From: an uncultured Anaerolineae bacterium
GTDB lineage: Bacteria > Chloroflexota > Anaerolineae > J036 > Brachytrichaceae
DNA length: 64,000 nt
NCBI GenBank assembly: GCA_938028725.1
Contig: CALIMH010000012.1
Span: 62,001 to 126,000, forward strand
Direction: 5' to 3'
The notes below the pieces were generated by a model that saw only the letters and a program-made list of their open reading frames with translations, had not been told where the DNA came from and did no database searches. Positions within the stretch are counted from its first letter, which is position 1. Each line of letters opens with the position of its first letter. Made by a program: the position numbers and the translations under genes. This document shows, in pieces, positions 1 through 64,000 of the stretch.

Positions 1-1646
1 CTGCAGAAGGATTTGCTAGCCGGGGTGACGGTGGCAGCGGTGGCGTTGCCGTTGGCGCTGGCCTTTGGCATTGCCTCCGGCAGCACGCCGGCCGCCGGCC
101 TGGTGACGGCGATCCTCTCCGGCATTGTGATCGGTGGCCTGTCGGGTGCGCCTTTCCAGATCAGCGGTCCGACGGGTGCGATGTCCGCTGTGTCGCCACG
201 CAGTATGGGGCGCAGGCGCTGTTGATCGTCGGCGCCATAGCTGGCGCGATCATCTTGCTGGTAGGCCTGCTGAAGCTGGGGCGCACCGTGCTGCTGATCC
301 CGCGCCCAGTGATCACCGGCTTCACCAGTGGCATCGCGGTCATCATCTTTGTCGGCCAACTTGGCAACTTGCTGGGCGTTCAGGTCAAGCCCGCTGAGCT
401 GCCGTTGTTGTACGCGCTAGGCGTGAGCGAGGAGAGCGCGGTGCTCAAGCTGCTGGGCTTCCTGCGCTTGGACTACACCCCTGATTGGCACACGCTTGCC
501 ACCGCTGCAATGGTGGTGAGCTTCATCTTTTTGCTGCCCAAGCCCATCAGCAAGCGCGTGCCAGGGTCGCTGCTCGGCATTGTGGTGGCCACGTTGGTGG
601 TGATCGCGTTGGGGTGGCAGGAGCCTGTGATCGGCCAAATCCCGAACACCATCCTGCTCGACGAGCGCCTGACGCTTTCGCCCGACCTGTTGGCGAGGGC
701 GTCTGGCCTGATCGCGCCGGCGCTGAGCGTCGCAGCCTTGGGCGCGGTGGAGTCGCTGCTGTGCGGCGCGGTTGGCAGCAAAGCCACCGGCAAGCGCATG
801 GACGGCGACCAGGAGCTGATCGCGCAGGGCATCGGCAATTTGCTGATCCCGTTCTTTGGCGGCGTGCCGGCGACGGCGGCGATCGCCCGCACCAGCGTGG
901 CAATCAACAGTGGTGGCCAAACGCGCCTCACCAGCATCTTCCATGGGTTGGTGTTGCTGCTGTGTGCGCTGTTCCTCGGGCCGCTGCTGGCGCGCGTGCC
1001 GCTCTCGGCGTTGGCCGGCGTGCTGGTGGCGACAGCAATCAAGATGAACGAGTGGGATGAGATCCGCTGGATGTTTCGCCACCGTTTTAAGGGCGCTATC
1101 GCGCTGTTCTTCATCACCATGTTCGCCACCGCGCTCTTTGACCTGACGCAGGCGATCATCATCGGCGTCGGCCTGAGCGCGCTGCTGTACATCTACAACT
1201 CCAGCCAAGTCTCGGTTTCGCGCAAGCCTGTGGACGTGGCCATGCTGCGCGCGCGTGGCCATGAAATTGACGACTCTCATCCCGATATCCTCGTGGCCTA
1301 CATCACCGGCCCTCTGTTTTTTGCCGCGGTGCAGGCGTTCCGCCGCGAGTTCGGCGATCACCAATGCTGCCGCGTGCTGATCCTCTCTATGCGCGGCGTG
1401 CCGTTGATTGACGTGAGTGGCCTAGAGCTGATCGAGGAATTGCACGAGGCCCAGCGCGCTTGCGGTGGCGAGCTGATGCTTTGCGCGTTGCAGCCTGCCG
1501 TCCGCCAGATGTTGGATCGCTCTCGGCTCACCGAGGAGATCGGCGAGCACAACATCTTCTGGGCTGCCGACGCGGCGATCCTCGAGGCGAACCGCCGGCT
1601 GGCTGCGCAACAGGGGCATCAGCCGGCGGTTCAAGCAGTGGCCTGA
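1..1646 (+). pseudogene. SulP-family anion transporter, 5'-truncated by the window and frameshifted
   Basis: This encodes an inner-membrane SulP (SLC26-like) anion permease with a C-terminal STAS domain. Reading starts in frame at base 1, so the N-terminus lies outside the window. Bases 1-183 give the hydrophobic stretch with PLALAFGIASG and the SulP signature QISGPTGAMSAV; that frame stops at 225. The rest of the family sequence (VATQYGAQALL onward, then the remaining helices) is in another frame, open to 1646. The join is near 184-195 and needs a net 3n+1 bases restored; by family comparison a few hydrophobic residues are also missing, so a short deletion fits. The STAS domain lies at about 1290-1600. 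It is either a pseudogene or an assembly error; the downstream frame has no further damage. Confidence 0.75.
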
Positions 1647-1660
1647 ACCGCTGCGCAGCG

Positions 1661-1882
1661 ATGGTTTTGCAGGTGAAGGTCAAGCCGCGTTCGCGCGTCG
1701 CTGCGCTGCAACAGTTGCCGGATGGAACATGGGTGGCGCAGCTCCGTTCCCCGCCGGTGGATGGTTTGGCGAACGCAGAGCTGATCGCGCTGGTGGCGGC
1801 GCATTTTGGCCGCCCTCGCAGCGCCGTGCGCATCCAGTCCGGCCATACCTCGCGCTGGAAACGCGTGCAGGTGGACGACTAG
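1661..1882 (+). CDS. DUF167/YggU family protein (UPF0235)
   Basis: This is a small protein of 73 residues of the DUF167 (YggU, UPF0235) family, whose function is unknown. The family pattern is visible: an N-terminal strand with VKVKPRSR, then PPVDGLANAELI, which is the usual PPxxGxAN motif, and a C-terminal strand with VRIQSGHTSRWKRV. I chose the ATG at 1661 because family members begin immediately before VxVxPxS. It follows the SulP reading frame by 14 bases and is probably cotranscribed with it. Its stop codon overlaps the stop codon of convergent hypF. Confidence 0.8.
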   Translation: MVLQVKVKPRSRVAALQQLPDGTWVAQLRSPPVDGLANAELIALVAAHFGRPRSAVRIQSGHTSRWKRVQVDD

Positions 1883-4188
1883 CTGTCGGGGGCCTCGCGC
1901 AGGCCGGCGATCAGCACCTGGCCCAACGCCAAGCCGCCGTCGTTGGTTGGCGCCAGGCGCGGCCATAGCACCTCAAAGCCGCGCGCCCGCAAGGCGCGTA
2001 TGGCCATGTCGAGCAACAGGGTGTTTTGAAAGACGCCGCCGCTGAGCACCACGTGGTTGAGCTGGCTGAGTTGGCGGGCGCGCTCGCAAGCCTCGGCGAT
2101 CCACTCCGCCACCGTCGCGTGCACACGGCGGGCGATGTGCGACACTGCCACCCCCGCCCGCCAATCGGCGATCACCTGGGCGAAGAGTGGCGCGGGATCG
2201 AGTTGCGCGCTGCCCGCGCCGGTCAACCACTCGCATGCGTGCGGGTAGGGCGGCGCGTCCTCGTCCGCCTCCAACGCGGCGGACTCCAGCTCGATGGCGG
2301 CCTGGGCCTCGAAGCTGACGGTGGGAGCGCACCCCAGCAGCGCGGCCAGCGCGTCGAACAAGCGCCCGATGCTGCTGGTGGGGACGCAATGCAGGCTGCG
2401 CGCAAGCTGCTGGCGCAACACGGCCTGTTCGGCTGGCGGGCAAGCGCGCGTGCAGGGCAGGTCCTCGTCCCAGGCGATGCCTGCTGCCCATAGGTGCGCC
2501 AGCGCCGCGCGGTAGGGCCGCCGCACGGCAGCGTCGCCGCCGGGCAGCGGGATGTAGCGCAGGTGGGCGACGCGCACGAACGACTGCGCGTCGGCGATCA
2601 GCACCTCGCCACCCCAGATCGCGCCGTCGCTGCCGTAGCCGGTGCCATCGAAGCTCACGCCGATCGCGCGCGCCTGCGGGGGCAGCCCGTGCTCGACCAT
2701 GCAGGCCACGATGTGGGCGTGGTGGTGCTGCACGCGGACCAGCGACAAGCCGCGCTCGGCAGCCAATGCCTCGGCCCACTGCGCCGACAGATACGCCGGA
2801 TGCAGGTCACACGCCACCCGTTCGGGCTGGACACGGAACAGGCGCATGAAATGATCAGCCGCGCGGGCTAACGCTTGGCGCGCCAGCCACTGCGCTACAT
2901 CGCCGATGTGTTGGCTCAGCCAGGCGTGGTGTCCAGCCGCCAGGCACAGCGCAGCCTTGAGGTCTCCGCCGGCGGCCAGCACAGGTGGCACTGCTGCCGG
3001 CAGGTGCATCGGCAACGGCACGTAGCCGCGGGCGCGGCGTAGCAGCAGCGGCGCACCCTCGAACACGCGAGCCACGGAGTCGTCGCACCAGATGTGAATG
3101 TCGCGGTTGTGCAGCAGCAGGGCGTCGGCGATGGAGGCCAGCTGAGTGCGCGCCTCGTCGTTGGTCGTGCAGATCGGCTCATCGCTCACATTGCCGCTGG
3201 TCATCACCAGTGGCGGCATGTCCTCCAGCAGCAGCACGTGCAGCGGCGTGTAGGGCAGCATCACGCCGATCCAGGCGTTGCTCGGCGCGACGTCGTCTGC
3301 CAGCAGCAATTCGGGTTGGCGGCGTTTGCGCAGCAGCACGATGGGCTTCTCGCGGCTGTCGAGCAGCGCAGCCTCCGCAGCGGTGATCTCAGCGAATTGG
3401 CGAGCGGTGTCCAGCGCGTCCACCATCACCGCGAACGGCTTGGCAGGGCGGCCCTTGCGCGCGCGCAGCAATTGCACCGCTGTCTGGTTGGTGGCGTCGC
3501 AAGCCAGTTGGAAGCCGCCGATGCCCTTGATGGCGATGATCTGGCCTGCGCGCAGCGCTTCGCGAGCGGCTTGGATGGCTGCCTCGCCCTGGTGACGCCG
3601 GCCGCTATGCCGCTCCTCCAGCCAGACGTGCGGGCCACAGCGTGGGCAGGCGATGGGCTGCGCGTGGAAGCGCCGGTCGCGCGGGTCGTGGTATTCGCGC
3701 GCGCAGTCCTCGCACAGCGCGAAGCGCGCCATGGTGGTGTTCGGGCGGTCATACGGCGTAGCGGTGATGATGGTGAAGCGCGGGCCGCAGTTGGTGCAGT
3801 TGATGAAGGGGTAGCGGAAGCGGCGGTTGGTGGGGTCGCGCAGCTCGCGCAGGCAATCGGCGCAAATGCTCACATCGGGTGGAATCAGTGCAGCTGCTGT
3901 GGCTGTGGCGTCCTGGCTGGCGAGGATGTGAAAGCCGCGCTCGCCGCGTGTGGGCAGGCGCTCGCGCGCAACGTGCGCGATCACAGCCAACGGCGGGTGG
4001 CGCTCGTGCAGCAACCGCTCGAAAGCATCCAGCGCCTCAGCGTCGCCTTCGACCTCGATCACGGCGCCGTCAGCGGTGTTGCGAACGTGGCCGGCTAGGT
4101 TGAGCTGCTCGGCCAAGTTAAACACAAACGGTCGAAAGCCCACCCCTTGCACCACGCCTCGCACACGCAGACGCCGCCGCTCGATCAT
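1879..4188 (-). CDS. hypF: Carbamoyltransferase HypF, [NiFe]-hydrogenase maturation
   Basis: HypF makes the carbamoyl adenylate and passes the carbamoyl group to HypE, the source of the CN ligands of the [NiFe] hydrogenase active site. The 769 residues match the family length. Domain order is classical: an N-terminal acylphosphatase domain (RGVVQGVGFRPF near residues 10-21), two C4 zinc-finger units (CADCLREL...CTNCGP and CEDCAREY...CPRCGP, about 105-185), a YrdC-like domain, and a C-terminal Kae1-like carbamoyltransferase with the HHHAHI metal motif. The ATG at 4188 sits just before the acylphosphatase domain; upstream codons in the same frame have no family match and run into the divergent bchP. 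No other hyp or hydrogenase gene is in the window. A TACAAT -10 lies only 8 bases upstream of the start. Confidence 0.96.
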   Translation of the reverse strand: MIERRRLRVRGVVQGVGFRPFVFNLAEQLNLAGHVRNTADGAVIEVEGDAEALDAFERLLHERHPPLAVIAHVARERLPTRGERGFHILASQDATATAAALIPPDVSICADCLRELRDPTNRRFRYPFINCTNCGPRFTIITATPYDRPNTTMARFALCEDCAREYHDPRDRRFHAQPIACPRCGPHVWLEERHSGRRHQGEAAIQAAREALRAGQIIAIKGIGGFQLACDATNQTAVQLLRARKGRPAKPFAVMVDALDTARQFAEITAAEAALLDSREKPIVLLRKRRQPELLLADDVAPSNAWIGVMLPYTPLHVLLLEDMPPLVMTSGNVSDEPICTTNDEARTQLASIADALLLHNRDIHIWCDDSVARVFEGAPLLLRRARGYVPLPMHLPAAVPPVLAAGGDLKAALCLAAGHHAWLSQHIGDVAQWLARQALARAADHFMRLFRVQPERVACDLHPAYLSAQWAEALAAERGLSLVRVQHHHAHIVACMVEHGLPPQARAIGVSFDGTGYGSDGAIWGGEVLIADAQSFVRVAHLRYIPLPGGDAAVRRPYRAALAHLWAAGIAWDEDLPCTRACPPAEQAVLRQQLARSLHCVPTSSIGRLFDALAALLGCAPTVSFEAQAAIELESAALEADEDAPPYPHACEWLTGAGSAQLDPAPLFAQVIADWRAGVAVSHIARRVHATVAEWIAEACERARQLSQLNHVVLSGGVFQNTLLLDMAIRALRARGFEVLWPRLAPTNDGGLALGQVLIAGLREAPDS

Positions 4189-4196
4189 CCCTCGAC

Positions 4197-4202
4197 ATTG
4201 TA
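4197..4202 (-). promoter_or_regulatory. -10 element of hypF (TACAAT)
   Basis: The minus strand reads TACAAT 8 bases before the hypF ATG, which predicts a very short or absent leader. I see no convincing -35 hexamer. The 66-bp divergent spacer is shared with bchP. Confidence 0.4.
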
Positions 4203-4254
4203 GGCTGTCCCCACTTTTGCGTTTTCCGGCACAATAGACATACTGGAGGAAGCG

Positions 4255-5484
4255 ATGTCTCGCGTGCTTGTGGTTGGTGCCTCGGTGGGCGGCAGCACGG
4301 CCGCCAACGTCCTGCGCGACCTCGGCCTGGAGACAGTGCTGTTGGAGCGCGATTTGAACTACGTGAAGCCGTGCGGTGGCGCGGTGCCGCCGCTGGCCTT
4401 TCGAGAGTGGCATTTGCCGGAGTCACTGATTGACCGCAAGGTGACGGTGGCGGTGGTGTGCTCGCCGCGCCACTACAGCGAGTTCCCCGTCGCTAGCAGC
4501 CACCCCTCGCCAGAGACGGACTACATTGCTATGGTGCGCCGGGAGCGGTTCGACCGCTACATCCGCGAGCGCGCTGTCGAGAAGGGCGCTGAGCTGATCG
4601 AGGGCAAGCTGGAGCGCTTGGAGGTTGGTCCGCGTGGCGTGCGCGCCTACTATGAGGACAAGCGCCAACGCACGCACGCGATCGAGGCCGACGCTGTGAT
4701 CGGCGCGGACGGCGCCTACTCCGCTGTGGCGCGCGCGCTGGGCTTGGAGCGCCTGCCAATGGCTGTGGCTTACCAAGAGCGCATTCGCTTGCCGGAGCAC
4801 CTGATGGCACACTGGGAGACGCGCGCCGCGCTGTATCTGGGCGATGACGTCTCGCCGGATCTCTACGCCTGGGTGTTCCCTAAGTATGACCATGTGGCGG
4901 CCGGCATCGGCGCCGGTGCCGGCAAGACGCAACACGCGCGCCAACTGCTCCAGAACCTCAAGCACAAACTGCGCGACCAGTTGGCCGGCGGCGTCTCGGT
5001 GAAGTTCGAGGCGCATCACTTGCCGATGCACCCACGCAAGCACTTGTCTTACGACCGCGTGGCGCTGATCGGCGATGCAGCCGGGCTGGTGCAGCAAACC
5101 AGCGGCGAGGGCATTTACTGGGCGATGAAGAGCGGCGACATGGCCGCGCGCGCCATCGCCAAACACCTGGATGCCCCCACCGCCGTTCACCTGCGCCAAG
5201 CATACGACCGCCCGTGGTGGCGCGCCTATCGCCCCACCTACTGGTTTCTCGCGCTCTTGCAGCGCATCTCCTACAACAACGATTGGCAGCGCGAAGTCTT
5301 CGCCGAAATGTGCGATGACCGCGACGTGCAGCGCCTCACCTTCGACAGCTACCTCAACAAGCGCATCGAGCCGGCTCCGTGGACGGTGCAGATGAAGATC
5401 GCCGGGCATTGGCTGAGCACTGCTGTCCGCAAGTGGTTTGAGCTGCGCCACACCTCTGCCGACGTGCAGGTGCAAGGCGCGTGA
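4255..5484 (+). CDS. bchP: Geranylgeranyl reductase, BchP/ChlP type (bacteriochlorophyll side chain)
   Basis: This FAD- and NADPH-dependent reductase hydrogenates the geranylgeranyl tail of (bacterio)chlorophyll, or free geranylgeranyl diphosphate, to phytyl. The 409 residues carry an N-terminal dinucleotide-binding motif (VVGASVGGSTAA, residues 6-17) and the diagnostic PCGGAVPP (39-46). Further matches to the ChlP/BchP family are YQERIRLPE, GDDVSPDLYAWVFPKYDH, GDAAG...SGEGIYWAMKSG and FAEMCDDRDVQRLTFDSY near the C-terminus, which go well beyond the general geranylgeranyl-reductase superfamily. A good Shine-Dalgarno sequence (GGAGG) precedes the ATG. No other bch gene is nearby. It indicates a phototroph; an archaeal-type lipid or menaquinone reductase is much less likely given these motifs. 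Confidence 0.92.
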   Translation: MSRVLVVGASVGGSTAANVLRDLGLETVLLERDLNYVKPCGGAVPPLAFREWHLPESLIDRKVTVAVVCSPRHYSEFPVASSHPSPETDYIAMVRRERFDRYIRERAVEKGAELIEGKLERLEVGPRGVRAYYEDKRQRTHAIEADAVIGADGAYSAVARALGLERLPMAVAYQERIRLPEHLMAHWETRAALYLGDDVSPDLYAWVFPKYDHVAAGIGAGAGKTQHARQLLQNLKHKLRDQLAGGVSVKFEAHHLPMHPRKHLSYDRVALIGDAAGLVQQTSGEGIYWAMKSGDMAARAIAKHLDAPTAVHLRQAYDRPWWRAYRPTYWFLALLQRISYNNDWQREVFAEMCDDRDVQRLTFDSYLNKRIEPAPWTVQMKIAGHWLSTAVRKWFELRHTSADVQVQGA

Positions 5485-5514
5485 TTCATCATGCGCAGGC
5501 CGCGCCTGAGCCGG

Positions 5515-5520
5515 TATGAT
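5515..5520 (+). promoter_or_regulatory. Possible -10 element of ndk-gltX (TATGAT)
   Basis: A TATGAT hexamer lies 36 bases before the ndk start, in the short gap after bchP. There is no clear -35, so ndk-gltX may simply be read through from bchP. Confidence 0.25.
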
Positions 5521-5556
5521 CAGCACCGGCAGCATCTCACTGCAAGGCAATGATCC

Positions 5557-6006
5557 ATGGAACGCACACTGATCATCATCAAGCCTGACGGCGTGCAACG
5601 CTCGCTGGTCGGGGAAGTGATCGCGCGCTTTGAGCGCCGCGGCTTGCGCATCGCCGGCCTCAAGTTGATGCACATCTCGCGCGCGCTGGCCGAGGAGCAC
5701 TACGCTGAGCACAAGGGCAAGCCGTTCTATGAGGGCACAGTCCGCTACATGACCTCCGCGCCGGTGGTGGTGATGGTGTTGGAAGGCCCCAACGCGATCC
5801 AAGCCGCGCGGCAGACGATGGGCAAAACCCACCCGCTCGAGGCCGCCCCCGGCACGATCCGCGGCGATTTCGGCCTGGACATCGCCCGCAACCTCGTGCA
5901 CGGCAGCGACAAGCCCGAGACCGCCGAGCGCGAGATCGCGCTCTACTTCAAGCCTGAGGAGCTGGTCTCTTACCAGCGCGTCACAGATGCCTGGTTGAGC
6001 GAGTGA
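5557..6006 (+). CDS. ndk: Nucleoside diphosphate kinase
   Basis: Ndk transfers the gamma phosphate of ATP to nucleoside diphosphates through a phosphohistidine. The 149 residues are the normal length. The N-terminus [12 protein letters not shown] is typical, and the catalytic histidine is His115 in NLVHGSD, preceded by GTIRGDFG. Its stop codon overlaps the GTG start of gltX (GTGA, 4 bases), so the two are translationally coupled. Confidence 0.97.
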
Positions 6007-7508
6007 AAGCAAGGACGCGCTTCGCACCCTCGCCGACCGGCGAGCTGCACATCGGCGGCGTGCGCACTGCCATCTTTGCTTGGCTGCTGGCCAAGCACAC
6101 CGGCGGCGAGTTCTTCATCCGCATCGAGGACACCGACCAAGATCGCTACGTCCCCGGCTCAACCCGCCGCATCCTGGAATCCTTCCAGTGGCTGGGGATC
6201 GAGCTGGATGGCGGGCCGGACCACGCCTCGCTGGCGCGCATGAAGACCAACGAGGATTTCCCCGGCGCGCTGGCGGACGGCGAGTATCGCGGCGTGCCGG
6301 GGCCGTTTGTCCAGTCGCAGCGCCTGCACCTCTACCGACAGTGGGCAGAATGGCTGCTTGAGCATGGCTATGCCTATCGTGCCAACGAGACGCCGGAGGA
6401 GCTGGCCCGCATGCGCCAAGAGGCCCAAGCGCGCGGCCAGACGTTCATCTTCCGCGAGCACATGCGCCTCCGCCACGACGTGCGCCCCGACGAGCCGCAC
6501 GTGATCCGGATGCGCGTGTTGCCGCCCAACGGCCAAACTGTGTTACACGACGCCATCCGCGGCAGCATCACCTTTGACCACAGTGCCATCGATGACCAAG
6601 TGCTGCTCAAAATGGATGGCTTCCCCACCTATCACCTGGCCGTGGTGGTGGACGACCACCTGCAAGGTGTGACGCACGTACTGCGCGGCGACGACTGGCT
6701 GCCCAGCGCGCCCAAGCACGTGCTGCTCTATCAGTACTTCGGTTGGCCGCAGCCAGTTTGGGCGCACGTCCCCAACGTGCTCGGCACGGATGGCAAAAAG
6801 CTGAGCAAGCGCCACGGCGCGCAGAGCGTGTTCGAGTTCCGCGACCAGGGGTACATCCCAGAGGCGCTGATCAACTTCCTCGCGCTGCTTGGCTGGGCGC
6901 TGGGCGGCGGCGAGGAGCAGAACGTGTTCACCCGCGACGAGCTGATCGCGCGCTTCTCGTTGGAGGGTGTGGGCAGCTCGCCCGCTATCTTCGACTACGC
7001 CAAACTGGACTGGCTGAACGGCGTGCACATCCGCATGTTGCGCGACGACGACTTGGCGCAGCGGTTGGTGCCATTCCTGCAACGCGCTGATATTCCCATC
7101 GAACCAGCACGCGATGTGGCTAAGCTCACGCGCATTGCCCCGCTCATCAAAGAGCGCATCAAGAAGCTCACCGACGCTGCGCCGCTGGTGGATTTTTTCT
7201 TCGTGGACATCCCCATCCCGCCGGCAGAGGCGCTCGCCGGCAAGCTCGACCGCGCCGACGCCCTGCGCGCTTTGCAGGCGACGCTTGCCTGCTTGCGCGC
7301 TGTCGAGCCGTTCGAGGAGCCGCCTATCGAGCAGGCCATGCGCGCGCTGTGCGATGCGATCGGCATGAAACCCTCCCAGCTCTTCTCCGTGGTGCGCGTG
7401 GCCGTGACCGGCAAGACTGTCGCGCCACCGCTGTTCGGCACGATCGCGGTGCTTGGGCGCGAGACGACCCTGCAGCGCCTGGCGCGTGCTGAGGCGCAGT
7501 TGCGCTGA
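6003..7508 (+). CDS. gltX: Glutamyl-tRNA synthetase
   Basis: This is a class I aminoacyl-tRNA synthetase that charges tRNA-Glu (and possibly tRNA-Gln for later amidation). It has 501 residues. The HIGH-type motif is [11 protein letters not shown] (HIGG at residues 16-19) and the KMSKS-type loop is KKLSKRHG. The all-alpha anticodon-binding half follows. The start is a GTG whose bases overlap the ndk stop; an ATG start would remove the essential N-terminal strand RFAPSPTG. The stretch after DGGPDHASL is slightly unusual but keeps the family fold. Confidence 0.96.
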
Positions 7509-7587
7509 GCGCCCACTCACTTCAAAACAGCCAGCGCCGGGCACATGAGGAAGGGTTGTCGAGCAGCCCGCCACTCCCTCGCGCTTA

Positions 7588-7593
7588 TACAAT
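7588..7593 (+). promoter_or_regulatory. -10 element of the subtilase gene (TACAAT)
   Basis: TACAAT (also readable as TATACA two bases earlier) lies 12 bases before the subtilase ATG in a 97-base intergenic gap, again giving a very short leader. There is no clear -35. Confidence 0.4.
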
Positions 7594-7605
7594 GCTGCAA
7601 ACGGC

Positions 7606-9393
7606 ATGTCTCATAGGCGCGTGAGGTCGTTGTCGCTGCGCTGGTTGCTGAGCACGGCGCTGCTAACCCTTGGTTTGTCCTCTCCGCCCGTGCGAGCGGT
7701 AGATGACCTGGCGACCGACCAGCCGCCTATCCAGCGCCTCATCATCAAGTTCCGCGACCCGCCAGCGTCCCGCGCGCAGCAGCAGGACGTTGCGCCGGGC
7801 GGAGTGTGGAACTCGGAGGCGCTCTCCCTTGTCTCCCGCGCAGCAGGCGAGTTGCTCACCGACCTGCGCGTGATGGGTGGCGGTGCACACGTTGTGCAAC
7901 TGCGCTCCCCGCGCTCGATCACTGAAGCGCGACGCATCGCAGCCCGTATCCAGGCTTTGCCTCAGGTGGAATATGCCGAGCCGGACCTCTGGCTGCAACC
8001 GCTGTCTGTGATACCCAACGATCCGCTGTTCAGCTCACAGTGGCACTACGTGCTCACGCCCACCCTCAACTACGGCATTAACCTGCCGCCCGCTTGGGCG
8101 CTGATCACCGGCTCGGCCTCCGTAGTGGTGGCGGTGATTGATACTGGCGTGCTCTTCACCCACCCAGACCTCAGCGGCAAGCTGCTGCCGGGCTATGACT
8201 TCGTCAGCGACATCCCCACAGCTAACGATGGCGATGGCCGCGACAGCGACGCCGCCGACCCCGGCGACTGGACTGGCACAGGCAGCGGCAGCGGCTGCCC
8301 TCCGAACAATTGCCCCAGCTCCTGGCACGGCACGCACGTGGCCGGCACGATCAGCGCAGCGACCAACAATGGCCTGGGCGTAGCCGGCGTGGGCTGGGGG
8401 ACGCCGATCCTGCCGGTGCGCGTGCTCGGCAGCGGCGGCGGTATGCTCAGCGATGTGGCTGACGGCATCCGCTGGGCGGCTGGACTGAGCGTGCCCGGCG
8501 TGCCGGACAACCCCAACCCCGCTAAGGTGCTGAACTTGAGCTTGGGAGGCCCTTCGCCCACTTGTCCTGCCAGCCTGCAAAACGCGATCGACGCGGCCCA
8601 CGCGCAGGGTGCGCTGATCGTCGCCGCAGCAGGCAACAATCCCTCTACCCCGGCTGATTCGCTCACACCAGCTAACTGCGCCAACACGCTCACTGTCGCG
8701 GCGACCAACAAAGTGGGCAACCGCACTCGGTATAGCAGCGTGGGCAGTGCGGTGGAGGTCGCAGCCCCCGGCGGCGACATTAGCGGCCAAGTCCTCTCTA
8801 CAGGCAACAGCGGCACCACCATCCCGGCTGCCCACTCCTACATCTACAAAGTCGGCACCAGCATGGCTGCTCCTCATGTGGCGGGCGTGGCGGCGTTGGT
8901 GTGGAGCGCTAACCCCACGCTCACCCCCGCGCAAGTGACGTTCATTTTGACCAGCACGGCCACACCGTTCCCGTTCGGCAGCTCGTGTGCAGTGGGCTGT
9001 GGCAGCGGCATCGTCAACGCCTACCACGCAGTGAGTGCAGTGCTGCTGCCTCAGCCCTTCAGCAAGCTCTCGCCGCCGAACGGCAGTGGTCAGCAGCCGC
9101 TCAGCGGCACGCTCAGTTGGAGGGCCTCCATTGGCGCTACGTCCTACGCGCTGTGTGGCCCTACCGCCAATGTGGCCGATTGTGCGAACGCTGCGAACTA
9201 CATCAGCGTGGGCAACGTCACCAGCATCACCTACACGGGCCTGCTCAGCGGTACGCCATACTTCTGGCAAGTGCGCGCAGTGAACCCCAACGGCGTTATC
9301 TATGCTGATGGAGGCATTGGCGCGCAAGGCACGTTCACAACTATGCTGCCGCCCGTTGCGTTCCTGCCGATAGTGTTGCGCGAGCTGCCGTAG
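7606..9393 (+). CDS. Secreted subtilisin-like serine protease (S8) with C-terminal Fn3-like domain
   Basis: This is an exported serine endopeptidase of 595 residues. A signal peptide (basic MSHRRVR then a hydrophobic LLSTALLTLGL) is followed by an inhibitor I9-type propeptide (about residues 42-130). The S8 catalytic triad is intact: Asp179 in AVIDTGV, His241 in HGTHVAG, Ser419 in GTSMAAPHVAG. A beta-sandwich domain of fibronectin type III character (TYTGLLSGTPYFWQVRAVN) follows from about residue 490. The protein ends in PVAFLPIVLRELP, close to the FLP-x-VLR or YLP-x-xLR tails common on exported Chloroflexota proteins. It probably degrades external protein for nutrition. It stands alone between gltX and an M20 peptidase. 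Confidence 0.93.
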   Translation: MSHRRVRSLSLRWLLSTALLTLGLSSPPVRAVDDLATDQPPIQRLIIKFRDPPASRAQQQDVAPGGVWNSEALSLVSRAAGELLTDLRVMGGGAHVVQLRSPRSITEARRIAARIQALPQVEYAEPDLWLQPLSVIPNDPLFSSQWHYVLTPTLNYGINLPPAWALITGSASVVVAVIDTGVLFTHPDLSGKLLPGYDFVSDIPTANDGDGRDSDAADPGDWTGTGSGSGCPPNNCPSSWHGTHVAGTISAATNNGLGVAGVGWGTPILPVRVLGSGGGMLSDVADGIRWAAGLSVPGVPDNPNPAKVLNLSLGGPSPTCPASLQNAIDAAHAQGALIVAAAGNNPSTPADSLTPANCANTLTVAATNKVGNRTRYSSVGSAVEVAAPGGDISGQVLSTGNSGTTIPAAHSYIYKVGTSMAAPHVAGVAALVWSANPTLTPAQVTFILTSTATPFPFGSSCAVGCGSGIVNAYHAVSAVLLPQPFSKLSPPNGSGQQPLSGTLSWRASIGATSYALCGPTANVADCANAANYISVGNVTSITYTGLLSGTPYFWQVRAVNPNGVIYADGGIGAQGTFTTMLPPVAFLPIVLRELP

Positions 9394-9416
9394 CTGCGCC
9401 GACATCACCGCCATCT

Positions 9417-10721
9417 ATGGCTGCTCCGTTGCAAGCGCGACTGCGCAACTGGCTGGAGGCCCACGCGGCGGATCTGATCGCAGTGCTGGCCGAGCTAGTG
9501 CGCATCCCCAGCGTGGTGGGTGCGGAAGGCCCCGCCCAAGCCTTCATGGCCGAGCAGTATCGCGCTTGTGGCCTCGAGGTGGATGTATTCGAGGCTGATC
9601 GCGCGGTGCTGCGGACGTTGCCGGCCTTTGTGGACTCTGGCTTTGACTTTGCCGGCCGTCCCAACGTGGTCGCCGTGTGGCGTGGCACTGGCGGTGGCCG
9701 CTCGCTCATCCTCAACGGCCACAGCGATGTGGTATCGCCCGAGCCGCTCAGCGGTTGGCGTCACCCGCCGTTCGAGGCGGTGATCGTCCCTGGCGGGTGT
9801 TACGGGCGTCTGTATGGCCGAGGCGCGCAGGACATGAAAGCAGGGCTGATCGCCAACCTGTTCGCGCTGCGCGCCTTGCAGGCGTGCGGTGTGCGGCTTA
9901 AAGGCGACCTCATCCTGCAGAGTGTGATCGAAGAGGAGGCCGGCGGTGGCGGCGGCACGTTGGCTTGCTTCGCGCGTGGCTACCGCGCCGATGGCTTCAT
10001 CGCCAGTGAGCCCCACTGGCATGACATCTGCATCGCCCATGTTGGGGTGCTGTATGCCCGCATTGTGGTGGAGGGCAAAAGCGCCCATGCTGGCCGCGCC
10101 CACCAGGGCGTGAACGCCGCGCTGGAGGCGCTGCCCATCTTGGCCATGCTGCGCGATTGGGACCGCGAGCGCGCCGATGCGCTGCATGTGGATGTGCTGG
10201 AGCGGCTCGACCCAACGGCGCGCCGCTCATGCCATCTCAACGTCGGCGTGGTGCGGGCCGGCGATTGGCCCTCCACCGTGCCCGGCCGAGCCGAGATCGA
10301 GCTGCGCCTGTCGTTTGTGCCCGGCGAGACCGAGGCGCAAGTGAAGGCAGAGCTGGAGGCGCGCTTGGCTGCGGTGGCCCAACGCAGCCCCTGGCTGCGC
10401 GAGCACCCACCCCGCGTCGAGTACTTTGGCTGGCATACCGAGCCATGGCTTCAGGATGAGCGTCATCCCTTCGTGCAGGAGTTCCACGACACGCTCCTGG
10501 CGCTGGGTGTGGTGCAGCCGCCGCCGATCTTGGCCGGCGTCACTGCCGGCTTGGACACGCGCTTCGCCGGCCTGTTTGGCGTGCCTGCGCTGGCTTGGGG
10601 GCCGCGTGGCGCTGGGTTGCATGGATGCGACGAGCACGTGGAGCTGGACTCGGTGCTCGATGCGGCGTTAGCCCTCGCCGTGTTCGCCGCGCGCTGGTGT
10701 GGCCTAGCCGAGGCTGCTTAG
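9417..10721 (+). CDS. M20-family metallopeptidase/deacylase (ArgE/DapE type)
   Basis: This is a two-metal amidohydrolase of 434 residues. Metal and catalytic residues are visible: His102 in NGHSDVV, Asp139 in GRGAQDMKAG, a Glu cluster at 172-174 in IEEEAGG, and a C-terminal GLHGCDEHVEL. The lid (dimerisation) domain lies at about 205-320 (KSAHAGRAHQG). ArgE, DapE and amino-acyl deacylases are similar, so the substrate cannot be named; no arginine or lysine biosynthesis gene is adjacent. The gene starts 23 bases after the subtilase, so it may help process peptides from the same transcript. It ends against the convergent Gfo-AKR fusion gene. Confidence 0.85.
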   Translation: MAAPLQARLRNWLEAHAADLIAVLAELVRIPSVVGAEGPAQAFMAEQYRACGLEVDVFEADRAVLRTLPAFVDSGFDFAGRPNVVAVWRGTGGGRSLILNGHSDVVSPEPLSGWRHPPFEAVIVPGGCYGRLYGRGAQDMKAGLIANLFALRALQACGVRLKGDLILQSVIEEEAGGGGGTLACFARGYRADGFIASEPHWHDICIAHVGVLYARIVVEGKSAHAGRAHQGVNAALEALPILAMLRDWDRERADALHVDVLERLDPTARRSCHLNVGVVRAGDWPSTVPGRAEIELRLSFVPGETEAQVKAELEARLAAVAQRSPWLREHPPRVEYFGWHTEPWLQDERHPFVQEFHDTLLALGVVQPPPILAGVTAGLDTRFAGLFGVPALAWGPRGAGLHGCDEHVELDSVLDAALALAVFAARWCGLAEAA

Positions 10722-12751
10722 TCCTCCAGGTTCAGCCAGCGTACTTCCTGCGGCGTAAGTGACACGCGCAGGGCGGGCAGTGTTGTGCGCAGCTCTGCCA
10801 GCGTGCGCGGTCCGATGAGGGCGAAGGTGGGGAAAGGCTGATGCAACACGTAGGCCAGCGCGATGTTGATCGCGCGCACGCCGCGCGCTTGGGCTAGCTC
10901 GCGGGCGCGGCGCAGCCGCTCGAAGTTGTCCTCGCTGAACCAGCAGCGGACGCGCTCGGGGTCAGCGGTGAACTCCGGCGCGGTGTCCTCCAAGAAGAAG
11001 CCGCGCGCTTGGCTCGACCAAGCGAGCAGGGTGATGCGCGTGCGTTCGAGCCAGGCGCGAAATTCCGGCGCGCCCGCGCTCAAGCACCCCACCCAGGGTG
11101 GCTGCACCATGCGCGCCAGGCTGAAGTTGTTGCTGATCACCCGCATCGGCTCTAAGCCATGCTGTGCGGCGTAGGTGTTGGCCGCATCCACCCGCTCCAT
11201 ACTCCAGTTCGAGCCGCCAAACACCTTGATGCGCCCGGCCCGCCAGTGCAGGTTGAGCACGTCCATAAATTCGCCGACCGGCACGGCGGGGTTGTCCCGA
11301 TGCAGGCAATAGATGTCCACGTAGTCGGTTTGCAGCCGCTCCAAGCTGATGCGGAGTTGGCGGTCGAGGTCCTCTGGGGTGCAAAACGGCGTGTGCGCCC
11401 CTTTGTCCACGATCACCACCTCCTCGCGGATGCCGCGATTGCGGATCCACTGCCCCAACAGCACTTCGGACTGGCCGCCGAGGTAGACGAAGGCTGTGTC
11501 AAAGGTGTTGCCGCCGCGCTCGAAGAACGCGTCGAACATCACCGACGCCCAAGCGATGGACTCCTGGTTATCCACGCCCATCACCAGGCGGGAGACAGGC
11601 TTGGCCAGGCCTGGGATGTGGCCGTGGGGGATCGGCGCGTCGGCGCGTCGGCGCAGCGGGCGTGTGGCGACGGTGAGCTTCATCTCCGGCGCGTCGGCTT
11701 GCTCCTGGGCGTAGGTGAGGCCAATGCGCTGCCGCCAACGGTCAAGCGTCCGCATGTTGCCGAGCGTGTCATCCCAGCTCATGGCGGGGAAGGGCGCTTG
11801 CCGGCGCGCGATGTGTTCAGCCACCGTGTCCGCCTCCAGCGCGTAAAGCCAGTTGTCAGTGTGCACAGGGATGATGCGGCGGGGCTCGCCGTAGCGCTCC
11901 AGCACAATGTCCACCGTGCCGCCATGCGGCGCCGGCACCCAGGGGTTGGTGAGCAACACGCTGCCCTCCGTGCCGAAGATGTGCACCACGCTGCGCTGGC
12001 GCAGCGCCACGCCGCAGGCCACCTGCGCCAAGATGCCGCCCTCGAAGCGCAGCACGCCAAGGGCGTATTCGTCCACGCCGGTGATCGGGTGCAGCTTGCC
12101 GACGCCACTCACCTCGATGGGGTCGGCGAAGCCTTCAGGCCGCTGTAGTGCTACGCCTGCGATCAGCCGCGCCATGCTGACGGGGTAGCAGCCCACGTCA
12201 AGGATGCCGCCGCCACCCAGCGCATTGGAGAAGAGCCGATGGCTTGCTTGGAACGGCGCATGGAAGCTGAACGTAGCATGGATCACGCCCACTGCACCAA
12301 TAGAGCCGCTCTGTAGCAGCTCAATCAGCTTGCGGATTTGCGGATGGCAGCGATACATGAACGCCTCCATCAGGAACACATCGTGCTCCTGTGCGGCCTC
12401 TATCACTGCCATTGCCTGGGGATAGTTCAGCGTCAGCGGCTTTTCGCAGAGAATGTGCTTGCCGGCTTCGGCCGCTCGGATCGCCCACGTTGCGTGGAGC
12501 GGGTGCGGTGTGGCGATGTACACGACGTCCACGTCGGGGTCGGCCAGCAGCGCGTCGTAGCTGCCATAGTGGTGGGGGATGCCGAAGGCGCGGCCAAACT
12601 GCTCAGCTTGTTCCTGCGAGCGGCTGGCGACGGCCATCAGTATCCCGCGCTGGCTGTGTTGCACGCCCTGCGCGAAGGCGCGCGCGATCGCGCCGGTGCC
12701 GATCAGCCCCCAGCGCAGCAGGGAGGGTCGAAGCGGTTGGGAGTGGGCCAT
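10718..12751 (-). CDS. Fusion: Gfo/Idh/MocA oxidoreductase plus aldo/keto reductase
   Basis: One 677-residue reading frame joins two NAD(P)-dependent oxidoreductases. Residues 1 to about 345 form a Gfo/Idh/MocA protein: a Rossmann motif GLIGTGAIARAF near 15-26, then CEKPLTLN and GGGGILDVGCYPV of the substrate domain. Residues from about 370 form an aldo/keto reductase with the tetrad Asp and Tyr in DTAFVY, Lys in VDKGAH and His in CLHRDNP. The frame between them is continuous with a basic linker. A two-step redox conversion of a sugar or cyclitol is plausible, but the substrate is unknown. It lies 15 bases downstream of hpt and so may be the last gene of the rplU-rpmA-rpmE-tdk-hpt-hpt unit. 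Confidence 0.88.
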   Translation of the reverse strand: MAHSQPLRPSLLRWGLIGTGAIARAFAQGVQHSQRGILMAVASRSQEQAEQFGRAFGIPHHYGSYDALLADPDVDVVYIATPHPLHATWAIRAAEAGKHILCEKPLTLNYPQAMAVIEAAQEHDVFLMEAFMYRCHPQIRKLIELLQSGSIGAVGVIHATFSFHAPFQASHRLFSNALGGGGILDVGCYPVSMARLIAGVALQRPEGFADPIEVSGVGKLHPITGVDEYALGVLRFEGGILAQVACGVALRQRSVVHIFGTEGSVLLTNPWVPAPHGGTVDIVLERYGEPRRIIPVHTDNWLYALEADTVAEHIARRQAPFPAMSWDDTLGNMRTLDRWRQRIGLTYAQEQADAPEMKLTVATRPLRRRADAPIPHGHIPGLAKPVSRLVMGVDNQESIAWASVMFDAFFERGGNTFDTAFVYLGGQSEVLLGQWIRNRGIREEVVIVDKGAHTPFCTPEDLDRQLRISLERLQTDYVDIYCLHRDNPAVPVGEFMDVLNLHWRAGRIKVFGGSNWSMERVDAANTYAAQHGLEPMRVISNNFSLARMVQPPWVGCLSAGAPEFRAWLERTRITLLAWSSQARGFFLEDTAPEFTADPERVRCWFSEDNFERLRRARELAQARGVRAINIALAYVLHQPFPTFALIGPRTLAELRTTLPALRVSLTPQEVRWLNLED

Positions 12752-12766
12752 GGGGTGCGGGGCGGT

Positions 12767-13333
12767 TTAGAGCAGCTCCTGCTTGACCACGCCGATGAAC
12801 GGCAGGTTACGGAAGTACTCGTCCAAATCCAAGCCGTAGCCGAAGACAAACACGTCTGGTATCTCGAAGCCGCGATAGGTGATGGGCACATACACCTCGC
12901 GGCGGCTGGGTTTGTCGAGCAGCACGCACACCTTCAGGCTAGCCGGGTCGCGGGTCTGCAGCATCCGTAGCACGTGGTCCACCGTGTGACCACTGTCCAC
13001 AATGTCCTCCACCAGCAGCACGTGGCGAGCGCGGATGTCAGTGTTTAAGTCCAGCGTGATGCGCGGTTGGCCGCGCGTGACGCGGGCGCCAACGCCATAG
13101 GACGAGACGGCCATGAAGTCCAGATGGTGGGGGATGGTCAGGCTGCGCGAGAGGTCGGTCATAAACATCACACCGCCCCGGAGCAGGCAGATCAAGAGTG
13201 GCGTCTTGTCGGCGTAGTCGGCGCTGATCTGTGCGCCTAATGCAGCCACACGCGCGCGCAGCGTGTCCTCGTCAATTAGCACGCGCTCCAAAAAGTGCGC
13301 GTAGCCAAGCCGAGCGGTGGATTCGTCTACCAT
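12767..13333 (-). CDS. hpt: Hypoxanthine phosphoribosyltransferase (copy 1)
   Basis: This enzyme salvages hypoxanthine or guanine with PRPP. The 188 residues contain the PRPP-binding motif [11 protein letters not shown], the flexible loop AVSSYGVGAR and the C-terminal FGYGLDLDEYFRNLPFIGVV that closes over the purine. It lies 9 bases downstream of a second hpt copy in the same orientation, and the two share most motifs. This copy keeps the canonical SSYG loop and GYGLD tail, so it is the likelier conventional HPRT. Confidence 0.92.
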   Translation of the reverse strand: MVDESTARLGYAHFLERVLIDEDTLRARVAALGAQISADYADKTPLLICLLRGGVMFMTDLSRSLTIPHHLDFMAVSSYGVGARVTRGQPRITLDLNTDIRARHVLLVEDIVDSGHTVDHVLRMLQTRDPASLKVCVLLDKPSRREVYVPITYRGFEIPDVFVFGYGLDLDEYFRNLPFIGVVKQELL

Positions 13334-13342
13334 AGCCTCAGC

Positions 13343-13873
13343 TTACTCCACGCTGGCGATGTAAGGCAAGTTGCGATAGCGCTCATCAGCATCAATGCCG
13401 TATCCGCACACGAACACGTCGGGGATTTCAAAGCCAAGGTAGTCAATGGGCACGTGCACCTCGCGGCGGGTGGGCTTGTTGAGCAGGGCGCACACCTTCA
13501 AGCTGGCCGGCTCGCGTGTGCGCAGCAGTTGTAGCAGGTGGTCGAATGTGTAGCCGCTATCCACGATGTCCTCCACCAGCAGCACGTGGCGATCGGCGAT
13601 GTCTTCGCGCAGGTCGAGCAGGATGCGCGGCGAGCGATTGGACGCCCGCGCGCCCACCTCATACGAGGCGACGGCGATGAAGTCCAGTGTGCAGGGGATG
13701 GTGAGCGTCCGGATCAGGTCGGCAAGGAAGACAAAGCCGCCGCGCAAAATGCCGACGATGAGCGGGTCTTTGTCGGCGTAGTCAGCGCTGATCTGCGCGC
13801 CCAGCTCAGCCACGCGCTGCTTGATCTGTGTTTCGGTAAACAGTATGCGCGGGGGCGGCTTTAAGGCTGCCAT
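13343..13873 (-). CDS. hpt: Hypoxanthine phosphoribosyltransferase paralogue (copy 2)
   Basis: This is a 176-residue phosphoribosyltransferase, clearly a paralogue of the next gene: both carry [23 protein letters not shown] and EPASLKVC or DPASLKVC. Differences fall in functional places: the flexible loop reads [10 protein letters not shown] (SYE where copy 1 has SYG), and the tail is [21 protein letters not shown]. Substrate preference (hypoxanthine, guanine or xanthine) may therefore differ. Its start overlaps the end of tdk by 13 bases, which argues for cotranscription. Confidence 0.9.
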
Positions 13874-14460
13874 CGTGGCTTGCCAGGCACTTCGTGATGC
13901 TGGCGGGAGCGCGCCTCGTAGCTCTCCGTTGCGCCGATCAAGATGACGGGGTCATCGTAGGCGGCTGGCTGGCCGTTGATGATGCGCTGGGTGCGGGTGG
14001 CGGGCTTGCCGCTGCGCACGCAAATGGCGGAGAGCTTATCCACGCGCTCGGCGATGCACAGCAGCACCGGCATCGGGCCAAACGGCTCGCCGCGGAAGTC
14101 TAAGTCGAGGCCGGCGCAGATCACGCGCTTGCCGGCGTCGGCGAGGTAGTTGGCCACGCGCGGCAGGTCGTCGTCGAAGAACTGCGCCTCGTCAATGGCG
14201 ACCACCGTAGTGTCTGGCTTGACGTAGTGCAGGATCTCGCGTGCGCTGCGCACTGGCTGGGCCTCCACGCCCAGCCCGTTGTGGCTCTTGACCTCGGTGA
14301 TGCTGTAGCGTGTGTCCAACGCCGGCTTGAACACTTGCACCTTTTGGCGGGCGATGATCGCTCGGCGGACGCGCCGGATCAACTCCTCAGTCTTGCCGCT
14401 GAACATGCATCCGCAAATGACCTCGATGCTGCCTTCGCTGCTGATCGTCTCCATAGTCAT
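13861..14460 (-). CDS. tdk: Thymidine kinase (type II) lacking zinc-lasso cysteines
   Basis: Tdk phosphorylates thymidine to dTMP. The 199 residues carry the P-loop [11 protein letters not shown] (17-27), the Walker B-like AIDEAQFF (88-95) and the lasso segment before YEAR. In most relatives the lasso holds a zinc with four cysteines (CxxC and CxxC). Here only Cys147 remains; the other three positions are Ser150, Ser185 and His188. The start is the ATG at 14460 that opens MTMETISS; upstream codons in frame have no family match. It lies in the ribosomal-protein operon, upstream of and overlapping hpt copy 2. The window also holds thyX, so dTMP can be made both by salvage and de novo. Confidence 0.93.
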
Positions 14461-14532
14461 GTTGAAAACGTCAGCCCGACGCAACAACACTGCGGCGGGC
14501 TGAGGGCAGAAGCAAGTGAATGCGACCTGTTG

Positions 14533-14847
14533 TCACGTCTCAGCTTGTTGGGTCTCGGCTGGGGCTTCCTCGTCTACAATCTCGGCGATCTGGCGCTTGG
14601 CGCGGCGGCGGCGGGCTTTCTCCGCCTTGTCAACCAGGTTATCGGCCTTGCGGCTCAGACGCTTCTGGAAGCGGTCCACCTGCCCCTCCGTGTCAATAAT
14701 GCGCTGCTCGCCAGTGTAGAACGGATGGTTGCCTGACCACACGTCCACGTGCAGCTCCGGCTTGGTGGAGCCGACCGTCCCGACCAACACGCCGCCGACG
14801 TACACTTTGGCTTCCGGGTAGTAGGGGGGATGAATGCCTTGCTTCAT
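14533..14847 (-). CDS. rpmE: 50S ribosomal protein L31, cysteine-free form with C-terminal extension
   Basis: L31 bridges the ribosomal subunits. Residues 1-65 match L31 ([38 protein letters not shown]). The four zinc-binding cysteines at about 16, 18, 37 and 40 are Tyr, Gly, Trp and Asn, so this is a zinc-independent (C-minus) form. After the core comes an unusual 35-40 residue tail, first rich in Arg/Lys and then Glu/Ala/Gln. The start overlaps the rpmA stop (ATGA). No second L31 copy is in the window. Confidence 0.92.
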
Positions 14848-15143
14848 GCTTGCGCCTCCTGCTGTGTTGCGGCGATCAGCGCCGTAATGTCTACTGGCTG
14901 GACGCTCACGCGCCGGCGGCCGCCCGGCAGTGGCTCGAACACCACGTAGCCGTCCGTCTTGGCGAATAGCGTGTAGTCCTTACCCATACCGACGTTCGCG
15001 CCGGGCTTGAAGTGTGTGCCGCGCTGACGCACCAAAATATTGCCGGCCAGCACCAGTTGGCCGCCATAGCGCTTCACGCCCAGTCGCTTCGAGATGCTGT
15101 CGCGACCGTTGACAGATGAACTGCCGCCTTTCTTGTGTGCCAT
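14844..15143 (-). CDS. rpmA: 50S ribosomal protein L27
   Basis: L27 reaches the peptidyl transferase centre with its N-terminus. The 99 residues begin [16 protein letters not shown], so there is no cleavable N-terminal extension of the Firmicutes type. The [20 protein letters not shown] block is typical. It has a short Gln/Glu/Ala tail (ATQQEAQA) beyond the usual C-terminus. It sits between rplU (3-base gap) and rpmE (4-base overlap). Confidence 0.97.
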
Positions 15144-15146
15144 GAG

Positions 15147-15518
15147 CTAAGCCTCCTGTTGCGCGTTCTCTTGCGTTTGAGCTTCCTCCTGAGGTGGCGC
15201 TGCTTGAGCGCTTGCTCCCTCAGGCGCTACTTTGAGGTGGGTGTATTGCTGGCGGTGGCCCTGCTTGCGGCGGTAGCGCTTCTTGGGGTGATACTTGAAC
15301 ACCACCAGCTTCTCGCCCTTCACGTTGCCCACCACAGTCGCGCTGAGGGTGCGACCCTCAACGTATGGCCGGCCCACTACGACGCCGGACGCATCCGACA
15401 CCAGCAGCGTCGGCAGCGTGAGCGTGCTGCCTGGCTGTGCCTCCAGCTTCTCCACGTAAAGGTCATCACCTGGCGAGACGCGATACTGTCGCCCGCCGAT
15501 CTCGACGATGGCATACAT
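15147..15518 (-). CDS. rplU: 50S ribosomal protein L21
   Basis: L21 binds 23S rRNA. The core MYAIVEIGGRQYRVSPGD...VVVFKYHPKKRYRRKQGHRQ is clear. I chose the ATG at 15518, where all L21 proteins start; an upstream in-frame start would add 13 unmatched residues. The last 30 residues form a Gln/Glu/Ala tail. It is the first gene of the unit running through rpmA, rpmE, tdk and both hpt copies, and its promoter lies between 15519 and about 15600, back to back with the tRNA-His promoter. Confidence 0.97.
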   Translation of the reverse strand: MYAIVEIGGRQYRVSPGDDLYVEKLEAQPGSTLTLPTLLVSDASGVVVGRPYVEGRTLSATVVGNVKGEKLVVFKYHPKKRYRRKQGHRQQYTHLKVAPEGASAQAAPPQEEAQTQENAQQEA

Positions 15519-15642
15519 AGCTGATCCCTGTGTGTGCAACCTGCCGGCTGCGCGCAAGCGCCCGGCTCGATAGCGCGCTGATTATACCCCGCCCTTCATC
15601 AATTTGTCCTCTCAAGGCGTGCAATGCAGCTAGCAGCCGTGC

Positions 15643-15648
15643 TACAAT
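15643..15648 (+). promoter_or_regulatory. -10 element of tRNA-His (TACAAT)
   Basis: TACAAT ends 12 bases before the mature tRNA 5' end, a normal distance for a stable RNA promoter. There is no good -35 match at 17 bases. Confidence 0.4.
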
Positions 15649-15659
15649 ATAGGGCGCGT

Positions 15660-15732
15660 GGTGCCTATAGCTCAATGGCAGAGCGCCTGACTGTGGCTCA
15701 GGAGGTTGAGGGTTCGAGACCGTCTAGGCACC
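15660..15732 (+). tRNA. tRNA-His (anticodon GUG)
   Basis: The cloverleaf folds by eye: 7-bp acceptor stem (15661-15667 with 15725-15731), D stem GCTC/GAGC, a perfect 5-bp anticodon stem CCTGA/TCAGG around loop CTGTGGC (anticodon GTG), variable loop AGGTT and T loop TTCGAGA. The G at 15660 can be the histidine-specific G-1 facing C73 at 15732. The T stem GAGGG/CCGTC has one G-G mismatch at its middle pair. The CCA end is not encoded, in keeping with the CCA-adding enzyme gene at 22-23.5 kb. Confidence 0.93.
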
Positions 15733-15737
15733 CACGA

Positions 15738-15771
15738 GCGCCTCGGCGCAACGTGCGCCGAGGCGCGTTTT
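15738..15771 (+). terminator. Rho-independent terminator of tRNA-His
   Basis: A perfect 13-bp GC-rich stem (15738-15750 with 15754-15766), loop ACG, is followed by GTTTT. It begins 5 bases after the tRNA and ends 3 bases before the stop of the convergent L,D-transpeptidase gene. Confidence 0.9.
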
Positions 15772-15773
15772 GC

Positions 15774-16841
15774 TTAAAACACGATCACTTGCGTGGCTGT
15801 TTCGGAGCGGTCGCGAATCTCGATGGTGTTGTAATCCATGCTTGGCAGCGTCCAGCGCCAAATCCAGCGCGCCACATCGGCAGGGGTGTTCACGCACCCG
15901 TGGCTGCGCTGCCGGCCGAAGTCGTTGTGCCAGTAAGCCCCGTGGATCGCCACAGCGCTGGTAGTGAAGTAGCTGGGGAAGGGCACGCCCGGCAAATCGT
16001 AGGAGTTGCGCCCTTCGCCTCCGATCATGCGCGAGGAGAAGCGCTTTCGGATGATGCGGAAGCGCCCTTTAGGCGTCTGAAAGGGGCCGAAGCCGGTGGA
16101 GGTGCGCGAGGCGAGAACGGGTTGATCCCCCTCGTAGGCAGTCAGCACTTGGCGCCGAAGGTCGATTTCGATGCGCTTTTGCTGAGGCGACAGATGGGAG
16201 CTGAGTGGCGTTAGTTCTTCGGGGGGAATGTGCCGAATGTGTGCCGCCGGCACGTAGGGCCCGCCCGACCACACCACGCCGTCGCGCAAGCGATACCACC
16301 ACTCCCCATCGCTGCCGACCACAGCGTCCACCACACGATACACGCTGGTGTAATACAAGCGTTTGAAAGCAGCCGCCTGTGGGTTTGGAGCTGTGCGCGC
16401 GACCGTCAGCGGCACGGAGACCTCTCCCCAAAACCCCTGTTTTGCCAGCAGCGGCTCCGGCCGGTTGAACACCTCCTGGACGGGTTGTACCCACGAGGAG
16501 TACACCCAACCGTCCTCCAGGCGATACCAGATGGCGTTGTGCCTCATCACCGCCTCGCCGATAGCTTGCTCTCGCAGCCGCAGCACCGTGTCGTAAGGGA
16601 CGCGGCGGACGATGGGCGCACTACGGCGGGGCGCCGCGCGCACGTCCAGGGCGTACGTCGTCACCCGTCCGAAGGGCGCCGGAGGAGCATCTGGGACCGA
16701 CTGTGTCACACTCGACTCTCTGCGTGGTAGGAGTTCCGGATCGGCAATCACAAATCCCAAAGGGCTGCTTGCCAGGGCAGCAGCAATTGCCCCCGTGCCT
16801 TTTAGAAAAGCGCGCCGTGATAACAGTGCTGTTGCGCTCAT
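15774..16841 (-). CDS. Tat-exported L,D-transpeptidase (YkuD) with SH3-like repeats
   Basis: This predicted cell-wall enzyme forms or edits 3-3 peptidoglycan cross-links. The ATG at 16841 places a Tat signal at the N-terminus (SRRAFLKG, residues 8-15, then an alanine-rich hydrophobic stretch); the 18 residues upstream in frame would bury it. The middle has two SH3-type segments (TYALDVRAAPRR...WYRLEDGWVYSSW and WWYRLRDGVVWSGG). The C-terminal YkuD domain holds the catalytic SHGCVNTPADV. Export through Tat is unusual for this family and suggests folding before export. It follows the LmbE gene and is the last gene of the cell-wall trio. Confidence 0.9.
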   Translation of the reverse strand: MSATALLSRRAFLKGTGAIAAALASSPLGFVIADPELLPRRESSVTQSVPDAPPAPFGRVTTYALDVRAAPRRSAPIVRRVPYDTVLRLREQAIGEAVMRHNAIWYRLEDGWVYSSWVQPVQEVFNRPEPLLAKQGFWGEVSVPLTVARTAPNPQAAAFKRLYYTSVYRVVDAVVGSDGEWWYRLRDGVVWSGGPYVPAAHIRHIPPEELTPLSSHLSPQQKRIEIDLRRQVLTAYEGDQPVLASRTSTGFGPFQTPKGRFRIIRKRFSSRMIGGEGRNSYDLPGVPFPSYFTTSAVAIHGAYWHNDFGRQRSHGCVNTPADVARWIWRWTLPSMDYNTIEIRDRSETATQVIVF

Positions 16842-16904
16842 GACTTCGCTACATCTTACATGATATTGATGGCCCGCTGCGTTGAAGGAAGCCATGGCTT
16901 CCCG

Positions 16905-17669
16905 CTAGGCCTCCATTCGGTAGGCGTCCAGTGATGTCCAGTAGCGCTCGCCGCCAACGCGCGCGACATAAGCGCGCACCTGCTCGCTCATGCGGTCGGC
17001 CTTGCCAAACAGCGCCGGCAATTGTGAGCTGTAGCAAGCGATAGCGCGGATGCGCTGATCCAACTCGGCTTCGCGCAAGGGCTGCGGGATTGCCACTAGC
17101 CCTGCTGCACAGGGCTGCGCAGCCACGTCGCTGAAGGCGATAGCGTATGGGAAGTCTTCGTAGTAAACCAGCGTGGTGTCCTCGTCCACGGTCGCTTCTA
17201 CGGCGCTCCGTGCCAGCACGTGGTCCACGTGTCCACCTAGGGAGAGTGGGCAGTACACTACGCGCGCCGTGCGCAGCAATGGGCGCAACGCTGCCTTGAT
17301 GCGCGGCAGATGCTCGGCCCAGTCGTATGGGTGCACCTGGCCGCTAAGCAGGGCGGCGGTGGTGGTGTAGAGCGAGTGGCCGGCAGCGTCGCAGCGGTAA
17401 ATTGCATCCTCTAGGCCGCAGTGCACATGCTCGGCGCCGATCAGGGCACAGGCTGCTACATCCTCTTGGCGACGAGCAGGATAGGGCTGGTCGCCCAGCC
17501 CCCATTCGGCGTGGATGGCGCGCGCCAGGGGGGATAGCGCTTGCAACGGCGCGTCGGCAGTGCATAGCGTGATGATGCGCGGGTGCGCGCCGCGCTCCGC
17601 CAACCGCGCGATCAAACCGCCACAGGAGAGGATCGCATCGTCCAAGTGAGGGGAGATGAAGACGTTCAC
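16905..17669 (-). CDS. LmbE/PIG-L family deacetylase
   Basis: This is a zinc-dependent N-acetylglucosaminide-type deacetylase of 254 residues. The zinc-site motifs PHLDDAILSCGG near the N-terminus and HVDH about 130 residues later are both present. The start is a GTG at 17669 giving VNVFISPHLDD; its bases overlap the stop of the upstream L,D-transpeptidase (GTGA), and a longer in-frame opening merely lies over that gene. The family includes mycothiol and bacillithiol enzymes (MshB, BshB) and glycan deacetylases. Its place between two L,D-transpeptidases suggests a cell-envelope glycan, but the substrate is open. Confidence 0.88.
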   Translation of the reverse strand: MNVFISPHLDDAILSCGGLIARLAERGAHPRIITLCTADAPLQALSPLARAIHAEWGLGDQPYPARRQEDVAACALIGAEHVHCGLEDAIYRCDAAGHSLYTTTAALLSGQVHPYDWAEHLPRIKAALRPLLRTARVVYCPLSLGGHVDHVLARSAVEATVDEDTTLVYYEDFPYAIAFSDVAAQPCAAGLVAIPQPLREAELDQRIRAIACYSSQLPALFGKADRMSEQVRAYVARVGGERYWTSLDAYRMEA

Positions 17670-18355
17670 GGGCGGATCACCACCAGCGTGCCCAGCGGAG
17701 CCCAAGTGTATAGCGCCTGGGCGTCGTCGTGGTTGAGGACGATGCAGCCAAACGAGGCAGGACGCCCGACGCGCCAGCTCACCCGCTGGCCGTTGCGCAG
17801 CAGCGGCATGGCGTGGAAGCCGTTTTCTAGGCTGCCGGCGTCGTAAATGCCCATCCAGAACGGCATGCGCAAGTCCCATGTGCTGGCGTAGGCCTCTGGC
17901 ATTTTGGTCTTGATGCGAAACACGCCGGGCTTGGTCGCACGGTTGGGAAACTCTGGTGTGGACAGACCGGTGCTCACCAAGAACTGAAAGACCAGTTGCA
18001 CGCCATCGTAGGCCCAAAGGCGCTGCTGGCTGAGGCTGACGTAGATCACCTTGCCGTGATGCGGCTGAGGGTCAATGCGCCTCAGCAACCATGGCGAGAT
18101 TGCCCCTGGTGTGGTGGGAATGGTGAGCACAGTGCCGGGAAGCACGCGCGAGCTGTTGACTAATCCGTTCGCTTTCAGGATGGCTTGTCGCGTGACGCCA
18201 AAGCGGGCAGCGATCATGTCCAGTGTGTCGCCGCGCTGAAAGGCGTAGAGTGTGCCGCCGCCGGGCGGCTCAGCTTCAGCGTGGGCAGTCTGGCCGCTCA
18301 CCGGGTGAAAAGCGGCCACCAGTGTAATGGCAAGAACGCAGACGAAGCGGGTCAT
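17666..18355 (-). CDS. LysM-containing L,D-transpeptidase
   Basis: This is a secreted peptidoglycan enzyme. A signal peptide (MTRFVCVLAITLVAAFHPVSG) leads to a LysM domain (LYAFQRGDTLDMIAARFGV...ILKANGL, about residues 37-80), then a YkuD domain with the catalytic cysteine in ASFGCIVLNHDDA. LysM anchors it to the glycan. The start at 18355 puts the basic n-region directly before the hydrophobic core. It overlaps the LmbE gene by four bases and follows the GH13 gene by 20. Confidence 0.92.
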   Translation of the reverse strand: MTRFVCVLAITLVAAFHPVSGQTAHAEAEPPGGGTLYAFQRGDTLDMIAARFGVTRQAILKANGLVNSSRVLPGTVLTIPTTPGAISPWLLRRIDPQPHHGKVIYVSLSQQRLWAYDGVQLVFQFLVSTGLSTPEFPNRATKPGVFRIKTKMPEAYASTWDLRMPFWMGIYDAGSLENGFHAMPLLRNGQRVSWRVGRPASFGCIVLNHDDAQALYTWAPLGTLVVIRP

Positions 18356-18375
18356 CGCTCGAGCGCTCGCGCGGC

Positions 18376-19875
18376 TTAAACCCACTGCAATACTACTGCG
18401 TCGCGGGCTGCCAGTTGAATGTGGACGATGCTTTGTGCTTGTTCGAGTTGCAGCGGCTTCCCGAAAACGGGGCGCAGTTGCTTGCTTGACTGCACCACGC
18501 TTGATAGCGGGATTGCGAACGTATTGCTCTGGAAAGCAACGTTGAAGACCACCAGCATCTGCTCGCCCTCGTGCTCCCGCAAGTAGGCGATAGCCTTGTC
18601 GGCGGCGAAGACGATCCGGAATGTGCCATCACGGAGCGCGCGATGAGCGTGGCGCAGCGCAATGGCGCGGCGTGTCCAGTCGAATATCTCCAAGTTCCAG
18701 GTGCTGCGGTCCCAGATCACGGCGCGCCGACAGTCAGGGTCTTTGCTGCCGGCCATGCCCATCTCATCGCCGTAGTAGATGCAGGGCGTGCCGGGGTAGG
18801 TCAGCAAACACAACATCGCCAGTTTGACGGCGCTGGCATCGCCGCGAGCCAGTGAGATCAGGCGGGCCGTGTCGTGACTGCCCAGCAGGTTGAATTGCAC
18901 TTTGTTGACGGCGTCGCTGTAGAGGCTGAGCAAGCGGTTCAGCTCACGCGCAAATTGTGTGCCGTCGAGCGTGGGGATGGGCGCATAACCGACGTGTTGT
19001 GTCAACTGCACGTCCAGCGCGTCGCCGATGAAGAAGCCGATGCAGGCGCGGGCGAAAAGGTAGTTCATCACAGCGTCGAATTGGTCACCCTGCAACCAAC
19101 GCTGAGCCTCATGCCAAATCTCGCCGACCAGGTAGGCCTGGGGATTGACCGCGCGCACACGACGGCGGAACTCCTGCCAGAAGGCGTCGTCGTCAATTTC
19201 CGCTGGCACGTCCAACCGCCAACCGTCCACACCGAAGCGAGTCCAGTGCTGTGCCACTTGGTAGATGAATTCCCGCACCGCTGGGTTCTTGGTGTTCAGC
19301 TTGGGCAGGGCAGGTATGCCCCACCAACAGTCGTATTGCGCTCGGCCCTCGTAAGCATGGAGCGGAAAACCGTGGATGTAAAACCAGTCTAGATAGGGGG
19401 AGGCAGCGCCGTTTTCCAGCGCGTGACTGAATTGGTAAAAGCCGCGGCTGGTGTGGTTGAAGACGCCGTCAATGATGATGCGCATGCCGCGCGCGTGGGC
19501 CTCGTCCAAAAGCGTGCGAAACGCCGGCGTGCCGCCGAGGATTGGATCCACTTGGAAGTAGTCGTGGGTGTGGTAGCGGTGGTTGGCAGTGGATTGGAAG
19601 ATCGGGGTGAGATAGATCGCGTTCACCCCAAGCTCTTGCAGGTAATCCAGCTTCTCCACGATGCCGATCAAGTCGCCGCCTTTGAAGCCGTAAAGCGTGG
19701 GCTTGTCTTCCCAGCGTTCCAGGTTGGTGGGCTTGGCTACACGGTCGCTTTTGGCGAAGCGGTCTGGAAAGATTTCGTAGAACACTGCGTGACGCACCCA
19801 TTCGGGGGCGCCGTGCGCAGTGCCATCCAAGACAATCGGTTGAGAATCGGTGGAAGTGACCAGAGGGGTGTTCAT
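18376..19875 (-). CDS. GH13 alpha-amylase family protein (cyclomaltodextrinase/neopullulanase type)
   Basis: This is a cytoplasmic maltodextrin hydrolase of 499 residues with no signal peptide. The (beta/alpha)8 motifs are present: DGVFNHT (136-142), GWRLDVP with nucleophile Asp222, GEIWHE with acid/base Glu252, and GSHDTAR with Asp335. LPKLNTKNP is typical of the GH13_20 group (cyclomaltodextrinase, neopullulanase, maltogenic amylase). The N-terminal CBM34 dimerisation domain of that group is missing, so it is a short version. It may open intracellular glycogen or imported maltodextrins. It overlaps the stop region of the DUF92 gene by four bases. Confidence 0.9.
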   Translation of the reverse strand: MNTPLVTSTDSQPIVLDGTAHGAPEWVRHAVFYEIFPDRFAKSDRVAKPTNLERWEDKPTLYGFKGGDLIGIVEKLDYLQELGVNAIYLTPIFQSTANHRYHTHDYFQVDPILGGTPAFRTLLDEAHARGMRIIIDGVFNHTSRGFYQFSHALENGAASPYLDWFYIHGFPLHAYEGRAQYDCWWGIPALPKLNTKNPAVREFIYQVAQHWTRFGVDGWRLDVPAEIDDDAFWQEFRRRVRAVNPQAYLVGEIWHEAQRWLQGDQFDAVMNYLFARACIGFFIGDALDVQLTQHVGYAPIPTLDGTQFARELNRLLSLYSDAVNKVQFNLLGSHDTARLISLARGDASAVKLAMLCLLTYPGTPCIYYGDEMGMAGSKDPDCRRAVIWDRSTWNLEIFDWTRRAIALRHAHRALRDGTFRIVFAADKAIAYLREHEGEQMLVVFNVAFQSNTFAIPLSSVVQSSKQLRPVFGKPLQLEQAQSIVHIQLAARDAVVLQWV

Positions 19876-20786
19876 GGCGAGAAGCTCAGGGTGGGCAAGC
19901 TGCCCATCGTGAATGGGAGGAAGAGGGCTGCCGTGCAGGCGGCGCCGAACAGCGAGGAGAGAAAGTTCACCCAGTCGTTGTTGAGCCAGCGCCAGCCGCG
20001 CAGGTGGTGATTCGGCGTGCCATCGCGTTCGTAGGCGCGCTCGGTCTCTTTACGTCGGCGCTCGCTGTAGTAGATCGCCTGGACGGTGGCGCCCAGCAGG
20101 CTATCAAACAAGCTGCCGAACAGTCCGCCGAGCATTGCAGCGCCGGCTAGCGGCAGCCACTGCGGCGACGGCAGCAAGTCGTTGAACACAACTTGAAAGG
20201 CCATGCTGCACAACGCGATGAAGGTGGAGCCTCCGAGCGCGGCGCTTGTGCCGAGGAGTGTGATGCCGCCGCTGGTGCCAGCCGGGACGATCCGGCTGGG
20301 GCGCGTAATCAGCCGAGGGGGCGATTGGCTCAACACCCCTAGCTCGGTGGCCCAAGTGTCCGCGTTGACGGTGCACAGCGCGCCGACGGCGCACGCATAA
20401 CCCAGCATCCCCCACTCCACCGCCTGCGCGGTCAGCACCCAACCCAGCAGCGAGAAGCAGGCTGCAGCGCCACCGTTGGCTAGCGCTTGGCCCAGGTCGC
20501 GCCGGCCGCCCTTCTCAAACATCTCGGCAGCGCGCTGCTTGCGAAGGTCGCGCTCCTTGTAGTGGCTGAGCCATGAGGAAGACACAAAGAAGGCAAGCAG
20601 CAGCGAGCCCATCGCCCATCCGCCAAAGCCGAAAATTGCAGTGCCGGTCAGGATGGCCCCGCCGATCCCGCTCCTACTGAGCGCTCCGCGCCGATAGGCC
20701 AGCACGCCGATTGCAGCGCTGAGCGCAAACCCGGTCAACAGGCGCGCCACAGGCAGCGATCCCATCCAAGCCCAGAATGGGTTCAT
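19872..20786 (-). CDS. DUF92 integral membrane protein (VTE6/TMEM19 family)
   Basis: This is a multi-pass membrane protein of about 304 residues with the DUF92 hallmarks: GxILTGTAIFGFGGW, CTVNADTWATELGVLS, RIVPAGTSGGITLLGT and GGLFGSLFDSLLGATVQ. In plants and cyanobacteria members of this family (VTE6) are phytyl-phosphate kinases that recycle phytol from chlorophyll; others are uncharacterised. In a genome with bchP that role is attractive but unproven. I chose the ATG at 20786; an in-frame GTG at 20825 would overlap trmD by 29 bases. The start is uncertain. Confidence 0.82.
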   Translation of the reverse strand: MNPFWAWMGSLPVARLLTGFALSAAIGVLAYRRGALSRSGIGGAILTGTAIFGFGGWAMGSLLLAFFVSSSWLSHYKERDLRKQRAAEMFEKGGRRDLGQALANGGAAACFSLLGWVLTAQAVEWGMLGYACAVGALCTVNADTWATELGVLSQSPPRLITRPSRIVPAGTSGGITLLGTSAALGGSTFIALCSMAFQVVFNDLLPSPQWLPLAGAAMLGGLFGSLFDSLLGATVQAIYYSERRRKETERAYERDGTPNHHLRGWRWLNNDWVNFLSSLFGAACTAALFLPFTMGSLPTLSFSP

Positions 20787-20796
20787 GAAGCGGTTG

Positions 20797-21489
20797 TCAT
20801 TGTAAGCCCGTTTGCTGCTGTTCACTCACCTGTCGCCGGCGGGTGCGCGCCTCGGCCTGTTCTCGGCGCCACCGGGCGATGGCAGCGTGGTTGCCGCTGA
20901 GCAGCACGTCCGGCACACGCCAGCCGCGGAAGTCGGCTGGGCGCGTGTAGTGAGGATATTCCAGTAAACCGCTGGCGTGAGATTCCTCTGCTGTCACCTC
21001 CGGAGGCAACACACCCGGCACCAAGCGCGCCACAGCGTCCACGATCACCATCGCCGGCAGCTCGCCGCCGGTGAGGACGTAGTCGCCGATGCTGAGCGCG
21101 TCCGTGCAGAGGTGCTCGCGGACGCGCTCATCCACCCCTTCGTAGTGGCCGCAGATCAGCGCGATGCGGGGGTGTTGTGCTAGCGACTTGGCAATGGCGT
21201 GGTTGAATGTGCGGCCGCTCGGCGACATCAGGATGATCGGCACGTCTGGCGGCGGTGGTGTCCCAAGCACGGATTCCACCGCCCGAAAGATCGGCTCCGG
21301 CTTCATCACCATGCCGCTGCCGCCGCCGAAGGGGTAATCGTCGGTCGTGCGGTGCTTATCGGTGGCGTAGTCCCGAATGTTGTGGGTGTGAATCTCGATC
21401 AGGCCAGCGTCTATGGCGCGGCGGATGATGCTTTCAGCAAACGGGCTGACGAACATGCCCGGGAAGAGAGTGAAAATGTCGAACCGCAT
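20797..21489 (-). CDS. trmD: tRNA (guanine-37-N1)-methyltransferase
   Basis: TrmD makes m1G37 and prevents +1 frameshifting. The 230 residues carry the SPOUT knot motifs [24 protein letters not shown] and [24 protein letters not shown], plus the conserved N-terminus [11 protein letters not shown]. It is not beside rimM, rpsP or rplS as in many bacteria, but between yajC and the DUF92 gene. Confidence 0.96.
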
Positions 21490-21600
21490 TGGGCATTCAG
21501 CATTGTCAGACGCACAGCATGGGATTGACGCAGCAGCGCGTCGAGCGGATGCGCGAGGCGGAACGCTGCGGCGCCCACACGCCCGGCTCGCGGCCGATCC

Positions 21601-21948
21601 TCATTGTTGCGGTCGCTTAGCCTTCGCAGCGCGCGCATTTGCTTCACGCTCCTGGCGCTCCAGCCGCTGCAGATAGTCCAGCGGGTGGCTGATCGCGGCC
21701 GGGATGATGCGCACCTCAACGCCCGGCGCCACCTCGATGCGCGCCATGTCCTCCTCGATGTTCAGGTAGGTCAACTTGCCGATCACGCCGCCTACGGTCA
21801 CAATCTGCTCGCCAACCTTGAGCTCGGAGAGGATGCGCTCCTGGGTTTTGCGGGCGCGGTTGCGCGGCACTTCCACCGTGACCCACACCAGGATGAACAC
21901 AGCGGAGATGGCGATCAGCAGGACAACGACTGCCAATGTTAAATCCAT
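21601..21948 (-). CDS. yajC: YajC-type preprotein translocase subunit
   Basis: YajC is a small single-span membrane protein that joins SecDF. The 115 residues have one N-terminal transmembrane helix (LTLAVVVLLIAISAVFILVWV) and the conserved cytosolic core LKVGEQIVTVGGVIGKLTYLNIEEDMARIEVAPGVEV. No secD or secF is nearby. It lies between the CCA-adding enzyme gene and trmD. Confidence 0.9.
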   Translation of the reverse strand: MDLTLAVVVLLIAISAVFILVWVTVEVPRNRARKTQERILSELKVGEQIVTVGGVIGKLTYLNIEEDMARIEVAPGVEVRIIPAAISHPLDYLQRLERQEREANARAAKAKRPQQ

Positions 21949-21968
21949 GCGCGGGATTATAGCCAGCC

Positions 21969-23456
21969 CTACTCGCCGGATGACTCAGGAGGGGATGAGC
22001 GTCCCAGGTGAGTGCGCGCCCACTCTAGCGCTTCTGCGCGCGTGTGGATTGCGTCGCACAGTTGGGCTTCGCGCACTTGCTCCAACAGCGCGCCGAGCGC
22101 CGGGCCGGGGGCCATACCCATCTGCAGCAGGTCATGGCCGTCAATCAATGGCGGTGGGAGCACGTCGGGGGCGAAGCGCGTGTAGTAAGTCTGAATCAGG
22201 CGTGAAGCCAACGCTTGTGAGCGGGCACAGTCGGACTGGGTGGTTTGGCTGCCGCGTTTGCCCCAGCAATCTGCCACAGCGAACAGTGCCAGCGCCGGCA
22301 GCACGTCCCCCACATCGCGGAACAGCCGATACAGCTCACGCAGGGTGACGGTTGCGGCGTGCTGAGCCAGGCGGTTTGGGCGAGCGTGATGCGCCACGAA
22401 CGTCTGCGCCCATGCAACCTCCGCCCTGCTGAGCCGCAGGGCGCGAGCACGGCGGGCGGTGAGTTGTGCGCTGCGCTGCTCATGGTTGGCGAAAGCAAAG
22501 GCCTGGCCGCGTTCGGCAGCCAAAATGGGCTTGGCGCAATCGTGGAGCAGAGCGGCGAAGCGCATCAGTGCGCGCTGGGTGCGGCGGTCGGGCAGAGGAG
22601 AGTGCAGCATGGCGCGCAGCGCTGACCCATGGTCGAGCCAATCCGGCGGCGACTCGCGCTCGATGGCTTGAATCAGCGTGTCCAGATGAGCGAGCACGTG
22701 CCATGTGTGTTCGAGCACATTGAAGCGGTGAGGTTCTGGCTGGGGGTGTGCGCGCATAGGCTCAACCTCCGGCAGCACAGCAGCGAGCAAGCCAAGCGCA
22801 TCGGCCTCGCGTAGCGCGGCGCTTGCGCGTGGCAGGTCGAGGATGGCAAACAGCTCGTCGCGCTGCCGTTCGGTGCTGGAGAGGTGGAGCTGGTCACGGG
22901 CTTGGGGCAGGGCTTGGAGCAGGGCTGGGTCCATGTGCAGCTCAAGCTGATGTGCCAAGCGCACAGCGCGCAACGCGCGCACCGGGTCGTCGTAGATCGC
23001 CGATGGAGCGGCCAGGCGCAGCACGCGTTCGGCGAGATCGGATACACCGCCCAGCGGGTCAAGCCATTGCGCTGTGTCAAGGGCGATGCCAATGGCGTTG
23101 ATGGGAAAGTCGCGCGCGCGCAGGTCGTCCGTCCAGGTGGGACCTCGCCGCAGCGCGAAGTCGAGGGTGACAAGGGGGCCTTGGCTGCGGGTGAGCACGC
23201 GCGCAGTGCCGCGTGCTGAGTCCAGCAGGTAGAAGTCGCCATGGAGCGCTTCGGCGAGGTGGCGAGCTAGCCCCACCGCGTCGGCATCGGTCGCAAAATC
23301 AAAGTCGCTCAGTGTGTCTGGCGGGCGCCCTAGCAGCACATCGCGCACAGCCCCGCCGACCAGCATCACTGCTTGGCCGCGCTGCTGAGCTGCTTGGCGG
23401 ACGGCCTGCACCAGCGGATGACTCAGTAACCGATGGAGCGCTTCCTCGTGGTTCAT
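21969..23456 (-). CDS. CCA-adding tRNA nucleotidyltransferase / poly(A) polymerase family
   Basis: This class II nucleotidyltransferase probably adds the 3' CCA to tRNAs, needed here because tRNA-His lacks an encoded CCA. The 495 residues have the head motif VGGAVRDVLLGRPPDTLSDFDF, the RRGPTW and RDFPINAI segments, the RNA-binding YDDPVRALRAVRLA and a C-terminal HD domain (ALLHDCAKP). The ATG at 23456 overlaps the stop of the upstream lipoprotein gene (ATGA). The substrate could include poly(A) tailing; sequence alone does not separate these. Confidence 0.92.
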   Translation of the reverse strand: MNHEEALHRLLSHPLVQAVRQAAQQRGQAVMLVGGAVRDVLLGRPPDTLSDFDFATDADAVGLARHLAEALHGDFYLLDSARGTARVLTRSQGPLVTLDFALRRGPTWTDDLRARDFPINAIGIALDTAQWLDPLGGVSDLAERVLRLAAPSAIYDDPVRALRAVRLAHQLELHMDPALLQALPQARDQLHLSSTERQRDELFAILDLPRASAALREADALGLLAAVLPEVEPMRAHPQPEPHRFNVLEHTWHVLAHLDTLIQAIERESPPDWLDHGSALRAMLHSPLPDRRTQRALMRFAALLHDCAKPILAAERGQAFAFANHEQRSAQLTARRARALRLSRAEVAWAQTFVAHHARPNRLAQHAATVTLRELYRLFRDVGDVLPALALFAVADCWGKRGSQTTQSDCARSQALASRLIQTYYTRFAPDVLPPPLIDGHDLLQMGMAPGPALGALLEQVREAQLCDAIHTRAEALEWARTHLGRSSPPESSGE

Positions 23457-24373
23457 GGCAACGGGGAGTAACCCATAGAAGCGGTCACTTGTCGCCCCTC
23501 CTCGCGCAAAGCCCACAGCACGAAGTCACGCAGCGAGCCGGTAGGTTCGCCGGCGGCGATGAAATACACCGGGAAGGTGAGGGCATACTCACCCGAGGCG
23601 ACGGTCTGTGGTGTGGGGGACACCCCCGCAATAGGAATGGCTCGGACGCTCAGCCGCTGCTGAGCCAAGCGCGAGAGCGGCACATAGCCGAGTGCCCCTG
23701 GATTAAGCGCGACATAGCGCAGCATGATGTCCGCGGAGGGCATGAGCAGGGCGTCGAGCGTCAATCGCTGGTCTCCCATCACGTTGTGATCGAAGACGTT
23801 GCGGGTCGCCTCGCCGTCCTCGCGCACGGCCACCTTGATGTCGCCCAGTCCACTCACGCCGAAATCACTCCACTGGTTGCGCTCCCCGGCAAAGATGGCG
23901 CGCAGCTCGGCCAGCGAGAAGGTCTGTCTGGTGTTTTGCTCATGGGCGAGGATAGCCACCGCGTCGGTGGCGAGGTCGGTGAGCCACCAGTTGGAGCCGC
24001 TGGGTAAAGTGGCGAGCGTGCCGAGCTGGGCCTGGTTAGAGGCGAGCTGCTCGGCAACGAACGCGGCGCTGCCGTGCTCAACGGTGAACATCACCCACGG
24101 TTGGCGCTCTTGATACGCGCGGGCCAGCGCCTGCATCAGAGGCCGGCTGGCGTCATCTGCTACCAAACGGTAGAAGCTGGGCTGTGGTGTGGGGGTGGGC
24201 GCTTCCACCCGCGAGCAACTCCCCAGCAGAGCGCATAAGGCCAACACCAATGCGCGGGAGGCACGCGGTCCTCGTGCCCTCGTGGGCTGAGTGCACCGGC
24301 GTAGGGCAATTGTAGGGCAACCGTAGGGCAGTCGTATGCCGATCGTCTGGGGCTCATCAAGCGCTGTTAACAC
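23453..24373 (-). CDS. PstS-like phosphate-type substrate-binding lipoprotein
   Basis: This is a periplasmic-binding-protein fold protein of the phosphate family (PBP-like), exported as a lipoprotein: ALVLALCALLGSC matches a lipobox with the Cys near residue 53. The mature part has the PstS-type segments HGSAAFVAEQL, DAVAILAHEQN, LRAIFAGERNQWSDFG and REDGEATRNVFDH. There is no pstCAB or phoU here. The 5' end is uncertain: the only ATG at 24373 gives about 40 residues before the signal peptide, and this part covers an 11-bp direct repeat, so a GTG or TTG nearer 24260 is possible. It is coupled to the CCA enzyme by ATGA. Confidence 0.8.
   Translation of the reverse strand: MLTALDEPQTIGIRLPYGCPTIALRRCTQPTRARGPRASRALVLALCALLGSCSRVEAPTPTPQPSFYRLVADDASRPLMQALARAYQERQPWVMFTVEHGSAAFVAEQLASNQAQLGTLATLPSGSNWWLTDLATDAVAILAHEQNTRQTFSLAELRAIFAGERNQWSDFGVSGLGDIKVAVREDGEATRNVFDHNVMGDQRLTLDALLMPSADIMLRYVALNPGALGYVPLSRLAQQRLSVRAIPIAGVSPTPQTVASGEYALTFPVYFIAAGEPTGSLRDFVLWALREEGRQVTASMGYSPLP
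24301..24333 (+). repeat. Three tandem 11-bp direct repeats (GTAGGGCA core)
   Basis: GTAGGGCA starts at 24301, 24312 and 24323, each followed by three variable bases; the unit is 11 bp, about one helical turn, so all copies lie on one face of the DNA. They lie in the extreme 5' part of the PstS-like reading frame, which may really be its promoter region. They could be binding sites of a response regulator or a simple slipped repeat. Confidence 0.55.
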
Positions 24374-24433
24374 CAGGTGTTTATCCTTCCTCGCGAGTCA
24401 GGGTGGGATCTCCTCTTCTCCTCCTTTTGGTCG

Positions 24434-24466
24434 GAGAGTTGGTGCTTGGGCGAAGCACCAACTCTC
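24434..24466. terminator. Perfect 14-bp hairpin between the flippase-like gene and the PstS-like gene
   Basis: GAGAGTTGGTGCTT pairs perfectly with 24453-24466 across a 5-base loop. It lies 60 bases past the stop of the minus-strand YbhN-like gene, as expected of a transcription terminator, but the T-rich tail (ATGATTTT) is on the plus-strand side only. It separates two minus-strand units. Confidence 0.65.
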
Positions 24467-24525
24467 ATGATTTTACCCACACGTCATGGTGCGCTGGCAC
24501 GAGGGGAGGCTTGATGGGAGTGGAG

Positions 24526-25521
24526 CTAGGTTGCTAACTCGGCAGCCTGGGCGCGGCGCAGGTCTGCCCAATGCAGCCCCTCGCGCAGCATCAGGAGGCC
24601 TCCTGTCGAAGTTACGGGCAACCACAACGCAGCGTGAAGTGTGAACACATAGGCAGCAGCAAGGTCGGCTCTCACGCCTAAGGCAGTGGCAGCCAGGATG
24701 CCGCCGGCGTCAAACGTGCCCACTGCACCAGGGGCGGCGGGGAGCACGGTGAGCAAATTGGAAAGGCCTGTGATGAGCAAAAAGCCATCGAACGGCAGCC
24801 GCAGGTCGAAAGCGAGCGCCACGCATAGGTACTTGCCCGCCTCGATCAGCCACAGCGTCACCGTCGCGCCGATACAAAGCACGGTCTGGCGCAGGTCGCG
24901 CAGACTTTGGGCGCCCTCGATGAAGCGGCGGGCTACATGCAGCAGCGCCTCGCGTAGGCGCGCGGAGGGGAGGGGGCGCAGCACGAGCGCAATTGTGCGC
25001 TCGGCTGTCGGGGCTGCGTGAGCCACCCATCGCAACGTTGCCAGCGCCAGGCCAAAGATCGCCGCCGCACCAAGCAGCCAGCGGCCAGTTTGGGCGCTCA
25101 GAGCTGGCACGCGCTGCAGACCGACCAGCACAAATCCCAGCATCACCACGCTGTCCATCACCCGCTCGATCAAGATGGTGGCCAGGGTGGTGGAGATGGA
25201 CACGCCGGTTTTGCGGCGCAGCACGTAGGCGCGCAGCAGCTCGCCAATACGAGCCGGGTAGATGTTGTTGCCCATGTAGCCAATCATCACTATCGGGAAG
25301 AGCACCGATGTGCTCAGCGGCTGAACGGGCTGCAACAGCCGCCCCCAGCGCCAGCTGCGCAGCAGGACTGAGATGAAGTACAGGCAGATGCCCACCAGAA
25401 TCCAGGAGGGCTTGACGCGCTGCAGGTTGAAGAACAACGCGTCGAGGTGGATACCGCGCAAGGCGAGCGCTAAGAAGACTGCGCTCACCGCCAACCCGAA
25501 CCAGAAAGCCCACCGACGCAT
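24526..25521 (-). CDS. YbhN/AglD-type integral membrane protein (lysylphosphatidylglycerol synthase TM region, UPF0104)
   Basis: This is a multi-pass membrane protein of about 331 residues of the flippase-like UPF0104 family. Family marks are LLRSWRWGRLLQP, GYMGNNIYPARIGELLRAYVLRRK, ATILIERVMDSV and VLPAAPGAVGTFDAGG. Such proteins move lipids or lipid-linked glycans, but there is no MprF synthase domain here. I chose the ATG at 25521 (MRRWAFWFG, just before the first helix); the longer frame starts with a GTG and overlaps the esterase gene. It is probably the last gene of a lipA-esterase-flippase unit. Confidence 0.87.
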   Translation of the reverse strand: MRRWAFWFGLAVSAVFLALALRGIHLDALFFNLQRVKPSWILVGICLYFISVLLRSWRWGRLLQPVQPLSTSVLFPIVMIGYMGNNIYPARIGELLRAYVLRRKTGVSISTTLATILIERVMDSVVMLGFVLVGLQRVPALSAQTGRWLLGAAAIFGLALATLRWVAHAAPTAERTIALVLRPLPSARLREALLHVARRFIEGAQSLRDLRQTVLCIGATVTLWLIEAGKYLCVALAFDLRLPFDGFLLITGLSNLLTVLPAAPGAVGTFDAGGILAATALGVRADLAAAYVFTLHAALWLPVTSTGGLLMLREGLHWADLRRAQAAELAT

Positions 25522-25535
25522 CACCAGCAGCGTTG

Positions 25536-26714
25536 TTATGGCGTAGCAATTGGGCGCGGTTGGCGTGGCCACGTGGCCGAGTAAAAGGCGAGATACTCCG
25601 CTAGCCGGCTAGTCCAGTAGGCGTCCTCATGATTGCCGTCGCCGAAGCTAAGCTGGAAGGGGATGTTTTGAGCGGCCAAATCGTCGGCCAACTTGCGGGC
25701 GTCTACTCGGGCCCAGTCGCGGTCGCCGGCGTCGATCCAGATGCGCTTTTGGCGCAACGCCTCGATTGACTGCGCCCAATACAACATGCTGAAGTCGGGC
25801 GGCACGCCCACTAACATTGAGTGGACGGATGGGCTATGCCCGCCGATGGTGTCGAACAAATCGGGGTGGGCAAAGCCGATCTCCACCGACCAGTAGCCGC
25901 CCCGCGAGATGCCGCCGATCGCGCGCCCCTCCCTAGTGCGCCAAGTGCTGAAGCGCTCCTCCACAAACGGCATCAGTTCTTGGACGAAGAAAGCATCGTA
26001 GGATTGATCGCCGCCGTTGGTCCAGGAATAGCGGCTGGCTGTTCCAGCGCGCATATCAGCGCCGGGCATCACAATGATAAAGGGGGGCAACATGCCCAGG
26101 CCCATCTGTAACTCGCTCAGCTCCACAATTCCGTGCACGAGCCATCCGCCTTGCTCATAGGCCGTGCCGTGGATGAGATACAAGGTGGGGTATGCGTAGT
26201 GCGCTGGGTCGTAGCACGGTGGAAGCAACAGGTGCACCACAATCGGCACAACTGTCACCCGGCTTTCGATGGTTTCCGTTAGCAGTTGGCTGCTGGGATT
26301 GGGGCAAGTCGCCTGTTGCACGCCCCACAGTGATTGGGGGGTAGGCGATGCTAGCTCAGCGGCCGGCTGCTGGGCTAGTTGCGCTGCTGTGGGCTGTGAT
26401 GAAGGCAGCTGAGCCGGCGCGAGTGGCGCAGCGGTTTTGGACATTGCGCTGGCTTTGGCTGCGCGCTGGGCCGCGAGCGGCAAACGCGGCGGCAAGCTGG
26501 CTTTGATGTTGGCGGAGGGGAGCAGTGAAGATGCAGATGCGCTCAGAAAGAGTGGCCTGACGCTCTGGGCTTGCACCAAGTTCAGGGCAAACCCGCCAAC
26601 CATCGCCAGCCCAGCTATCACACTTAAAGGGATGAGCAACACGAATGGCGTGTGCCAGCGGCGTGCGTATAGCACCAGTTGCTTGGGTAACCAGGAACGA
26701 CCCATACCTCTCAC
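25536..26714 (-). CDS. Membrane-anchored esterase (alpha/beta hydrolase, EsteraseD-like)
   Basis: This hydrolase of 392 residues has an N-terminal membrane anchor ([21 protein letters not shown], about residues 24-44), a low-complexity Ala/Ser/Pro/Gln linker to about 125, and a putative-esterase domain. The nucleophile elbow is GGISRGGYW; an acid in DAGDRD and a histidine in [10 protein letters not shown] complete a plausible triad. Enterochelin esterase, antigen 85 and feruloyl esterase relatives exist, so the substrate is unknown. Its start overlaps the lipA stop by 4 bases. Confidence 0.85.
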
Positions 26715-27676
26715 GATGCAATCGAAGGCGACGCAACGGCGGGATGACGCGCTCGCCAGCGTGGCGAGAGCGCGCGCGCCTGGAACTCAGCGCGGAAGGA
26801 GCTGCGCACCAGCGGCCCACTCTCCACCCATTTGAAGCCCATCTCGTAGCCGATGCGGCGAAACTCGGCGAACTCCTCCGGCGTGTAATAACGCGCAATC
26901 GGCAGATGGCGCTTGCTGGGCTGCAGGTATTGCCCCAGGGTCAGGATGTCCACATCAATCGAACGCAAATCGCGCATCACCTCGATGACCTCTTCCGGCG
27001 TCTCGCCCAACCCTAACATGATGCCAGTTTTAGTGACGGCGTTGGGTTGAATGTGCTTAGCGTTGCGCAATGTAGCTAGCGCCCAAGCGTAGTTGTCCTG
27101 AGGTTGCACGGTCTTGAACAACCGCGGCACCGTCTCCACGTTGTGGTTCAAGATGTCTGGCTGCTCGCGCATCACAATCTCCAGCGCAGCGCGGTTGCCT
27201 TTGAAGTCCGGGATCAGCACCTCCACTGTGCACTCAGGTTGAACTTGGCGGACAGCGCGAATGGTGAGGGCGAAGATGGGGGCGCCGCCGTCGGCGCGCT
27301 CGTCGCGATTGACAGAGGTGATGACCACGTGCGTCAGGTTCATGGCCCGCACTGCCTCTGCCACCCGCCAAGGCTCACCCCAATCGAGGGGTGCGGGGCG
27401 GCCAGTTTTGACGTCGCAAAAGCCGCAAGAGCGGGTGCAGACGTCACCCATGATAAGAAAGGTGGCTGTGCCGCGTCCCCAACACTCGGCGATGTTAGGA
27501 CAGTTGGCCTCCTCGCAGATGGTATGGAGGGACTTGCTGCGCATGAGTCGCTTCAGGTGGTGGTAGGTCTCACCTGAAGGCATGCGCACCTTGAGCCAGT
27601 CCGGCCGTCGGGCGGGTGGCGTCGGCGTGGGGTGGACGGCGATGTCCGCCAGCGGCACCACGGATGGTGGAGTCAT
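26711..27676 (-). CDS. lipA: Lipoyl synthase
   Basis: LipA inserts two sulfurs into octanoyl chains on lipoyl domains, using radical SAM chemistry. The auxiliary cluster cysteines are in [12 protein letters not shown] and the radical SAM cluster in CTRSCGFC; the C-terminal RSSF segment is present. I chose the ATG at 27676; the longer opening adds 34 unmatched residues and crosses the hairpin at 27718. It is followed by, and overlaps, the esterase gene. No lipB or lipoyl-domain protein gene is in the window. Confidence 0.96.
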
Positions 27677-27717
27677 GCTCGTGATGGATTTTATACCAGT
27701 GCGCCTGAGACAAGCCG

Positions 27718-27751
27718 AAGCGGCAAAGCTGAGCAGACAGCTTTGCCGCTT
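27718..27751. terminator. Perfect 14-bp hairpin after korB
   Basis: AAGCGGCAAAGCTG pairs perfectly with 27738-27751 across a 6-base loop, 24 bases beyond the korB stop and 41 bases before the lipA start (minus strand). No U-run follows on either strand. It may terminate the kor operon or stabilise its 3' end. Confidence 0.65.
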
Positions 27752-27774
27752 TGGTGCAATGCTGCGGCGAGGCC

Positions 27775-28836
27775 TCACATCATCTCGCGCAGGATCGCTT
27801 GCAGGCTCTCCGGCGAGGGGCGCAGTTTGCTTTCCGGCAAGTAGGCCAGCGGGGTGTCGCCCAGGTGATACACCTCAGCAAGGTTGGGGCGCGACTTGTT
27901 CACGTAGAGCAAGCCGGTGATAAAGAGCTGATTGTCGTGCGCCTCGCGCAGCAGGCGCAGTGCGGCGTCCTTGTCAGTGGGGTCGTGGCTGCCGTCCAGC
28001 TTCTTCAGCAGAATCCGCGAGCCGTCAAACATCTCCACTTCTTTCACTTCGCCTGGCTCATACTCGACCTGGATTTCCTCCTGCGACATGACGAAGCCGA
28101 AGTCGTTCACGCGCTCGTCGTGGGTCTTGCCCCAAGAGTAGCTCTTGGTGGACTCCTCGCGGTTGTTGAAGGTGACGCACGGGCTGATGATGTCAATGAC
28201 GGCAGTGCCGCGATGGCTGAAGGCTGCTTTCAGGATTTCGCTCACCTGCTTAGGGTCGCCGGCGAACGAGCGGGCGACAAATTCGCAGCCGGCCGTGATG
28301 GCCAGGTGGCACAGGTCAAGCGGCGGGAACTCGTTGACGCCGGCGTGCTTCAGCTCTTGCCCGAGGTCGGAGGTGGCTGAAAACTGGCCCTTAGTCAGCC
28401 CATACACGCCATTGTTTTCAACGATGTACACCATGTGCAGGTTGCGGCGGATGAGGTGCAAGAATTGGCCGATGCCGATGCTGCCGGTGTCACCATCGCC
28501 GCTGACGCCTAGCCCTATGAGGTGATGGTTGGCCATGAGCGCGCCTTGAGCAACGGACGGCATGCGGCCGTGCAGGGCGTTGAACCCGAACGAGCGGCTG
28601 AGGAAGTAGGCTGGCGATTTGCTGCTGCAGCCAATGCCGCTGAACTTCACAATGCGCTCCGGCCGCAGCCCCAGCTCGTAGCACACGTTGATGATCTGTG
28701 CGGAGATCGAGTCGTGCCCACACCCGTTGCATAGGGTGGATTCCAGCCCTTTGTAATCGGCCTTGGCAAGGCCAATCGCATTCACGTTGGCAGGCCGCTG
28801 GTTGGCTGCGGCGCTGCCGTTGGTTATGACGGTCAT
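27775..28836 (-). CDS. korB: 2-oxoacid:ferredoxin oxidoreductase, beta subunit
   Basis: The beta subunit binds thiamine diphosphate and carries Fe-S ligands; with KorA it interconverts 2-oxoacids and acyl-CoA using ferredoxin. The TPP motif is [10 protein letters not shown]...ENNGVYG, with CNGCGHD and GIGCSSK as cysteine motifs near the N-terminus. The start is the ATG at 28836, which has a strong AAGGAGG 4 bases upstream (28841-28847); an in-frame ATG at 28878 would place that signal inside the gene. It lies 45 bases after korA. 2-oxoglutarate is the usual substrate of this fused-alpha class; pyruvate cannot be excluded. Confidence 0.92.
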
Positions 28837-28881
28837 GTGTCCTCCTTCAGTGGTACTGATGAGCGTTTGGGCTGTCATGGA

Positions 28882-30744
28882 TCACCGCTGGGTCTCCTGA
28901 CTGAGGATAGCGGCGCTTACCCACTTGGCAGTCAGCGGCAGACCATCGCTCTTGTTGGCGGAACGCACCTTGGGCGCGTCCTGCGGCGAATGCAGGCGGA
29001 TCAGCTGCGCCAATTGCGCGTCAGTGTTCATCTCGACGACGTACACGCGCCGATGGGCGGCGAGGAAGTGGGTCATTTCGTCGTTCATCGGCAGTGCGCG
29101 CAGGCGCAGATAGGAGGTGCGAAGGCCCTGCTGCGCTAACAACGCGCGCGCTTCGCGAATGGCCGGATCGGTGGAGCCGAAACCGATGATGCCCACCTCA
29201 GCTTCGGGGTCAAGGTCAACGATCGGCTTGGGCATGAGCTGGCGAGCAGTCTCGAACTTGCGCTTGAGGCGCAGCATGTTGCCTTCCCAATCCTCTGGGC
29301 GCTCAGATAGGTTGGCACGCTCGTTGTGGCCGGAGCCGCGGGTGAAGTAGGCTGCGAAGGGGCTTTCGTTGCCGGGGATGGTGCGCCAGCAGATGCCGTC
29401 GCCATCCACATCTTTGTAGCGTGCGAAACCGCGTGTGGCATTCACCTGCTCAGCGGTGAGCACCTTGCCGCGGTCCATCGGTTGGTCGGGGTATTGAAAC
29501 GGCTCGCTCATCCACTGGTTCATGCCCAGGTCGAGGTCGCTGAGCACAAAGACAGGGGTCTGCAGCCGCTCGGCGAGGTCAAAGGCGCGCCAACCGAACT
29601 CGAAGCACTCAGCCACTGAGCCGGGCAGGAGAACAGGGTGCGCCGTGTCGCCGTGGCCGAGCCAATACACTTTGAGGATGTCGCTCTGGGAGGTGCGTGT
29701 GGGCAAGCCGGTGGCCGGGCCGACGCGCTGGACGTCCCAGATCACCACAGGGATCTCGGCAAAGTAGCCCAGGCCGGCGAACTCTGCCATGAGTGAGATG
29801 CCGGGGCCGGAGGTGGAGGTCATGGCACGTGCGCCGGCCCAGCCCGCACCGATGGCCATGCCGAGGGCAGCCAGCTCATCCTCAGCCTGAATCACGGCGT
29901 AGGTGGGCGCGCCAGTCTCGGGGTCACGGCGCAGGCGCGGGAGATACTCGTTGAGCGCGTCGGCGATGCTGGTTGCCGGCGTGATGGGATACCACGCTGC
30001 GAAAGTCACGCCACCGTAGATCGCACCCAGGCCGGCGGCAGTGTTGCCGTCTATGAGCATCAGGCCGCGCGTGCTATCCATGCGCTCCACGCGGAACGGA
30101 TCGGTCTTGGTGAGGTGCTCAGCGCACCAGGCAGCGGCCGCTCGCACTACCCGCATGTTCGACTCGACCGGCTTGGCCTTGCCCTTGAAGTGAAACTTCA
30201 GCGCGGCCTCGATCTCCCCGAGCTCGATACCGAGCAGATAAGCCAGCGCTCCCACATACACCATGTTGGCCACATAAGTGCGCAGCTTGGGGTCGGCCTC
30301 GTGCTGCCGCGCCATCTCCTTCACAGGGATGGGGTAGTAGTGCAAGTCACTGCGATGGAGCGGCATTTTGATGTCGTCAGCGTAAATGAAGACGCCTCCC
30401 GGTGCCACATTGTTGTGGTCCTCCAGCGCTGTCTCTGGGTTCAACGCCACCATGATCTCGGTGGTGTCGCTGCGCGCGATGTAACCGTCTTTGCTCACGC
30501 GGATGGTGTACCACGTGGGACGTCCTTGAATGTTAGAAGGGAAGATGTTCTTGCCGCTCACCGGAATGCCCATGCGGAACAGCGCGCGCAGCAGGGTGAG
30601 GTTGGCGGTTTGGCTGCCAGAGCCATTTTTGGTGGCGGCGGTGATCGAGAAATCGTTAACAATCGGTGCGGATGATGCAACAGGCGCTGGTTGCGCCAGC
30701 GCTTGAATCTCGCGCGGATCAGTCAGCTTCGTGGCTTCTAACAT
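28882..30744 (-). CDS. korA: 2-oxoacid:ferredoxin oxidoreductase, fused gamma-alpha subunit
   Basis: At 620 residues this is the fused form: an N-terminal gamma domain (about 30-215, with the GVFIYADD region) followed by the alpha pyrimidine-binding domain (DGNTAAGLGAIYGGVTFAAWYPITPATSI, then TSTSGPGISLM) and a C-terminal transketolase-like part (VGIIGFGSTDPAI). A GAGGAG Shine-Dalgarno lies about 10 bases before the ATG. The gene starts 14 bases after the GntR regulator. KorAB can serve an oxidative or a reductive TCA step; the sequence does not tell which. Confidence 0.93.
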   Translation of the reverse strand: MLEATKLTDPREIQALAQPAPVASSAPIVNDFSITAATKNGSGSQTANLTLLRALFRMGIPVSGKNIFPSNIQGRPTWYTIRVSKDGYIARSDTTEIMVALNPETALEDHNNVAPGGVFIYADDIKMPLHRSDLHYYPIPVKEMARQHEADPKLRTYVANMVYVGALAYLLGIELGEIEAALKFHFKGKAKPVESNMRVVRAAAAWCAEHLTKTDPFRVERMDSTRGLMLIDGNTAAGLGAIYGGVTFAAWYPITPATSIADALNEYLPRLRRDPETGAPTYAVIQAEDELAALGMAIGAGWAGARAMTSTSGPGISLMAEFAGLGYFAEIPVVIWDVQRVGPATGLPTRTSQSDILKVYWLGHGDTAHPVLLPGSVAECFEFGWRAFDLAERLQTPVFVLSDLDLGMNQWMSEPFQYPDQPMDRGKVLTAEQVNATRGFARYKDVDGDGICWRTIPGNESPFAAYFTRGSGHNERANLSERPEDWEGNMLRLKRKFETARQLMPKPIVDLDPEAEVGIIGFGSTDPAIREARALLAQQGLRTSYLRLRALPMNDEMTHFLAAHRRVYVVEMNTDAQLAQLIRLHSPQDAPKVRSANKSDGLPLTAKWVSAAILSQETQR

Positions 30745-30758
30745 GGTGAGCTAGCTCC

Positions 30759-31559
30759 TCATTCAGGTTGGGAAGTCGCTGCCCTGTCAGGGACTGCCTC
30801 TAGCGACAGGGGAGGTGGGGTGACACTTGGCTGGTTGACAGCAGCTTCGGCATCGCCGACAGGTTGCTGTAGCAACGCTTCACCCTTGCGGGTGGCGGGA
30901 TGCTTCTGCAGTAACTGGGTGTGCTGAACAAGCAGGCGGTAGGCCTCGTCCACATCACCGCGGATGATCGCTTCCACAATGCCTTGGTGGTGTGTCCACA
31001 CCTCCCGCTGGTACTCGTACTCCGACATCACATTTAGCCCCTCTGCCTCGTAGGCGTCCCAGTAGGCTTCAAGCAGGCCCCTGACAAACACATTGTCCAG
31101 GCGTCGAAAGATTGTCAGGTGCAGTTCGCGGTGCTCCGCGTGGGGGACACGTGGCGGGTTCTCGTCCAGCTTGCTCCACGCGCGGCTGATTAGCGTCCGA
31201 AGATAGGCATGGTCCTCGACGGTGAGCAGCGCCACGGCCTCGCGGAAGAATGCGAATTCCACATGATTGCGCAGTTCGCTGAAGTCTTGAAAATAACGAT
31301 GGTTGGTGGCGATGGCAAAGAGTAGGCTGTAACGCACTGCCGGCGCAAATGTATAGGGCTTCAGCCGCACACCTGTGCGCGGGCGCACCTCCACAAAGCC
31401 CATCGCCTGAGCCACCTCGAGCTGCTCCCGCAGTTTGCCGATGCTGATGTTCATCTCCTTGCTCAACTTGTCGAGCGGCGGCACTTGCTCGCCCGGCTGA
31501 TACTGCCGCTGCAGGATGTAGTTCAGCAGGTCGGAGTTTTGTAACATTTTTGTGGCCAT
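30759..31559 (-). CDS. GntR-family (FadR/FCD) transcriptional regulator
   Basis: This is a DNA-binding regulator of about 266 residues. A winged helix at the N-terminus (PLDKLSKEMNISIGKLREQLEVAQAMGFVEVRPRTG) is followed by an FCD ligand domain with metal-type histidines (HAEHRELHLTIF, HHQGIVEAI). I chose the ATG at 31559, just before the wHTH; upstream codons lie in the promoter. The gene is directly upstream of korAB with a 14-base gap, so it probably controls that operon in response to an organic acid. The last 40 residues are a Pro/Ala/Glu-rich tail of unknown use. Confidence 0.85.
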   Translation of the reverse strand: MATKMLQNSDLLNYILQRQYQPGEQVPPLDKLSKEMNISIGKLREQLEVAQAMGFVEVRPRTGVRLKPYTFAPAVRYSLLFAIATNHRYFQDFSELRNHVEFAFFREAVALLTVEDHAYLRTLISRAWSKLDENPPRVPHAEHRELHLTIFRRLDNVFVRGLLEAYWDAYEAEGLNVMSEYEYQREVWTHHQGIVEAIIRGDVDEAYRLLVQHTQLLQKHPATRKGEALLQQPVGDAEAAVNQPSVTPPPLSLEAVPDRAATSQPE

Positions 31560-31584
31560 AGGAGTCAAGCGCAGATTTATCGAA

Positions 31585-31594
31585 TTGATACCAA
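31585..31594. promoter_or_regulatory. Possible FadR-type half-palindrome upstream of the GntR gene
   Basis: TTGATACCAA (minus strand TTGGTATCAA) is an imperfect palindrome (8 of 10) about 26 bases before the regulator start, in a short AT-rich patch. GntR/FadR sites often have a TGGT...ACCA form, so autoregulation is plausible, but this is weak evidence. Confidence 0.3.
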
Positions 31595-31705
31595 CTATTC
31601 TATACCCCACTCGTGCCTTGTCAAGCAAACCCTAAAACCGCCAGAGGTGGACTTTGATCAGTTTGAGCCTGAGGCCAGCCTTGCTTACAGCGATAATCGA
31701 GAAGC

Positions 31706-32035
31706 ATGACGCTGGATGAATATCAACAGGAGGCAGCTCGTACAGCGCAGTATCCACTCATCGGCCACGATGTGATTTATCCCACGCTGGGCTTGACCAA
31801 CGAGGCCGGCGAGGTAGCTGGCAAGGTAAAGAAAATTTTTCGCGACAAGGGCGGCGTCATCAACGAGGCAGACCGCGCAGCGTTGGGCGCCGAGCTGGGC
31901 GATGTGCTATGGTATTTGGCGCAAGTGTGCACGGCGCTGGGGTTGTCGCTGGAGGAGGTGGCACAGCAAAATTTGGCCAAGCTGGCGTCGCGGCTTGCGC
32001 GGGGCGTCATTCACGGCGAAGGTGATGACCGCTGA
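31706..32035 (+). CDS. MazG-like nucleotide pyrophosphohydrolase
   Basis: This is a small all-alpha NTP-PPase of 109 residues. The metal-binding motif is split as LTNEAGEVAGKVKK...ELGDVLWYLAQV, the MazG-type ExxE...ExxD pattern. It probably clears noncanonical nucleotides. It is divergent from the GntR-korAB unit and its 3' end overlaps the convergent solute-binding protein gene by 25 bases. Confidence 0.88.
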   Translation: MTLDEYQQEAARTAQYPLIGHDVIYPTLGLTNEAGEVAGKVKKIFRDKGGVINEADRAALGAELGDVLWYLAQVCTALGLSLEEVAQQNLAKLASRLARGVIHGEGDDR

Positions 32036-32832
32036 GCAAGCCACCGAAGCGCTAGTTGATCGAGTTGGCCTGCCTCTTGCAGTGCACCGATCGCACGGTT
32101 GATCGCTTCCAACAGGCGCTTGTCCTCGCCGCGCAGCGCGATCACCCACGGCACAGGCCTCAACGAGGCACAGTCCTTTGGCGAGGGCGGGGCAAGTGCC
32201 GAACAGCCCAGCGCCACTGCAGTGGCAGCGCTCACCAGCACGGCGTCTGCCTCACCGATTCGCCAAGCGCGGATCGCGTCGGCCTCCTCGGCAAACGTTT
32301 GCACGTGCAAGTGAGCAGTGCGACGTTCCAAGTAGCGCGCAAGGCGGTCGGCTTCGCTGCCGAGCGCCACGGCGAGCGTCTTGCCCTCTAGTGCATCTGG
32401 GGCAGCGCCAACCAAGCGCGGGCCGTTGTCGAAGTAGGGCCTGCTGTAGGTGAAGCTCGCCCCCCGTGATTCTGGTGTAAGCGCGGAAAGGGACACGTCC
32501 ACCCGCCGAGTCTGCAGGGCGTCGTAGAAGCCGTCGTAACCCACGGGCACTGGCTGTGCAGTGAGGCCCAGCTGTTGGACGATGCACCGGGTCACGTCAG
32601 CATCGTAGCCGGCCCAATTGCCCGCCGCATCGAAGAAGGAGATCCCCGCGATGCTGGGATCTATGCCCACGCGCAAAACGCCGGTCGCTCGGAGGCTGCT
32701 CCAGCGATGGATGTCGCGTTGGGCCTCAACCAGCCTTTGGGCCACAATGGCGAGCACGGCTATGCCGCTGACTGCGGCCAGTCGCTTCCAGCAGCAAAGC
32801 TGAGATGTCACCCACTTCAAGCGCTCGCGCAT
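32011..32832 (-). CDS. Family-3 extracellular solute-binding protein (amino acid type)
   Basis: This protein of 273 residues has an N-terminal anchor (LAAVSGIAVLAIVAQRLV, about 17-35) and a SBP_bac_3 domain: LRVGIDPSIAGISFFDAAGNWAGYDADVTRCI, VDVSLSALTPES and DAVLVSAATAVAL. I chose the ATG at 32832; a longer frame to 33246 is antisense to the DUF59 gene. There is no lipobox, and no cognate permease or ATPase beside it, so it is an orphan binding protein or a signalling receptor. Confidence 0.82.
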   Translation of the reverse strand: MRERLKWVTSQLCCWKRLAAVSGIAVLAIVAQRLVEAQRDIHRWSSLRATGVLRVGIDPSIAGISFFDAAGNWAGYDADVTRCIVQQLGLTAQPVPVGYDGFYDALQTRRVDVSLSALTPESRGASFTYSRPYFDNGPRLVGAAPDALEGKTLAVALGSEADRLARYLERRTAHLHVQTFAEEADAIRAWRIGEADAVLVSAATAVALGCSALAPPSPKDCASLRPVPWVIALRGEDKRLLEAINRAIGALQEAGQLDQLALRWLAQRSSPSP

Positions 32833-32843
32833 CGCCAAAGAAC

Positions 32844-32849
32844 TATAAT
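32844..32849 (+). promoter_or_regulatory. -10 element of the DUF59 gene (TATAAT)
   Basis: A consensus TATAAT lies 22 bases before the DUF59 ATG, in the 39-base divergent spacer with the solute-binding protein gene. There is no clear -35. Confidence 0.45.
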
Positions 32850-32871
32850 CGCGTTTGTCAGGGTGGCACAT

Positions 32872-33240
32872 ATGAGTGAGAGCGAGCAGGCTAATATGCA
32901 ACCTGCACCCCAGCAGCCAAGCCAAACGTTGGCCGAGGATTATGCGGCGTTGGAGGAGAAAACCCGCCAAGCCCTGCGCAAGGTGTATGACCCTGAGCTG
33001 GGCATGAGCGTGATCGAGCTGGGCCTGATCCGCAAGTTCGAGTGGGCACCGGATAGCGTTAACGTCACCATGATTCTCACTACGCCGTTTTGTCCCTATG
33101 GGCCGGCGTTGGTGGAGCAGGTGCGCCACACCGTCCAGGAGACAACCCAGCGTACCGCTAAGGTGACAATGGGCCTGGAGATGTGGGATCCCTCCATGAT
33201 GGAAGACCAGGCCGCCGCAAACTGGGGCCTTTACTACTGA
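32872..33240 (+). CDS. DUF59/MIP18-family Fe-S cluster protein (SufT/PaaD-like)
   Basis: This small protein of 122 residues has the MIP18 domain: LRKVYDPELGMSVIELGLIRKFEW (DPE motif), then TTPFCPYGPALVEQV with the reactive cysteine. Such proteins help deliver Fe-S clusters. The ATG at 32872 follows the only good -10; an open frame continues upstream but is antisense to the solute-binding protein gene. The C-terminus ends in NWGLYY, as many homologues do. Clients could include KorAB, LipA or the molybdenum hydroxylase, but this is inference. Confidence 0.87.
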   Translation: MSESEQANMQPAPQQPSQTLAEDYAALEEKTRQALRKVYDPELGMSVIELGLIRKFEWAPDSVNVTMILTTPFCPYGPALVEQVRHTVQETTQRTAKVTMGLEMWDPSMMEDQAAANWGLYY

Positions 33241-33604
33241 GCGCACACCGATAACGGCTTAGGCGGACGCACGCAGCAGACACAACGCCGGCGCTGCGTC
33301 AATTGCGCTGCCCCCGGCGGTTTACCGGTTACTGAAAACCCACGCTCCACTATCCCCGACGTCACCCAGGAGCCAAGCAGAGTGGCGAAGTTGAGCGTAC
33401 GGTATGGCCGCTGGTCCTCCTGCTGGCGCAGAGAGTCACACCTGCGGCTAGATGGTCGCTAGCCCCCTGAGCGCCACTTCCAAACCGATCTCAAACACGC
33501 CGAGCGCGAACAATCACCCGTGGTCGAGTTGTTGGGTCAGTTGCGGCACTATTGGCCCTAATGCAGCCAAGGCTAGCCTAATACGCGCAGTTGTAAATGC
33601 CGAA

Positions 33605-33718
33605 CTAGAGGTCGCTCATCCCCAGGCCGCGCACAGGATGGAGCGCGACGAGCGGCACCGGCGCATTGAGGATCACGGGCACTATCAGCGAGCGCAGCAA
33701 GTACCCTCGCGCAGGCAT
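33605..33718 (-). pseudogene. Remnant of a small membrane protein gene
   Basis: The minus strand opens with ATG and reads MPARGYLLRSLIVPVILNAP and further hydrophobic residues, 37 in all, then stops (TAG at 33605). The composition and leader look like the start of a membrane protein; the following 150 bases give no continuous frame. It begins four bases after the end of the previous remnant. The family is not recognised. Confidence 0.35.
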
Positions 33719-33721
33719 GGT

Positions 33722-34268
33722 TCATGACTTCGGAAAGTGCTGGGCTGGGGGATGATGGCTAGTGGGTAGCTGAGGGGCTAGGTGGATTTGCATCGTCCCA
33801 GCAAAGGCGTTCATGCTCAGCCCAGCGCTCCGGCGAGCGCGGCGATATGGTTTGTTGGAAAGGTGAGCGCGCTGAGCGACAACGCCAGCCGCAACGAGAA
33901 GAGCGCGTTGCCAAAGTCGAAGATCGCCCAGCGCGAGTTGACCGAGCCGGAGACGCGCTCTGGCGTGGTCGGGTGAGGGAGGAGGGCGGCGTTGAGCAAG
34001 CTGGCGGCGACGTTGAGCACAATTGGGGTCAGCACGGGAGCTGCTGCAGCTCTCTCCCCCACTACCCACGACCAGCCTGGCACGATCCCACGATCCGAAG
34101 AACGCTGCGCCACATCAACAACGGGATGCCCAAGCCGCGCCGACAAACGGTGAGCATAAGCGCACTGCCGGAGATGAGTTGCCCCAGGCCAGAGGCGGCG
34201 AGGCTCTCAGGAGCGTCACCAGCACCAGCAAGTATTGCAGGGCCATGGTCACGGCCGGCGTTGCTCAA
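33722..34268 (-). pseudogene. Frameshifted remnant of a membrane protein gene
   Basis: Three minus-strand frames each give one plausible piece of a membrane protein: about 34200-34080 (SGSALMLTVCRRGLGIPLLM), 34040-33820 (VLTPIVLNVAASLLNAALLP and FDFGNALFSLRLALSLSALT) and 33815-33725 (SMNAFAGTMQIHLAP). Together they would make one protein of about 180 residues with two or more frameshifts. The family is not recognised and the reconstruction is tentative. Confidence 0.35.
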
Positions 34269-34333
34269 AAAACTTGGGCGCGTTCCAACGCTCGTGCTGA
34301 GGCGCCTGGTGACGGCTCAGCATAGCAGTGTTG

Positions 34334-35041
34334 CTAGCGCGTGCCTGCCTTCAAGACGAATTGCTCAAACGCCTCTGCTGTCCATGGCAGCGCTGGCTTG
34401 AAAAAGTGCTCATAGATAGCCTGCGCGTAAACCCGAATCTCAAACTGCGCGTCCTCGGCCATGCGGAGCTGCAGGAAGTGCATGAGGTTGTGCGCGTCCA
34501 CCTTGGCCACCCAGGTGTAGTACACCGCGAAGCCCGGCAAGAACAGGCGTGCTTGCTCGCGAGCGATCCCGGCCTCCAGCGCGCGGCGATACAGCGCGTA
34601 ACTCTGGGCGTAATGCTGCAAGAGCGCTTCTGTGAACGGCTTGCCTTCCTCAGGTGTCAATTCGCCGAGGCTGGCTTGTTTGTTTGAGGGCGATTGTTTG
34701 CGCCATACCGCAGGTATGTAGAAAGCGTCTTCGTCGAACGGGACGTAGCGACCAGATTGGGCGTTGAAGCTCCAGGTGCGGTGGCGCACCCATTGCCACC
34801 ACGTCACCAGCGGCGCGCGCACGCGGAACTTAAACTCCACTTGCTCAAAGGGGCTGGTGTGACGGTGTTCCATCAAGTAGAACAGCAGCCGCTTGTCCCT
34901 TTCCTCGCCGCGGCTCTCGCCTAGAAATGAAACGCGCGCCGCATTGACAATGGCCAGGTCGTCGCCCATCAAGTCTTGCAGCTCCACCCAACCCTGGTCG
35001 AGCACGGGGATGCGTTTGCCAATGAGTGTCTGCAGTGCCAT
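34334..35041 (-). CDS. thyX: Flavin-dependent thymidylate synthase
   Basis: ThyX makes dTMP from dUMP with methylene-THF, FAD and NADPH. The ThyX motif RHRxxSxNxxSxR is exact: RHRTWSFNAQSGR at residues 86-98. A histidine and arginine-rich substrate region (EHRHTSPFEQVEF) precedes it. The 235-residue length from the ATG at 35041 is normal; the frame extends 14 codons upstream without family match. The start codon is only 5 bases from an in-frame ATG of the divergent SirB1-like gene. Confidence 0.95.
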   Translation of the reverse strand: MALQTLIGKRIPVLDQGWVELQDLMGDDLAIVNAARVSFLGESRGEERDKRLLFYLMEHRHTSPFEQVEFKFRVRAPLVTWWQWVRHRTWSFNAQSGRYVPFDEDAFYIPAVWRKQSPSNKQASLGELTPEEGKPFTEALLQHYAQSYALYRRALEAGIAREQARLFLPGFAVYYTWVAKVDAHNLMHFLQLRMAEDAQFEIRVYAQAIYEHFFKPALPWTAEAFEQFVLKAGTR

Positions 35042-35046
35042 AATAT

Positions 35047-35916
35047 ATGGCCATCCTAACTCAAGAGAGAGGTGCACTCGCATTCAGGATGGACGCACAG
35101 CTAGATGCGTTCGCACGAGAAGTCAACCGGCCTGATGAAGAGATAGACCTTTTGCGGGCTGCCCTGGAGATGGGGCGCTTTGCCTACCCCGACCTGGATA
35201 CCGAGGCGCACATCCACCGATTGACGCGCTTGGCAGATGCTGCTAGCCGTTACCTGCTCGAATCCGACGACATATCCCCGCTGGCTTTGGCGCGCTTTTT
35301 GTTCGAGGTGGTTGGCTTCGCTGGTGATGCCGAGCATTACACCGACCCTCGCAACAGTTTCCTCAACGAAGTGTTGGTGCGGCGGTTGGGCATCCCCATC
35401 TCGCTGTCGGTGGTGTATTTGGAGGTGGCGCGGCGCAGCAATGTCGCGGCGGAGGGGGTGGGGCTGCCGGGCCACTTCATTGTGCGGGTGTATGACCCGA
35501 ACGGCCAAGTGATATACCTTGACCCCTTCCATCGTGGCGCGGTGCTCACTGAGGCAGATTGCCGCGCCCGCGTGCACGCCCTCACCGCTGGCAGGCTGCC
35601 ATTCCACCCCGCTTTCTTGCAGCCTGTGGGAAGGCGCTACATCCTAACCCGCATGCTCAACAACTTGAAGCACTTCTACCTCGCCCGCGGCGATGTAGCC
35701 AGCGCTGCTCAGATTGTCGAGCGCCTGTTGGTGCTCAGCCCTGATGACTTGGAAGTGATGCGCGATCTGGGCGTGTTGTACGCCCAGTTGGGCAAGGTGC
35801 GCGCAGCAATGAGCCTCTTGCAACGCTACGTGGAAGAGCGCCCCGCTGCGCCAGATGTGCCAGCGATCCAAGCGATGCTTAGGGAGTTGGTGCAGCGCGC
35901 TTCGCGCTGGAACTAG
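35047..35916 (+). CDS. SirB1-family protein: transglutaminase-like domain plus TPR
   Basis: This protein of up to 289 residues matches the SirB1/YchA family: a transglutaminase-like domain with DPRNSFLNEVLVRRLGIPISLSVVYLEVARR and GVGLPGHFIVRV, followed by tetratricopeptide-type helices (NLKHFYLARGDVASAAQIVERLL, VMRDLGVLYAQLGKVRAAMSLLQRYV). The family's biochemical role is not settled. Start choice is open between 35047 and the ATG at 35089 (MDAQLDAF); the second leaves room for a promoter and is where homologous sequence starts, so it may be the real one. Confidence 0.85.
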   Translation: MAILTQERGALAFRMDAQLDAFAREVNRPDEEIDLLRAALEMGRFAYPDLDTEAHIHRLTRLADAASRYLLESDDISPLALARFLFEVVGFAGDAEHYTDPRNSFLNEVLVRRLGIPISLSVVYLEVARRSNVAAEGVGLPGHFIVRVYDPNGQVIYLDPFHRGAVLTEADCRARVHALTAGRLPFHPAFLQPVGRRYILTRMLNNLKHFYLARGDVASAAQIVERLLVLSPDDLEVMRDLGVLYAQLGKVRAAMSLLQRYVEERPAAPDVPAIQAMLRELVQRASRWN

Positions 35917-36785
35917 CACTCCAGCTCATCCTCTCCCACGCGCCGCAGGCCTCTGGTGGCTATCCATAGCAGGACGGCTGTGCCTACTGCGCTCAGGCTG
36001 AGGTGGATAGACAAGGCAGACGGCCAAGGTTGTGGCGTTGACGCCACGAAGAGGTTGGTCCAATCGGTTGTGGCGCTGAGCTGAGCCGGCAGCGTGAACG
36101 CCACGGTCATCAGCGGGCTAAAGCCGGCTAGGGTGATCGTGAGCAGTGTTTCTAGCCCCGCGGGCAACATCGGGCGGATCAACGCGAGCGTGATGTTACA
36201 CGAGAGCGGCCACAGGAAAAGCAACGCCGCTCCCACGCCCAGCGCCGTGGCTGTGCCACTGACGCGGCTGTTTAAGCTGATCCAGGCCGCTAGGCTCAGC
36301 GCTGTGAAGAGCAGGATCGCGCTCAGCACGATGCTGCCGAGCGCGACCAGTGCAAGCACCGACGCGCTCCTGAGCAAGAACGCGAGGCTGAACAAGGGGA
36401 GGAGCGAGGCGGCCATGATGCCTATCCAGGTGCATATAGCCAGCCACCGCGCCAGCACGATTTGCGCCGGCGAGAAGGCTGCTAGCCTCAACCAGGCCAG
36501 GGTGGTGCGTGGCTTTGGGCCGGCGTTGGCTGCGCCGAGCGGGGCCGGCGCTAGGCTGCACAGTAGCACTTGGACCACGGCTAGCAGAAACAGGATCGCA
36601 TTCCCCACTTCGCTGTTGCCCACCAATGCGTTTGGATTGCTCCAGTAGCCAATCAAGTACAGCAGCAGCGCAAGTCCACTGGTCGTGCCGATGTAGAGCG
36701 AAACCAGCACGTGTAGGCCTGGTTGACGCACCAGCGCCCGCATCTCGCTGCTAAGCAGCACCCCAAAGCGGCTTGCCCCGCTCAT
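35913..36785 (-). CDS. ABC-2 type membrane protein, putative permease
   Basis: This is a protein of 290 residues with about six transmembrane helices: after a cytosolic start the helices are at about 26-48, 62-84, 108-135, 145-168, 180-205 and 262-280. Its arrangement and place after an ABC ATPase-like gene (3-base gap) fit an ABC-2 exporter permease, though similarity to a named family is weak. The 3' end overlaps the convergent SirB1-like gene by four bases. The cargo is unknown. Confidence 0.68.
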   Translation of the reverse strand: MSGASRFGVLLSSEMRALVRQPGLHVLVSLYIGTTSGLALLLYLIGYWSNPNALVGNSEVGNAILFLLAVVQVLLCSLAPAPLGAANAGPKPRTTLAWLRLAAFSPAQIVLARWLAICTWIGIMAASLLPLFSLAFLLRSASVLALVALGSIVLSAILLFTALSLAAWISLNSRVSGTATALGVGAALLFLWPLSCNITLALIRPMLPAGLETLLTITLAGFSPLMTVAFTLPAQLSATTDWTNLFVASTPQPWPSALSIHLSLSAVGTAVLLWIATRGLRRVGEDELEC

Positions 36786-36788
36786 CGC

Positions 36789-37715
36789 CTATCGCTCCTC
36801 GCCAAATTGAAGCAACTGCACGCTGCTGTGCATCAGCGCGCGCATGAGTTGGGTGGCTTGCAAGTGGTTGCCGTTAAAGTGCACGCGCATCTCTTTGACA
36901 GTGGCCACGCTGGGCGGGATCAAGTCTGAGTTAGGAGCAGGTAACAGCACGACGTCCACCACGCCGGCTTGGGCCATGGCGATGTTGCGCGCAAGCGAAG
37001 GCTCGCCGAGGAAGCGCACCAATAATCGGCGGTGAAAGGAGACGTGCGCCGGCGCTGCTGCGGAGGGGCCTAGCCATTCGACGCGCCCACTCGCCAACAC
37101 CAGCAAGTGTGTGCACACGTCTGCAATCTCTACTGCCCAAGGCCCGCTGAGCAGGATCGCTTTGCCCATGTCAACCAACGACTTGAGCAGCTCGCGCAAC
37201 TCGATGCTGGCGCGCGGGTCAAGCTGTGCGAAGGGATCCTCGAGCACCAGGATGGGCGGGTCATGGGCGAGGGCGCGGGCCATCTCCAAGCGCTGGCGCA
37301 TAGCGGGCGGCAACGCGCTCACTGCGCGTGCAGCGACGTGCCTGAGCTCCATCAGCTCCAGCAGGTTGTGCACAAGTTCGGTGCGCTCCGAAGACGGCAC
37401 GCCATGGCCGGCGGCGAAGAGGCAGAGATACTCGTGACAGGTGAGGTGGGGCACTGCAGGAGGATGCGCAGGGACGTAGCTCACCAGCCGCGTCACCGCA
37501 AGGCCATGCTGCGCCACTGAAAGCCCATTCACACGCACGTCGCCTTCGCGGGGCGTCAACTCGCCGATCAACAGGCGCGTCAGTATGTGGCCGCTGGCCG
37601 GTTGATCGCTCACCACACCGAGTGCCTCGCCGACCGCTACACTGAAGCTGACCTCGTGCAGCACAGCTTGGCCATTGCAAGTGTAGCTTAGCTTTTCCAC
37701 CTCCAGCACGCGCAT
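36789..37715 (-). CDS. ABC transporter ATPase-like protein with degenerate nucleotide-binding motifs
   Basis: The 308 residues follow the layout of an ABC-2 type ATPase: LEVEKLSYTCNGQAVLHEVSFSV at the start, a Q-loop region and helical domain, RQRLEMARALAHDPPILVLEDPFAQLDPRA in the middle, then a C-terminal extension. The motifs are broken: the Walker A region (33-46) reads GVVSDQPASGHILT with no GKS/T, the signature is ALPPAMRQR, the Walker B end is LVLEDP instead of LLLDEP, and the H-loop histidine is replaced (LLSGPWAVEI). The frame is intact, so it is maintained. It is cotranscribed with the ABC-2 permease; perhaps it works as a regulatory or structural partner. Confidence 0.85.
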   Translation of the reverse strand: MRVLEVEKLSYTCNGQAVLHEVSFSVAVGEALGVVSDQPASGHILTRLLIGELTPREGDVRVNGLSVAQHGLAVTRLVSYVPAHPPAVPHLTCHEYLCLFAAGHGVPSSERTELVHNLLELMELRHVAARAVSALPPAMRQRLEMARALAHDPPILVLEDPFAQLDPRASIELRELLKSLVDMGKAILLSGPWAVEIADVCTHLLVLASGRVEWLGPSAAAPAHVSFHRRLLVRFLGEPSLARNIAMAQAGVVDVVLLPAPNSDLIPPSVATVKEMRVHFNGNHLQATQLMRALMHSSVQLLQFGEER

Positions 37716-37781
37716 ACTTTACCAAAGGCGAGCCTCGCGCTGGGTCAGACTTTTGCCGGAGCGCTCATCTGCTCTGCGCGC

Positions 37782-37787
37782 TACAAT
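37782..37787 (+). promoter_or_regulatory. -10 element of sucC-hisG-hisF (TACAAT)
   Basis: TACAAT lies 32 bases before the sucC ATG, which has a GAAGGAG Shine-Dalgarno. It is in the 104-base divergent spacer with the ABC ATPase gene. Confidence 0.4.
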
Positions 37788-37819
37788 CGCACTTGGCCCA
37801 GTGAACGAAGGAGCGATGC

Positions 37820-38971
37820 ATGAAGCTGCACGAATACCAATCTAAGCAGATTTTCGCGCGGTTTGGCGTGCCGGTGCCGCGCGGCATATTGGCTGAGAAC
37901 GCGACGGAGGCACGGAATGCCGCGCGAGAGCTTGGCCTGCCGGTGGTGATCAAAGCTCAGGTGCTGGTGGGAGGGCGCGGCAAGGCCGGCGGCGTGAAAG
38001 TGGCTCACACAATGGAGGAGGTGGAGGTGCTGGCCGAACGCATCCTCAGCCTCACCATCAAAGGGCTGCCTGTGCGGCGTGTGTTGATTGACCGGGCGGC
38101 GGACATTCGTGGCGAGCTGTATCTGGGCGTCACCATTGACCGTGCGCGGCGTCGCGCCGTCCTGATGGCCAGCAGCGCCGGCGGTGTGGACATCGAAGAG
38201 GTGGCAGCCACCACGCCCGAGCGGATCGTCAAGGTGCCGGTTGATCCCTTCATTGGTCTGCCGGATTACCTCGCTCGTGATGTGGCAGTGAGCATCGGTT
38301 TGGCGCGCGAGCACTGGCCCAAGTTCATCCACGTCGCGCGCGGCTTGGTGAAAGCGTTTGTGGACAACGACGCCTCGCTTGCTGAGATCAACCCGCTGGC
38401 GCTGGTCGCAACAGATGGCGGCATCGGCCTGATGGCGCTGGACGGCAAAATGGTGATTGACGACAACGCCCTCTTCCGACACCCCGACCTGGCTGTGATG
38501 CGTGATCCCGATGAGGAGAGCGAGGCCGAGCGCAAGGCGCGCAACGCTGATTTGAACTTTGTCTCGCTTGATGGCAACATCGGCTGCCTGGTCAACGGCG
38601 CTGGCCTGGCCATGGCCACGCTGGACATCATCCAGCACTTTGGCGGCAAGCCGGCCAATTTCCTCGACGTGGCCGGCGGCGCACGCGCTGACAAGGTGGC
38701 CACCGCGCTGCGCATTGTGCTCGCCGACCCGAAGGTGAAGGTGGTGATGTTCAACATCTTCGGTGGCATCACCCGCTGCGACGAGGTGGCGCGCGGCATC
38801 GTCCAAGCCATCGAGGAGGTGCGGCCCACTGTGCCGATGGTGGCGCGCATCACCGGCACGAACAAGGCCGAGGGTGACCGCATCCTGGCCAGCGCCAACT
38901 TGATCACGGCCGAAAGCGCCGCAGAGGCTGCCCAAAAAGCAGTGGCGCTGGCCAACGCTGCCGCAGCATGA
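37820..38971 (+). CDS. sucC: Succinyl-CoA ligase [ADP-forming] beta subunit
   Basis: SucC is the nucleotide-binding subunit of succinyl-CoA synthetase in the TCA cycle. The ATP-grasp N-terminus [21 protein letters not shown], the [13 protein letters not shown] loop, the metal site LAEINPLAL and the C-terminal [14 protein letters not shown] and [13 protein letters not shown] are all present in 383 residues. The partner gene sucD does not follow; the stop overlaps the hisG start (ATGA). A family alternative is malate-CoA ligase MtkA, but no mtkB is beside it. Confidence 0.93.
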
Positions 38972-39988
38972 CGCGCACCGATGTTCGTCTGGCGCTGCCC
39001 TCAAAGGGACGCCTACAGCAACCCACGCTCGATTTTCTGGCGCGCTGCGGCTTTGAAGTGCGCCAATCGGTCACACGCAGCTACATGGGCAGCATCCCTG
39101 CTTTGCCGGAAGTGACGGTGCTGTTTCAGCGGCCGCGCGACATCGCCACCAGCGTGGCGGGAGGTGGCGTAGATTTCGGCATCACGGGCTACGACGTGGT
39201 GGCCGAGGCGAACGGTGGCGAGGCCACGTATGTGTTGCACGACGCGCTGGGGTTTGGCAAGTGCCGCGTGGTGATCGCAGTGCCAGAAGCGTGGGAGGAC
39301 GTGCACACCATGCAGGACTTGGCACGCCGGGCAGCTATGATGCCACACCCCCTGCGCGTGGTCACCAAATACCCGCGGCTGACGCAGCACTTCCTGGCCA
39401 AGGCGGGCGTGTCGCCATTCGTGTTGGTGGATGCTGAAGGCTCGCTGGAAGTGGTGCCGGAGATCGGCTACGCCGACATCATCGTGGACATTGTGGAGAC
39501 GGGTGCCACGCTGCAACAAAACCGCTTGCGCATGTTGAGCGATGGCGTGATCTTGCACACGCAGGCCTGCCTGATCGCTAACCGCGAGGCGCTGCGTCGC
39601 CCCAAAGTGTTGCGCAGCGCTATTGAGCTGCTGGAATACATCGAGGCGCATCGGCGCGCGGAGGGCTATTTCATGGTTTGGGCCAACGTGCGGGGCGACT
39701 CGCTGGAGCAAGTGGGGCGCATCATCACCACGCAGACCACGCTCGGCGGCCTGCAAGGCCCTACCATCGCGCCGATCTATCCCAACGCCCACAGCGCCCA
39801 AACTAACCCCCACAGCGGCTGGTTCGCGGTCAACGTCGTGGTGGGGCGGGCGGAACTTACCGAAGCCATTGAGCAACTGCGCGCCATCGGCGGCAGCGGC
39901 GTGGTGGTCACGCCGACAACCTACATTTTTGAGGAGCAGCCCAGCCGCGTGACAGCGTTGCGAGAGCTTGCCAAAACTTGGGCGCGCC

Positions 39989-39999
<11 letters not shown>
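38968..39999 (+). CDS. hisG: ATP phosphoribosyltransferase, long form
   Basis: HisG does the first step of histidine synthesis. The 343 residues include the catalytic core ([50 protein letters not shown] with the PRPP loop) and a C-terminal ACT-like HisG_C domain (about 250-330), so this is the self-contained, histidine-regulated form that does not need HisZ. It is translationally coupled to sucC and overlaps hisF by 11 bases. Confidence 0.94.
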
Positions 40000-40741
<742 letters not shown>

Positions 40742-40780
40742 GAAGCCGCTGAAAGCTCTTGCTTGTCTCGGAATGTGCCC

Positions 40781-41800
40781 TTATGGCTCGAGGATCACCT
40801 TCACGGCTTCGCGGCGCCGGATCAGCTCTAGCGCGTGGCCGATCTCGCGCAGCGGCAGGCGATGGGTGATCACTGGCTGCGTGCGCACTAGCCCGCGCGC
40901 GAGAAGGTCCAAACTGGCCTCGAAGTCGGTCCAGTTGTAGCAAAAGCTGCCCTCCACGCGCAGCTCACGGCGGATGATCAAGGCGGGGTCGAAGCTGGCG
41001 GGATGGTGAAAGATGCCCAGCAGCAGCACACGGGCGCCGATCGCGGCCACGCGCAACACGTCGTTGAAAACAGCCGGCTTGCCAGTGGCCTCGATCACTA
41101 GGGAGGGCAACGCCCCATCGTTGTGAGACTGGATCGCCGCCGGCAGGTCGCCGCATGCATTGAGCGCGATCACGGCGTCGGCGCCGAGCGCACGCGCGAT
41201 CTCCCCGCGCAAGCCAGCGCGCGGCGTGATCGCGATCACGCGCCGAACGCCGTGCGCGCGCACCGCCTGCAAGGCATACAACCCAATTGGCCCCAACCCG
41301 AAGATCGCCACACTATCCTCCGGCAGTGGGTTGAGCCGTCGGATGCCACGGTACGCTGAGGCGAGCGGATCCACCGACGCGCCATCGGCAAACGTCAGGT
41401 GGTCGGGTAGGCGATGCAGGGTGCTGACCGGCGCTAGCACGTGTTCAGCGAACGCGCCGTTGATGTGAATGCCGATCTCGGTGATCTGCGGGCAGCGGCT
41501 CTCCTCGCCGGCGCGACAGGCCAGGCAGGTGCCGCAACCGATCACTAACCCCACTGCTACGCGATCGCCTGGCTGCCAGCCGTGCACGTCGTCGGCGACG
41601 GCCTCAATCTCGCCGGCGAACTCGTGGCCGGGGATGAGTGGATAGGGCACACGGCGCACGCCCTCAAAGATGGGGATGTCAGTGCCGCAAATGCCGACCG
41701 CCCGCACGCGCACCCGCACGTGCCCCGGCTTCAGCTCTGGCATTGGCACCTCGCGCAGCGCAAACCCCGGCGCCGGCGACTCTTTGAGGACGGCGAGCAT
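40781..41800 (-). CDS. Zinc-dependent medium-chain dehydrogenase (sorbitol/threonine DH type)
   Basis: This MDR-family dehydrogenase has 339 residues. Catalytic zinc ligands are Cys38 (GICGTD) and the PGHEF histidine and glutamate. The structural zinc site is complete: Cys89, Cys92, Cys95 and Cys103. The Rossmann motif is IFGLGPIGLYALQAV. Polyol, sugar and threonine dehydrogenases look alike, so the substrate is unknown. It lies at the 3' end of the catabolic unit, 10 bases after the aminotransferase. Confidence 0.88.
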   Translation of the reverse strand: MLAVLKESPAPGFALREVPMPELKPGHVRVRVRAVGICGTDIPIFEGVRRVPYPLIPGHEFAGEIEAVADDVHGWQPGDRVAVGLVIGCGTCLACRAGEESRCPQITEIGIHINGAFAEHVLAPVSTLHRLPDHLTFADGASVDPLASAYRGIRRLNPLPEDSVAIFGLGPIGLYALQAVRAHGVRRVIAITPRAGLRGEIARALGADAVIALNACGDLPAAIQSHNDGALPSLVIEATGKPAVFNDVLRVAAIGARVLLLGIFHHPASFDPALIIRRELRVEGSFCYNWTDFEASLDLLARGLVRTQPVITHRLPLREIGHALELIRRREAVKVILEP

Positions 41801-41810
41801 GGGGCGCGGG

Positions 41811-43160
41811 TTATATCACCGACTGCAACGCCTGCAACGTGAGCGACGCTGCCTCGTCGGCTTGCTCGCGCGTGAGGATCAGGGCTGGCGCTAGCCGCAA
41901 TGCGCTTGGGCCGCATTTGGTCATGATCACCCCATGCTGCCCGAGCGCCTTGATCACCTGCTTGAGGCGTTCGGTGGGCAAAGGCTGGCCGTCTGCGGTC
42001 ACAAGGTCCACCGCAATCATCAGCCCTCTGCCACGCACGCTGCCGATGATGGGCAGCTCGGCGCGCGCTTCCTGGAAGCGCTGCATCAGGTGAGTGCCCA
42101 CCTCGACTGCGTTGCGCACCAAGTTCTCCTCGCGCATGATCGCGATGGATTCCAACCCGGCGCGGCAGGCGATGGGGTTGCCGCCGAAGGTGCTGCCATG
42201 CGCGGCCGGCCACCAGCGGTTCATCACGTCTGCGCGGGCCACGATCGCGCCCAGCGGCAAGCCACCACCGATCGCCTTGCCCAGCGCGATGATGTCGGGG
42301 ACAACGCCGCTGTGCTCCACGGCGAACCATTTGCCGGTGCGGCCGAGACCGGTCTGTACCTCGTCCACGATGAGGAGCGCGCCGGTGCGGTCGCAGATTT
42401 CACGCAACGTCGGCAGGAAGTCGTCTGGCGGGATGATATAACCGCCCTCGCCCGCAATCGGCTCGACGATGATCGCGGCGAGGTCGCTGGGATGCACCAG
42501 CTTATCCAGCACGGTTTGGATAAATGTGCGCCACTGTCCGCAGCAGGTTTGCGGGGTGCGTGGGCCGTGGCCAAATGCGCAGCGTTCGCAGTTGGGATAT
42601 GGCACGTGCTCTACACCGTTCAGCAGCGCACCCAGCGCGCGACGGTAGCCGCTGTTGCTGCCGGTGGCGGCGAGCGCTCCCATCGGACGCCCATGGAAGC
42701 TGTCCATGAAAGCCAGCACCATGCTGCGGCCGGTAGCGGCGCGCGCCAGTTTCAAGGCGGATTCCACTGCCTCGCTGCCGCTGTTCAGCAGCATCACTTT
42801 GCCCTCGTTCAGGGGCGCCGGCATCAGTGCGCGCAGCGTCTCGGCCATCTCGACGTAAGGCGCCATGTAGCCGACATGGGCAGCAGCGTGGATCAGCGTT
42901 TGGGCTTGTTCGGCTATCGCCCGCACCACGCGCGGGTGGCAATGGCCCACGTTCATCGTCGCGATGCCGGCTGCCATGTCGTAGTAGCGGCGTCCCTCAA
43001 AGTCATACAGAAACACGCCCTCACCGCGCGCAAACGCGATGTCGGTGTAGCGATAAATGGCGGAGCTGACCACTTCGTGGTCGCGGGCGATTAGGCCTTC
43101 AGAGCTCCACTGTCGAGCGCCATTCCACGTCTCTTGTGCTTGGATAGCTGCCAAAGTCAT
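41811..43160 (-). CDS. Class III (PLP) aminotransferase
   Basis: This is a pyridoxal-phosphate transaminase of 449 residues in the GABA/acetylornithine/alanine-glyoxylate group. Typical segments are MAAGIATMNVGHCHPRVV, LLNSGSEAVESALKLARAATG, DSFHGRPMGALAATG, VDEVQTGLGRTG and the Schiff-base lysine in IALGKAIGGGLPLG. The insert GVEHVPYPNCERCAFGH...TCCGQW carries five cysteines in a short span, found in some omega-amino acid transaminases. The substrate could be an amino sugar or omega-amino acid in this catabolic locus. It ends 101 bases after the GpsA-like gene begins a gap, which holds no clear signal. Confidence 0.88.
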   Translation of the reverse strand: MTLAAIQAQETWNGARQWSSEGLIARDHEVVSSAIYRYTDIAFARGEGVFLYDFEGRRYYDMAAGIATMNVGHCHPRVVRAIAEQAQTLIHAAAHVGYMAPYVEMAETLRALMPAPLNEGKVMLLNSGSEAVESALKLARAATGRSMVLAFMDSFHGRPMGALAATGSNSGYRRALGALLNGVEHVPYPNCERCAFGHGPRTPQTCCGQWRTFIQTVLDKLVHPSDLAAIIVEPIAGEGGYIIPPDDFLPTLREICDRTGALLIVDEVQTGLGRTGKWFAVEHSGVVPDIIALGKAIGGGLPLGAIVARADVMNRWWPAAHGSTFGGNPIACRAGLESIAIMREENLVRNAVEVGTHLMQRFQEARAELPIIGSVRGRGLMIAVDLVTADGQPLPTERLKQVIKALGQHGVIMTKCGPSALRLAPALILTREQADEAASLTLQALQSVI

Positions 43161-43261
43161 GGGTTGGGCCTCATGAGAGAAAGGAGCGTAGGGTTTGGTT
43201 TCATTCGGCTAAACGATGCTACCACAGCGCTGTGAGCAGGGTTTCGGCTTGCCTGTGTCGG

Positions 43262-44308
43262 TCAGGCTGCGAAGAATGCGTCCCAGGGTATGTTGGCTGG
43301 CGCACTGTTGCACACCACGTCTAGGATTGCCAGCATCAGTGGCAGACAGCGGGCGTCGAGCGTGCCGGTGCGGACGAGGGCGCGCACGGTATCGCCGATA
43401 GCCTCGGCCAACATGGCGCCTTCCACTGACTCGTTCGGCATGTGCTCGGCTCTGGCTTGGGAGTAGGGGATGCCCAAGCCAAGCAAGCGCCCCATGCGGC
43501 TATTGCGACCGCCTTGGCATGTCACGTAGAGGTCGCCGGCGCCTGGCAGCGCATGAACGGATCGCACATCGCCGCCCATCCATTGCACCAGGTATGCCAT
43601 CTCATACAAGCCTTGGGCGAAGATGGCCGCTGCCGGGTTGTGCATGTGGGCGCCGTTGTCGGCCAAGCCGTCGCGCTCTAGCCAACCGAGCGCCAGGCCA
43701 ACCGCCAAGGCGTATAAGTTCTTCAGCGCTACGCACACCTCGAGGCCGACTAAGTCGGTGGTTGTCCAAACATGGTAGTAAGGTGTGCGCAAAGCTGCGG
43801 CCAGCGCGCGCAGTTGGGAGGGATTGTTTCCCCCCAACATCACGCAACTGTGACGACGAACGGCCAGCTCGCCGGCGATGCAAGGCCCGCCCACTGCCAT
43901 CACCGTGACATCGCGCAGGCGCGGCGGCAGCCGCTCGCGGAAGAACGCCGGCAGGATGTGAAGCGCGTGGCCGTCGCCGTGGAGGCCCTTCGTGAGCATC
44001 ACCACCGGCACATCAGGTGATAGCACATCAGCCAACACATCTGCCGCCCAGGCGACGCCATGCGAATTCACACCGAGCACCACGAGGTCAGCGTTTTGCA
44101 TCGCCTCGTGCAGGCCAGCGATGGGGAAGGGCTGTACGGCGTCGTGGATGCGCGTCTTTAGGCGAGGGTGCACCCGGCTTTCGTGCAGCTCCTCGATAAT
44201 GTCGCCGTCGAGGTGAGTGCCAACAAGGCAAACCGTGTGGCCAGCGTCAGCAGCCGGCGTGGTGAACGCCGTGCCCATCGCGCCAGCACCCAAAACCACC
44301 ACCTTCAT
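43262..44308 (-). CDS. GpsA-like NAD(P)-dependent glycerol-3-phosphate dehydrogenase family protein
   Basis: This protein of 348 residues belongs to the GpsA family: dinucleotide motif VVLGAGAMGTAF, catalytic lysine region ALKNLYALAVGLALG, and the C-terminal LPGAGDLYVTCQGGRNSRMG. The usual GpsA segments have been altered (NSHGVAWAADVL, VGGPCIAGELA). Because it lies in a sugar/polyol catabolic operon between a kinase/dehydrogenase pair and an aminotransferase, it may oxidise a phosphorylated polyol made by the FGGY kinase, rather than make membrane-lipid glycerol-3-phosphate. Confidence 0.85.
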   Translation of the reverse strand: MKVVVLGAGAMGTAFTTPAADAGHTVCLVGTHLDGDIIEELHESRVHPRLKTRIHDAVQPFPIAGLHEAMQNADLVVLGVNSHGVAWAADVLADVLSPDVPVVMLTKGLHGDGHALHILPAFFRERLPPRLRDVTVMAVGGPCIAGELAVRRHSCVMLGGNNPSQLRALAAALRTPYYHVWTTTDLVGLEVCVALKNLYALAVGLALGWLERDGLADNGAHMHNPAAAIFAQGLYEMAYLVQWMGGDVRSVHALPGAGDLYVTCQGGRNSRMGRLLGLGIPYSQARAEHMPNESVEGAMLAEAIGDTVRALVRTGTLDARCLPLMLAILDVVCNSAPANIPWDAFFAA

Positions 44309-44316
44309 GGCAAGCT

Positions 44317-45333
44317 TCAGTTGGGCGTGATGACCACCTTGGATGCGCGCCCTTGGTGCACCAGCTCAAAACCTTGTGTAGCCTCGGAGAGCGGGAAAAT
44401 GTGGCTCACCAGCTGCTCGAACGGATAATCATGCGTTGCGATGAACTCCATGGCGTGGCGCAGTCCTGCCGGCGTGGCCGAGTAGCTGGTTAGGATGTTG
44501 ATCTCGCGCAGGAAGGTGGGCCAAAAGTCCAGTGTGAGCTGCGTGCCTGGCTTGCCGCCGAAGAGCATCAGCGTGCCGCCATCGCGCACCGCGCGCAGGG
44601 CCATCTCGAACGTAGTCTGGTTGAGCGCGGTGAGGATCACCAAGTCAACGCCGCGCCCTTCGGTGTGCGCACGACACAGCGCCGGCACATCGTCCGAGGC
44701 TAGCGCGCTGGCCAAAGCACCCCACCGCTGCGCTAGCTCCAGCCGCTCCGCCCGTATGTCGCAGGTGATCACATGAACGCCAGCCTCGTGCAGCAGCGGC
44801 AAGAAGAGAAAGCCGATCGCGCCAATGCCGACGACCAAGCACGTGTCCCCGGCCGAGAGTGGGGCACGATCGAGTGCGCGCAAGCAACACGCCAGCGGCT
44901 CCATGAACACAGCGCGCAGGTCGGGCACGTGATCGGGGATGCTGATCACAGTGTGCTGCACGTGGAGAGGCGAGAGGCGGATGAACTCGCTAAAACCGCC
45001 CGGCTCGATGTTGGTGCGTTTGAACTGCGGGTCCATTGTCTCGCTGCCGTGGAGCGAGTAGTGCGAAGTTGGGTCAGGCACATGGTGCGCGAAAGCGATG
45101 CGCTGGCCGACTCGGAAGTGAGTGACGCCCTCTCCCACCTCCGCTACTACGCCGACGCACTCGTGTCCTAGCTTTTGAGGCTTGGCGTAGCCGGGGTGGT
45201 AAATCTTTAGCGCGTCTGTGCCACACACGCCACAGGCAGTGAGTCGCGCGATGATCTCGCCAGCGGCCGCGTGTGGCGGCTCGCTCTCGCAATACGTGAC
45301 GGTTGCGTCGGCGGTGCACAGCAAGTACTTCAT
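44317..45333 (-). CDS. Medium-chain dehydrogenase lacking the structural zinc site
   Basis: This MDR-family dehydrogenase has 338 residues. Catalytic zinc residues are kept (Cys37 in GVCGTD, His57 and Glu58 in GHEC), and the Rossmann segment is VVGIGAIGFLFLPLL. The structural zinc lobe keeps the family sequence HHVP...ETM...TNIEPGGF, but the four cysteines at spacing 3, 3 and 8 are Asp87, Ser90, Ser93 and Asp101. It is probably a polyol or sugar dehydrogenase of the catabolic locus, between the FGGY kinase and GpsA-like genes (8-base gap to the latter). Confidence 0.87.
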   Translation of the reverse strand: MKYLLCTADATVTYCESEPPHAAAGEIIARLTACGVCGTDALKIYHPGYAKPQKLGHECVGVVAEVGEGVTHFRVGQRIAFAHHVPDPTSHYSLHGSETMDPQFKRTNIEPGGFSEFIRLSPLHVQHTVISIPDHVPDLRAVFMEPLACCLRALDRAPLSAGDTCLVVGIGAIGFLFLPLLHEAGVHVITCDIRAERLELAQRWGALASALASDDVPALCRAHTEGRGVDLVILTALNQTTFEMALRAVRDGGTLMLFGGKPGTQLTLDFWPTFLREINILTSYSATPAGLRHAMEFIATHDYPFEQLVSHIFPLSEATQGFELVHQGRASKVVITPN

Positions 45334-45388
45334 GGCGTGGTTAGTTCTTGGTATGACAAGGGGCAGTAACGCTTATCGTGAGCAGGAT

Positions 45389-46921
45389 TCACTGCTGCTG
45401 GAGAGTAAGCTCGGTCAGCCGATCGACGAAGGGCTGAAGCGCGGGGAAGAGGTGGATGTACACCTCGCTGTAGAGCTTGTCGTATGCAGCCGCCACATCG
45501 GAGCGCGGCTCGAAGCGCTGGCCCGTGCGGGTCATCGCCGCGGCAGCAGCTTGGATGTTGGGGTACCAACCCACGGCTGCGGCAGCCAGAATGCCGGCCC
45601 CCAGGCAAGTTGCCTCCGCCGTCTCGGCGCGGACAACTGGCACGCGCGTGACATCGGCCATGATTTGGCACCACAAGGCGCTCTTGCTGCCGCCCCCCAT
45701 CGTGATGTATTCGCGCAACTGCACGCCGGTGGCTTTCATCACGGCGTCGCCGGCCAGCCGTTGCTCAAAGGCGATGCCCTCGAGGATCGCGCGGTAGAAG
45801 TGCTCGCGGCCATGTGTGCCGGTCCAGCCAATCACGATGCCGGTTGCAGCGGGATCCCAGTAGGGGTTCATCACGTTGTTCCAGTACGGCACCAACATGA
45901 GGCCGATGCTGCCGGGCGGCAGCTTGGCGGCGGCTGCCTCCAGGATTTCCTCGGCGACAAGCGGCAAATTCAGCTTGCGCAGATCATGCGCGAACTTCTC
46001 CACAAACCAATTGATCGTGAACACCCCGCCTTTCAAGGCGTGCTCCAAGAAGTAGGCGCCGGGCAAGGGCGCGCTCATGGTGCGAAAGGCGAGGTCATAC
46101 ACGTAGGCGGGGCTGAAGAAGCCGCCGATGATGCACGTCCCCAAGTTCAAATAAGCGCGGTCTGCGGTGGTGATGTTGGCGCCTAAGCCTGCTGCCTGGC
46201 CGTCGCCCAAGGCGGCGATCACGGGTAAGCCCTGGGGCAGGCCGGTGGCGGCAGCAGCCTCCGCGCTGACGCGGCCAATCTCTTGACCCACCGGCACCAG
46301 CTCGCAGAGTTGGTCCTCACGCAGGCCGACAAGGTTGAGCATGTCGCGCGACCAAGTGCCGGATTGGATGTCCAGCAGGCCGGTGGGGTCGGCGCTAGCT
46401 GGCGTGGTGCGAAATTGTCTGGTCAAGCGATGCACCAAGAAGCTGTGCACCTCCATGACTTTGTGGGCGCGGCGGAGGACCTCCGGCTCGTGCTGCTTGA
46501 GCCACAGCATCTTGGTCACGGAGACGGCAATAGAGAGCGGCTTGCCGGTGATGCGATGGAACGCCTCTTTGCCGAGGGAGCGCTCGATGTCCACCAGTTG
46601 CGGGCGGCTGCGCTCATCCATCCAGGTGATCGCCTTTCGGATGGGGCGACCGTCGCGATCCACGAGAGTGAAAGTCTCACGTTGATGGGTGAGGCAAATG
46701 GCTGCTGCGCGGCTTAGGTCGAGCTGCGCGCCGAGGTCGCGCAGCGCATGCACCAGCCCCTCCCACCATTGCTCTGCATCTTGTTCGTACCAGCCGAGCT
46801 GGGGGGAGGAAAGTTGAAAGGCGGCGCGGCCCTCGGCCAGCGGCTGGCCATGGCGATCCCAAGCGATGGCTTTGCAGGAAGTGGTGCTGCTATCTACGCC
46901 AATGACGAAGTGGTCCGACAT
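45389..46921 (-). CDS. FGGY-family carbohydrate kinase (xylulokinase-like)
   Basis: This sugar or polyol kinase has 510 residues. The start at 46921 gives SDHFVIGVDSSTTSCKAIAWD, the phosphate-1 motif of the ASKHA fold; the longer frame adds 17 unmatched residues. Other marks are LTHQRETFTLVDRDG, ITWMDERSRPQL, the central LGDGQAAGLGANI and the C-terminal ITMGGGSKSALWCQIMADV...EATCLGAGILAA. FGGY kinases act on xylulose, ribulose, glycerol, fuculose or erythritol; which one is not readable from motifs. It lies directly downstream of the binding protein gene (72-base gap). Confidence 0.88.
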   Translation of the reverse strand: MSDHFVIGVDSSTTSCKAIAWDRHGQPLAEGRAAFQLSSPQLGWYEQDAEQWWEGLVHALRDLGAQLDLSRAAAICLTHQRETFTLVDRDGRPIRKAITWMDERSRPQLVDIERSLGKEAFHRITGKPLSIAVSVTKMLWLKQHEPEVLRRAHKVMEVHSFLVHRLTRQFRTTPASADPTGLLDIQSGTWSRDMLNLVGLREDQLCELVPVGQEIGRVSAEAAAATGLPQGLPVIAALGDGQAAGLGANITTADRAYLNLGTCIIGGFFSPAYVYDLAFRTMSAPLPGAYFLEHALKGGVFTINWFVEKFAHDLRKLNLPLVAEEILEAAAAKLPPGSIGLMLVPYWNNVMNPYWDPAATGIVIGWTGTHGREHFYRAILEGIAFEQRLAGDAVMKATGVQLREYITMGGGSKSALWCQIMADVTRVPVVRAETAEATCLGAGILAAAAVGWYPNIQAAAAAMTRTGQRFEPRSDVAAAYDKLYSEVYIHLFPALQPFVDRLTELTLQQQ

Positions 46922-46993
46922 ACGTGAAACAAGGTGCTGCTGACCTCTGACAAGCAGAGGCCAGCAGCACAACGATGGGGCTCAGGGCGTGGA

Positions 46994-48556
46994 TCAGACA
47001 ACGCCGTACTCGCGCATTGCCTGAAGCGCCTTCTCGGTTTTCTCTTGAATGGCCTTCAGGGTGTCTTCGATGCTCTGCTGCTTGGTGGTCATCTTGCCGT
47101 ACTCCACCGCGTTCACATCGGTGGCCAGCGCAGCCCACTGTGGCAGGTGTGGCTCGGTTCCCATGCGCGACTCAATGGCGCGGCGGGTGACCTCGAAGTG
47201 GCGCGTGGTGCCGGGCGTTACCTTGTTGTTGGCCAGCACGCGTGGGTCGGTGTAGTTGCTGGCGCGGACGGGCACGTTGGCGCCTTGGGCGTTGGCGCGA
47301 GCGGTGAGGTCAGCGCTGGTAGCCCACTGCAAGAAGATCCACGCAGCGTCGGGGTTGGGCGCATAGCGGCTAATGGCCAAGCACGAACCGCCCTGGTGGC
47401 TAATGCCGGGGGTCTCGTCGTAGCCGCACTGCTCGCGGGGGCGCAGCTTGACTTCCTTGGGGCAATCAGCGGCCTCCACCAAGCCAACGACCTTGCTGCG
47501 CGAGGGGTCGTCGAAGCCGGGGAAGAACTCGCCCCAGGAGATGAAGATGCCGGCTTTGCCCTGGGTGAAGGCGTCGCCTTGGCCACCCCAATCCCAGCCG
47601 GTCACGCCGGGGTCCATGTAATTGCCCAGCTCCATCATGTAGCGCATGCCCTCGATGTTCTCCTCGGCGGTGTACATCGGCCGGCCGTCGGCGTCGAAGT
47701 GCGCGCCGCCATGCGACCACATCCACGCTGTGGCATCGCACTGCAGCGCATAGTGCCCCGACTTCCACTGGCCGACTGTGCCCATAATGCCCTGACCGCT
47801 CTTCGCTTCGTGGATAGCCTTGACAACTTCCATGTACTCCTGCATGGTGGTGGGCACTTTGAGCTTCAGTTCCTCGAAGATGTCCTTTCGGTACATCATG
47901 ATGAAAATCGGGATGTCGAACGGCACGCCGATCTTAGTGCCCTTGTAGCTGGCGATGTCGCGCACGAGCTGCGGCAGGAAGTCGTCGAAGTTGTAGTCGG
48001 GGTAGGCGAGGTCTTTCTTGGCCAGCAGCTCGTCAACGGGGATAGAGTCGTTCACGAAGCGGCCGAGCCATGCTTGGTCCCAATAGTAGATGTCGCTTTG
48101 GCCTTTGCCGCCAGTCGCGCCAACCACCGTGTCTTGGATGGTCTTGGCGAGCACCTGGTCGAGCGGCACAATCTCCCAGTCCACTTCAATGCCGGTGAGG
48201 GGCGTGAACTCCTCCTTCATCAGCTTGCTGATGACCAGGCCGGGCGAGGTGTTCTCCGACACGATCTTGATACGGGTGCCGCGGAACTTGCCGCCCACCT
48301 CCTTGAGGAACTGCTGTTGCGGCGTGAGGCTGCCGCTGCCCATAGAGGCGTCCACTTTGGGCGTCTCAACTTTTGGTGCGGTCTCGACTGGGGTGGGACG
48401 CGCTGGGGCGCATCCGCCCAAGTACCAGGCGCTGCTGAATCCAAAGCCGGCGAAAGCAGCAGCGCGGATGAACTCGCGACGGCTGATTTTACCGACGCGC
48501 AGCTTCTCGGCCATCTTGGCGACGTACAGCCTTTGTTGGCGATCCCGTTCGTTCAT
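46994..48556 (-). CDS. Tat-exported ABC sugar-binding lipoprotein (family 1)
   Basis: This extracellular solute-binding protein of 520 residues has a twin-arginine signal (ISRREFIRAAAFAGFGFSSA, starting near residue 24) ending in a lipobox LGGC. A Pro/Val/Glu-rich linker precedes a family-1 carbohydrate-binding domain with GVPFDIPIFIMMYRKDIFEEL, TAEENIEGMRYMM and GKAGIFISWGEF. It is the receptor of the permease pair encoded just upstream. The GGGAGG Shine-Dalgarno is at about 48570. Members with this signal are common in Chloroflexota. Confidence 0.92.
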   Translation of the reverse strand: MNERDRQQRLYVAKMAEKLRVGKISRREFIRAAAFAGFGFSSAWYLGGCAPARPTPVETAPKVETPKVDASMGSGSLTPQQQFLKEVGGKFRGTRIKIVSENTSPGLVISKLMKEEFTPLTGIEVDWEIVPLDQVLAKTIQDTVVGATGGKGQSDIYYWDQAWLGRFVNDSIPVDELLAKKDLAYPDYNFDDFLPQLVRDIASYKGTKIGVPFDIPIFIMMYRKDIFEELKLKVPTTMQEYMEVVKAIHEAKSGQGIMGTVGQWKSGHYALQCDATAWMWSHGGAHFDADGRPMYTAEENIEGMRYMMELGNYMDPGVTGWDWGGQGDAFTQGKAGIFISWGEFFPGFDDPSRSKVVGLVEAADCPKEVKLRPREQCGYDETPGISHQGGSCLAISRYAPNPDAAWIFLQWATSADLTARANAQGANVPVRASNYTDPRVLANNKVTPGTTRHFEVTRRAIESRMGTEPHLPQWAALATDVNAVEYGKMTTKQQSIEDTLKAIQEKTEKALQAMREYGVV

Positions 48557-48756
48557 TGCTCTTTCCTCCCTTTGAGTGTGAGTGATCTAAAAACTGACAA
48601 AACCGATGACAAGACAACCTTCAAGCTAGCTCGCTGCCACCTAGCCTGCACCGAGGGGCAGCGCAAGGCAGCTTGTTCTTGCGCGAGCAAGTGTGCGGGT
48701 TCTCGGGTGGGTGAGGTATTAGGTTGGGCTATCACCTCCGTATTGAAGATTCGTCA

Positions 48757-48780
48757 GCCGCGAAGTGTGTCACTTGCGGC
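48757..48780 (-). terminator. Hairpin between permease and binding-protein genes
   Basis: A 10-bp stem with one bulged G (GCCGC and AAGTG against CACTT and GCGGC, loop TGT) lies 8 bases past the second permease stop. The 231-base gap that follows up to the binding-protein gene holds no other feature I can name. It may be a partial terminator or a stabilising 3' structure that sets different expression of the two halves. Confidence 0.5.
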
Positions 48781-48787
48781 GATGACG

Positions 48788-49783
48788 TCACCCTTTGATG
48801 GCACCCATCGTGAGGCCGCGCACGAGGTTGCGCTGCACGATGAGCACGAAGATAAACACCGGCACCATCGCTGTGGTGCTAACGGCAGCCAACGCTCCCC
48901 ATTCTGTGCCCGCTGCAGACACGTCGAACGTAGAGCCAAACACCGGCACCGTGCGGAATTGGGTGCGCGTGACGGTCAACGTGAGCAAAAACTCGTTCCA
49001 CGAGGTGATGAAGGCGAGGATCGCAGCGGCTGCCATGCCGGGCAGTGCGTAGTGCCAAATCACCTTGGTGAAAGCTTGCCAGCGTGTGCACCCATCCACC
49101 ATTGCTGCCTCGTCCAGGTCGGTTGGGATGTCGTCGAAGAAGCTCTTCAGCAGTAGCGTGCTGAGCGGCAAATTGACTACCACGTGCACGAGCAGCACGC
49201 CCAGCAGCGAATCGTAGAGCACGCTTGTCCCCTTGCCAAAGATCGCCGAGAAAAGGCGCTGGTCGGCCTGGGTGTATAGCCAGAACAAGGGGAACATTGC
49301 CACCACCGGCGGCATCATACGTGTGCTCAAAATCCACGTGATCAGGTTGTTGCGGATGCGGAACTGAAAGCGGCTGAGCGCGTAGGCCGATGGGGTCGCC
49401 AAGCTGATAGAGATGATCGTGCTCAGCACACCAATCACCACGCTGTTGACCAGCGAGGGGATGACGTAGTAGTCGCCAGCGGCCCCGCTGTAGATAACGC
49501 CGGTCTTTGCGCCGATGGTGGGATCCATGCCTAGTATCACTACCTGATACCAATCGAAAATGGGCTCGGAGAAGATGACCGGCGGCCAAGTCATGGTGTA
49601 GGGCAGCGGCTTGACCGACACCAAGAACCAATACACGATGGGCGAGAAGAAGATCAGCGCGATGATCGCGGCAACTGTCGTTTGGACGATCACCTCACGC
49701 CGGTGACGAGCGCGCATCGCGCGTGCGGCCCGTGCAGCATCGGCTCTCGCGACCTCCGTAGCAGCAAGCGGGGTTACTGCCAT
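48788..49783 (-). CDS. Carbohydrate ABC transporter permease (MalG type)
   Basis: This inner-membrane permease has 331 residues and six predicted helices, after a charged alanine-rich N-terminus of about 35 residues. The EAA loop is DLDEAAMVDGCTRWQAFTKVIWHYALPGM, the coupling helix for the ATPase. It forms a pair with the gene upstream (36-base gap). No ATPase gene is in the locus, so a shared MsmX/UgpC-like ATPase elsewhere is implied. The insert at about 80-95 (MDPTIGAKTGVIYSGAAGD) is longer than usual. Confidence 0.92.
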   Translation of the reverse strand: MAVTPLAATEVARADAARAARAMRARHRREVIVQTTVAAIIALIFFSPIVYWFLVSVKPLPYTMTWPPVIFSEPIFDWYQVVILGMDPTIGAKTGVIYSGAAGDYYVIPSLVNSVVIGVLSTIISISLATPSAYALSRFQFRIRNNLITWILSTRMMPPVVAMFPLFWLYTQADQRLFSAIFGKGTSVLYDSLLGVLLVHVVVNLPLSTLLLKSFFDDIPTDLDEAAMVDGCTRWQAFTKVIWHYALPGMAAAAILAFITSWNEFLLTLTVTRTQFRTVPVFGSTFDVSAAGTEWGALAAVSTTAMVPVFIFVLIVQRNLVRGLTMGAIKG

Positions 49784-49819
49784 GGGTGTTCCTCCTGGTT
49801 CGTCACGTCAGTCCGTAGG

Positions 49820-50722
49820 TCAGAACTTCACTTTGAATAGGCGCATGTAGGCGTTGGTGATGATGATCGCCAGGATCAGCACCACAATGCCGACCACAGA
49901 AACCATGCCCCATTCGATGCTCTTGTGCATACGGTAAGCAAAATGACTGATCGTCTCAGAATTGCCGCCGGGCCCTCCGCTGGTCATGATGGCGACGTAG
50001 TCGAACAAGCGCAACAAATCAACTATGCGGAACAAGATGACGACCGCGAGCACGTTGCGCAGCAAGGGCAGCTTGATCTCCCAGAACAACTGCCAGCGAT
50101 TTGCGCCGTCCACAATGGCGGCCTCGATTGGCTCATGAGGCATTGCCTTGAGGCCTGCCAACACGATCAACGCGACGAACGGTGTCCACTGCCACACGTC
50201 AACGATCAGCAGACCCAACAAGACGTTGCGCCCTGTCCCGCCGATCAGTGGCTCTGTGCGGTCAATCACGTTGAGCGCATAGAGGATGTTGGAAACGATC
50301 CCATAGTCGGCGTTCTGCAAGAAGCGAAACATGAGGCCAGAGATCACAGGCGGCACAACCATTGGCAAGATGAACAGCGATTGCCACAAGCTGCGCAGTT
50401 TCACCTGATTGCGGTCAAACGCTAGTGCGATCGCAATCCCGAGCACTAGCTCGGTGAGCAGCGCAGCGCCCCCAAAAATGAAGGTGGTGCGGAACGACTT
50501 GAGGAAGTCGGCGTTGGTGAGTAGGTCAATCCAGTTGTTAGGGAAGTTCCAGCGGAACGCCTTCGTCATTGGGTCGAAGCGGTGGAAGCTGATAACAACG
50601 TTAAAGATGAAAGGATAGACGCTATAGACAAACAGCAGGACGATGATGGGCAGCAGCCAAATCCATGGCCGTTCGCTCGACCAAAATGGTGGCCTGCGCT
50701 TGCGAGCGCCGCTCTCAGTCAT
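49820..50722 (-). CDS. Carbohydrate ABC transporter permease (MalF type)
   Basis: This 300-residue permease has six helices and the EAA loop EPIEAAIVDGANRWQLFWEIKLPLLRNV. It is the first gene of the catabolic operon and lies 50 bases downstream of a palindromic operator and a promoter. It partners the MalG-type permease that follows. Confidence 0.92.
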   Translation of the reverse strand: MTESGARKRRPPFWSSERPWIWLLPIIVLLFVYSVYPFIFNVVISFHRFDPMTKAFRWNFPNNWIDLLTNADFLKSFRTTFIFGGAALLTELVLGIAIALAFDRNQVKLRSLWQSLFILPMVVPPVISGLMFRFLQNADYGIVSNILYALNVIDRTEPLIGGTGRNVLLGLLIVDVWQWTPFVALIVLAGLKAMPHEPIEAAIVDGANRWQLFWEIKLPLLRNVLAVVILFRIVDLLRLFDYVAIMTSGGPGGNSETISHFAYRMHKSIEWGMVSVVGIVVLILAIIITNAYMRLFKVKF

Positions 50723-50772
50723 GCTCCTGTTTTCCTCTGGTGTTTCTCAGGTTGATGCTTGGACAAGCGTAA

Positions 50773-50796
50773 CTGCTGTGCACATATGCACAGCAG
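50773..50796. promoter_or_regulatory. Palindromic operator of the carbohydrate operon
   Basis: CTGCTGTGCA is followed after 4 bases (CATA) by its exact reverse complement TGCACAGCAG. The 24-bp site sits 12 bases downstream of the -10 hexamer, so it should overlap the transcription start or the first bases of the leader. That is a normal place for a LacI- or GntR-family repressor site. No regulator gene is next to it. Confidence 0.65.
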
Positions 50797-50808
50797 GAGT
50801 GATTGGCG

Positions 50809-50837
50809 ATTATATCCAAACTTTAGGCGCGGATGAA
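50809..50837 (-). promoter_or_regulatory. Promoter of the carbohydrate transport/catabolism operon
   Basis: The minus strand has a perfect TATAAT (50809-50814) with a weak -35 TTCATC (50832-50837) at 17-bp spacing. It lies about 90 bases before the MalF-type permease start. The weak -35 suggests activation or derepression control. Confidence 0.6.
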
Positions 50838-50923
50838 CGGGGTGAACGCGGGGGCGATCCTGTGGCGCATGCCACCAGCTCCGGCTCGGATATCGTTTAT
50901 CATTGTGATTCAACTACCCTGCT

Positions 50924-52396
50924 ATGTCCCTGCAGATTTATAACGTGCTCACGCGCCGAAAAGAGCCTTTCGTGCCGCTGGTCGAGGGACAAGTCGGCAT
51001 CTACGTCTGCGGGCCGACAGTGTACGACCACGCGCACTTAGGCCACGCCAAGACGTACGTCTCGTTTGACGTGGTGGTGCGCTGGCTGCGCTACAGTGGC
51101 TACAAGGTGCGCTACGTGCAGAACATCACCGATGTCGGCCACTTGCTCGACGACGGCGAGGACCGCATCATAAGAGGCGCCAAACGCGAGCGTGTTGAGC
51201 CGATGGAGATCGTCGAGCGCTACATGCGCTCCTATTTCGAGGACATGGACGCGCTCGGCGTGCAGCGGCCCAACATCTCGCCGCGCGCCTCGGCGCATAT
51301 CCCAGAGCAAATCGAGATGATCAAAGCGCTGATCGCCAAGGGCCATGCCTACGAGGTCAACGGATCGGTGTATTTCAGCGTTGAGTCTTACCCAGAGTAT
51401 GGCAAGCTGAGCGGCCGGCGCATTGAGGAGATGGAGGCCGGCAGCCGCGTGGCCGTGCGCGAGGAGAAGCGCCACCCGATGGACTTCGCTCTGTGGATTC
51501 GCGCGCCGGAAAACCACATCCTGAAGTGGCCATCGCCATGGGGCTGGGGCTATCCTGGCTGGCACATCGAGTGCTCTGCTATGAGCACCAAATACCTCGG
51601 TGCCACTTTCGATATCCACGGCGGTGGCATAGACAACATCTTCCCCCATAACGAATGCGAGATCGCGCAAAGCGAATGCGCACACGGCGCACCCTTCGCC
51701 CGTTACTGGATGCTCACTGGCAGCCTGCTGGTCAACGGCGTGAAGATGAGCAAGTCCCTCGGTAACTTCCGCACTATCAAAGATGCCTTGCAATCGTATC
51801 GGCCAGAGGCGCTGCGCTTCTTCATTCTCTCGAACAAGTACAGCAGCCCGGCCGATTACAGCGATGAGTCGCTCCAGGCAGCCACCAAGGGATGGGAGCG
51901 GCTGCACAACACATGGCGGCGCGCCCAAGAGGCGCTCAAATCGCCGGACACGCTGGCCCACAGCGACCACAGCACTGCTGAGATGACCAGCAACCTGCTC
52001 GAAACCCTTGACCAATACCGCCTGAAGTTTGTCAGCGCCATGAACGACGACTTCAACACGCCGCTCGCCATCGGCGCGTTGCAAGATATGTCCACTGACC
52101 TCAACCGCTGGCTGGACAAGGGCATCGCCACGCCAAAAGTGGTGGAGCAGGCGTTGGAGATTTACCACTCCTTCGGCAGCGAAGTGCTCGGATTGCTGCG
52201 TGGCGAAGCGCAGCAGAGCGGCAGTGCCGAGCGAGAGGCCGCCTTAATCGAGATGCTGATTGAGCTGCGCGCGCAAGCACGCAGGGCGAGAGACTTCGCT
52301 GCTGCCGACGCCATCCGCGATCGGCTTGCCAAGTTGGGCGTGATCTTGGAGGACACCCCCCAAGGCACCCGCTGGCGCATCACCAACGTCAACTAG
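50924..52396 (+). CDS. cysS: Cysteinyl-tRNA synthetase
   Basis: CysS charges tRNA-Cys. The 490 residues have the zinc-binding N-terminus [19 protein letters not shown] (HIGH motif as HLGH), the second zinc cysteine in [27 protein letters not shown] and KMSKSLGN. The DALR-type anticodon-binding helix bundle follows. It is divergent from the carbohydrate operon and followed with no gap by the Ntn-hydrolase gene. Confidence 0.97.
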
Positions 52397-52398
52397 TG

Positions 52399-53349
52399 AT
52401 GCAAGGGCCGCCGCTGATTGTGGCCAACGCCGAAATCCGTGACGAGTTCATCGTCGCGGGCATGGAGCGCCTGCAAGCGGGCGCTCAAGCCCTCGAAGTG
52501 GCTGAGTATGTCGCTAGCTTGGTGGAGGATGACCCCGCTGAGCACACAGTCGGATACGGCGGTTTGCCAAACGTGCTCGGCCAAGTGGAGTTGGACGCTT
52601 CGATCATGGACGGCGCAACGTTGCGCGCCGGCGCGGTGGCGGCCTTGCATGGCTTTCGACATCCGATCCGCGTGGCGCGTCAGGTGATGGAGCGATTGCC
52701 TCACGTGTTGCTGGTCGGCGAAGGCGCCAATCGCTTTGCTGCGGAGATCGGCGCTGAGCGGCGTGTGATGATCTCGCCGGGGGCAGCCGTTGCGTGGGCG
52801 CAGCGCCTCCAGGCGATCTGCGCTGACGGTGAGCCGCTCGACACCATCGAGTTGGCCACGCGCGCCTTGCGAGCATCCCAGGGCAGCGACACGATGAACG
52901 TGATCGTGCGCGACAGCGCCGGCAACCTGTCCAGCGCGGTCACCACTTCTGGCATTGCTTGGAAATACCCCGGCCGGCTAGGCGACTCGCCCATCATCGG
53001 CGCGGGCAACTACTGCGACAATCGCTACGGCGCAGCGACGTGCATGGGTCTGGGCGAAGCGGCGATCCGCGTGAGCGCTGCAGCTCAGGTGGTCACCTTG
53101 CTGCGGCTTGGTTGGACGGCGGAGGCTGCCGCACGAGAGGTGACCGGCCAGATCGCGCACCTGATCGGCACCTCCCACACACCCAACCACATGGCGCGCG
53201 CAGATTGGGTGCGCATTTTGGTGGTGGACGCTCAAGGCAACTTCAGCGCGGCAGCTACACGCCCAGGGCTTTCTTTTAAGGTGCACGTGGCTGGCGAGTC
53301 GCGCCCGCGCTTGTGCGAGGCAGCATCAGTTGGCGCGTCGCTGAGTTAG
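52399..53349 (+). CDS. N4-(beta-N-acetylglucosaminyl)-L-asparaginase / isoaspartyl peptidase family (Ntn hydrolase)
   Basis: This is a self-cleaving amidohydrolase of about 316 residues. The N-terminal half has HTVGYGGLPNVLGQVELDASIMDG, as in glycosylasparaginases, and the nucleophile after autocleavage is Thr165 in SDTMNVIVRDSAGNLSSAVTTSG. The second half has GDSPIIGAGNYCDN. It may split GlcNAc-Asn or isoaspartyl bonds. A GTG directly before the ATG overlaps the cysS stop; I chose the ATG at 52399. It may be read from the cysS promoter. Confidence 0.88.
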   Translation: MQGPPLIVANAEIRDEFIVAGMERLQAGAQALEVAEYVASLVEDDPAEHTVGYGGLPNVLGQVELDASIMDGATLRAGAVAALHGFRHPIRVARQVMERLPHVLLVGEGANRFAAEIGAERRVMISPGAAVAWAQRLQAICADGEPLDTIELATRALRASQGSDTMNVIVRDSAGNLSSAVTTSGIAWKYPGRLGDSPIIGAGNYCDNRYGAATCMGLGEAAIRVSAAAQVVTLLRLGWTAEAAAREVTGQIAHLIGTSHTPNHMARADWVRILVVDAQGNFSAAATRPGLSFKVHVAGESRPRLCEAASVGASLS

Positions 53350-53369
53350 GTTGACCGCCGACCATGGTG

Positions 53370-54167
53370 TCAATGGCGGCGCGCTTCCGCGACAACGTCC
53401 TCCAGCAAGCGCAGCAGGTCAGGGCCGCGCAAGTGAATCTGCGAGAGGCTCACGTTGAGCAGGAGATACACCCACGTCAGTACATCTTCGCCCAGTTGAA
53501 GCAGACCAAAGCGCGAGAAGCTGCTGCGCGGGACGGACACGTTGCCACTGAACGTCTGGCGGGTGATCACCCAACCTGCGCTCAGGCAGATGATGGCATC
53601 AGGAGAGTGTTCCGGCAGCAGCTCCCGCTGCTCGAACATCTCGCGCATGACGCGATGCAGCGCGCGCGGGTCGTCCGCCGTCTGCGCAAAGATGTAGCCC
53701 AGGTAGGGGTTGAGCGTGTCATTAGGCAGTTGGGCATAGCGCGCGCCGAACACAGCCAGGTGTTGCGTGGGCGTGATGTCGTGGGCCGTGGCGCGTGCGC
53801 GCGGCAGCTTCTTCAGCGCAGCCACCCGTTCCAGCGCCTGAGAGAATTGTGCTGCGTCGAGCTTTGGCTGCGCCTCGCAGATGGCGTAGACATACTCGCA
53901 AGGGATCAAGCTGTCTGCGAGGGGGATGCAATACCACTCGTCGTAGATCAACAAGCTGTTTGGCGCGCTGCAAGCCTCATGTGAGGCGAAGGCCTGGCCA
54001 ATGCGCATGCCGAAACGCCGTGGCAACAGAGGACGCAACAGATGTTCGGCGAAGTGCCAACGTTGTGCAGCGTGATCTAAGTGTGGTTGGAATAGGTGAC
54101 CGCTGCGCACCACCTGTTGGTAGAGAGGTCGCGTGTAAGCGCGAATCTCGTCCAGCAGTCTCATCAT
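53370..54167 (-). CDS. DUF6602-like protein of unknown function (degenerate nuclease-type motif)
   Basis: This 265-residue protein has no recognised function. Its centre follows the layout of the DUF6602 domain (a restriction-endonuclease-like fold): [22 protein letters not shown], then [24 protein letters not shown] and [13 protein letters not shown]. In DUF6602 the last segment normally reads VIEVKS, giving a D...ExK active site; here it is AICEAQ, so the catalytic lysine is missing. The C-terminal half (GVIx-like [22 protein letters not shown]) ends in a Leu-rich helix. It stands alone between the Ntn-hydrolase and idi genes. The assignment is tentative. Confidence 0.6.
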
Positions 54168-54213
54168 GCAGTGCTTCGGAGGAACTTCTCCAGCGACCGA
54201 TGTCGTGTGGCCC

Positions 54214-55251
54214 TCACAGCTGCTTGAGTGAGACGCGGGCCAGCGCCGCTAAGTTAGCCGCGCCGACGCACAGCATCACTGCACGCAACTGTCCATCAAT
54301 CACCGCGATCTCATCGGCCACTGCTTCGGCGGACTGCACAGCCGCGCGCAGGAATGGCCGGGCCAACCCGAACAACGTCGCGCCTAAGGCGATGCATTTT
54401 GCGCCGTCCACGCCGTTGCGAATGCCACCGCTGGCAAACAGCGTCATGTGGGGCACGGCTTGTCGCACCTGGCAGAGGGACTCAGCGGTGGGGATGCCCC
54501 AGTCCACAAACCCCGCAGCGATCCGGCGCTGCACTTCAGTTTGCGCGCGGAACATCTCAACTTGGCTCCACGACGTGCCACCAGCCCCGGCCACGTCAAT
54601 CGCGGCGACGCCCGTTTCGGCCAGTCGGCGAGCCACGTCGGCCGAAATCCCCCATCCCACCTCCTTCACCACTACCGGGACGCCGTCTTTGTCCAAAGCG
54701 CGCACGACTTCGGCGATCTTGGGGAGCAAGCCGGACCAGTTCCAGTCGCCTTCAGGCTGCAAGATTTCTTGCAGCGGGTTCAAGTGCAAAATGAGCGCGT
54801 CGGCGCCGATCAATGCGACAGCGCGGCGGCAATCGTCCACGCTGAAGCCGTAGTTCAACTGCACGGCGCCGATGTTGGCGAAGAGCAGCACGTCCGGCGC
54901 CACGTCGCGCACTTGGAACGTGTCGCTCAAGTCCGGTCGCACCACTGCGGCCCGCGTTGAGCCGACGCCCATGGCGACGCCAGCCTGTTGGGCGGCCTGA
55001 GCCAAATTGCGGTTGATCGTGCGCGCTTCGGCTGTGCCCCCAGTCATGGAGGAGATCAGGAGCGGCAGGCGCAAACGCCTGCCAAACACCGTGAGCGAAG
55101 TGTCAATTTGGTTGGCGTCCAGCTCGGGGAGGGCGTTGTGCACAAACCGATAGCGCTCCAGTCCCGTCGTGATCGCGGAGGATACGCGCTCTTCCAAGTT
55201 GATGCGGATGTGGTCCGACTTGCGGCTTTCAAGCAGCTTGCCTTCATCCAT
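54214..55251 (-). CDS. fni: Type II isopentenyl diphosphate isomerase (FMN)
   Basis: IDI-2 interconverts IPP and DMAPP with reduced FMN, feeding isoprenoids (quinone, carotenoid, chlorophyll tail). Typical segments are [12 protein letters not shown] at the N-terminus, [37 protein letters not shown] and GAGGTSW, ending in an FMN-phosphate loop ASGGIRNG. I chose the ATG at 55251 ([14 protein letters not shown]); the next frame extension upstream begins with TTG. 345 residues is normal. It is divergent from acpP. Confidence 0.95.
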
Positions 55252-55358
55252 CTGCAACAGTGCGGCACAATCGTAACTCAAACGCTGCAGCGGTGTTAAT
55301 CCTGTTGTCAGCCATCGTGTGAGTTAGAATCAGGAAGTCTGGTTAAGGAGGAACTTAC

Positions 55359-55604
55359 ATGTCAGAATCCACCTTTGAGCGTGTCAAAGCACTCACTGTC
55401 AAAATCCTCGGTGTCGCGCCGGAGAAGGTGACGATGGAAGCGCGCTTCCGCGAGGACCTGGAGGCGGATTCGTTGGACCTTGTCGAGCTCATCATGGCCT
55501 TCGAGGAAGAGTTCGGCGGCGAGATCACCGACCAGGAGGCGCAGAAAATCACCACTGTAGGCCAAGCTGTGGAGTATCTGGAGCAGCGGATGAACAGCAA
55601 CTGA
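55359..55604 (+). CDS. acpP: Acyl carrier protein
   Basis: ACP carries growing acyl chains on 4'-phosphopantetheine. The 81 residues have Ser38 in the [18 protein letters not shown] motif. A strong AAGGAGG (55345-55351) lies 7 bases before the ATG. There are no fab genes around it; a strong terminator follows, so it is a single-gene unit. Confidence 0.96.
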
Positions 55605-55630
55605 TGTTGCGCGCAGCGCTCATCAGCTTG

Positions 55631-55667
55631 CAAGCCCCTTCCGTATCGGATAGGGGCTTGTTTTTTT
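55631..55667 (+). terminator. Rho-independent terminator of acpP
   Basis: A stem with CAAGCCCCT (55631-55639) and AGGGGCTTG (55652-55660), plus a short inner helix, is followed by a run of seven T. It lies 27 bases after the acpP stop. Confidence 0.93.
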
Positions 55668-55720
55668 GAGAACCACACCAGCCGCGCTGGATGAGCGGGC
55701 GCACAGTATCATCATGGCAC

Positions 55721-57001
55721 ATGCGCATTGCCATCGTCGGTGCCGGGGCCACGGGTTTGGCGGCAGCATATGAGCTGCTGCTGAAAGGGCAGCACGTGGA
55801 GGTCTTCGAGGCTGCTCTGCAACCCGGCGGGCTAGCCGGCGGCTTCCAACAACCGGGTTGGAGCTGGTCGCTGGAGAAGTTCTACCACCACTGGTTTGCC
55901 ACCGATCGCGACGTGCTGCGTTTGGCCGAAGCGATCGGCGTCCGCCAGCGCGTGATCTTCAAGCGGCCGGTCACCGTGGTGTATCACCAGGGGCAGTTCT
56001 ATCCCCTTGATTCGCCGCAAGCAGTGCTGCGCTTCCCCGGCCTTGGCTTCAAAGACAAGCTGCAATTTGCGCTGGCCACCGCTTACCTGAAGTTTGTCAC
56101 CAACAACTGGCGCGCGCTGGAGCGCTTCACGGCAGATGAGTGGTGTCGGCGCTGGATGGGCCGCGCCGCCTACGAGGTGATTTGGCAGCCGCTGCTGGAG
56201 GGCAAGTTTGGCGAGCTGCACACGCAGGTGAACATGGCGTGGCTGTGGGCGCGCTTCAAAGCGCGCACGCCGCGCTTGGGCACGTTTGAGGGCGGCTTCC
56301 AAGCCTTTTTCGATGCGCTGGCCGAGGCCGTGTGTCAACGCGGCGGGGTGATCCACTACGGCACGCCGGTGGCTCAAGTGTTGCGCGATGACCGAGGCTG
56401 GAAGGTGCAAACAGCGGCGTGCACGAGCTGGTTCGATCAGGTGCTGATCACCACATCGCCGCGGCTGTTGCTGCGCTTGGCGCCGCAGTTGCCGGTTGAT
56501 TACGCGGCCGCCTTGCGCCAGCTGCGCTCGCTGGGGGCGCTGGTGGTGATCTTCGCCTTGCGTCACCCGCTCAGCCCGCGCGGCTACTACTGGCATAACC
56601 TGCCCAAGTCGGCCGGCTTCCCCTTCCTCGCGCTGTGTGAGCACACCAACTTTGTCGAAGCGGAGCACTTCGGCGGCCAGCGGCTTGTCTACTGCGGCGA
56701 CTACTTGCCGCCGGAGCATCCCTACTTCACCGCGCCCGATCACGAGTTGGTCGAGCTGTTCGCCGGCTCGCTCCATCGCTTCAACCCGCAGTTCTCGAAA
56801 AGCTGGATCAGCGACGCCTGGGTGTTCCGCGAACCCTACGCGCAGCCGGTGCCGTTCGTCAACCACTCGCGCGCGCTGCCAACCACGCGAACACCACTGG
56901 CCGGCCTTTGGTTTGCTAGCATGAGCCACGTGTACCCATGGGATCGCGGCACGAACTACGCTGTGCGGTTGGGTCGAGAGGTGGCTCAGGCGATGGTGTG
57001 A
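55721..57001 (+). CDS. FAD-dependent NAD(P)-binding oxidoreductase (protoporphyrinogen oxidase/desaturase-like)
   Basis: This flavoprotein of 426 residues starts IAIVGAGATGLAAAYELLLKGQHVEVFEA, a Rossmann FAD motif, followed by GGLAGGF. It belongs to the broad amine-oxidase/HpnE/UDP-galactopyranose mutase-like superfamily, with FEGGFQAFFDALAEAV and a C-terminal WDRGTNYAVRLGREVA FAD-contact segment. I chose the ATG at 55721; the frame opening 10 codons upstream has no match. The enzyme's substrate is unknown: a phytoene, squalene or porphyrin step are possible in a phototroph, but none is shown. The YhhN gene follows at once. Confidence 0.85.
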   Translation: MRIAIVGAGATGLAAAYELLLKGQHVEVFEAALQPGGLAGGFQQPGWSWSLEKFYHHWFATDRDVLRLAEAIGVRQRVIFKRPVTVVYHQGQFYPLDSPQAVLRFPGLGFKDKLQFALATAYLKFVTNNWRALERFTADEWCRRWMGRAAYEVIWQPLLEGKFGELHTQVNMAWLWARFKARTPRLGTFEGGFQAFFDALAEAVCQRGGVIHYGTPVAQVLRDDRGWKVQTAACTSWFDQVLITTSPRLLLRLAPQLPVDYAAALRQLRSLGALVVIFALRHPLSPRGYYWHNLPKSAGFPFLALCEHTNFVEAEHFGGQRLVYCGDYLPPEHPYFTAPDHELVELFAGSLHRFNPQFSKSWISDAWVFREPYAQPVPFVNHSRALPTTRTPLAGLWFASMSHVYPWDRGTNYAVRLGREVAQAMV

Positions 57002-57039
57002 GATGCGCGCGGCACAAGCGCCGGTGTTAGACTGCGCAT

Positions 57040-57735
57040 GTGCCGATCGCGTTTGCGCTCATCCCCCCGTTTGTCATCACGTTGCTGCTGTTGCTGCGTG
57101 CCGAGGCGCTGCAACCACGACGCCCGGCGCATGTGCGTGTGTGGGAGTCCCTGGCCACGGCCTGGTTGTTGGGCGTAGCGTGGTTGTCGCTGCTGGAATC
57201 GCCGCGAGCGCCTCTCTACACAGTGCTGGTCAGTGCAGGGTTAGCTTGCTCACTAGTTGGCGATTGGCTGCTGATAGAGGCAGAAGACCCAAAGCGCGTC
57301 GCTAGAGGAGGAGCGGCGCTGATGCTGGCCCACATGTCTTACGTCCTCGCGTTTGCGTTTGCCCAACATGTGCGGCAGATGCCGCTCGACCTATCGCGGG
57401 AGAGCTGGTTGGCGGTGGCACTGTTGGTGATGGGTGGAATGGTGTATCTGTACTTGCGGCCCTCAGTGGGAGCGATGAACAATGCTGTGCTGCTCTACAT
57501 CACCACACTCTCGCTGATGGTGCATCGCGCAGCCAGCAGCGTCGTGCCCGGCGGCAGCTTGATCGCCCAGCCGGCGCTGGCAGCAGGCGGAGCGCTGCTG
57601 TGTTACGCCTCGGACTTCATGATGGCTATCAACAAGTTCGTCTTCGGCAGTGGCGACAGGAGCAATCACGTGTGGGTGCTAGTCACGCGCTACAGCGCAC
57701 AGTTGTTGATCGCGCTCTCAGCGTCGCTGCTGTGA
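57040..57735 (+). CDS. YhhN/TMEM86-family membrane protein (lysoplasmalogenase-like)
   Basis: This integral membrane protein of 231 residues starts with GTG and has about eight hydrophobic segments. The YhhN pattern is visible: LVGDWLLIE near residue 78, MLAHMSYVLAFAF, and near the end GALLCYASDFMMAINKFVF, matching the SDxxxAxNxF signature. The animal member hydrolyses lysoplasmalogen; bacterial roles are open. Its 3' end overlaps the convergent rimI gene by 46 bases. Confidence 0.8.
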   Translation: MPIAFALIPPFVITLLLLLRAEALQPRRPAHVRVWESLATAWLLGVAWLSLLESPRAPLYTVLVSAGLACSLVGDWLLIEAEDPKRVARGGAALMLAHMSYVLAFAFAQHVRQMPLDLSRESWLAVALLVMGGMVYLYLRPSVGAMNNAVLLYITTLSLMVHRAASSVVPGGSLIAQPALAAGGALLCYASDFMMAINKFVFGSGDRSNHVWVLVTRYSAQLLIALSASLL

Positions 57736-58337
57736 TCGGATGCGCTCATGCCTAACGAGCGCGGCGCGTCCGCCCGCGCTGACAGGCCGAGCTGCTCCTG
57801 GTAGGAGGGGTCGGTGAAGCGGGTGATGGTCATGATGAGCGCGTCCTCGCGGTTATCCTGGTAGTAGGCCTTGCGTTGCCCCACCACCTCGAAGCCGTAT
57901 TTGCGGTATAGCGCTTGTGCGCCGACGTTGCTGACGCGCACCTCGAGCGTGACAGTAGTGGCGTGGCGTGCAGTGGCTTGTCGCAGCAGCTCGCGTAGCA
58001 TCTGCTCGCCCACGCCGCGCCGTCGCCAGGCGGGGTCCACCGCGATGGTGGCAATGTGTGCTTCGTCGGTCATCATCCACATGCCGGCAAAGCCAACCAC
58101 GGGCATGTTGCTTTGCCGGGAGCGGGCGAGCCAGCGTCGCAGCCATGAGTGTGGTGCAGGCGGGGCGCCTGCACAAGCAACCACAAAATGGGCCGCGGTG
58201 TTCTGCAACTCACTGAGCCAAGCCTCAAGCGGCCAAGGTCTTGGGAAAGACTGCCGGTCAATGGCCATCACTGATGGCAGGTCGCTGAGGCGCATTGGAC
58301 GCACACCGATCGAGGCTGAGGCAGGGGTGGGATGCAT
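57690..58337 (-). CDS. rimI: Ribosomal-protein-alanine N-acetyltransferase
   Basis: RimI is a GNAT enzyme that acetylates the N-terminus of ribosomal protein S18 and others. The acetyl-CoA motif is IATIAVDPAWRRRGVGEQMLRELL, then LEVRVSNVGAQALYRKYGFEVVGQRKAYY and DALIM. The N- and C-terminal extensions make 215 residues, longer than the usual 150. It is the third gene of tsaE-tsaB-rimI. Confidence 0.93.
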   Translation of the reverse strand: MHPTPASASIGVRPMRLSDLPSVMAIDRQSFPRPWPLEAWLSELQNTAAHFVVACAGAPPAPHSWLRRWLARSRQSNMPVVGFAGMWMMTDEAHIATIAVDPAWRRRGVGEQMLRELLRQATARHATTVTLEVRVSNVGAQALYRKYGFEVVGQRKAYYQDNREDALIMTITRFTDPSYQEQLGLSARADAPRSLGMSASDHSSDAESAINNCAL

Positions 58338-58341
58338 TGGG

Positions 58342-59001
58342 CTATGCCTCCGGCGGGTAAATGGCAGTCAACGTCATCACGTCGTCCACCTCGCCGCGCG
58401 ACCAGCGGTTGAAGGCGAGATCGGCCAAGAAGCCGGCCCGGCGCAAGTTCCAGGCCGGTGGTGCTGCGCGGATGTGCGCCGGCAACCTGGCCCACACGTG
58501 GGGCGCCACCTCACCGCACACCCAAGTGGGTGCAGCTGCCTCCAGCTCGGCGACCAACTCCTCCCATGGCACAATCCGCCATGTGTCTGCGACGTGAGGG
58601 ACATCCTCAATCCAATCGTAGCGACAAATGGCCGCGCGCGATCGCCCTGCTTCCAACACCACCAGCATGGGCAAGTGATGGCAGGGCTGGGCGTATGCTA
58701 GCACGTCAAACGCTGTGACGCCGATGAGCGGCAGGCCTTGCGCCAGCGCCATCCCCTTGGCGATAGCCAGACCGCATCGCACACCGGTAAATGAACCGGG
58801 GCCGATGGCAACAGCGATGGCAGCCAGCTCTGCTGTGCTCACGTGTGAAGCGCGCAGCAGCTCTTCGATTCGGGCACTGACGCGCGCCGTCTCCTCGCGT
58901 TGGGCCTCCCAAGTTATCTCGCCCAGCAGCGTGTGCTCATTGCGCAGAGCGATGGAGGAGCGGCGCGTGCACGTGTCAATGGCGAGCAGCGTGGCGGACA
59001 T
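58342..59001 (-). CDS. tsaB: tRNA threonylcarbamoyladenosine biosynthesis protein TsaB
   Basis: TsaB is the non-catalytic partner of TsaD in making t6A at tRNA position 37. The 219 residues have the ASKHA-fold start LLAIDTCTRRSSIAL and AIAVAIGPGSFTGVRCGLAIAKGMALAQGLPLIGV, typical of TsaB. It lies between tsaE and rimI (4-base gap to rimI); tsaD itself is not in the window. Confidence 0.94.
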   Translation of the reverse strand: MSATLLAIDTCTRRSSIALRNEHTLLGEITWEAQREETARVSARIEELLRASHVSTAELAAIAVAIGPGSFTGVRCGLAIAKGMALAQGLPLIGVTAFDVLAYAQPCHHLPMLVVLEAGRSRAAICRYDWIEDVPHVADTWRIVPWEELVAELEAAAPTWVCGEVAPHVWARLPAHIRAAPPAWNLRRAGFLADLAFNRWSRGEVDDVMTLTAIYPPEA

Positions 59002-59010
59002 GGTGGCTTT

Positions 59011-59514
59011 TCAGACTCCAAACGTTGCCTTGCGGAAGGCGAGCAGCGTCTGCCACGCCTGGGTGTTTTGGGTAGCAAAGGTGAGATGTCTGCGATACTC
59101 GTCCACTGTGCGCAGGCGCACGTGGATGGTGTGCTCGGGCAGCAGATGCTGCACGCGCTCTGGCCACTCGATCACCACCACCCCCAGCGGGTCCTCGAGG
59201 ATCTCCTCCAAGCCCAACGTGCGGAGGTCTTCCGCGTTGGGGGCACGGTAGAGGTCCACGTGATAGAGGGCTGCGCTGTCTTGCGCGCGGTGGTGCTTTT
59301 GGACGAGTGTGAAGGTGGGGCTGCGCAGTATCTGGTCAGCGCCCCAACCAAGGCCAACGCCGCGCGCGAAGCTGGTTTTGCCGGCGCCCATCTCGCCATA
59401 GAGCGCCAGCACTGCCCCTGGCTGCAGCAGCGCGCCCAGCCGCATTCCAAGCCGTTGCGTCTGCTCCTCACTGTGGCTGGTGCATTCAAAGGACAGGGGC
59501 TCTAGGATCGGCAT
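59011..59514 (-). CDS. tsaE: tRNA threonylcarbamoyladenosine biosynthesis ATPase TsaE
   Basis: TsaE is the ATPase of the t6A complex. Walker A is GEMGAGKTS (residues 40-48), then SPTFTLVQKH, LYHVDLYR and VVIEWPERV, as in the family. The ATG at 59514 gives a normal 167-residue protein; in-frame ATGs at 59550 and 59565 are possible. It is the first gene of tsaE-tsaB-rimI, which is a common bacterial order. Confidence 0.94.
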   Translation of the reverse strand: MPILEPLSFECTSHSEEQTQRLGMRLGALLQPGAVLALYGEMGAGKTSFARGVGLGWGADQILRSPTFTLVQKHHRAQDSAALYHVDLYRAPNAEDLRTLGLEEILEDPLGVVVIEWPERVQHLLPEHTIHVRLRTVDEYRRHLTFATQNTQAWQTLLAFRKATFGV

Positions 59515-59655
59515 AGGCTCGGACTCGGCGCAGAGGATTATAAGGTCCATCGCTGCACGCTCCAACCACGCCGCGGACGCGAAAAGGCGATTGGGCGAAG
59601 GCAGCGCCTCTGCCCGGCGTCAGTCGTCTTCCGAGGAGCGCGTCCTTCGCATTGG

Positions 59656-62046
59656 CTAGGTGCGCGCCACAGGCGCAGTTTGCGGCGTGGAGCGCACCGG
59701 GATATGGAAGGCCGCGCGTGCCGGTTGTGTGGAGGCTGGTGGTTGCAAGTCGCGGCCCAGCAGCACGCGCTCGAGGTTGATCGGCAGCTCGCGCACGCGC
59801 CGGCCGGTGGCGTGTGCGATGGCGTTGGCTATGGCAGGCGCAGTTGGCACCAAAGCAGGCTCGGCGATGTTTTTCGCGCCGTAGGGGCCATGCGAATACG
59901 CCGACTCAACGAACACGCCGGTGATCTCCGGCACGTCCACCGATGTGGGGATGAGGTAAGACTCAAAGTTGGTCTGCTGTAGGTAGCCTTCGCGGTAGGT
60001 GATCTGCTCGGTGAGGGCATAGCCTAGCCCCTGCGCGATGCCACCGTAGAGCTGACCGTACGCACCCTGGGGGAACACCACTTTGCCTATGTCATGCACG
60101 GCCCAAATGTGCAACACCTGCACGTTGCCAGTGCGTAAGTCCACCTCCACCTCGGCGATCTGCGCGCCGTACACGTATGCCATGTAAGGTGTGCCACGGC
60201 CATGATGATGGTCCCACGCGATCTTCGGCGCGGACCAGTGACCGTGCGCGGACAGGATGAGGCCAAGCCGGCGAGCGTGGTCCACCACTTTCTCCCATGC
60301 TACGGCTTCTTCATCTGGGCCGATATACGCTTCACCATCGCGGATCAACTGGCGCGGGTCACATTGGAGCAAGTTGGCGGCGGCCATGTCAAGCGTTTGG
60401 CGCAAGTTGCGCGCGGCAAGCCGCATCGCGTTGCCGCCGACAACGGTGGTGCGGCTGGCGACTGTCGGGCCGGAGTCAATTGCCGTGTTGGTGTCGGGGC
60501 GTTGCATGTGGATGCGCTCGGGCCGAACGCCCAGCTCTTCGGCGGCGATCAGCGTGAAGACAGTGCGCGAGCCGGTGCCGTAGTCGGTCAAGCCGGAGGT
60601 GATTTCCACAGAGTAGTCGGGGAGGATGCTGATGGTGGCGCCGGCGCTATCTGCGCCTTCTGCGCCGAGCGACATGCCGTGATACATCACGGCCACGCCG
60701 ATGCCGCGGCGCTTCTCGGTCGAAGTTTGGCGGCCGTACTCGGCCCGCTTGCGATCCCAGTCGCTGATGCGGCGGGCGGTGGTCAAGCACTCGATCAGGC
60801 CAACCGACTCGGTGAGCTTTTGGCCGTGCACGGTCTCGTCACCTAGCCGCAGGCAGTTCTTCAGGCGCAGGTCAATCGGGTCTATGCCGAGCAGGTCAGC
60901 CAGCTCATCCACGGTTTGTTCCACCGCGAAGCAAACCTCTGGATTGCCGAAGCCGCGGAAGGCGCCGGCATAGCCGTTGTTGGTGTACACGCAGTGCACG
61001 TCCACGTCACAGGCTTGGTAGCGGTAGCAGCCCATGGCGTGAATGCTGGCCCGCCAAGCTGTGAAGGGCGTCTCGGAAGCGTATGCCCCGGAGTCAATGA
61101 TGCCGCGGAACCAACACGCCCGCAGCGTGCCGTCACGGTCAGCGCCTAGGCGGATGCGCATGTGCATGGCGTCGCGCTTGTAGCTGGCCACCATGCTCTC
61201 CTCTCGTGAGAAGACCATGCGCACCGGCCGGCCAGTGAGCAAGGCCAACTTGGCCACTTGTGCGGAGCTTTCATAGATGATGTCGTCCTTGCCACCAAAC
61301 GAGCCGCCGACGGTGGGCTGAATCACGCGCACCAGGCTCTTAGGTAAGCCGAGCACCATCGCCAGGTTGCCTTGGTTGATGAAGGGGCTTTGGTTGGGCG
61401 CATAGACCACCACGCCCCCCTCCGGCGTGGGGATGGCTAGCACGCCCTCGGGTTCGATGTAAGCGTGCTCCTGCCAGTCGGTGAAGTATTCGCGGTCCAG
61501 GACAATTGGGCAAGCGGCCAGCTCGGCTTCGGCGTCGCCTTTGCACACGATCATGTGATCGCCTTTGAGGTTGGGATGCTGGCCGTCGGCGCGGTCTGGG
61601 CCAACTTGAGGGGCATCAGGGTCGAGCGCGCGGCGCGCGTCGAACAGCGCCGGCAACAGCTCCAGCTCGCACACGATCGCCTGCACGCCGGCCTGGGCAG
61701 CTTGGGGAGTATCGGCGACCACGGCTGCGATCGGCTCGCCGACATAGCGCACCTTCTGGTAAGCCAGCATGTATTTGTCTTTGATAGGGAAGCCGTAGAG
61801 GCCGTGATCCACGAAATCCTCGCTGGTGATCGCGGCGTGCACGCCGGGCACTTTCAGCGCCGGGGTGACGTCCAGCCGCACGATGCGGGCGTGTGGCACA
61901 GTGCTGCGCAAGCAACGGGCATGCAACATGCCCGGCACGCGGTAATCGGCGATGTACTTGGCCCTGCCGGTCACTTTGTCCAGCGCGTCCACGCGGCGGG
62001 CCGGCTTGCCGACGTACGTGAGCGGCTGCTGGGTGATGTGGCTCAT
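59656..62046 (-). CDS. Molybdenum hydroxylase large subunit (xanthine dehydrogenase/aldehyde oxidase type)
   Basis: This catalytic subunit of 796 residues binds molybdopterin-cytosine-dinucleotide-type cofactor. Marks are RVDALDKVTGRAKYIADYRVPGMLHA at the start, VGGSFGGKDD, the active-site loop GAFRGFGNPE, and the C-terminal GPYGAKNIAEPALVPTAPAIANAI with the essential glutamate. The loop is neither AYxCSFR (form I) nor AYRGAGR (form II) of CO dehydrogenase, so CO oxidation is unlikely. Its ATG overlaps the 2Fe-2S subunit stop (ATGA). The substrate is unknown (purine, aldehyde or N-heterocycle). Confidence 0.93.
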   Translation of the reverse strand: MSHITQQPLTYVGKPARRVDALDKVTGRAKYIADYRVPGMLHARCLRSTVPHARIVRLDVTPALKVPGVHAAITSEDFVDHGLYGFPIKDKYMLAYQKVRYVGEPIAAVVADTPQAAQAGVQAIVCELELLPALFDARRALDPDAPQVGPDRADGQHPNLKGDHMIVCKGDAEAELAACPIVLDREYFTDWQEHAYIEPEGVLAIPTPEGGVVVYAPNQSPFINQGNLAMVLGLPKSLVRVIQPTVGGSFGGKDDIIYESSAQVAKLALLTGRPVRMVFSREESMVASYKRDAMHMRIRLGADRDGTLRACWFRGIIDSGAYASETPFTAWRASIHAMGCYRYQACDVDVHCVYTNNGYAGAFRGFGNPEVCFAVEQTVDELADLLGIDPIDLRLKNCLRLGDETVHGQKLTESVGLIECLTTARRISDWDRKRAEYGRQTSTEKRRGIGVAVMYHGMSLGAEGADSAGATISILPDYSVEITSGLTDYGTGSRTVFTLIAAEELGVRPERIHMQRPDTNTAIDSGPTVASRTTVVGGNAMRLAARNLRQTLDMAAANLLQCDPRQLIRDGEAYIGPDEEAVAWEKVVDHARRLGLILSAHGHWSAPKIAWDHHHGRGTPYMAYVYGAQIAEVEVDLRTGNVQVLHIWAVHDIGKVVFPQGAYGQLYGGIAQGLGYALTEQITYREGYLQQTNFESYLIPTSVDVPEITGVFVESAYSHGPYGAKNIAEPALVPTAPAIANAIAHATGRRVRELPINLERVLLGRDLQPPASTQPARAAFHIPVRSTPQTAPVART

Positions 62047-62516
62047 GGCTGAGCGCGCCTCCCTTTGGCAGTTGCCTCGATCGCGTCCACAATTTGTTGG
62101 TAGCCAGTGCAGCGACACAGGTTGCCGGCCAGCGCCAGGCGGATCTCGGCGCGGGTGGGATGAGGATTTTGCCGCAGCAGCGCCTCGCCGGCCATGATCA
62201 TGCCGGGGATGCAAATGCCGCACTGCACTGCACCATACTCGATGAAGTGTTGCTGCAAATCGTTAGGCCCTCCGTCTGCAGCGTGAACACCCTCGATAGT
62301 GACGATCTCGCACCCCTCCGCCTGTGGCGCCAGCACCATGCAGCTATTAACCAGGCGGCCGTCTTTGATGACGGCACACGCGCCACACTCGCCGACTGCG
62401 CAACCCTCCTTGGTGCCGGTCAGGTTTAGGTAGTCCCGCAACAAATCGAGCAGGGTAATGTCCGGCGGTGCTTCTACCGCCACCGCCTCGCCGTTTAGGA
62501 TGAACTCAATGCGCAT
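62043..62516 (-). CDS. Molybdenum hydroxylase 2Fe-2S subunit
   Basis: This electron-transfer subunit of 157 residues holds two [2Fe-2S] clusters. The plant-type set is Cys39, Cys44, Cys47 and Cys59 (GCAVGECGAC...SC), and the second set Cys99, Cys102, Cys134 and Cys136 (CGIC...CRC). All eight are present. It overlaps the FAD subunit gene by 11 bases and the large subunit gene by 4. Confidence 0.95.
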   Translation of the reverse strand: MRIEFILNGEAVAVEAPPDITLLDLLRDYLNLTGTKEGCAVGECGACAVIKDGRLVNSCMVLAPQAEGCEIVTIEGVHAADGGPNDLQQHFIEYGAVQCGICIPGMIMAGEALLRQNPHPTRAEIRLALAGNLCRCTGYQQIVDAIEATAKGRRAQP

Positions 62517-63390
62517 GGGTTCCGTTTGACTCCTGCATACGAAAGACTCGCCGCAGCGCGCGCGACACCAGCGCCTGTAGGGCGATCGCCTTGTAATCGG
62601 TGGACCAGCGCCGGCCAGTGGCAGCCACCATCACACGGCTGGCTGCAGCGCCGGCGGCTTCAAACAACGCCGTGCTCGGGCGCTCTCCAAGCAGCATGTC
62701 CTCCACTTCGGTGAAGCGGCGTAGCCGCGGCAGCGCTGATCCCGGCACCACGCGCACAAACTCGATGCGCCCATCGGCGGAGAGCCGACCGGCCACTGCC
62801 ACGTTGAGCCGTGCGATGGCTTGCGCGTTGCGGCGGCCGATCTTCAAGAAGACTGACCGCGTCCCAGCGGGCAGGAGGGGGAACGTGAAGTGGGTGATCA
62901 GGTCGCCCGGCTGCAACGCCGTTTGGTGAGGGCCGAGCAACAAGTCAGCCACCGGCACGGCGCGCATGCCCTCGCTGTTCGCCACGTGCGCCAGCGCATC
63001 CAGGCAGACCAGCGGCGGCACGCCATCCGCGCATGCAGCGCCATTGCCCACGTTGCCGCCCAGCGTGCCAGTGTTGGCAATCGCTGGCCCACCCACCAGC
63101 CGCGCAGCCTCCACCAAACAGGCGGCATGCTCACACAGCAGCGGGCTTTCCACCAACTCCGTGTAGGTGACCGCCGCCCCGATGCGAATCTCGCCCTCTT
63201 CGCGTGCTACGCTCCTCATCGCTGGGATGCGGCTCACATCCACCAAGCGCTGAAAATTGGGCTTGGTGTGGCGCACTTGCACCAGCAAGTCTGTGCCGCC
63301 GGCCAAAGGGCGGCTGACCCAGCGCGGGTCATTCAGCAACGCAATAGCCTCGTCAATAGTGCTCGCTCTCGCGTAGTCAAAGAGGGGCAT
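62506..63390 (-). CDS. Molybdenum hydroxylase FAD-binding subunit
   Basis: This FAD subunit of 294 residues has the VAO-type [15 protein letters not shown] and [21 protein letters not shown] motifs and a C-terminal CO-dehydrogenase-flavoprotein-like domain ([19 protein letters not shown]). I chose the ATG at 63390, with AGGAG eight bases upstream; the longer frame lies over the promoter. It is the first gene of the three-subunit operon. Confidence 0.94.
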
Positions 63391-63537
63391 TCCGACTTTC
63401 TCCTGTTTGGGCGACCAGCTCTGTCGAGGCTCAGCACGACGGGAGGGCCCAGCTCTCGCCTCATGCGCGATTCTACCAGCGATAGCAAGCAGCTCTCTCA
63501 TCGCAACCGCTCAGGCTGCTGAAGCGTTTCCATCGCG

Positions 63538-63543
63538 TATACT
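63538..63543 (+). promoter_or_regulatory. -10 element of the M50 protease gene (TATACT)
   Basis: TATACT lies 10 bases before the M50 ATG, so the transcript should start almost at the start codon. No -35 match is evident. Confidence 0.35.
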
Positions 63544-63553
63544 CTGCCAGGTC

Positions 63554-64000
63554 ATGGGCGGCCCTCTTGGTACGCTGCTTGCTGGTGTTGCAGAAGGTGA
63601 CTGGTTGCGGGTGCTGTCGAGCGTCAGCGTGATCGCTGCCCTGCTGCTGGTCGCGCTGCCGCTGCACGAGTTGGCGCACGCGCTGACAGCCAAGTGGTTG
63701 GGCGACGACACGGCAGAACGGCTTGGGCGCGTCACCCTCAACCCGTTGGCACATCTGGATGTGTTCGGCACGCTGCTGGTGCTCCTCGCCGGCTTCGGCT
63801 GGGCCAAGCCGGTGCCGGTAAATCCGTATCGCTTGCGGACTGACCCCCGCACCGGCATGGCGCTGGTGGCTATAGCAGGGCCGCTGACTAACCTGTTGCT
63901 GGCAGTTGCAGCAGCGCTGATCTTCCGCCTTGCGAGTGGCCTGAATATCCTGGAGGGCTATGGGCCGCTCGGTCCCTTCCTAGGTGGCTGGCTAGGCGAG
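63554..64000 (+). CDS. Site-2 protease family M50 metallopeptidase, 3'-truncated by the window
   Basis: This intramembrane zinc protease gene runs off the window after 149 codons. The first helix ([17 protein letters not shown]) ends in the HELAH zinc motif (residues 38-42), and [11 protein letters not shown] gives the NPxxH-type third-ligand region common in this M50B subfamily (relatives of SpoIVFB and Rip). Further helices follow ([27 protein letters not shown]). It is divergent from the molybdenum hydroxylase operon. No PDZ domain is seen in the visible part. Confidence 0.9.

Follow-up and report, generated by a model that had tools for sequence, protein, structure and literature searches.

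A gene for a nucleotide-binding-domain (NBD) homologue of the ABC-2 type, located at positions 36789 to 37715 on the minus strand, has lost the motifs of its nucleotide site and has kept both its open frame and its membrane partner. The window in which it lies is the whole 64,000-nucleotide stretch analysed here, from an uncultured bacterium of the Anaerolineae. With moderate confidence, we regard the gene as an old pseudo-ATPase that a diverged ABC-2 pair has retained in a non-motor role. A preliminary description, prepared from the letters of the window, had already proposed a pseudo-ATPase that may have a new role, such as that of a sensor or regulator, and the pseudo-ATPase part of this reading has gained ground: the losses are centred on the nucleotide site, the rest of the protein, its frame and its permease are kept, and the Walker A lysine has also been lost in a genome of the sister genus (G015).

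The reading frame is open, as had been described; it starts with ATG and encodes 308 amino acids without a single stop, and its GC3 and codon bias fall within the range of the other genes of the window. Its layout is that of an ABC-2 ATPase, as first proposed, and PF00005 (ABC_tran) matches residues 19-163 with 48.9 bits against a cut-off of 25. The protein matches 160 NCBIfam models, the top one being GldA (TIGR03522) with 111 bits, which does not reach the equivalog cut-off of 402.6. The motif losses listed in the preliminary description (Walker A, LSGGQ, the Walker B swap and the H-loop histidine) were borne out by the orthologue alignment, from which the positions of the former motifs were derived by hand. 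The Walker A pattern GxxGxGK[ST] is gone, and the stretch VSDQPASGHIL (residues 35-45; 37581 to 37613, minus strand) presents VSDQPASGHI where the orthologues have VGPNGAGKTT. The signature (LSGGQ or LSxGM) is equally gone from LPPAMRQRLEM (residues 135-145; 37281 to 37313, minus strand), with LPPAM in place of LSRGM, and the MRQR stretch beside it is retained. The former Walker B and D-loop, ILVLEDPFAQLDP (residues 155-167; 37215 to 37253, minus strand), reads VLED in place of LLDE, with the Asp-Glu order swapped to Glu-Asp, and it retains the D-loop LDP with its aspartate. The H-loop column holds a proline and no histidine. The Q-loop position, which had gone unlisted earlier, is an alanine in a variable column that holds glutamine in only 3 of 23 readable relatives. 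No hidden, shifted P-loop was seen by eye in the protein; the sole other Gly-Lys pair, which reads MGKA here and MGKT among relatives, belongs to the strand that precedes the H-loop and by eye forms no P-loop.

The coupling of this gene to a permease, also claimed at first, is borne out by a probable ABC-2-type membrane protein of 290 amino acids (35913 to 36785, minus strand), which begins 3 bases after the stop of the ATPase gene. This permease is very divergent, has lost the SERE part of the coupling motif, and gave no family match in Pfam even at an E-value of 10. It is nonetheless orthologous to permeases that do match: both family permeases scanned (L061 and L069) exceed an ABC2_membrane cut-off. 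A targeted loss of the coupling motif in the permease was considered and is ruled out, as 4 of 8 conserved residues are kept there versus 17 of 38 elsewhere, a retention like that of other divergent permeases.

Orthologues were searched in all 28 genomes of the family, and a search at the level of the order returned the identical 28. An ATPase orthologue is present at an E-value of 1e-31 or better in 24 of them, the window genome included. The four genomes without one are G022 (82% complete), G040 (75%), and the two sister-genus genomes G002 and G009 (both 97%, genus g3), the last two of which also yielded no permease match at E-values up to 1. Because these two genomes lack the gene, the ATPase-permease pair can be dispensable in genus g3, where it is absent from two of three genomes. 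The preliminary description had proposed a search for homologues with the same losses and for their neighbours; it returned a similar loss in G015 and a permease adjoining the ATPase in all 24 orthologue genomes. Besides the window's own, 22 of these permeases were found by searching with the window permease at E-values up to 1, and that of G004 by clustering of gene calls; the matches in G015 (E 0.03) and G003 (E 0.5) are weak, and their assignment relies on their position next to the ATPase and on their likeness to other permeases.

Around the pair, a recurrent block comprises a HIT protein and a sugar-epimerase-like protein (both by eye), the ATPase, the permease, a transglutaminase-like protein and ThyX. 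The transglutaminase-like gene and ThyX each occur in at least 10 of the 20 other family loci that were gene-called, and these counts are lower bounds, as gene calling missed genes in some loci (L071, L072 and L078). The window retains half of the block: next to the ATPase and permease lie a transglutaminase-like/TPR protein (35047 to 35916, plus strand; profile match and locus comparison) and ThyX (34334 to 35083, minus strand; profile matches and locus comparison). The HIT and epimerase neighbours are missing, and in their place positions 37820 to 40741 hold what we take, by eye, to be the succinyl-CoA ligase beta subunit, HisG and HisF. Apart from the ATPase and permease, neither half of the block is present on the contig of G015. 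In locus L062, another ABC protein is encoded about 5 kb away.

The motifs were tabulated for 24 family rows and four class-level outgroup rows, and the table reveals different stages of loss. All four outgroup rows are canonical in Walker A, signature (LSRGM), Walker B and H-loop. Within the family, the H-loop column holds histidine in only 2 of 24 rows and has lost it in 22, with the histidine of G003 standing one column later. The signature serine is lost in 13 of 24 rows, of which 12 carry Thr, a mild change, and one carries Pro, and it persists in 11. At the fourth position of the signature, Gly and Ala occur in 10 rows each, Ser in 3 and Pro in one. The Walker B aspartate, on the other hand, is kept in 22 of 24 rows and the Walker A lysine in 21 of 23 readable rows; glutamate and glycine, respectively, replace them only in the window and G015. 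The P-loop replacements of these two share 2 of 10 residues by eye. Because the two loops differ, the replacement stretch seems free of constraint, and the comparison indicates that it has not turned into a new conserved site.

The age of the loss can be approached from two phylogenies. In the rpoB tree, for which 28 genomes provided 23 usable rows, the window genome is sister to genus g3 (SH-aLRT 99). The ATPase tree likewise places the window and G015 (genus g3) as sisters, with support of 95/93, and of 95/74 when the motif columns are removed; G020, which is cut at a contig end, was excluded from this second tree and from the conservation columns below. On the ATPase tree, the Walker A lysine requires one change, and the H-loop and the signature serine three changes each. 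The shared glycine and glutamate states fit a single loss that predates the split of the window genus from its sister genus. Two separate losses in the window and G015 are possible, as the long branches leave room for them, and these branches, with the drop of the SH-aLRT to 74 without motif columns, make the sister grouping less than certain.

A further question is whether the nucleotide site was lost specifically or whether the whole gene is decaying. With a conservation threshold of at least 90% among 21 other rows, 85 columns qualify, 10 of them catalytic and 75 others. The window protein keeps 3 of the 10 catalytic residues versus 55 of the 75 others (Fisher p 0.010). For the nucleotide-site columns, a seven-column subset picked after the motif table had been seen and in which neighbouring columns are not independent, it keeps 0 of 7 versus 58 of the 78 others (Fisher p 1.8e-4). 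G015 keeps 5 of 10 catalytic and 64 of 75 other residues, and 2 of 7 versus 67 of 78 on the nucleotide-site division (p 0.002). The orthologues G003 and G004 were each scored against a consensus that excluded their own row; both have 9 of 10 catalytic residues in place, alongside 57 of 78 others in G003 and 59 of 83 in G004. Their branches in the ATPase tree (1.39 and 1.66) are comparable to that of the window (1.49). Uniform decay of the window ATPase is thus unlikely, because its losses centre on the nucleotide site and orthologues of equal divergence have lost only one of 10 catalytic residues.

The rates and the frames were considered as well. The ratio of ATPase to rpoB path lengths has a median of 5.6 for the window (19 pairs) versus 4.0 for the 139 other pairs (5-95% range 3.1-7.7), and the window ATPase is not strongly accelerated. 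G004, with a ratio of 7.5, has its Walker A lysine intact nonetheless. In neutral simulations at 0.5 substitutions per site, none of 600 runs left the ATPase frame open and 2 of 600 left the permease frame open; at 0.3 substitutions per site, the counts rose to 14 of 600 and 5 of 600, respectively. Measured against G015 and G042, the window ATPase has a dN/dS of 0.33 and 0.50, respectively, with dS near saturation, and since a single genome represents the window genus these values do not describe recent selection. Close pairs within the family give 0.14-0.28, and both the rate ratio and the dN/dS of the window are somewhat higher than those of the family.

The strongest rival explanation, which we consider possible but unlikely, is a slow erosion, in which a dispensable transporter is under weakening constraint throughout the family, the window has reached the final step that precedes loss, and its open frame is a remnant. 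Several observations agree with it, such as the family-wide disappearance of the H-loop histidine and signature serine, an ATPase whose rate across the family is about 4 times that of rpoB, and the strong divergence of the permease. The absence of the pair from G002 and G009, the somewhat raised rate ratio and dN/dS of the window, P-loop replacements that differ between the window and G015, and a window permease that has no Pfam match and whose losses are not centred on the coupling motif, a pattern expected where constraint on the pair is weak overall, likewise count against retention. Against erosion stand losses centred on the nucleotide site and missing from equally diverged orthologues, two frames open on a branch where neutral drift would have produced several stops, and the dN/dS of 0.14-0.28 in close family pairs. 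Close homologues with intact motifs, which in the preliminary description would have pointed to simple decay, were found in part only: 21 of 23 readable orthologues do keep the Walker A lysine, but most of these are without the H-loop histidine, many are without the signature serine, and the equally diverged rows do not share the targeted loss of the window.

Alternatively, the pseudo-ATPase could be the degenerate half of a heterodimer, pairing with an intact ABC-2 ATPase that is encoded elsewhere and supplies one working site; this we consider improbable. A candidate partner does exist, as the one other recognisable ABC-2 permease of the genome adjoins an ATPase (C1:48528-49133) whose Walker A and Walker B motifs are intact and whose score exceeds the cut-off of the DrrA subfamily. 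This ATPase, however, has a permease of its own and lies on a different contig, and in such heterodimers the degenerate NBD usually retains Walker A. The preliminary description had suggested looking for a second ATPase gene, and the outcome is divided: the genome holds this intact one, but neither the window pair nor its counterparts in the 20 further family loci that were gene-called include a second ATPase gene. A scan of the contigs of the window genome returned only five distant relatives of the ATPase, with motifs that are canonical by eye. Finally, an assembly error or a misread frame, conceivable for a draft genome of 19 contigs, is hardly credible given the 308 open codons with 39-44% (NBD) and 39-47% (C-terminus) identity to orthologues of genera g6 and g3, the preserved synteny, the recurrence of the Walker A lysine change in a second genome (G015), and an intact Walker A in all 7 ABC proteins examined among the 40 other matches in the genome.

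Returning to a retained pseudo-ATPase, the predicted structure was found to be compatible with an ABC fold, although it is no proof of one. The AF2 model has a mean pLDDT of 72.5, with blocks of 78-95 up to residue 210, and its input alignment consisted of five distant relatives with canonical NBDs, which favours the ABC fold. Confidence is mostly good over residues 1-219, which resemble ABC domains, the best structural match of the predicted NBD being 4yer_B (Z 30.6, rmsd 1.8 over 225 residues), with LptB and TM0544 among the others. From residue 220, the pLDDT falls below 50, leaving the last 89 residues without a resolved fold. The C-terminal segment (residues 229-308; 36792 to 37031, minus strand; coordinates by hand) is at least as conserved as the NBD in comparison with 8 of 9 genus g6 orthologues, and it may carry the retained function.

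Under the retention we favour, the NBD subunit of an ABC-2-type pair would have lost its nucleotide site, most likely before the window genus and its sister genus split. Judging from its residues, the window protein would neither bind nor hydrolyse ATP, and as an NBD-shaped subunit it may still dock on the permease. There it could act as a scaffold or stability partner that fixes the permease in one state, forming a membrane complex independent of ATP, and the pair would presumably no longer pump. The family suggests how this state was reached: the H-loop and signature were lost first and the P-loop stayed, which, from the general roles of the H-loop and signature, suggests that intermediates hydrolysed ATP weakly or merely bound it.

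The best matches of the window ATPase among solved sequences include ABCA4, NosF and 1vpl. The protein is like the DrrA, GldA, NosF and ABCA-type ABC-2 ATPases in its predicted fold, its length (NosF has 308 amino acids) and a gene order with a single membrane partner. Those ATPases have working nucleotide sites, and, unlike them, the window ATPase is without nucleotide-site residues and its permease is without a Pfam score. Degenerate ABC sites are mostly known from pairs in which the other half still has an active site. Heterodimeric exporters with one degenerate site (for example TAP, BmrCD, PatAB and MsRv1273c/72c) resemble the window pair in that catalytic residues of an NBD are lost and the transporter is retained. 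They differ in having one active site, whereas the window pair has no second NBD gene and its P-loop itself is gone. Among the literature titles surveyed, no bacterial ABC-2 ATPase devoid of any nucleotide site was found. We tentatively put forward the pair as an ABC-2 complex without any nucleotide site, in which an NBD-shaped, ATP-independent scaffold or regulator may be kept in two genera and whose relatives would preserve the steps, with the P-loop lost last. If true, a pair whose only NBD gene has no nucleotide site, together with its earlier-stage orthologues, would offer a direct test of whether selection can maintain the ABC fold for some task besides driving transport, and the order in which catalytic parts are released from constraint would be testable.

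The nearest outgroup in the ATPase tree is formed by class-level relatives (G031, G025, G038 and G028; loci L027, L029, L030 and L033), which also have an adjoining ABC-2-type permease. Unlike the window ATPase, they have canonical motifs, and they adjoin a large protein, with a weak DUF4350 match in L081, the sole one scanned. A MoxR-type gene is near in three of the four class-level loci L081-L084 and a DUF58-type gene in two (Pfam on members of L081 only). The family of the window does not have this cluster of large protein, MoxR and DUF58 around the ATPase-permease pair, and the near neighbours of the window pair are ThyX and the transglutaminase-like protein. In two loci of genus g6, 4-5 kb separate the ATPase from a MoxR-type AAA gene upstream of it (by Pfam for L064, by clustering for L065), perhaps a trace of the cluster of the class-level relatives, or perhaps chance.
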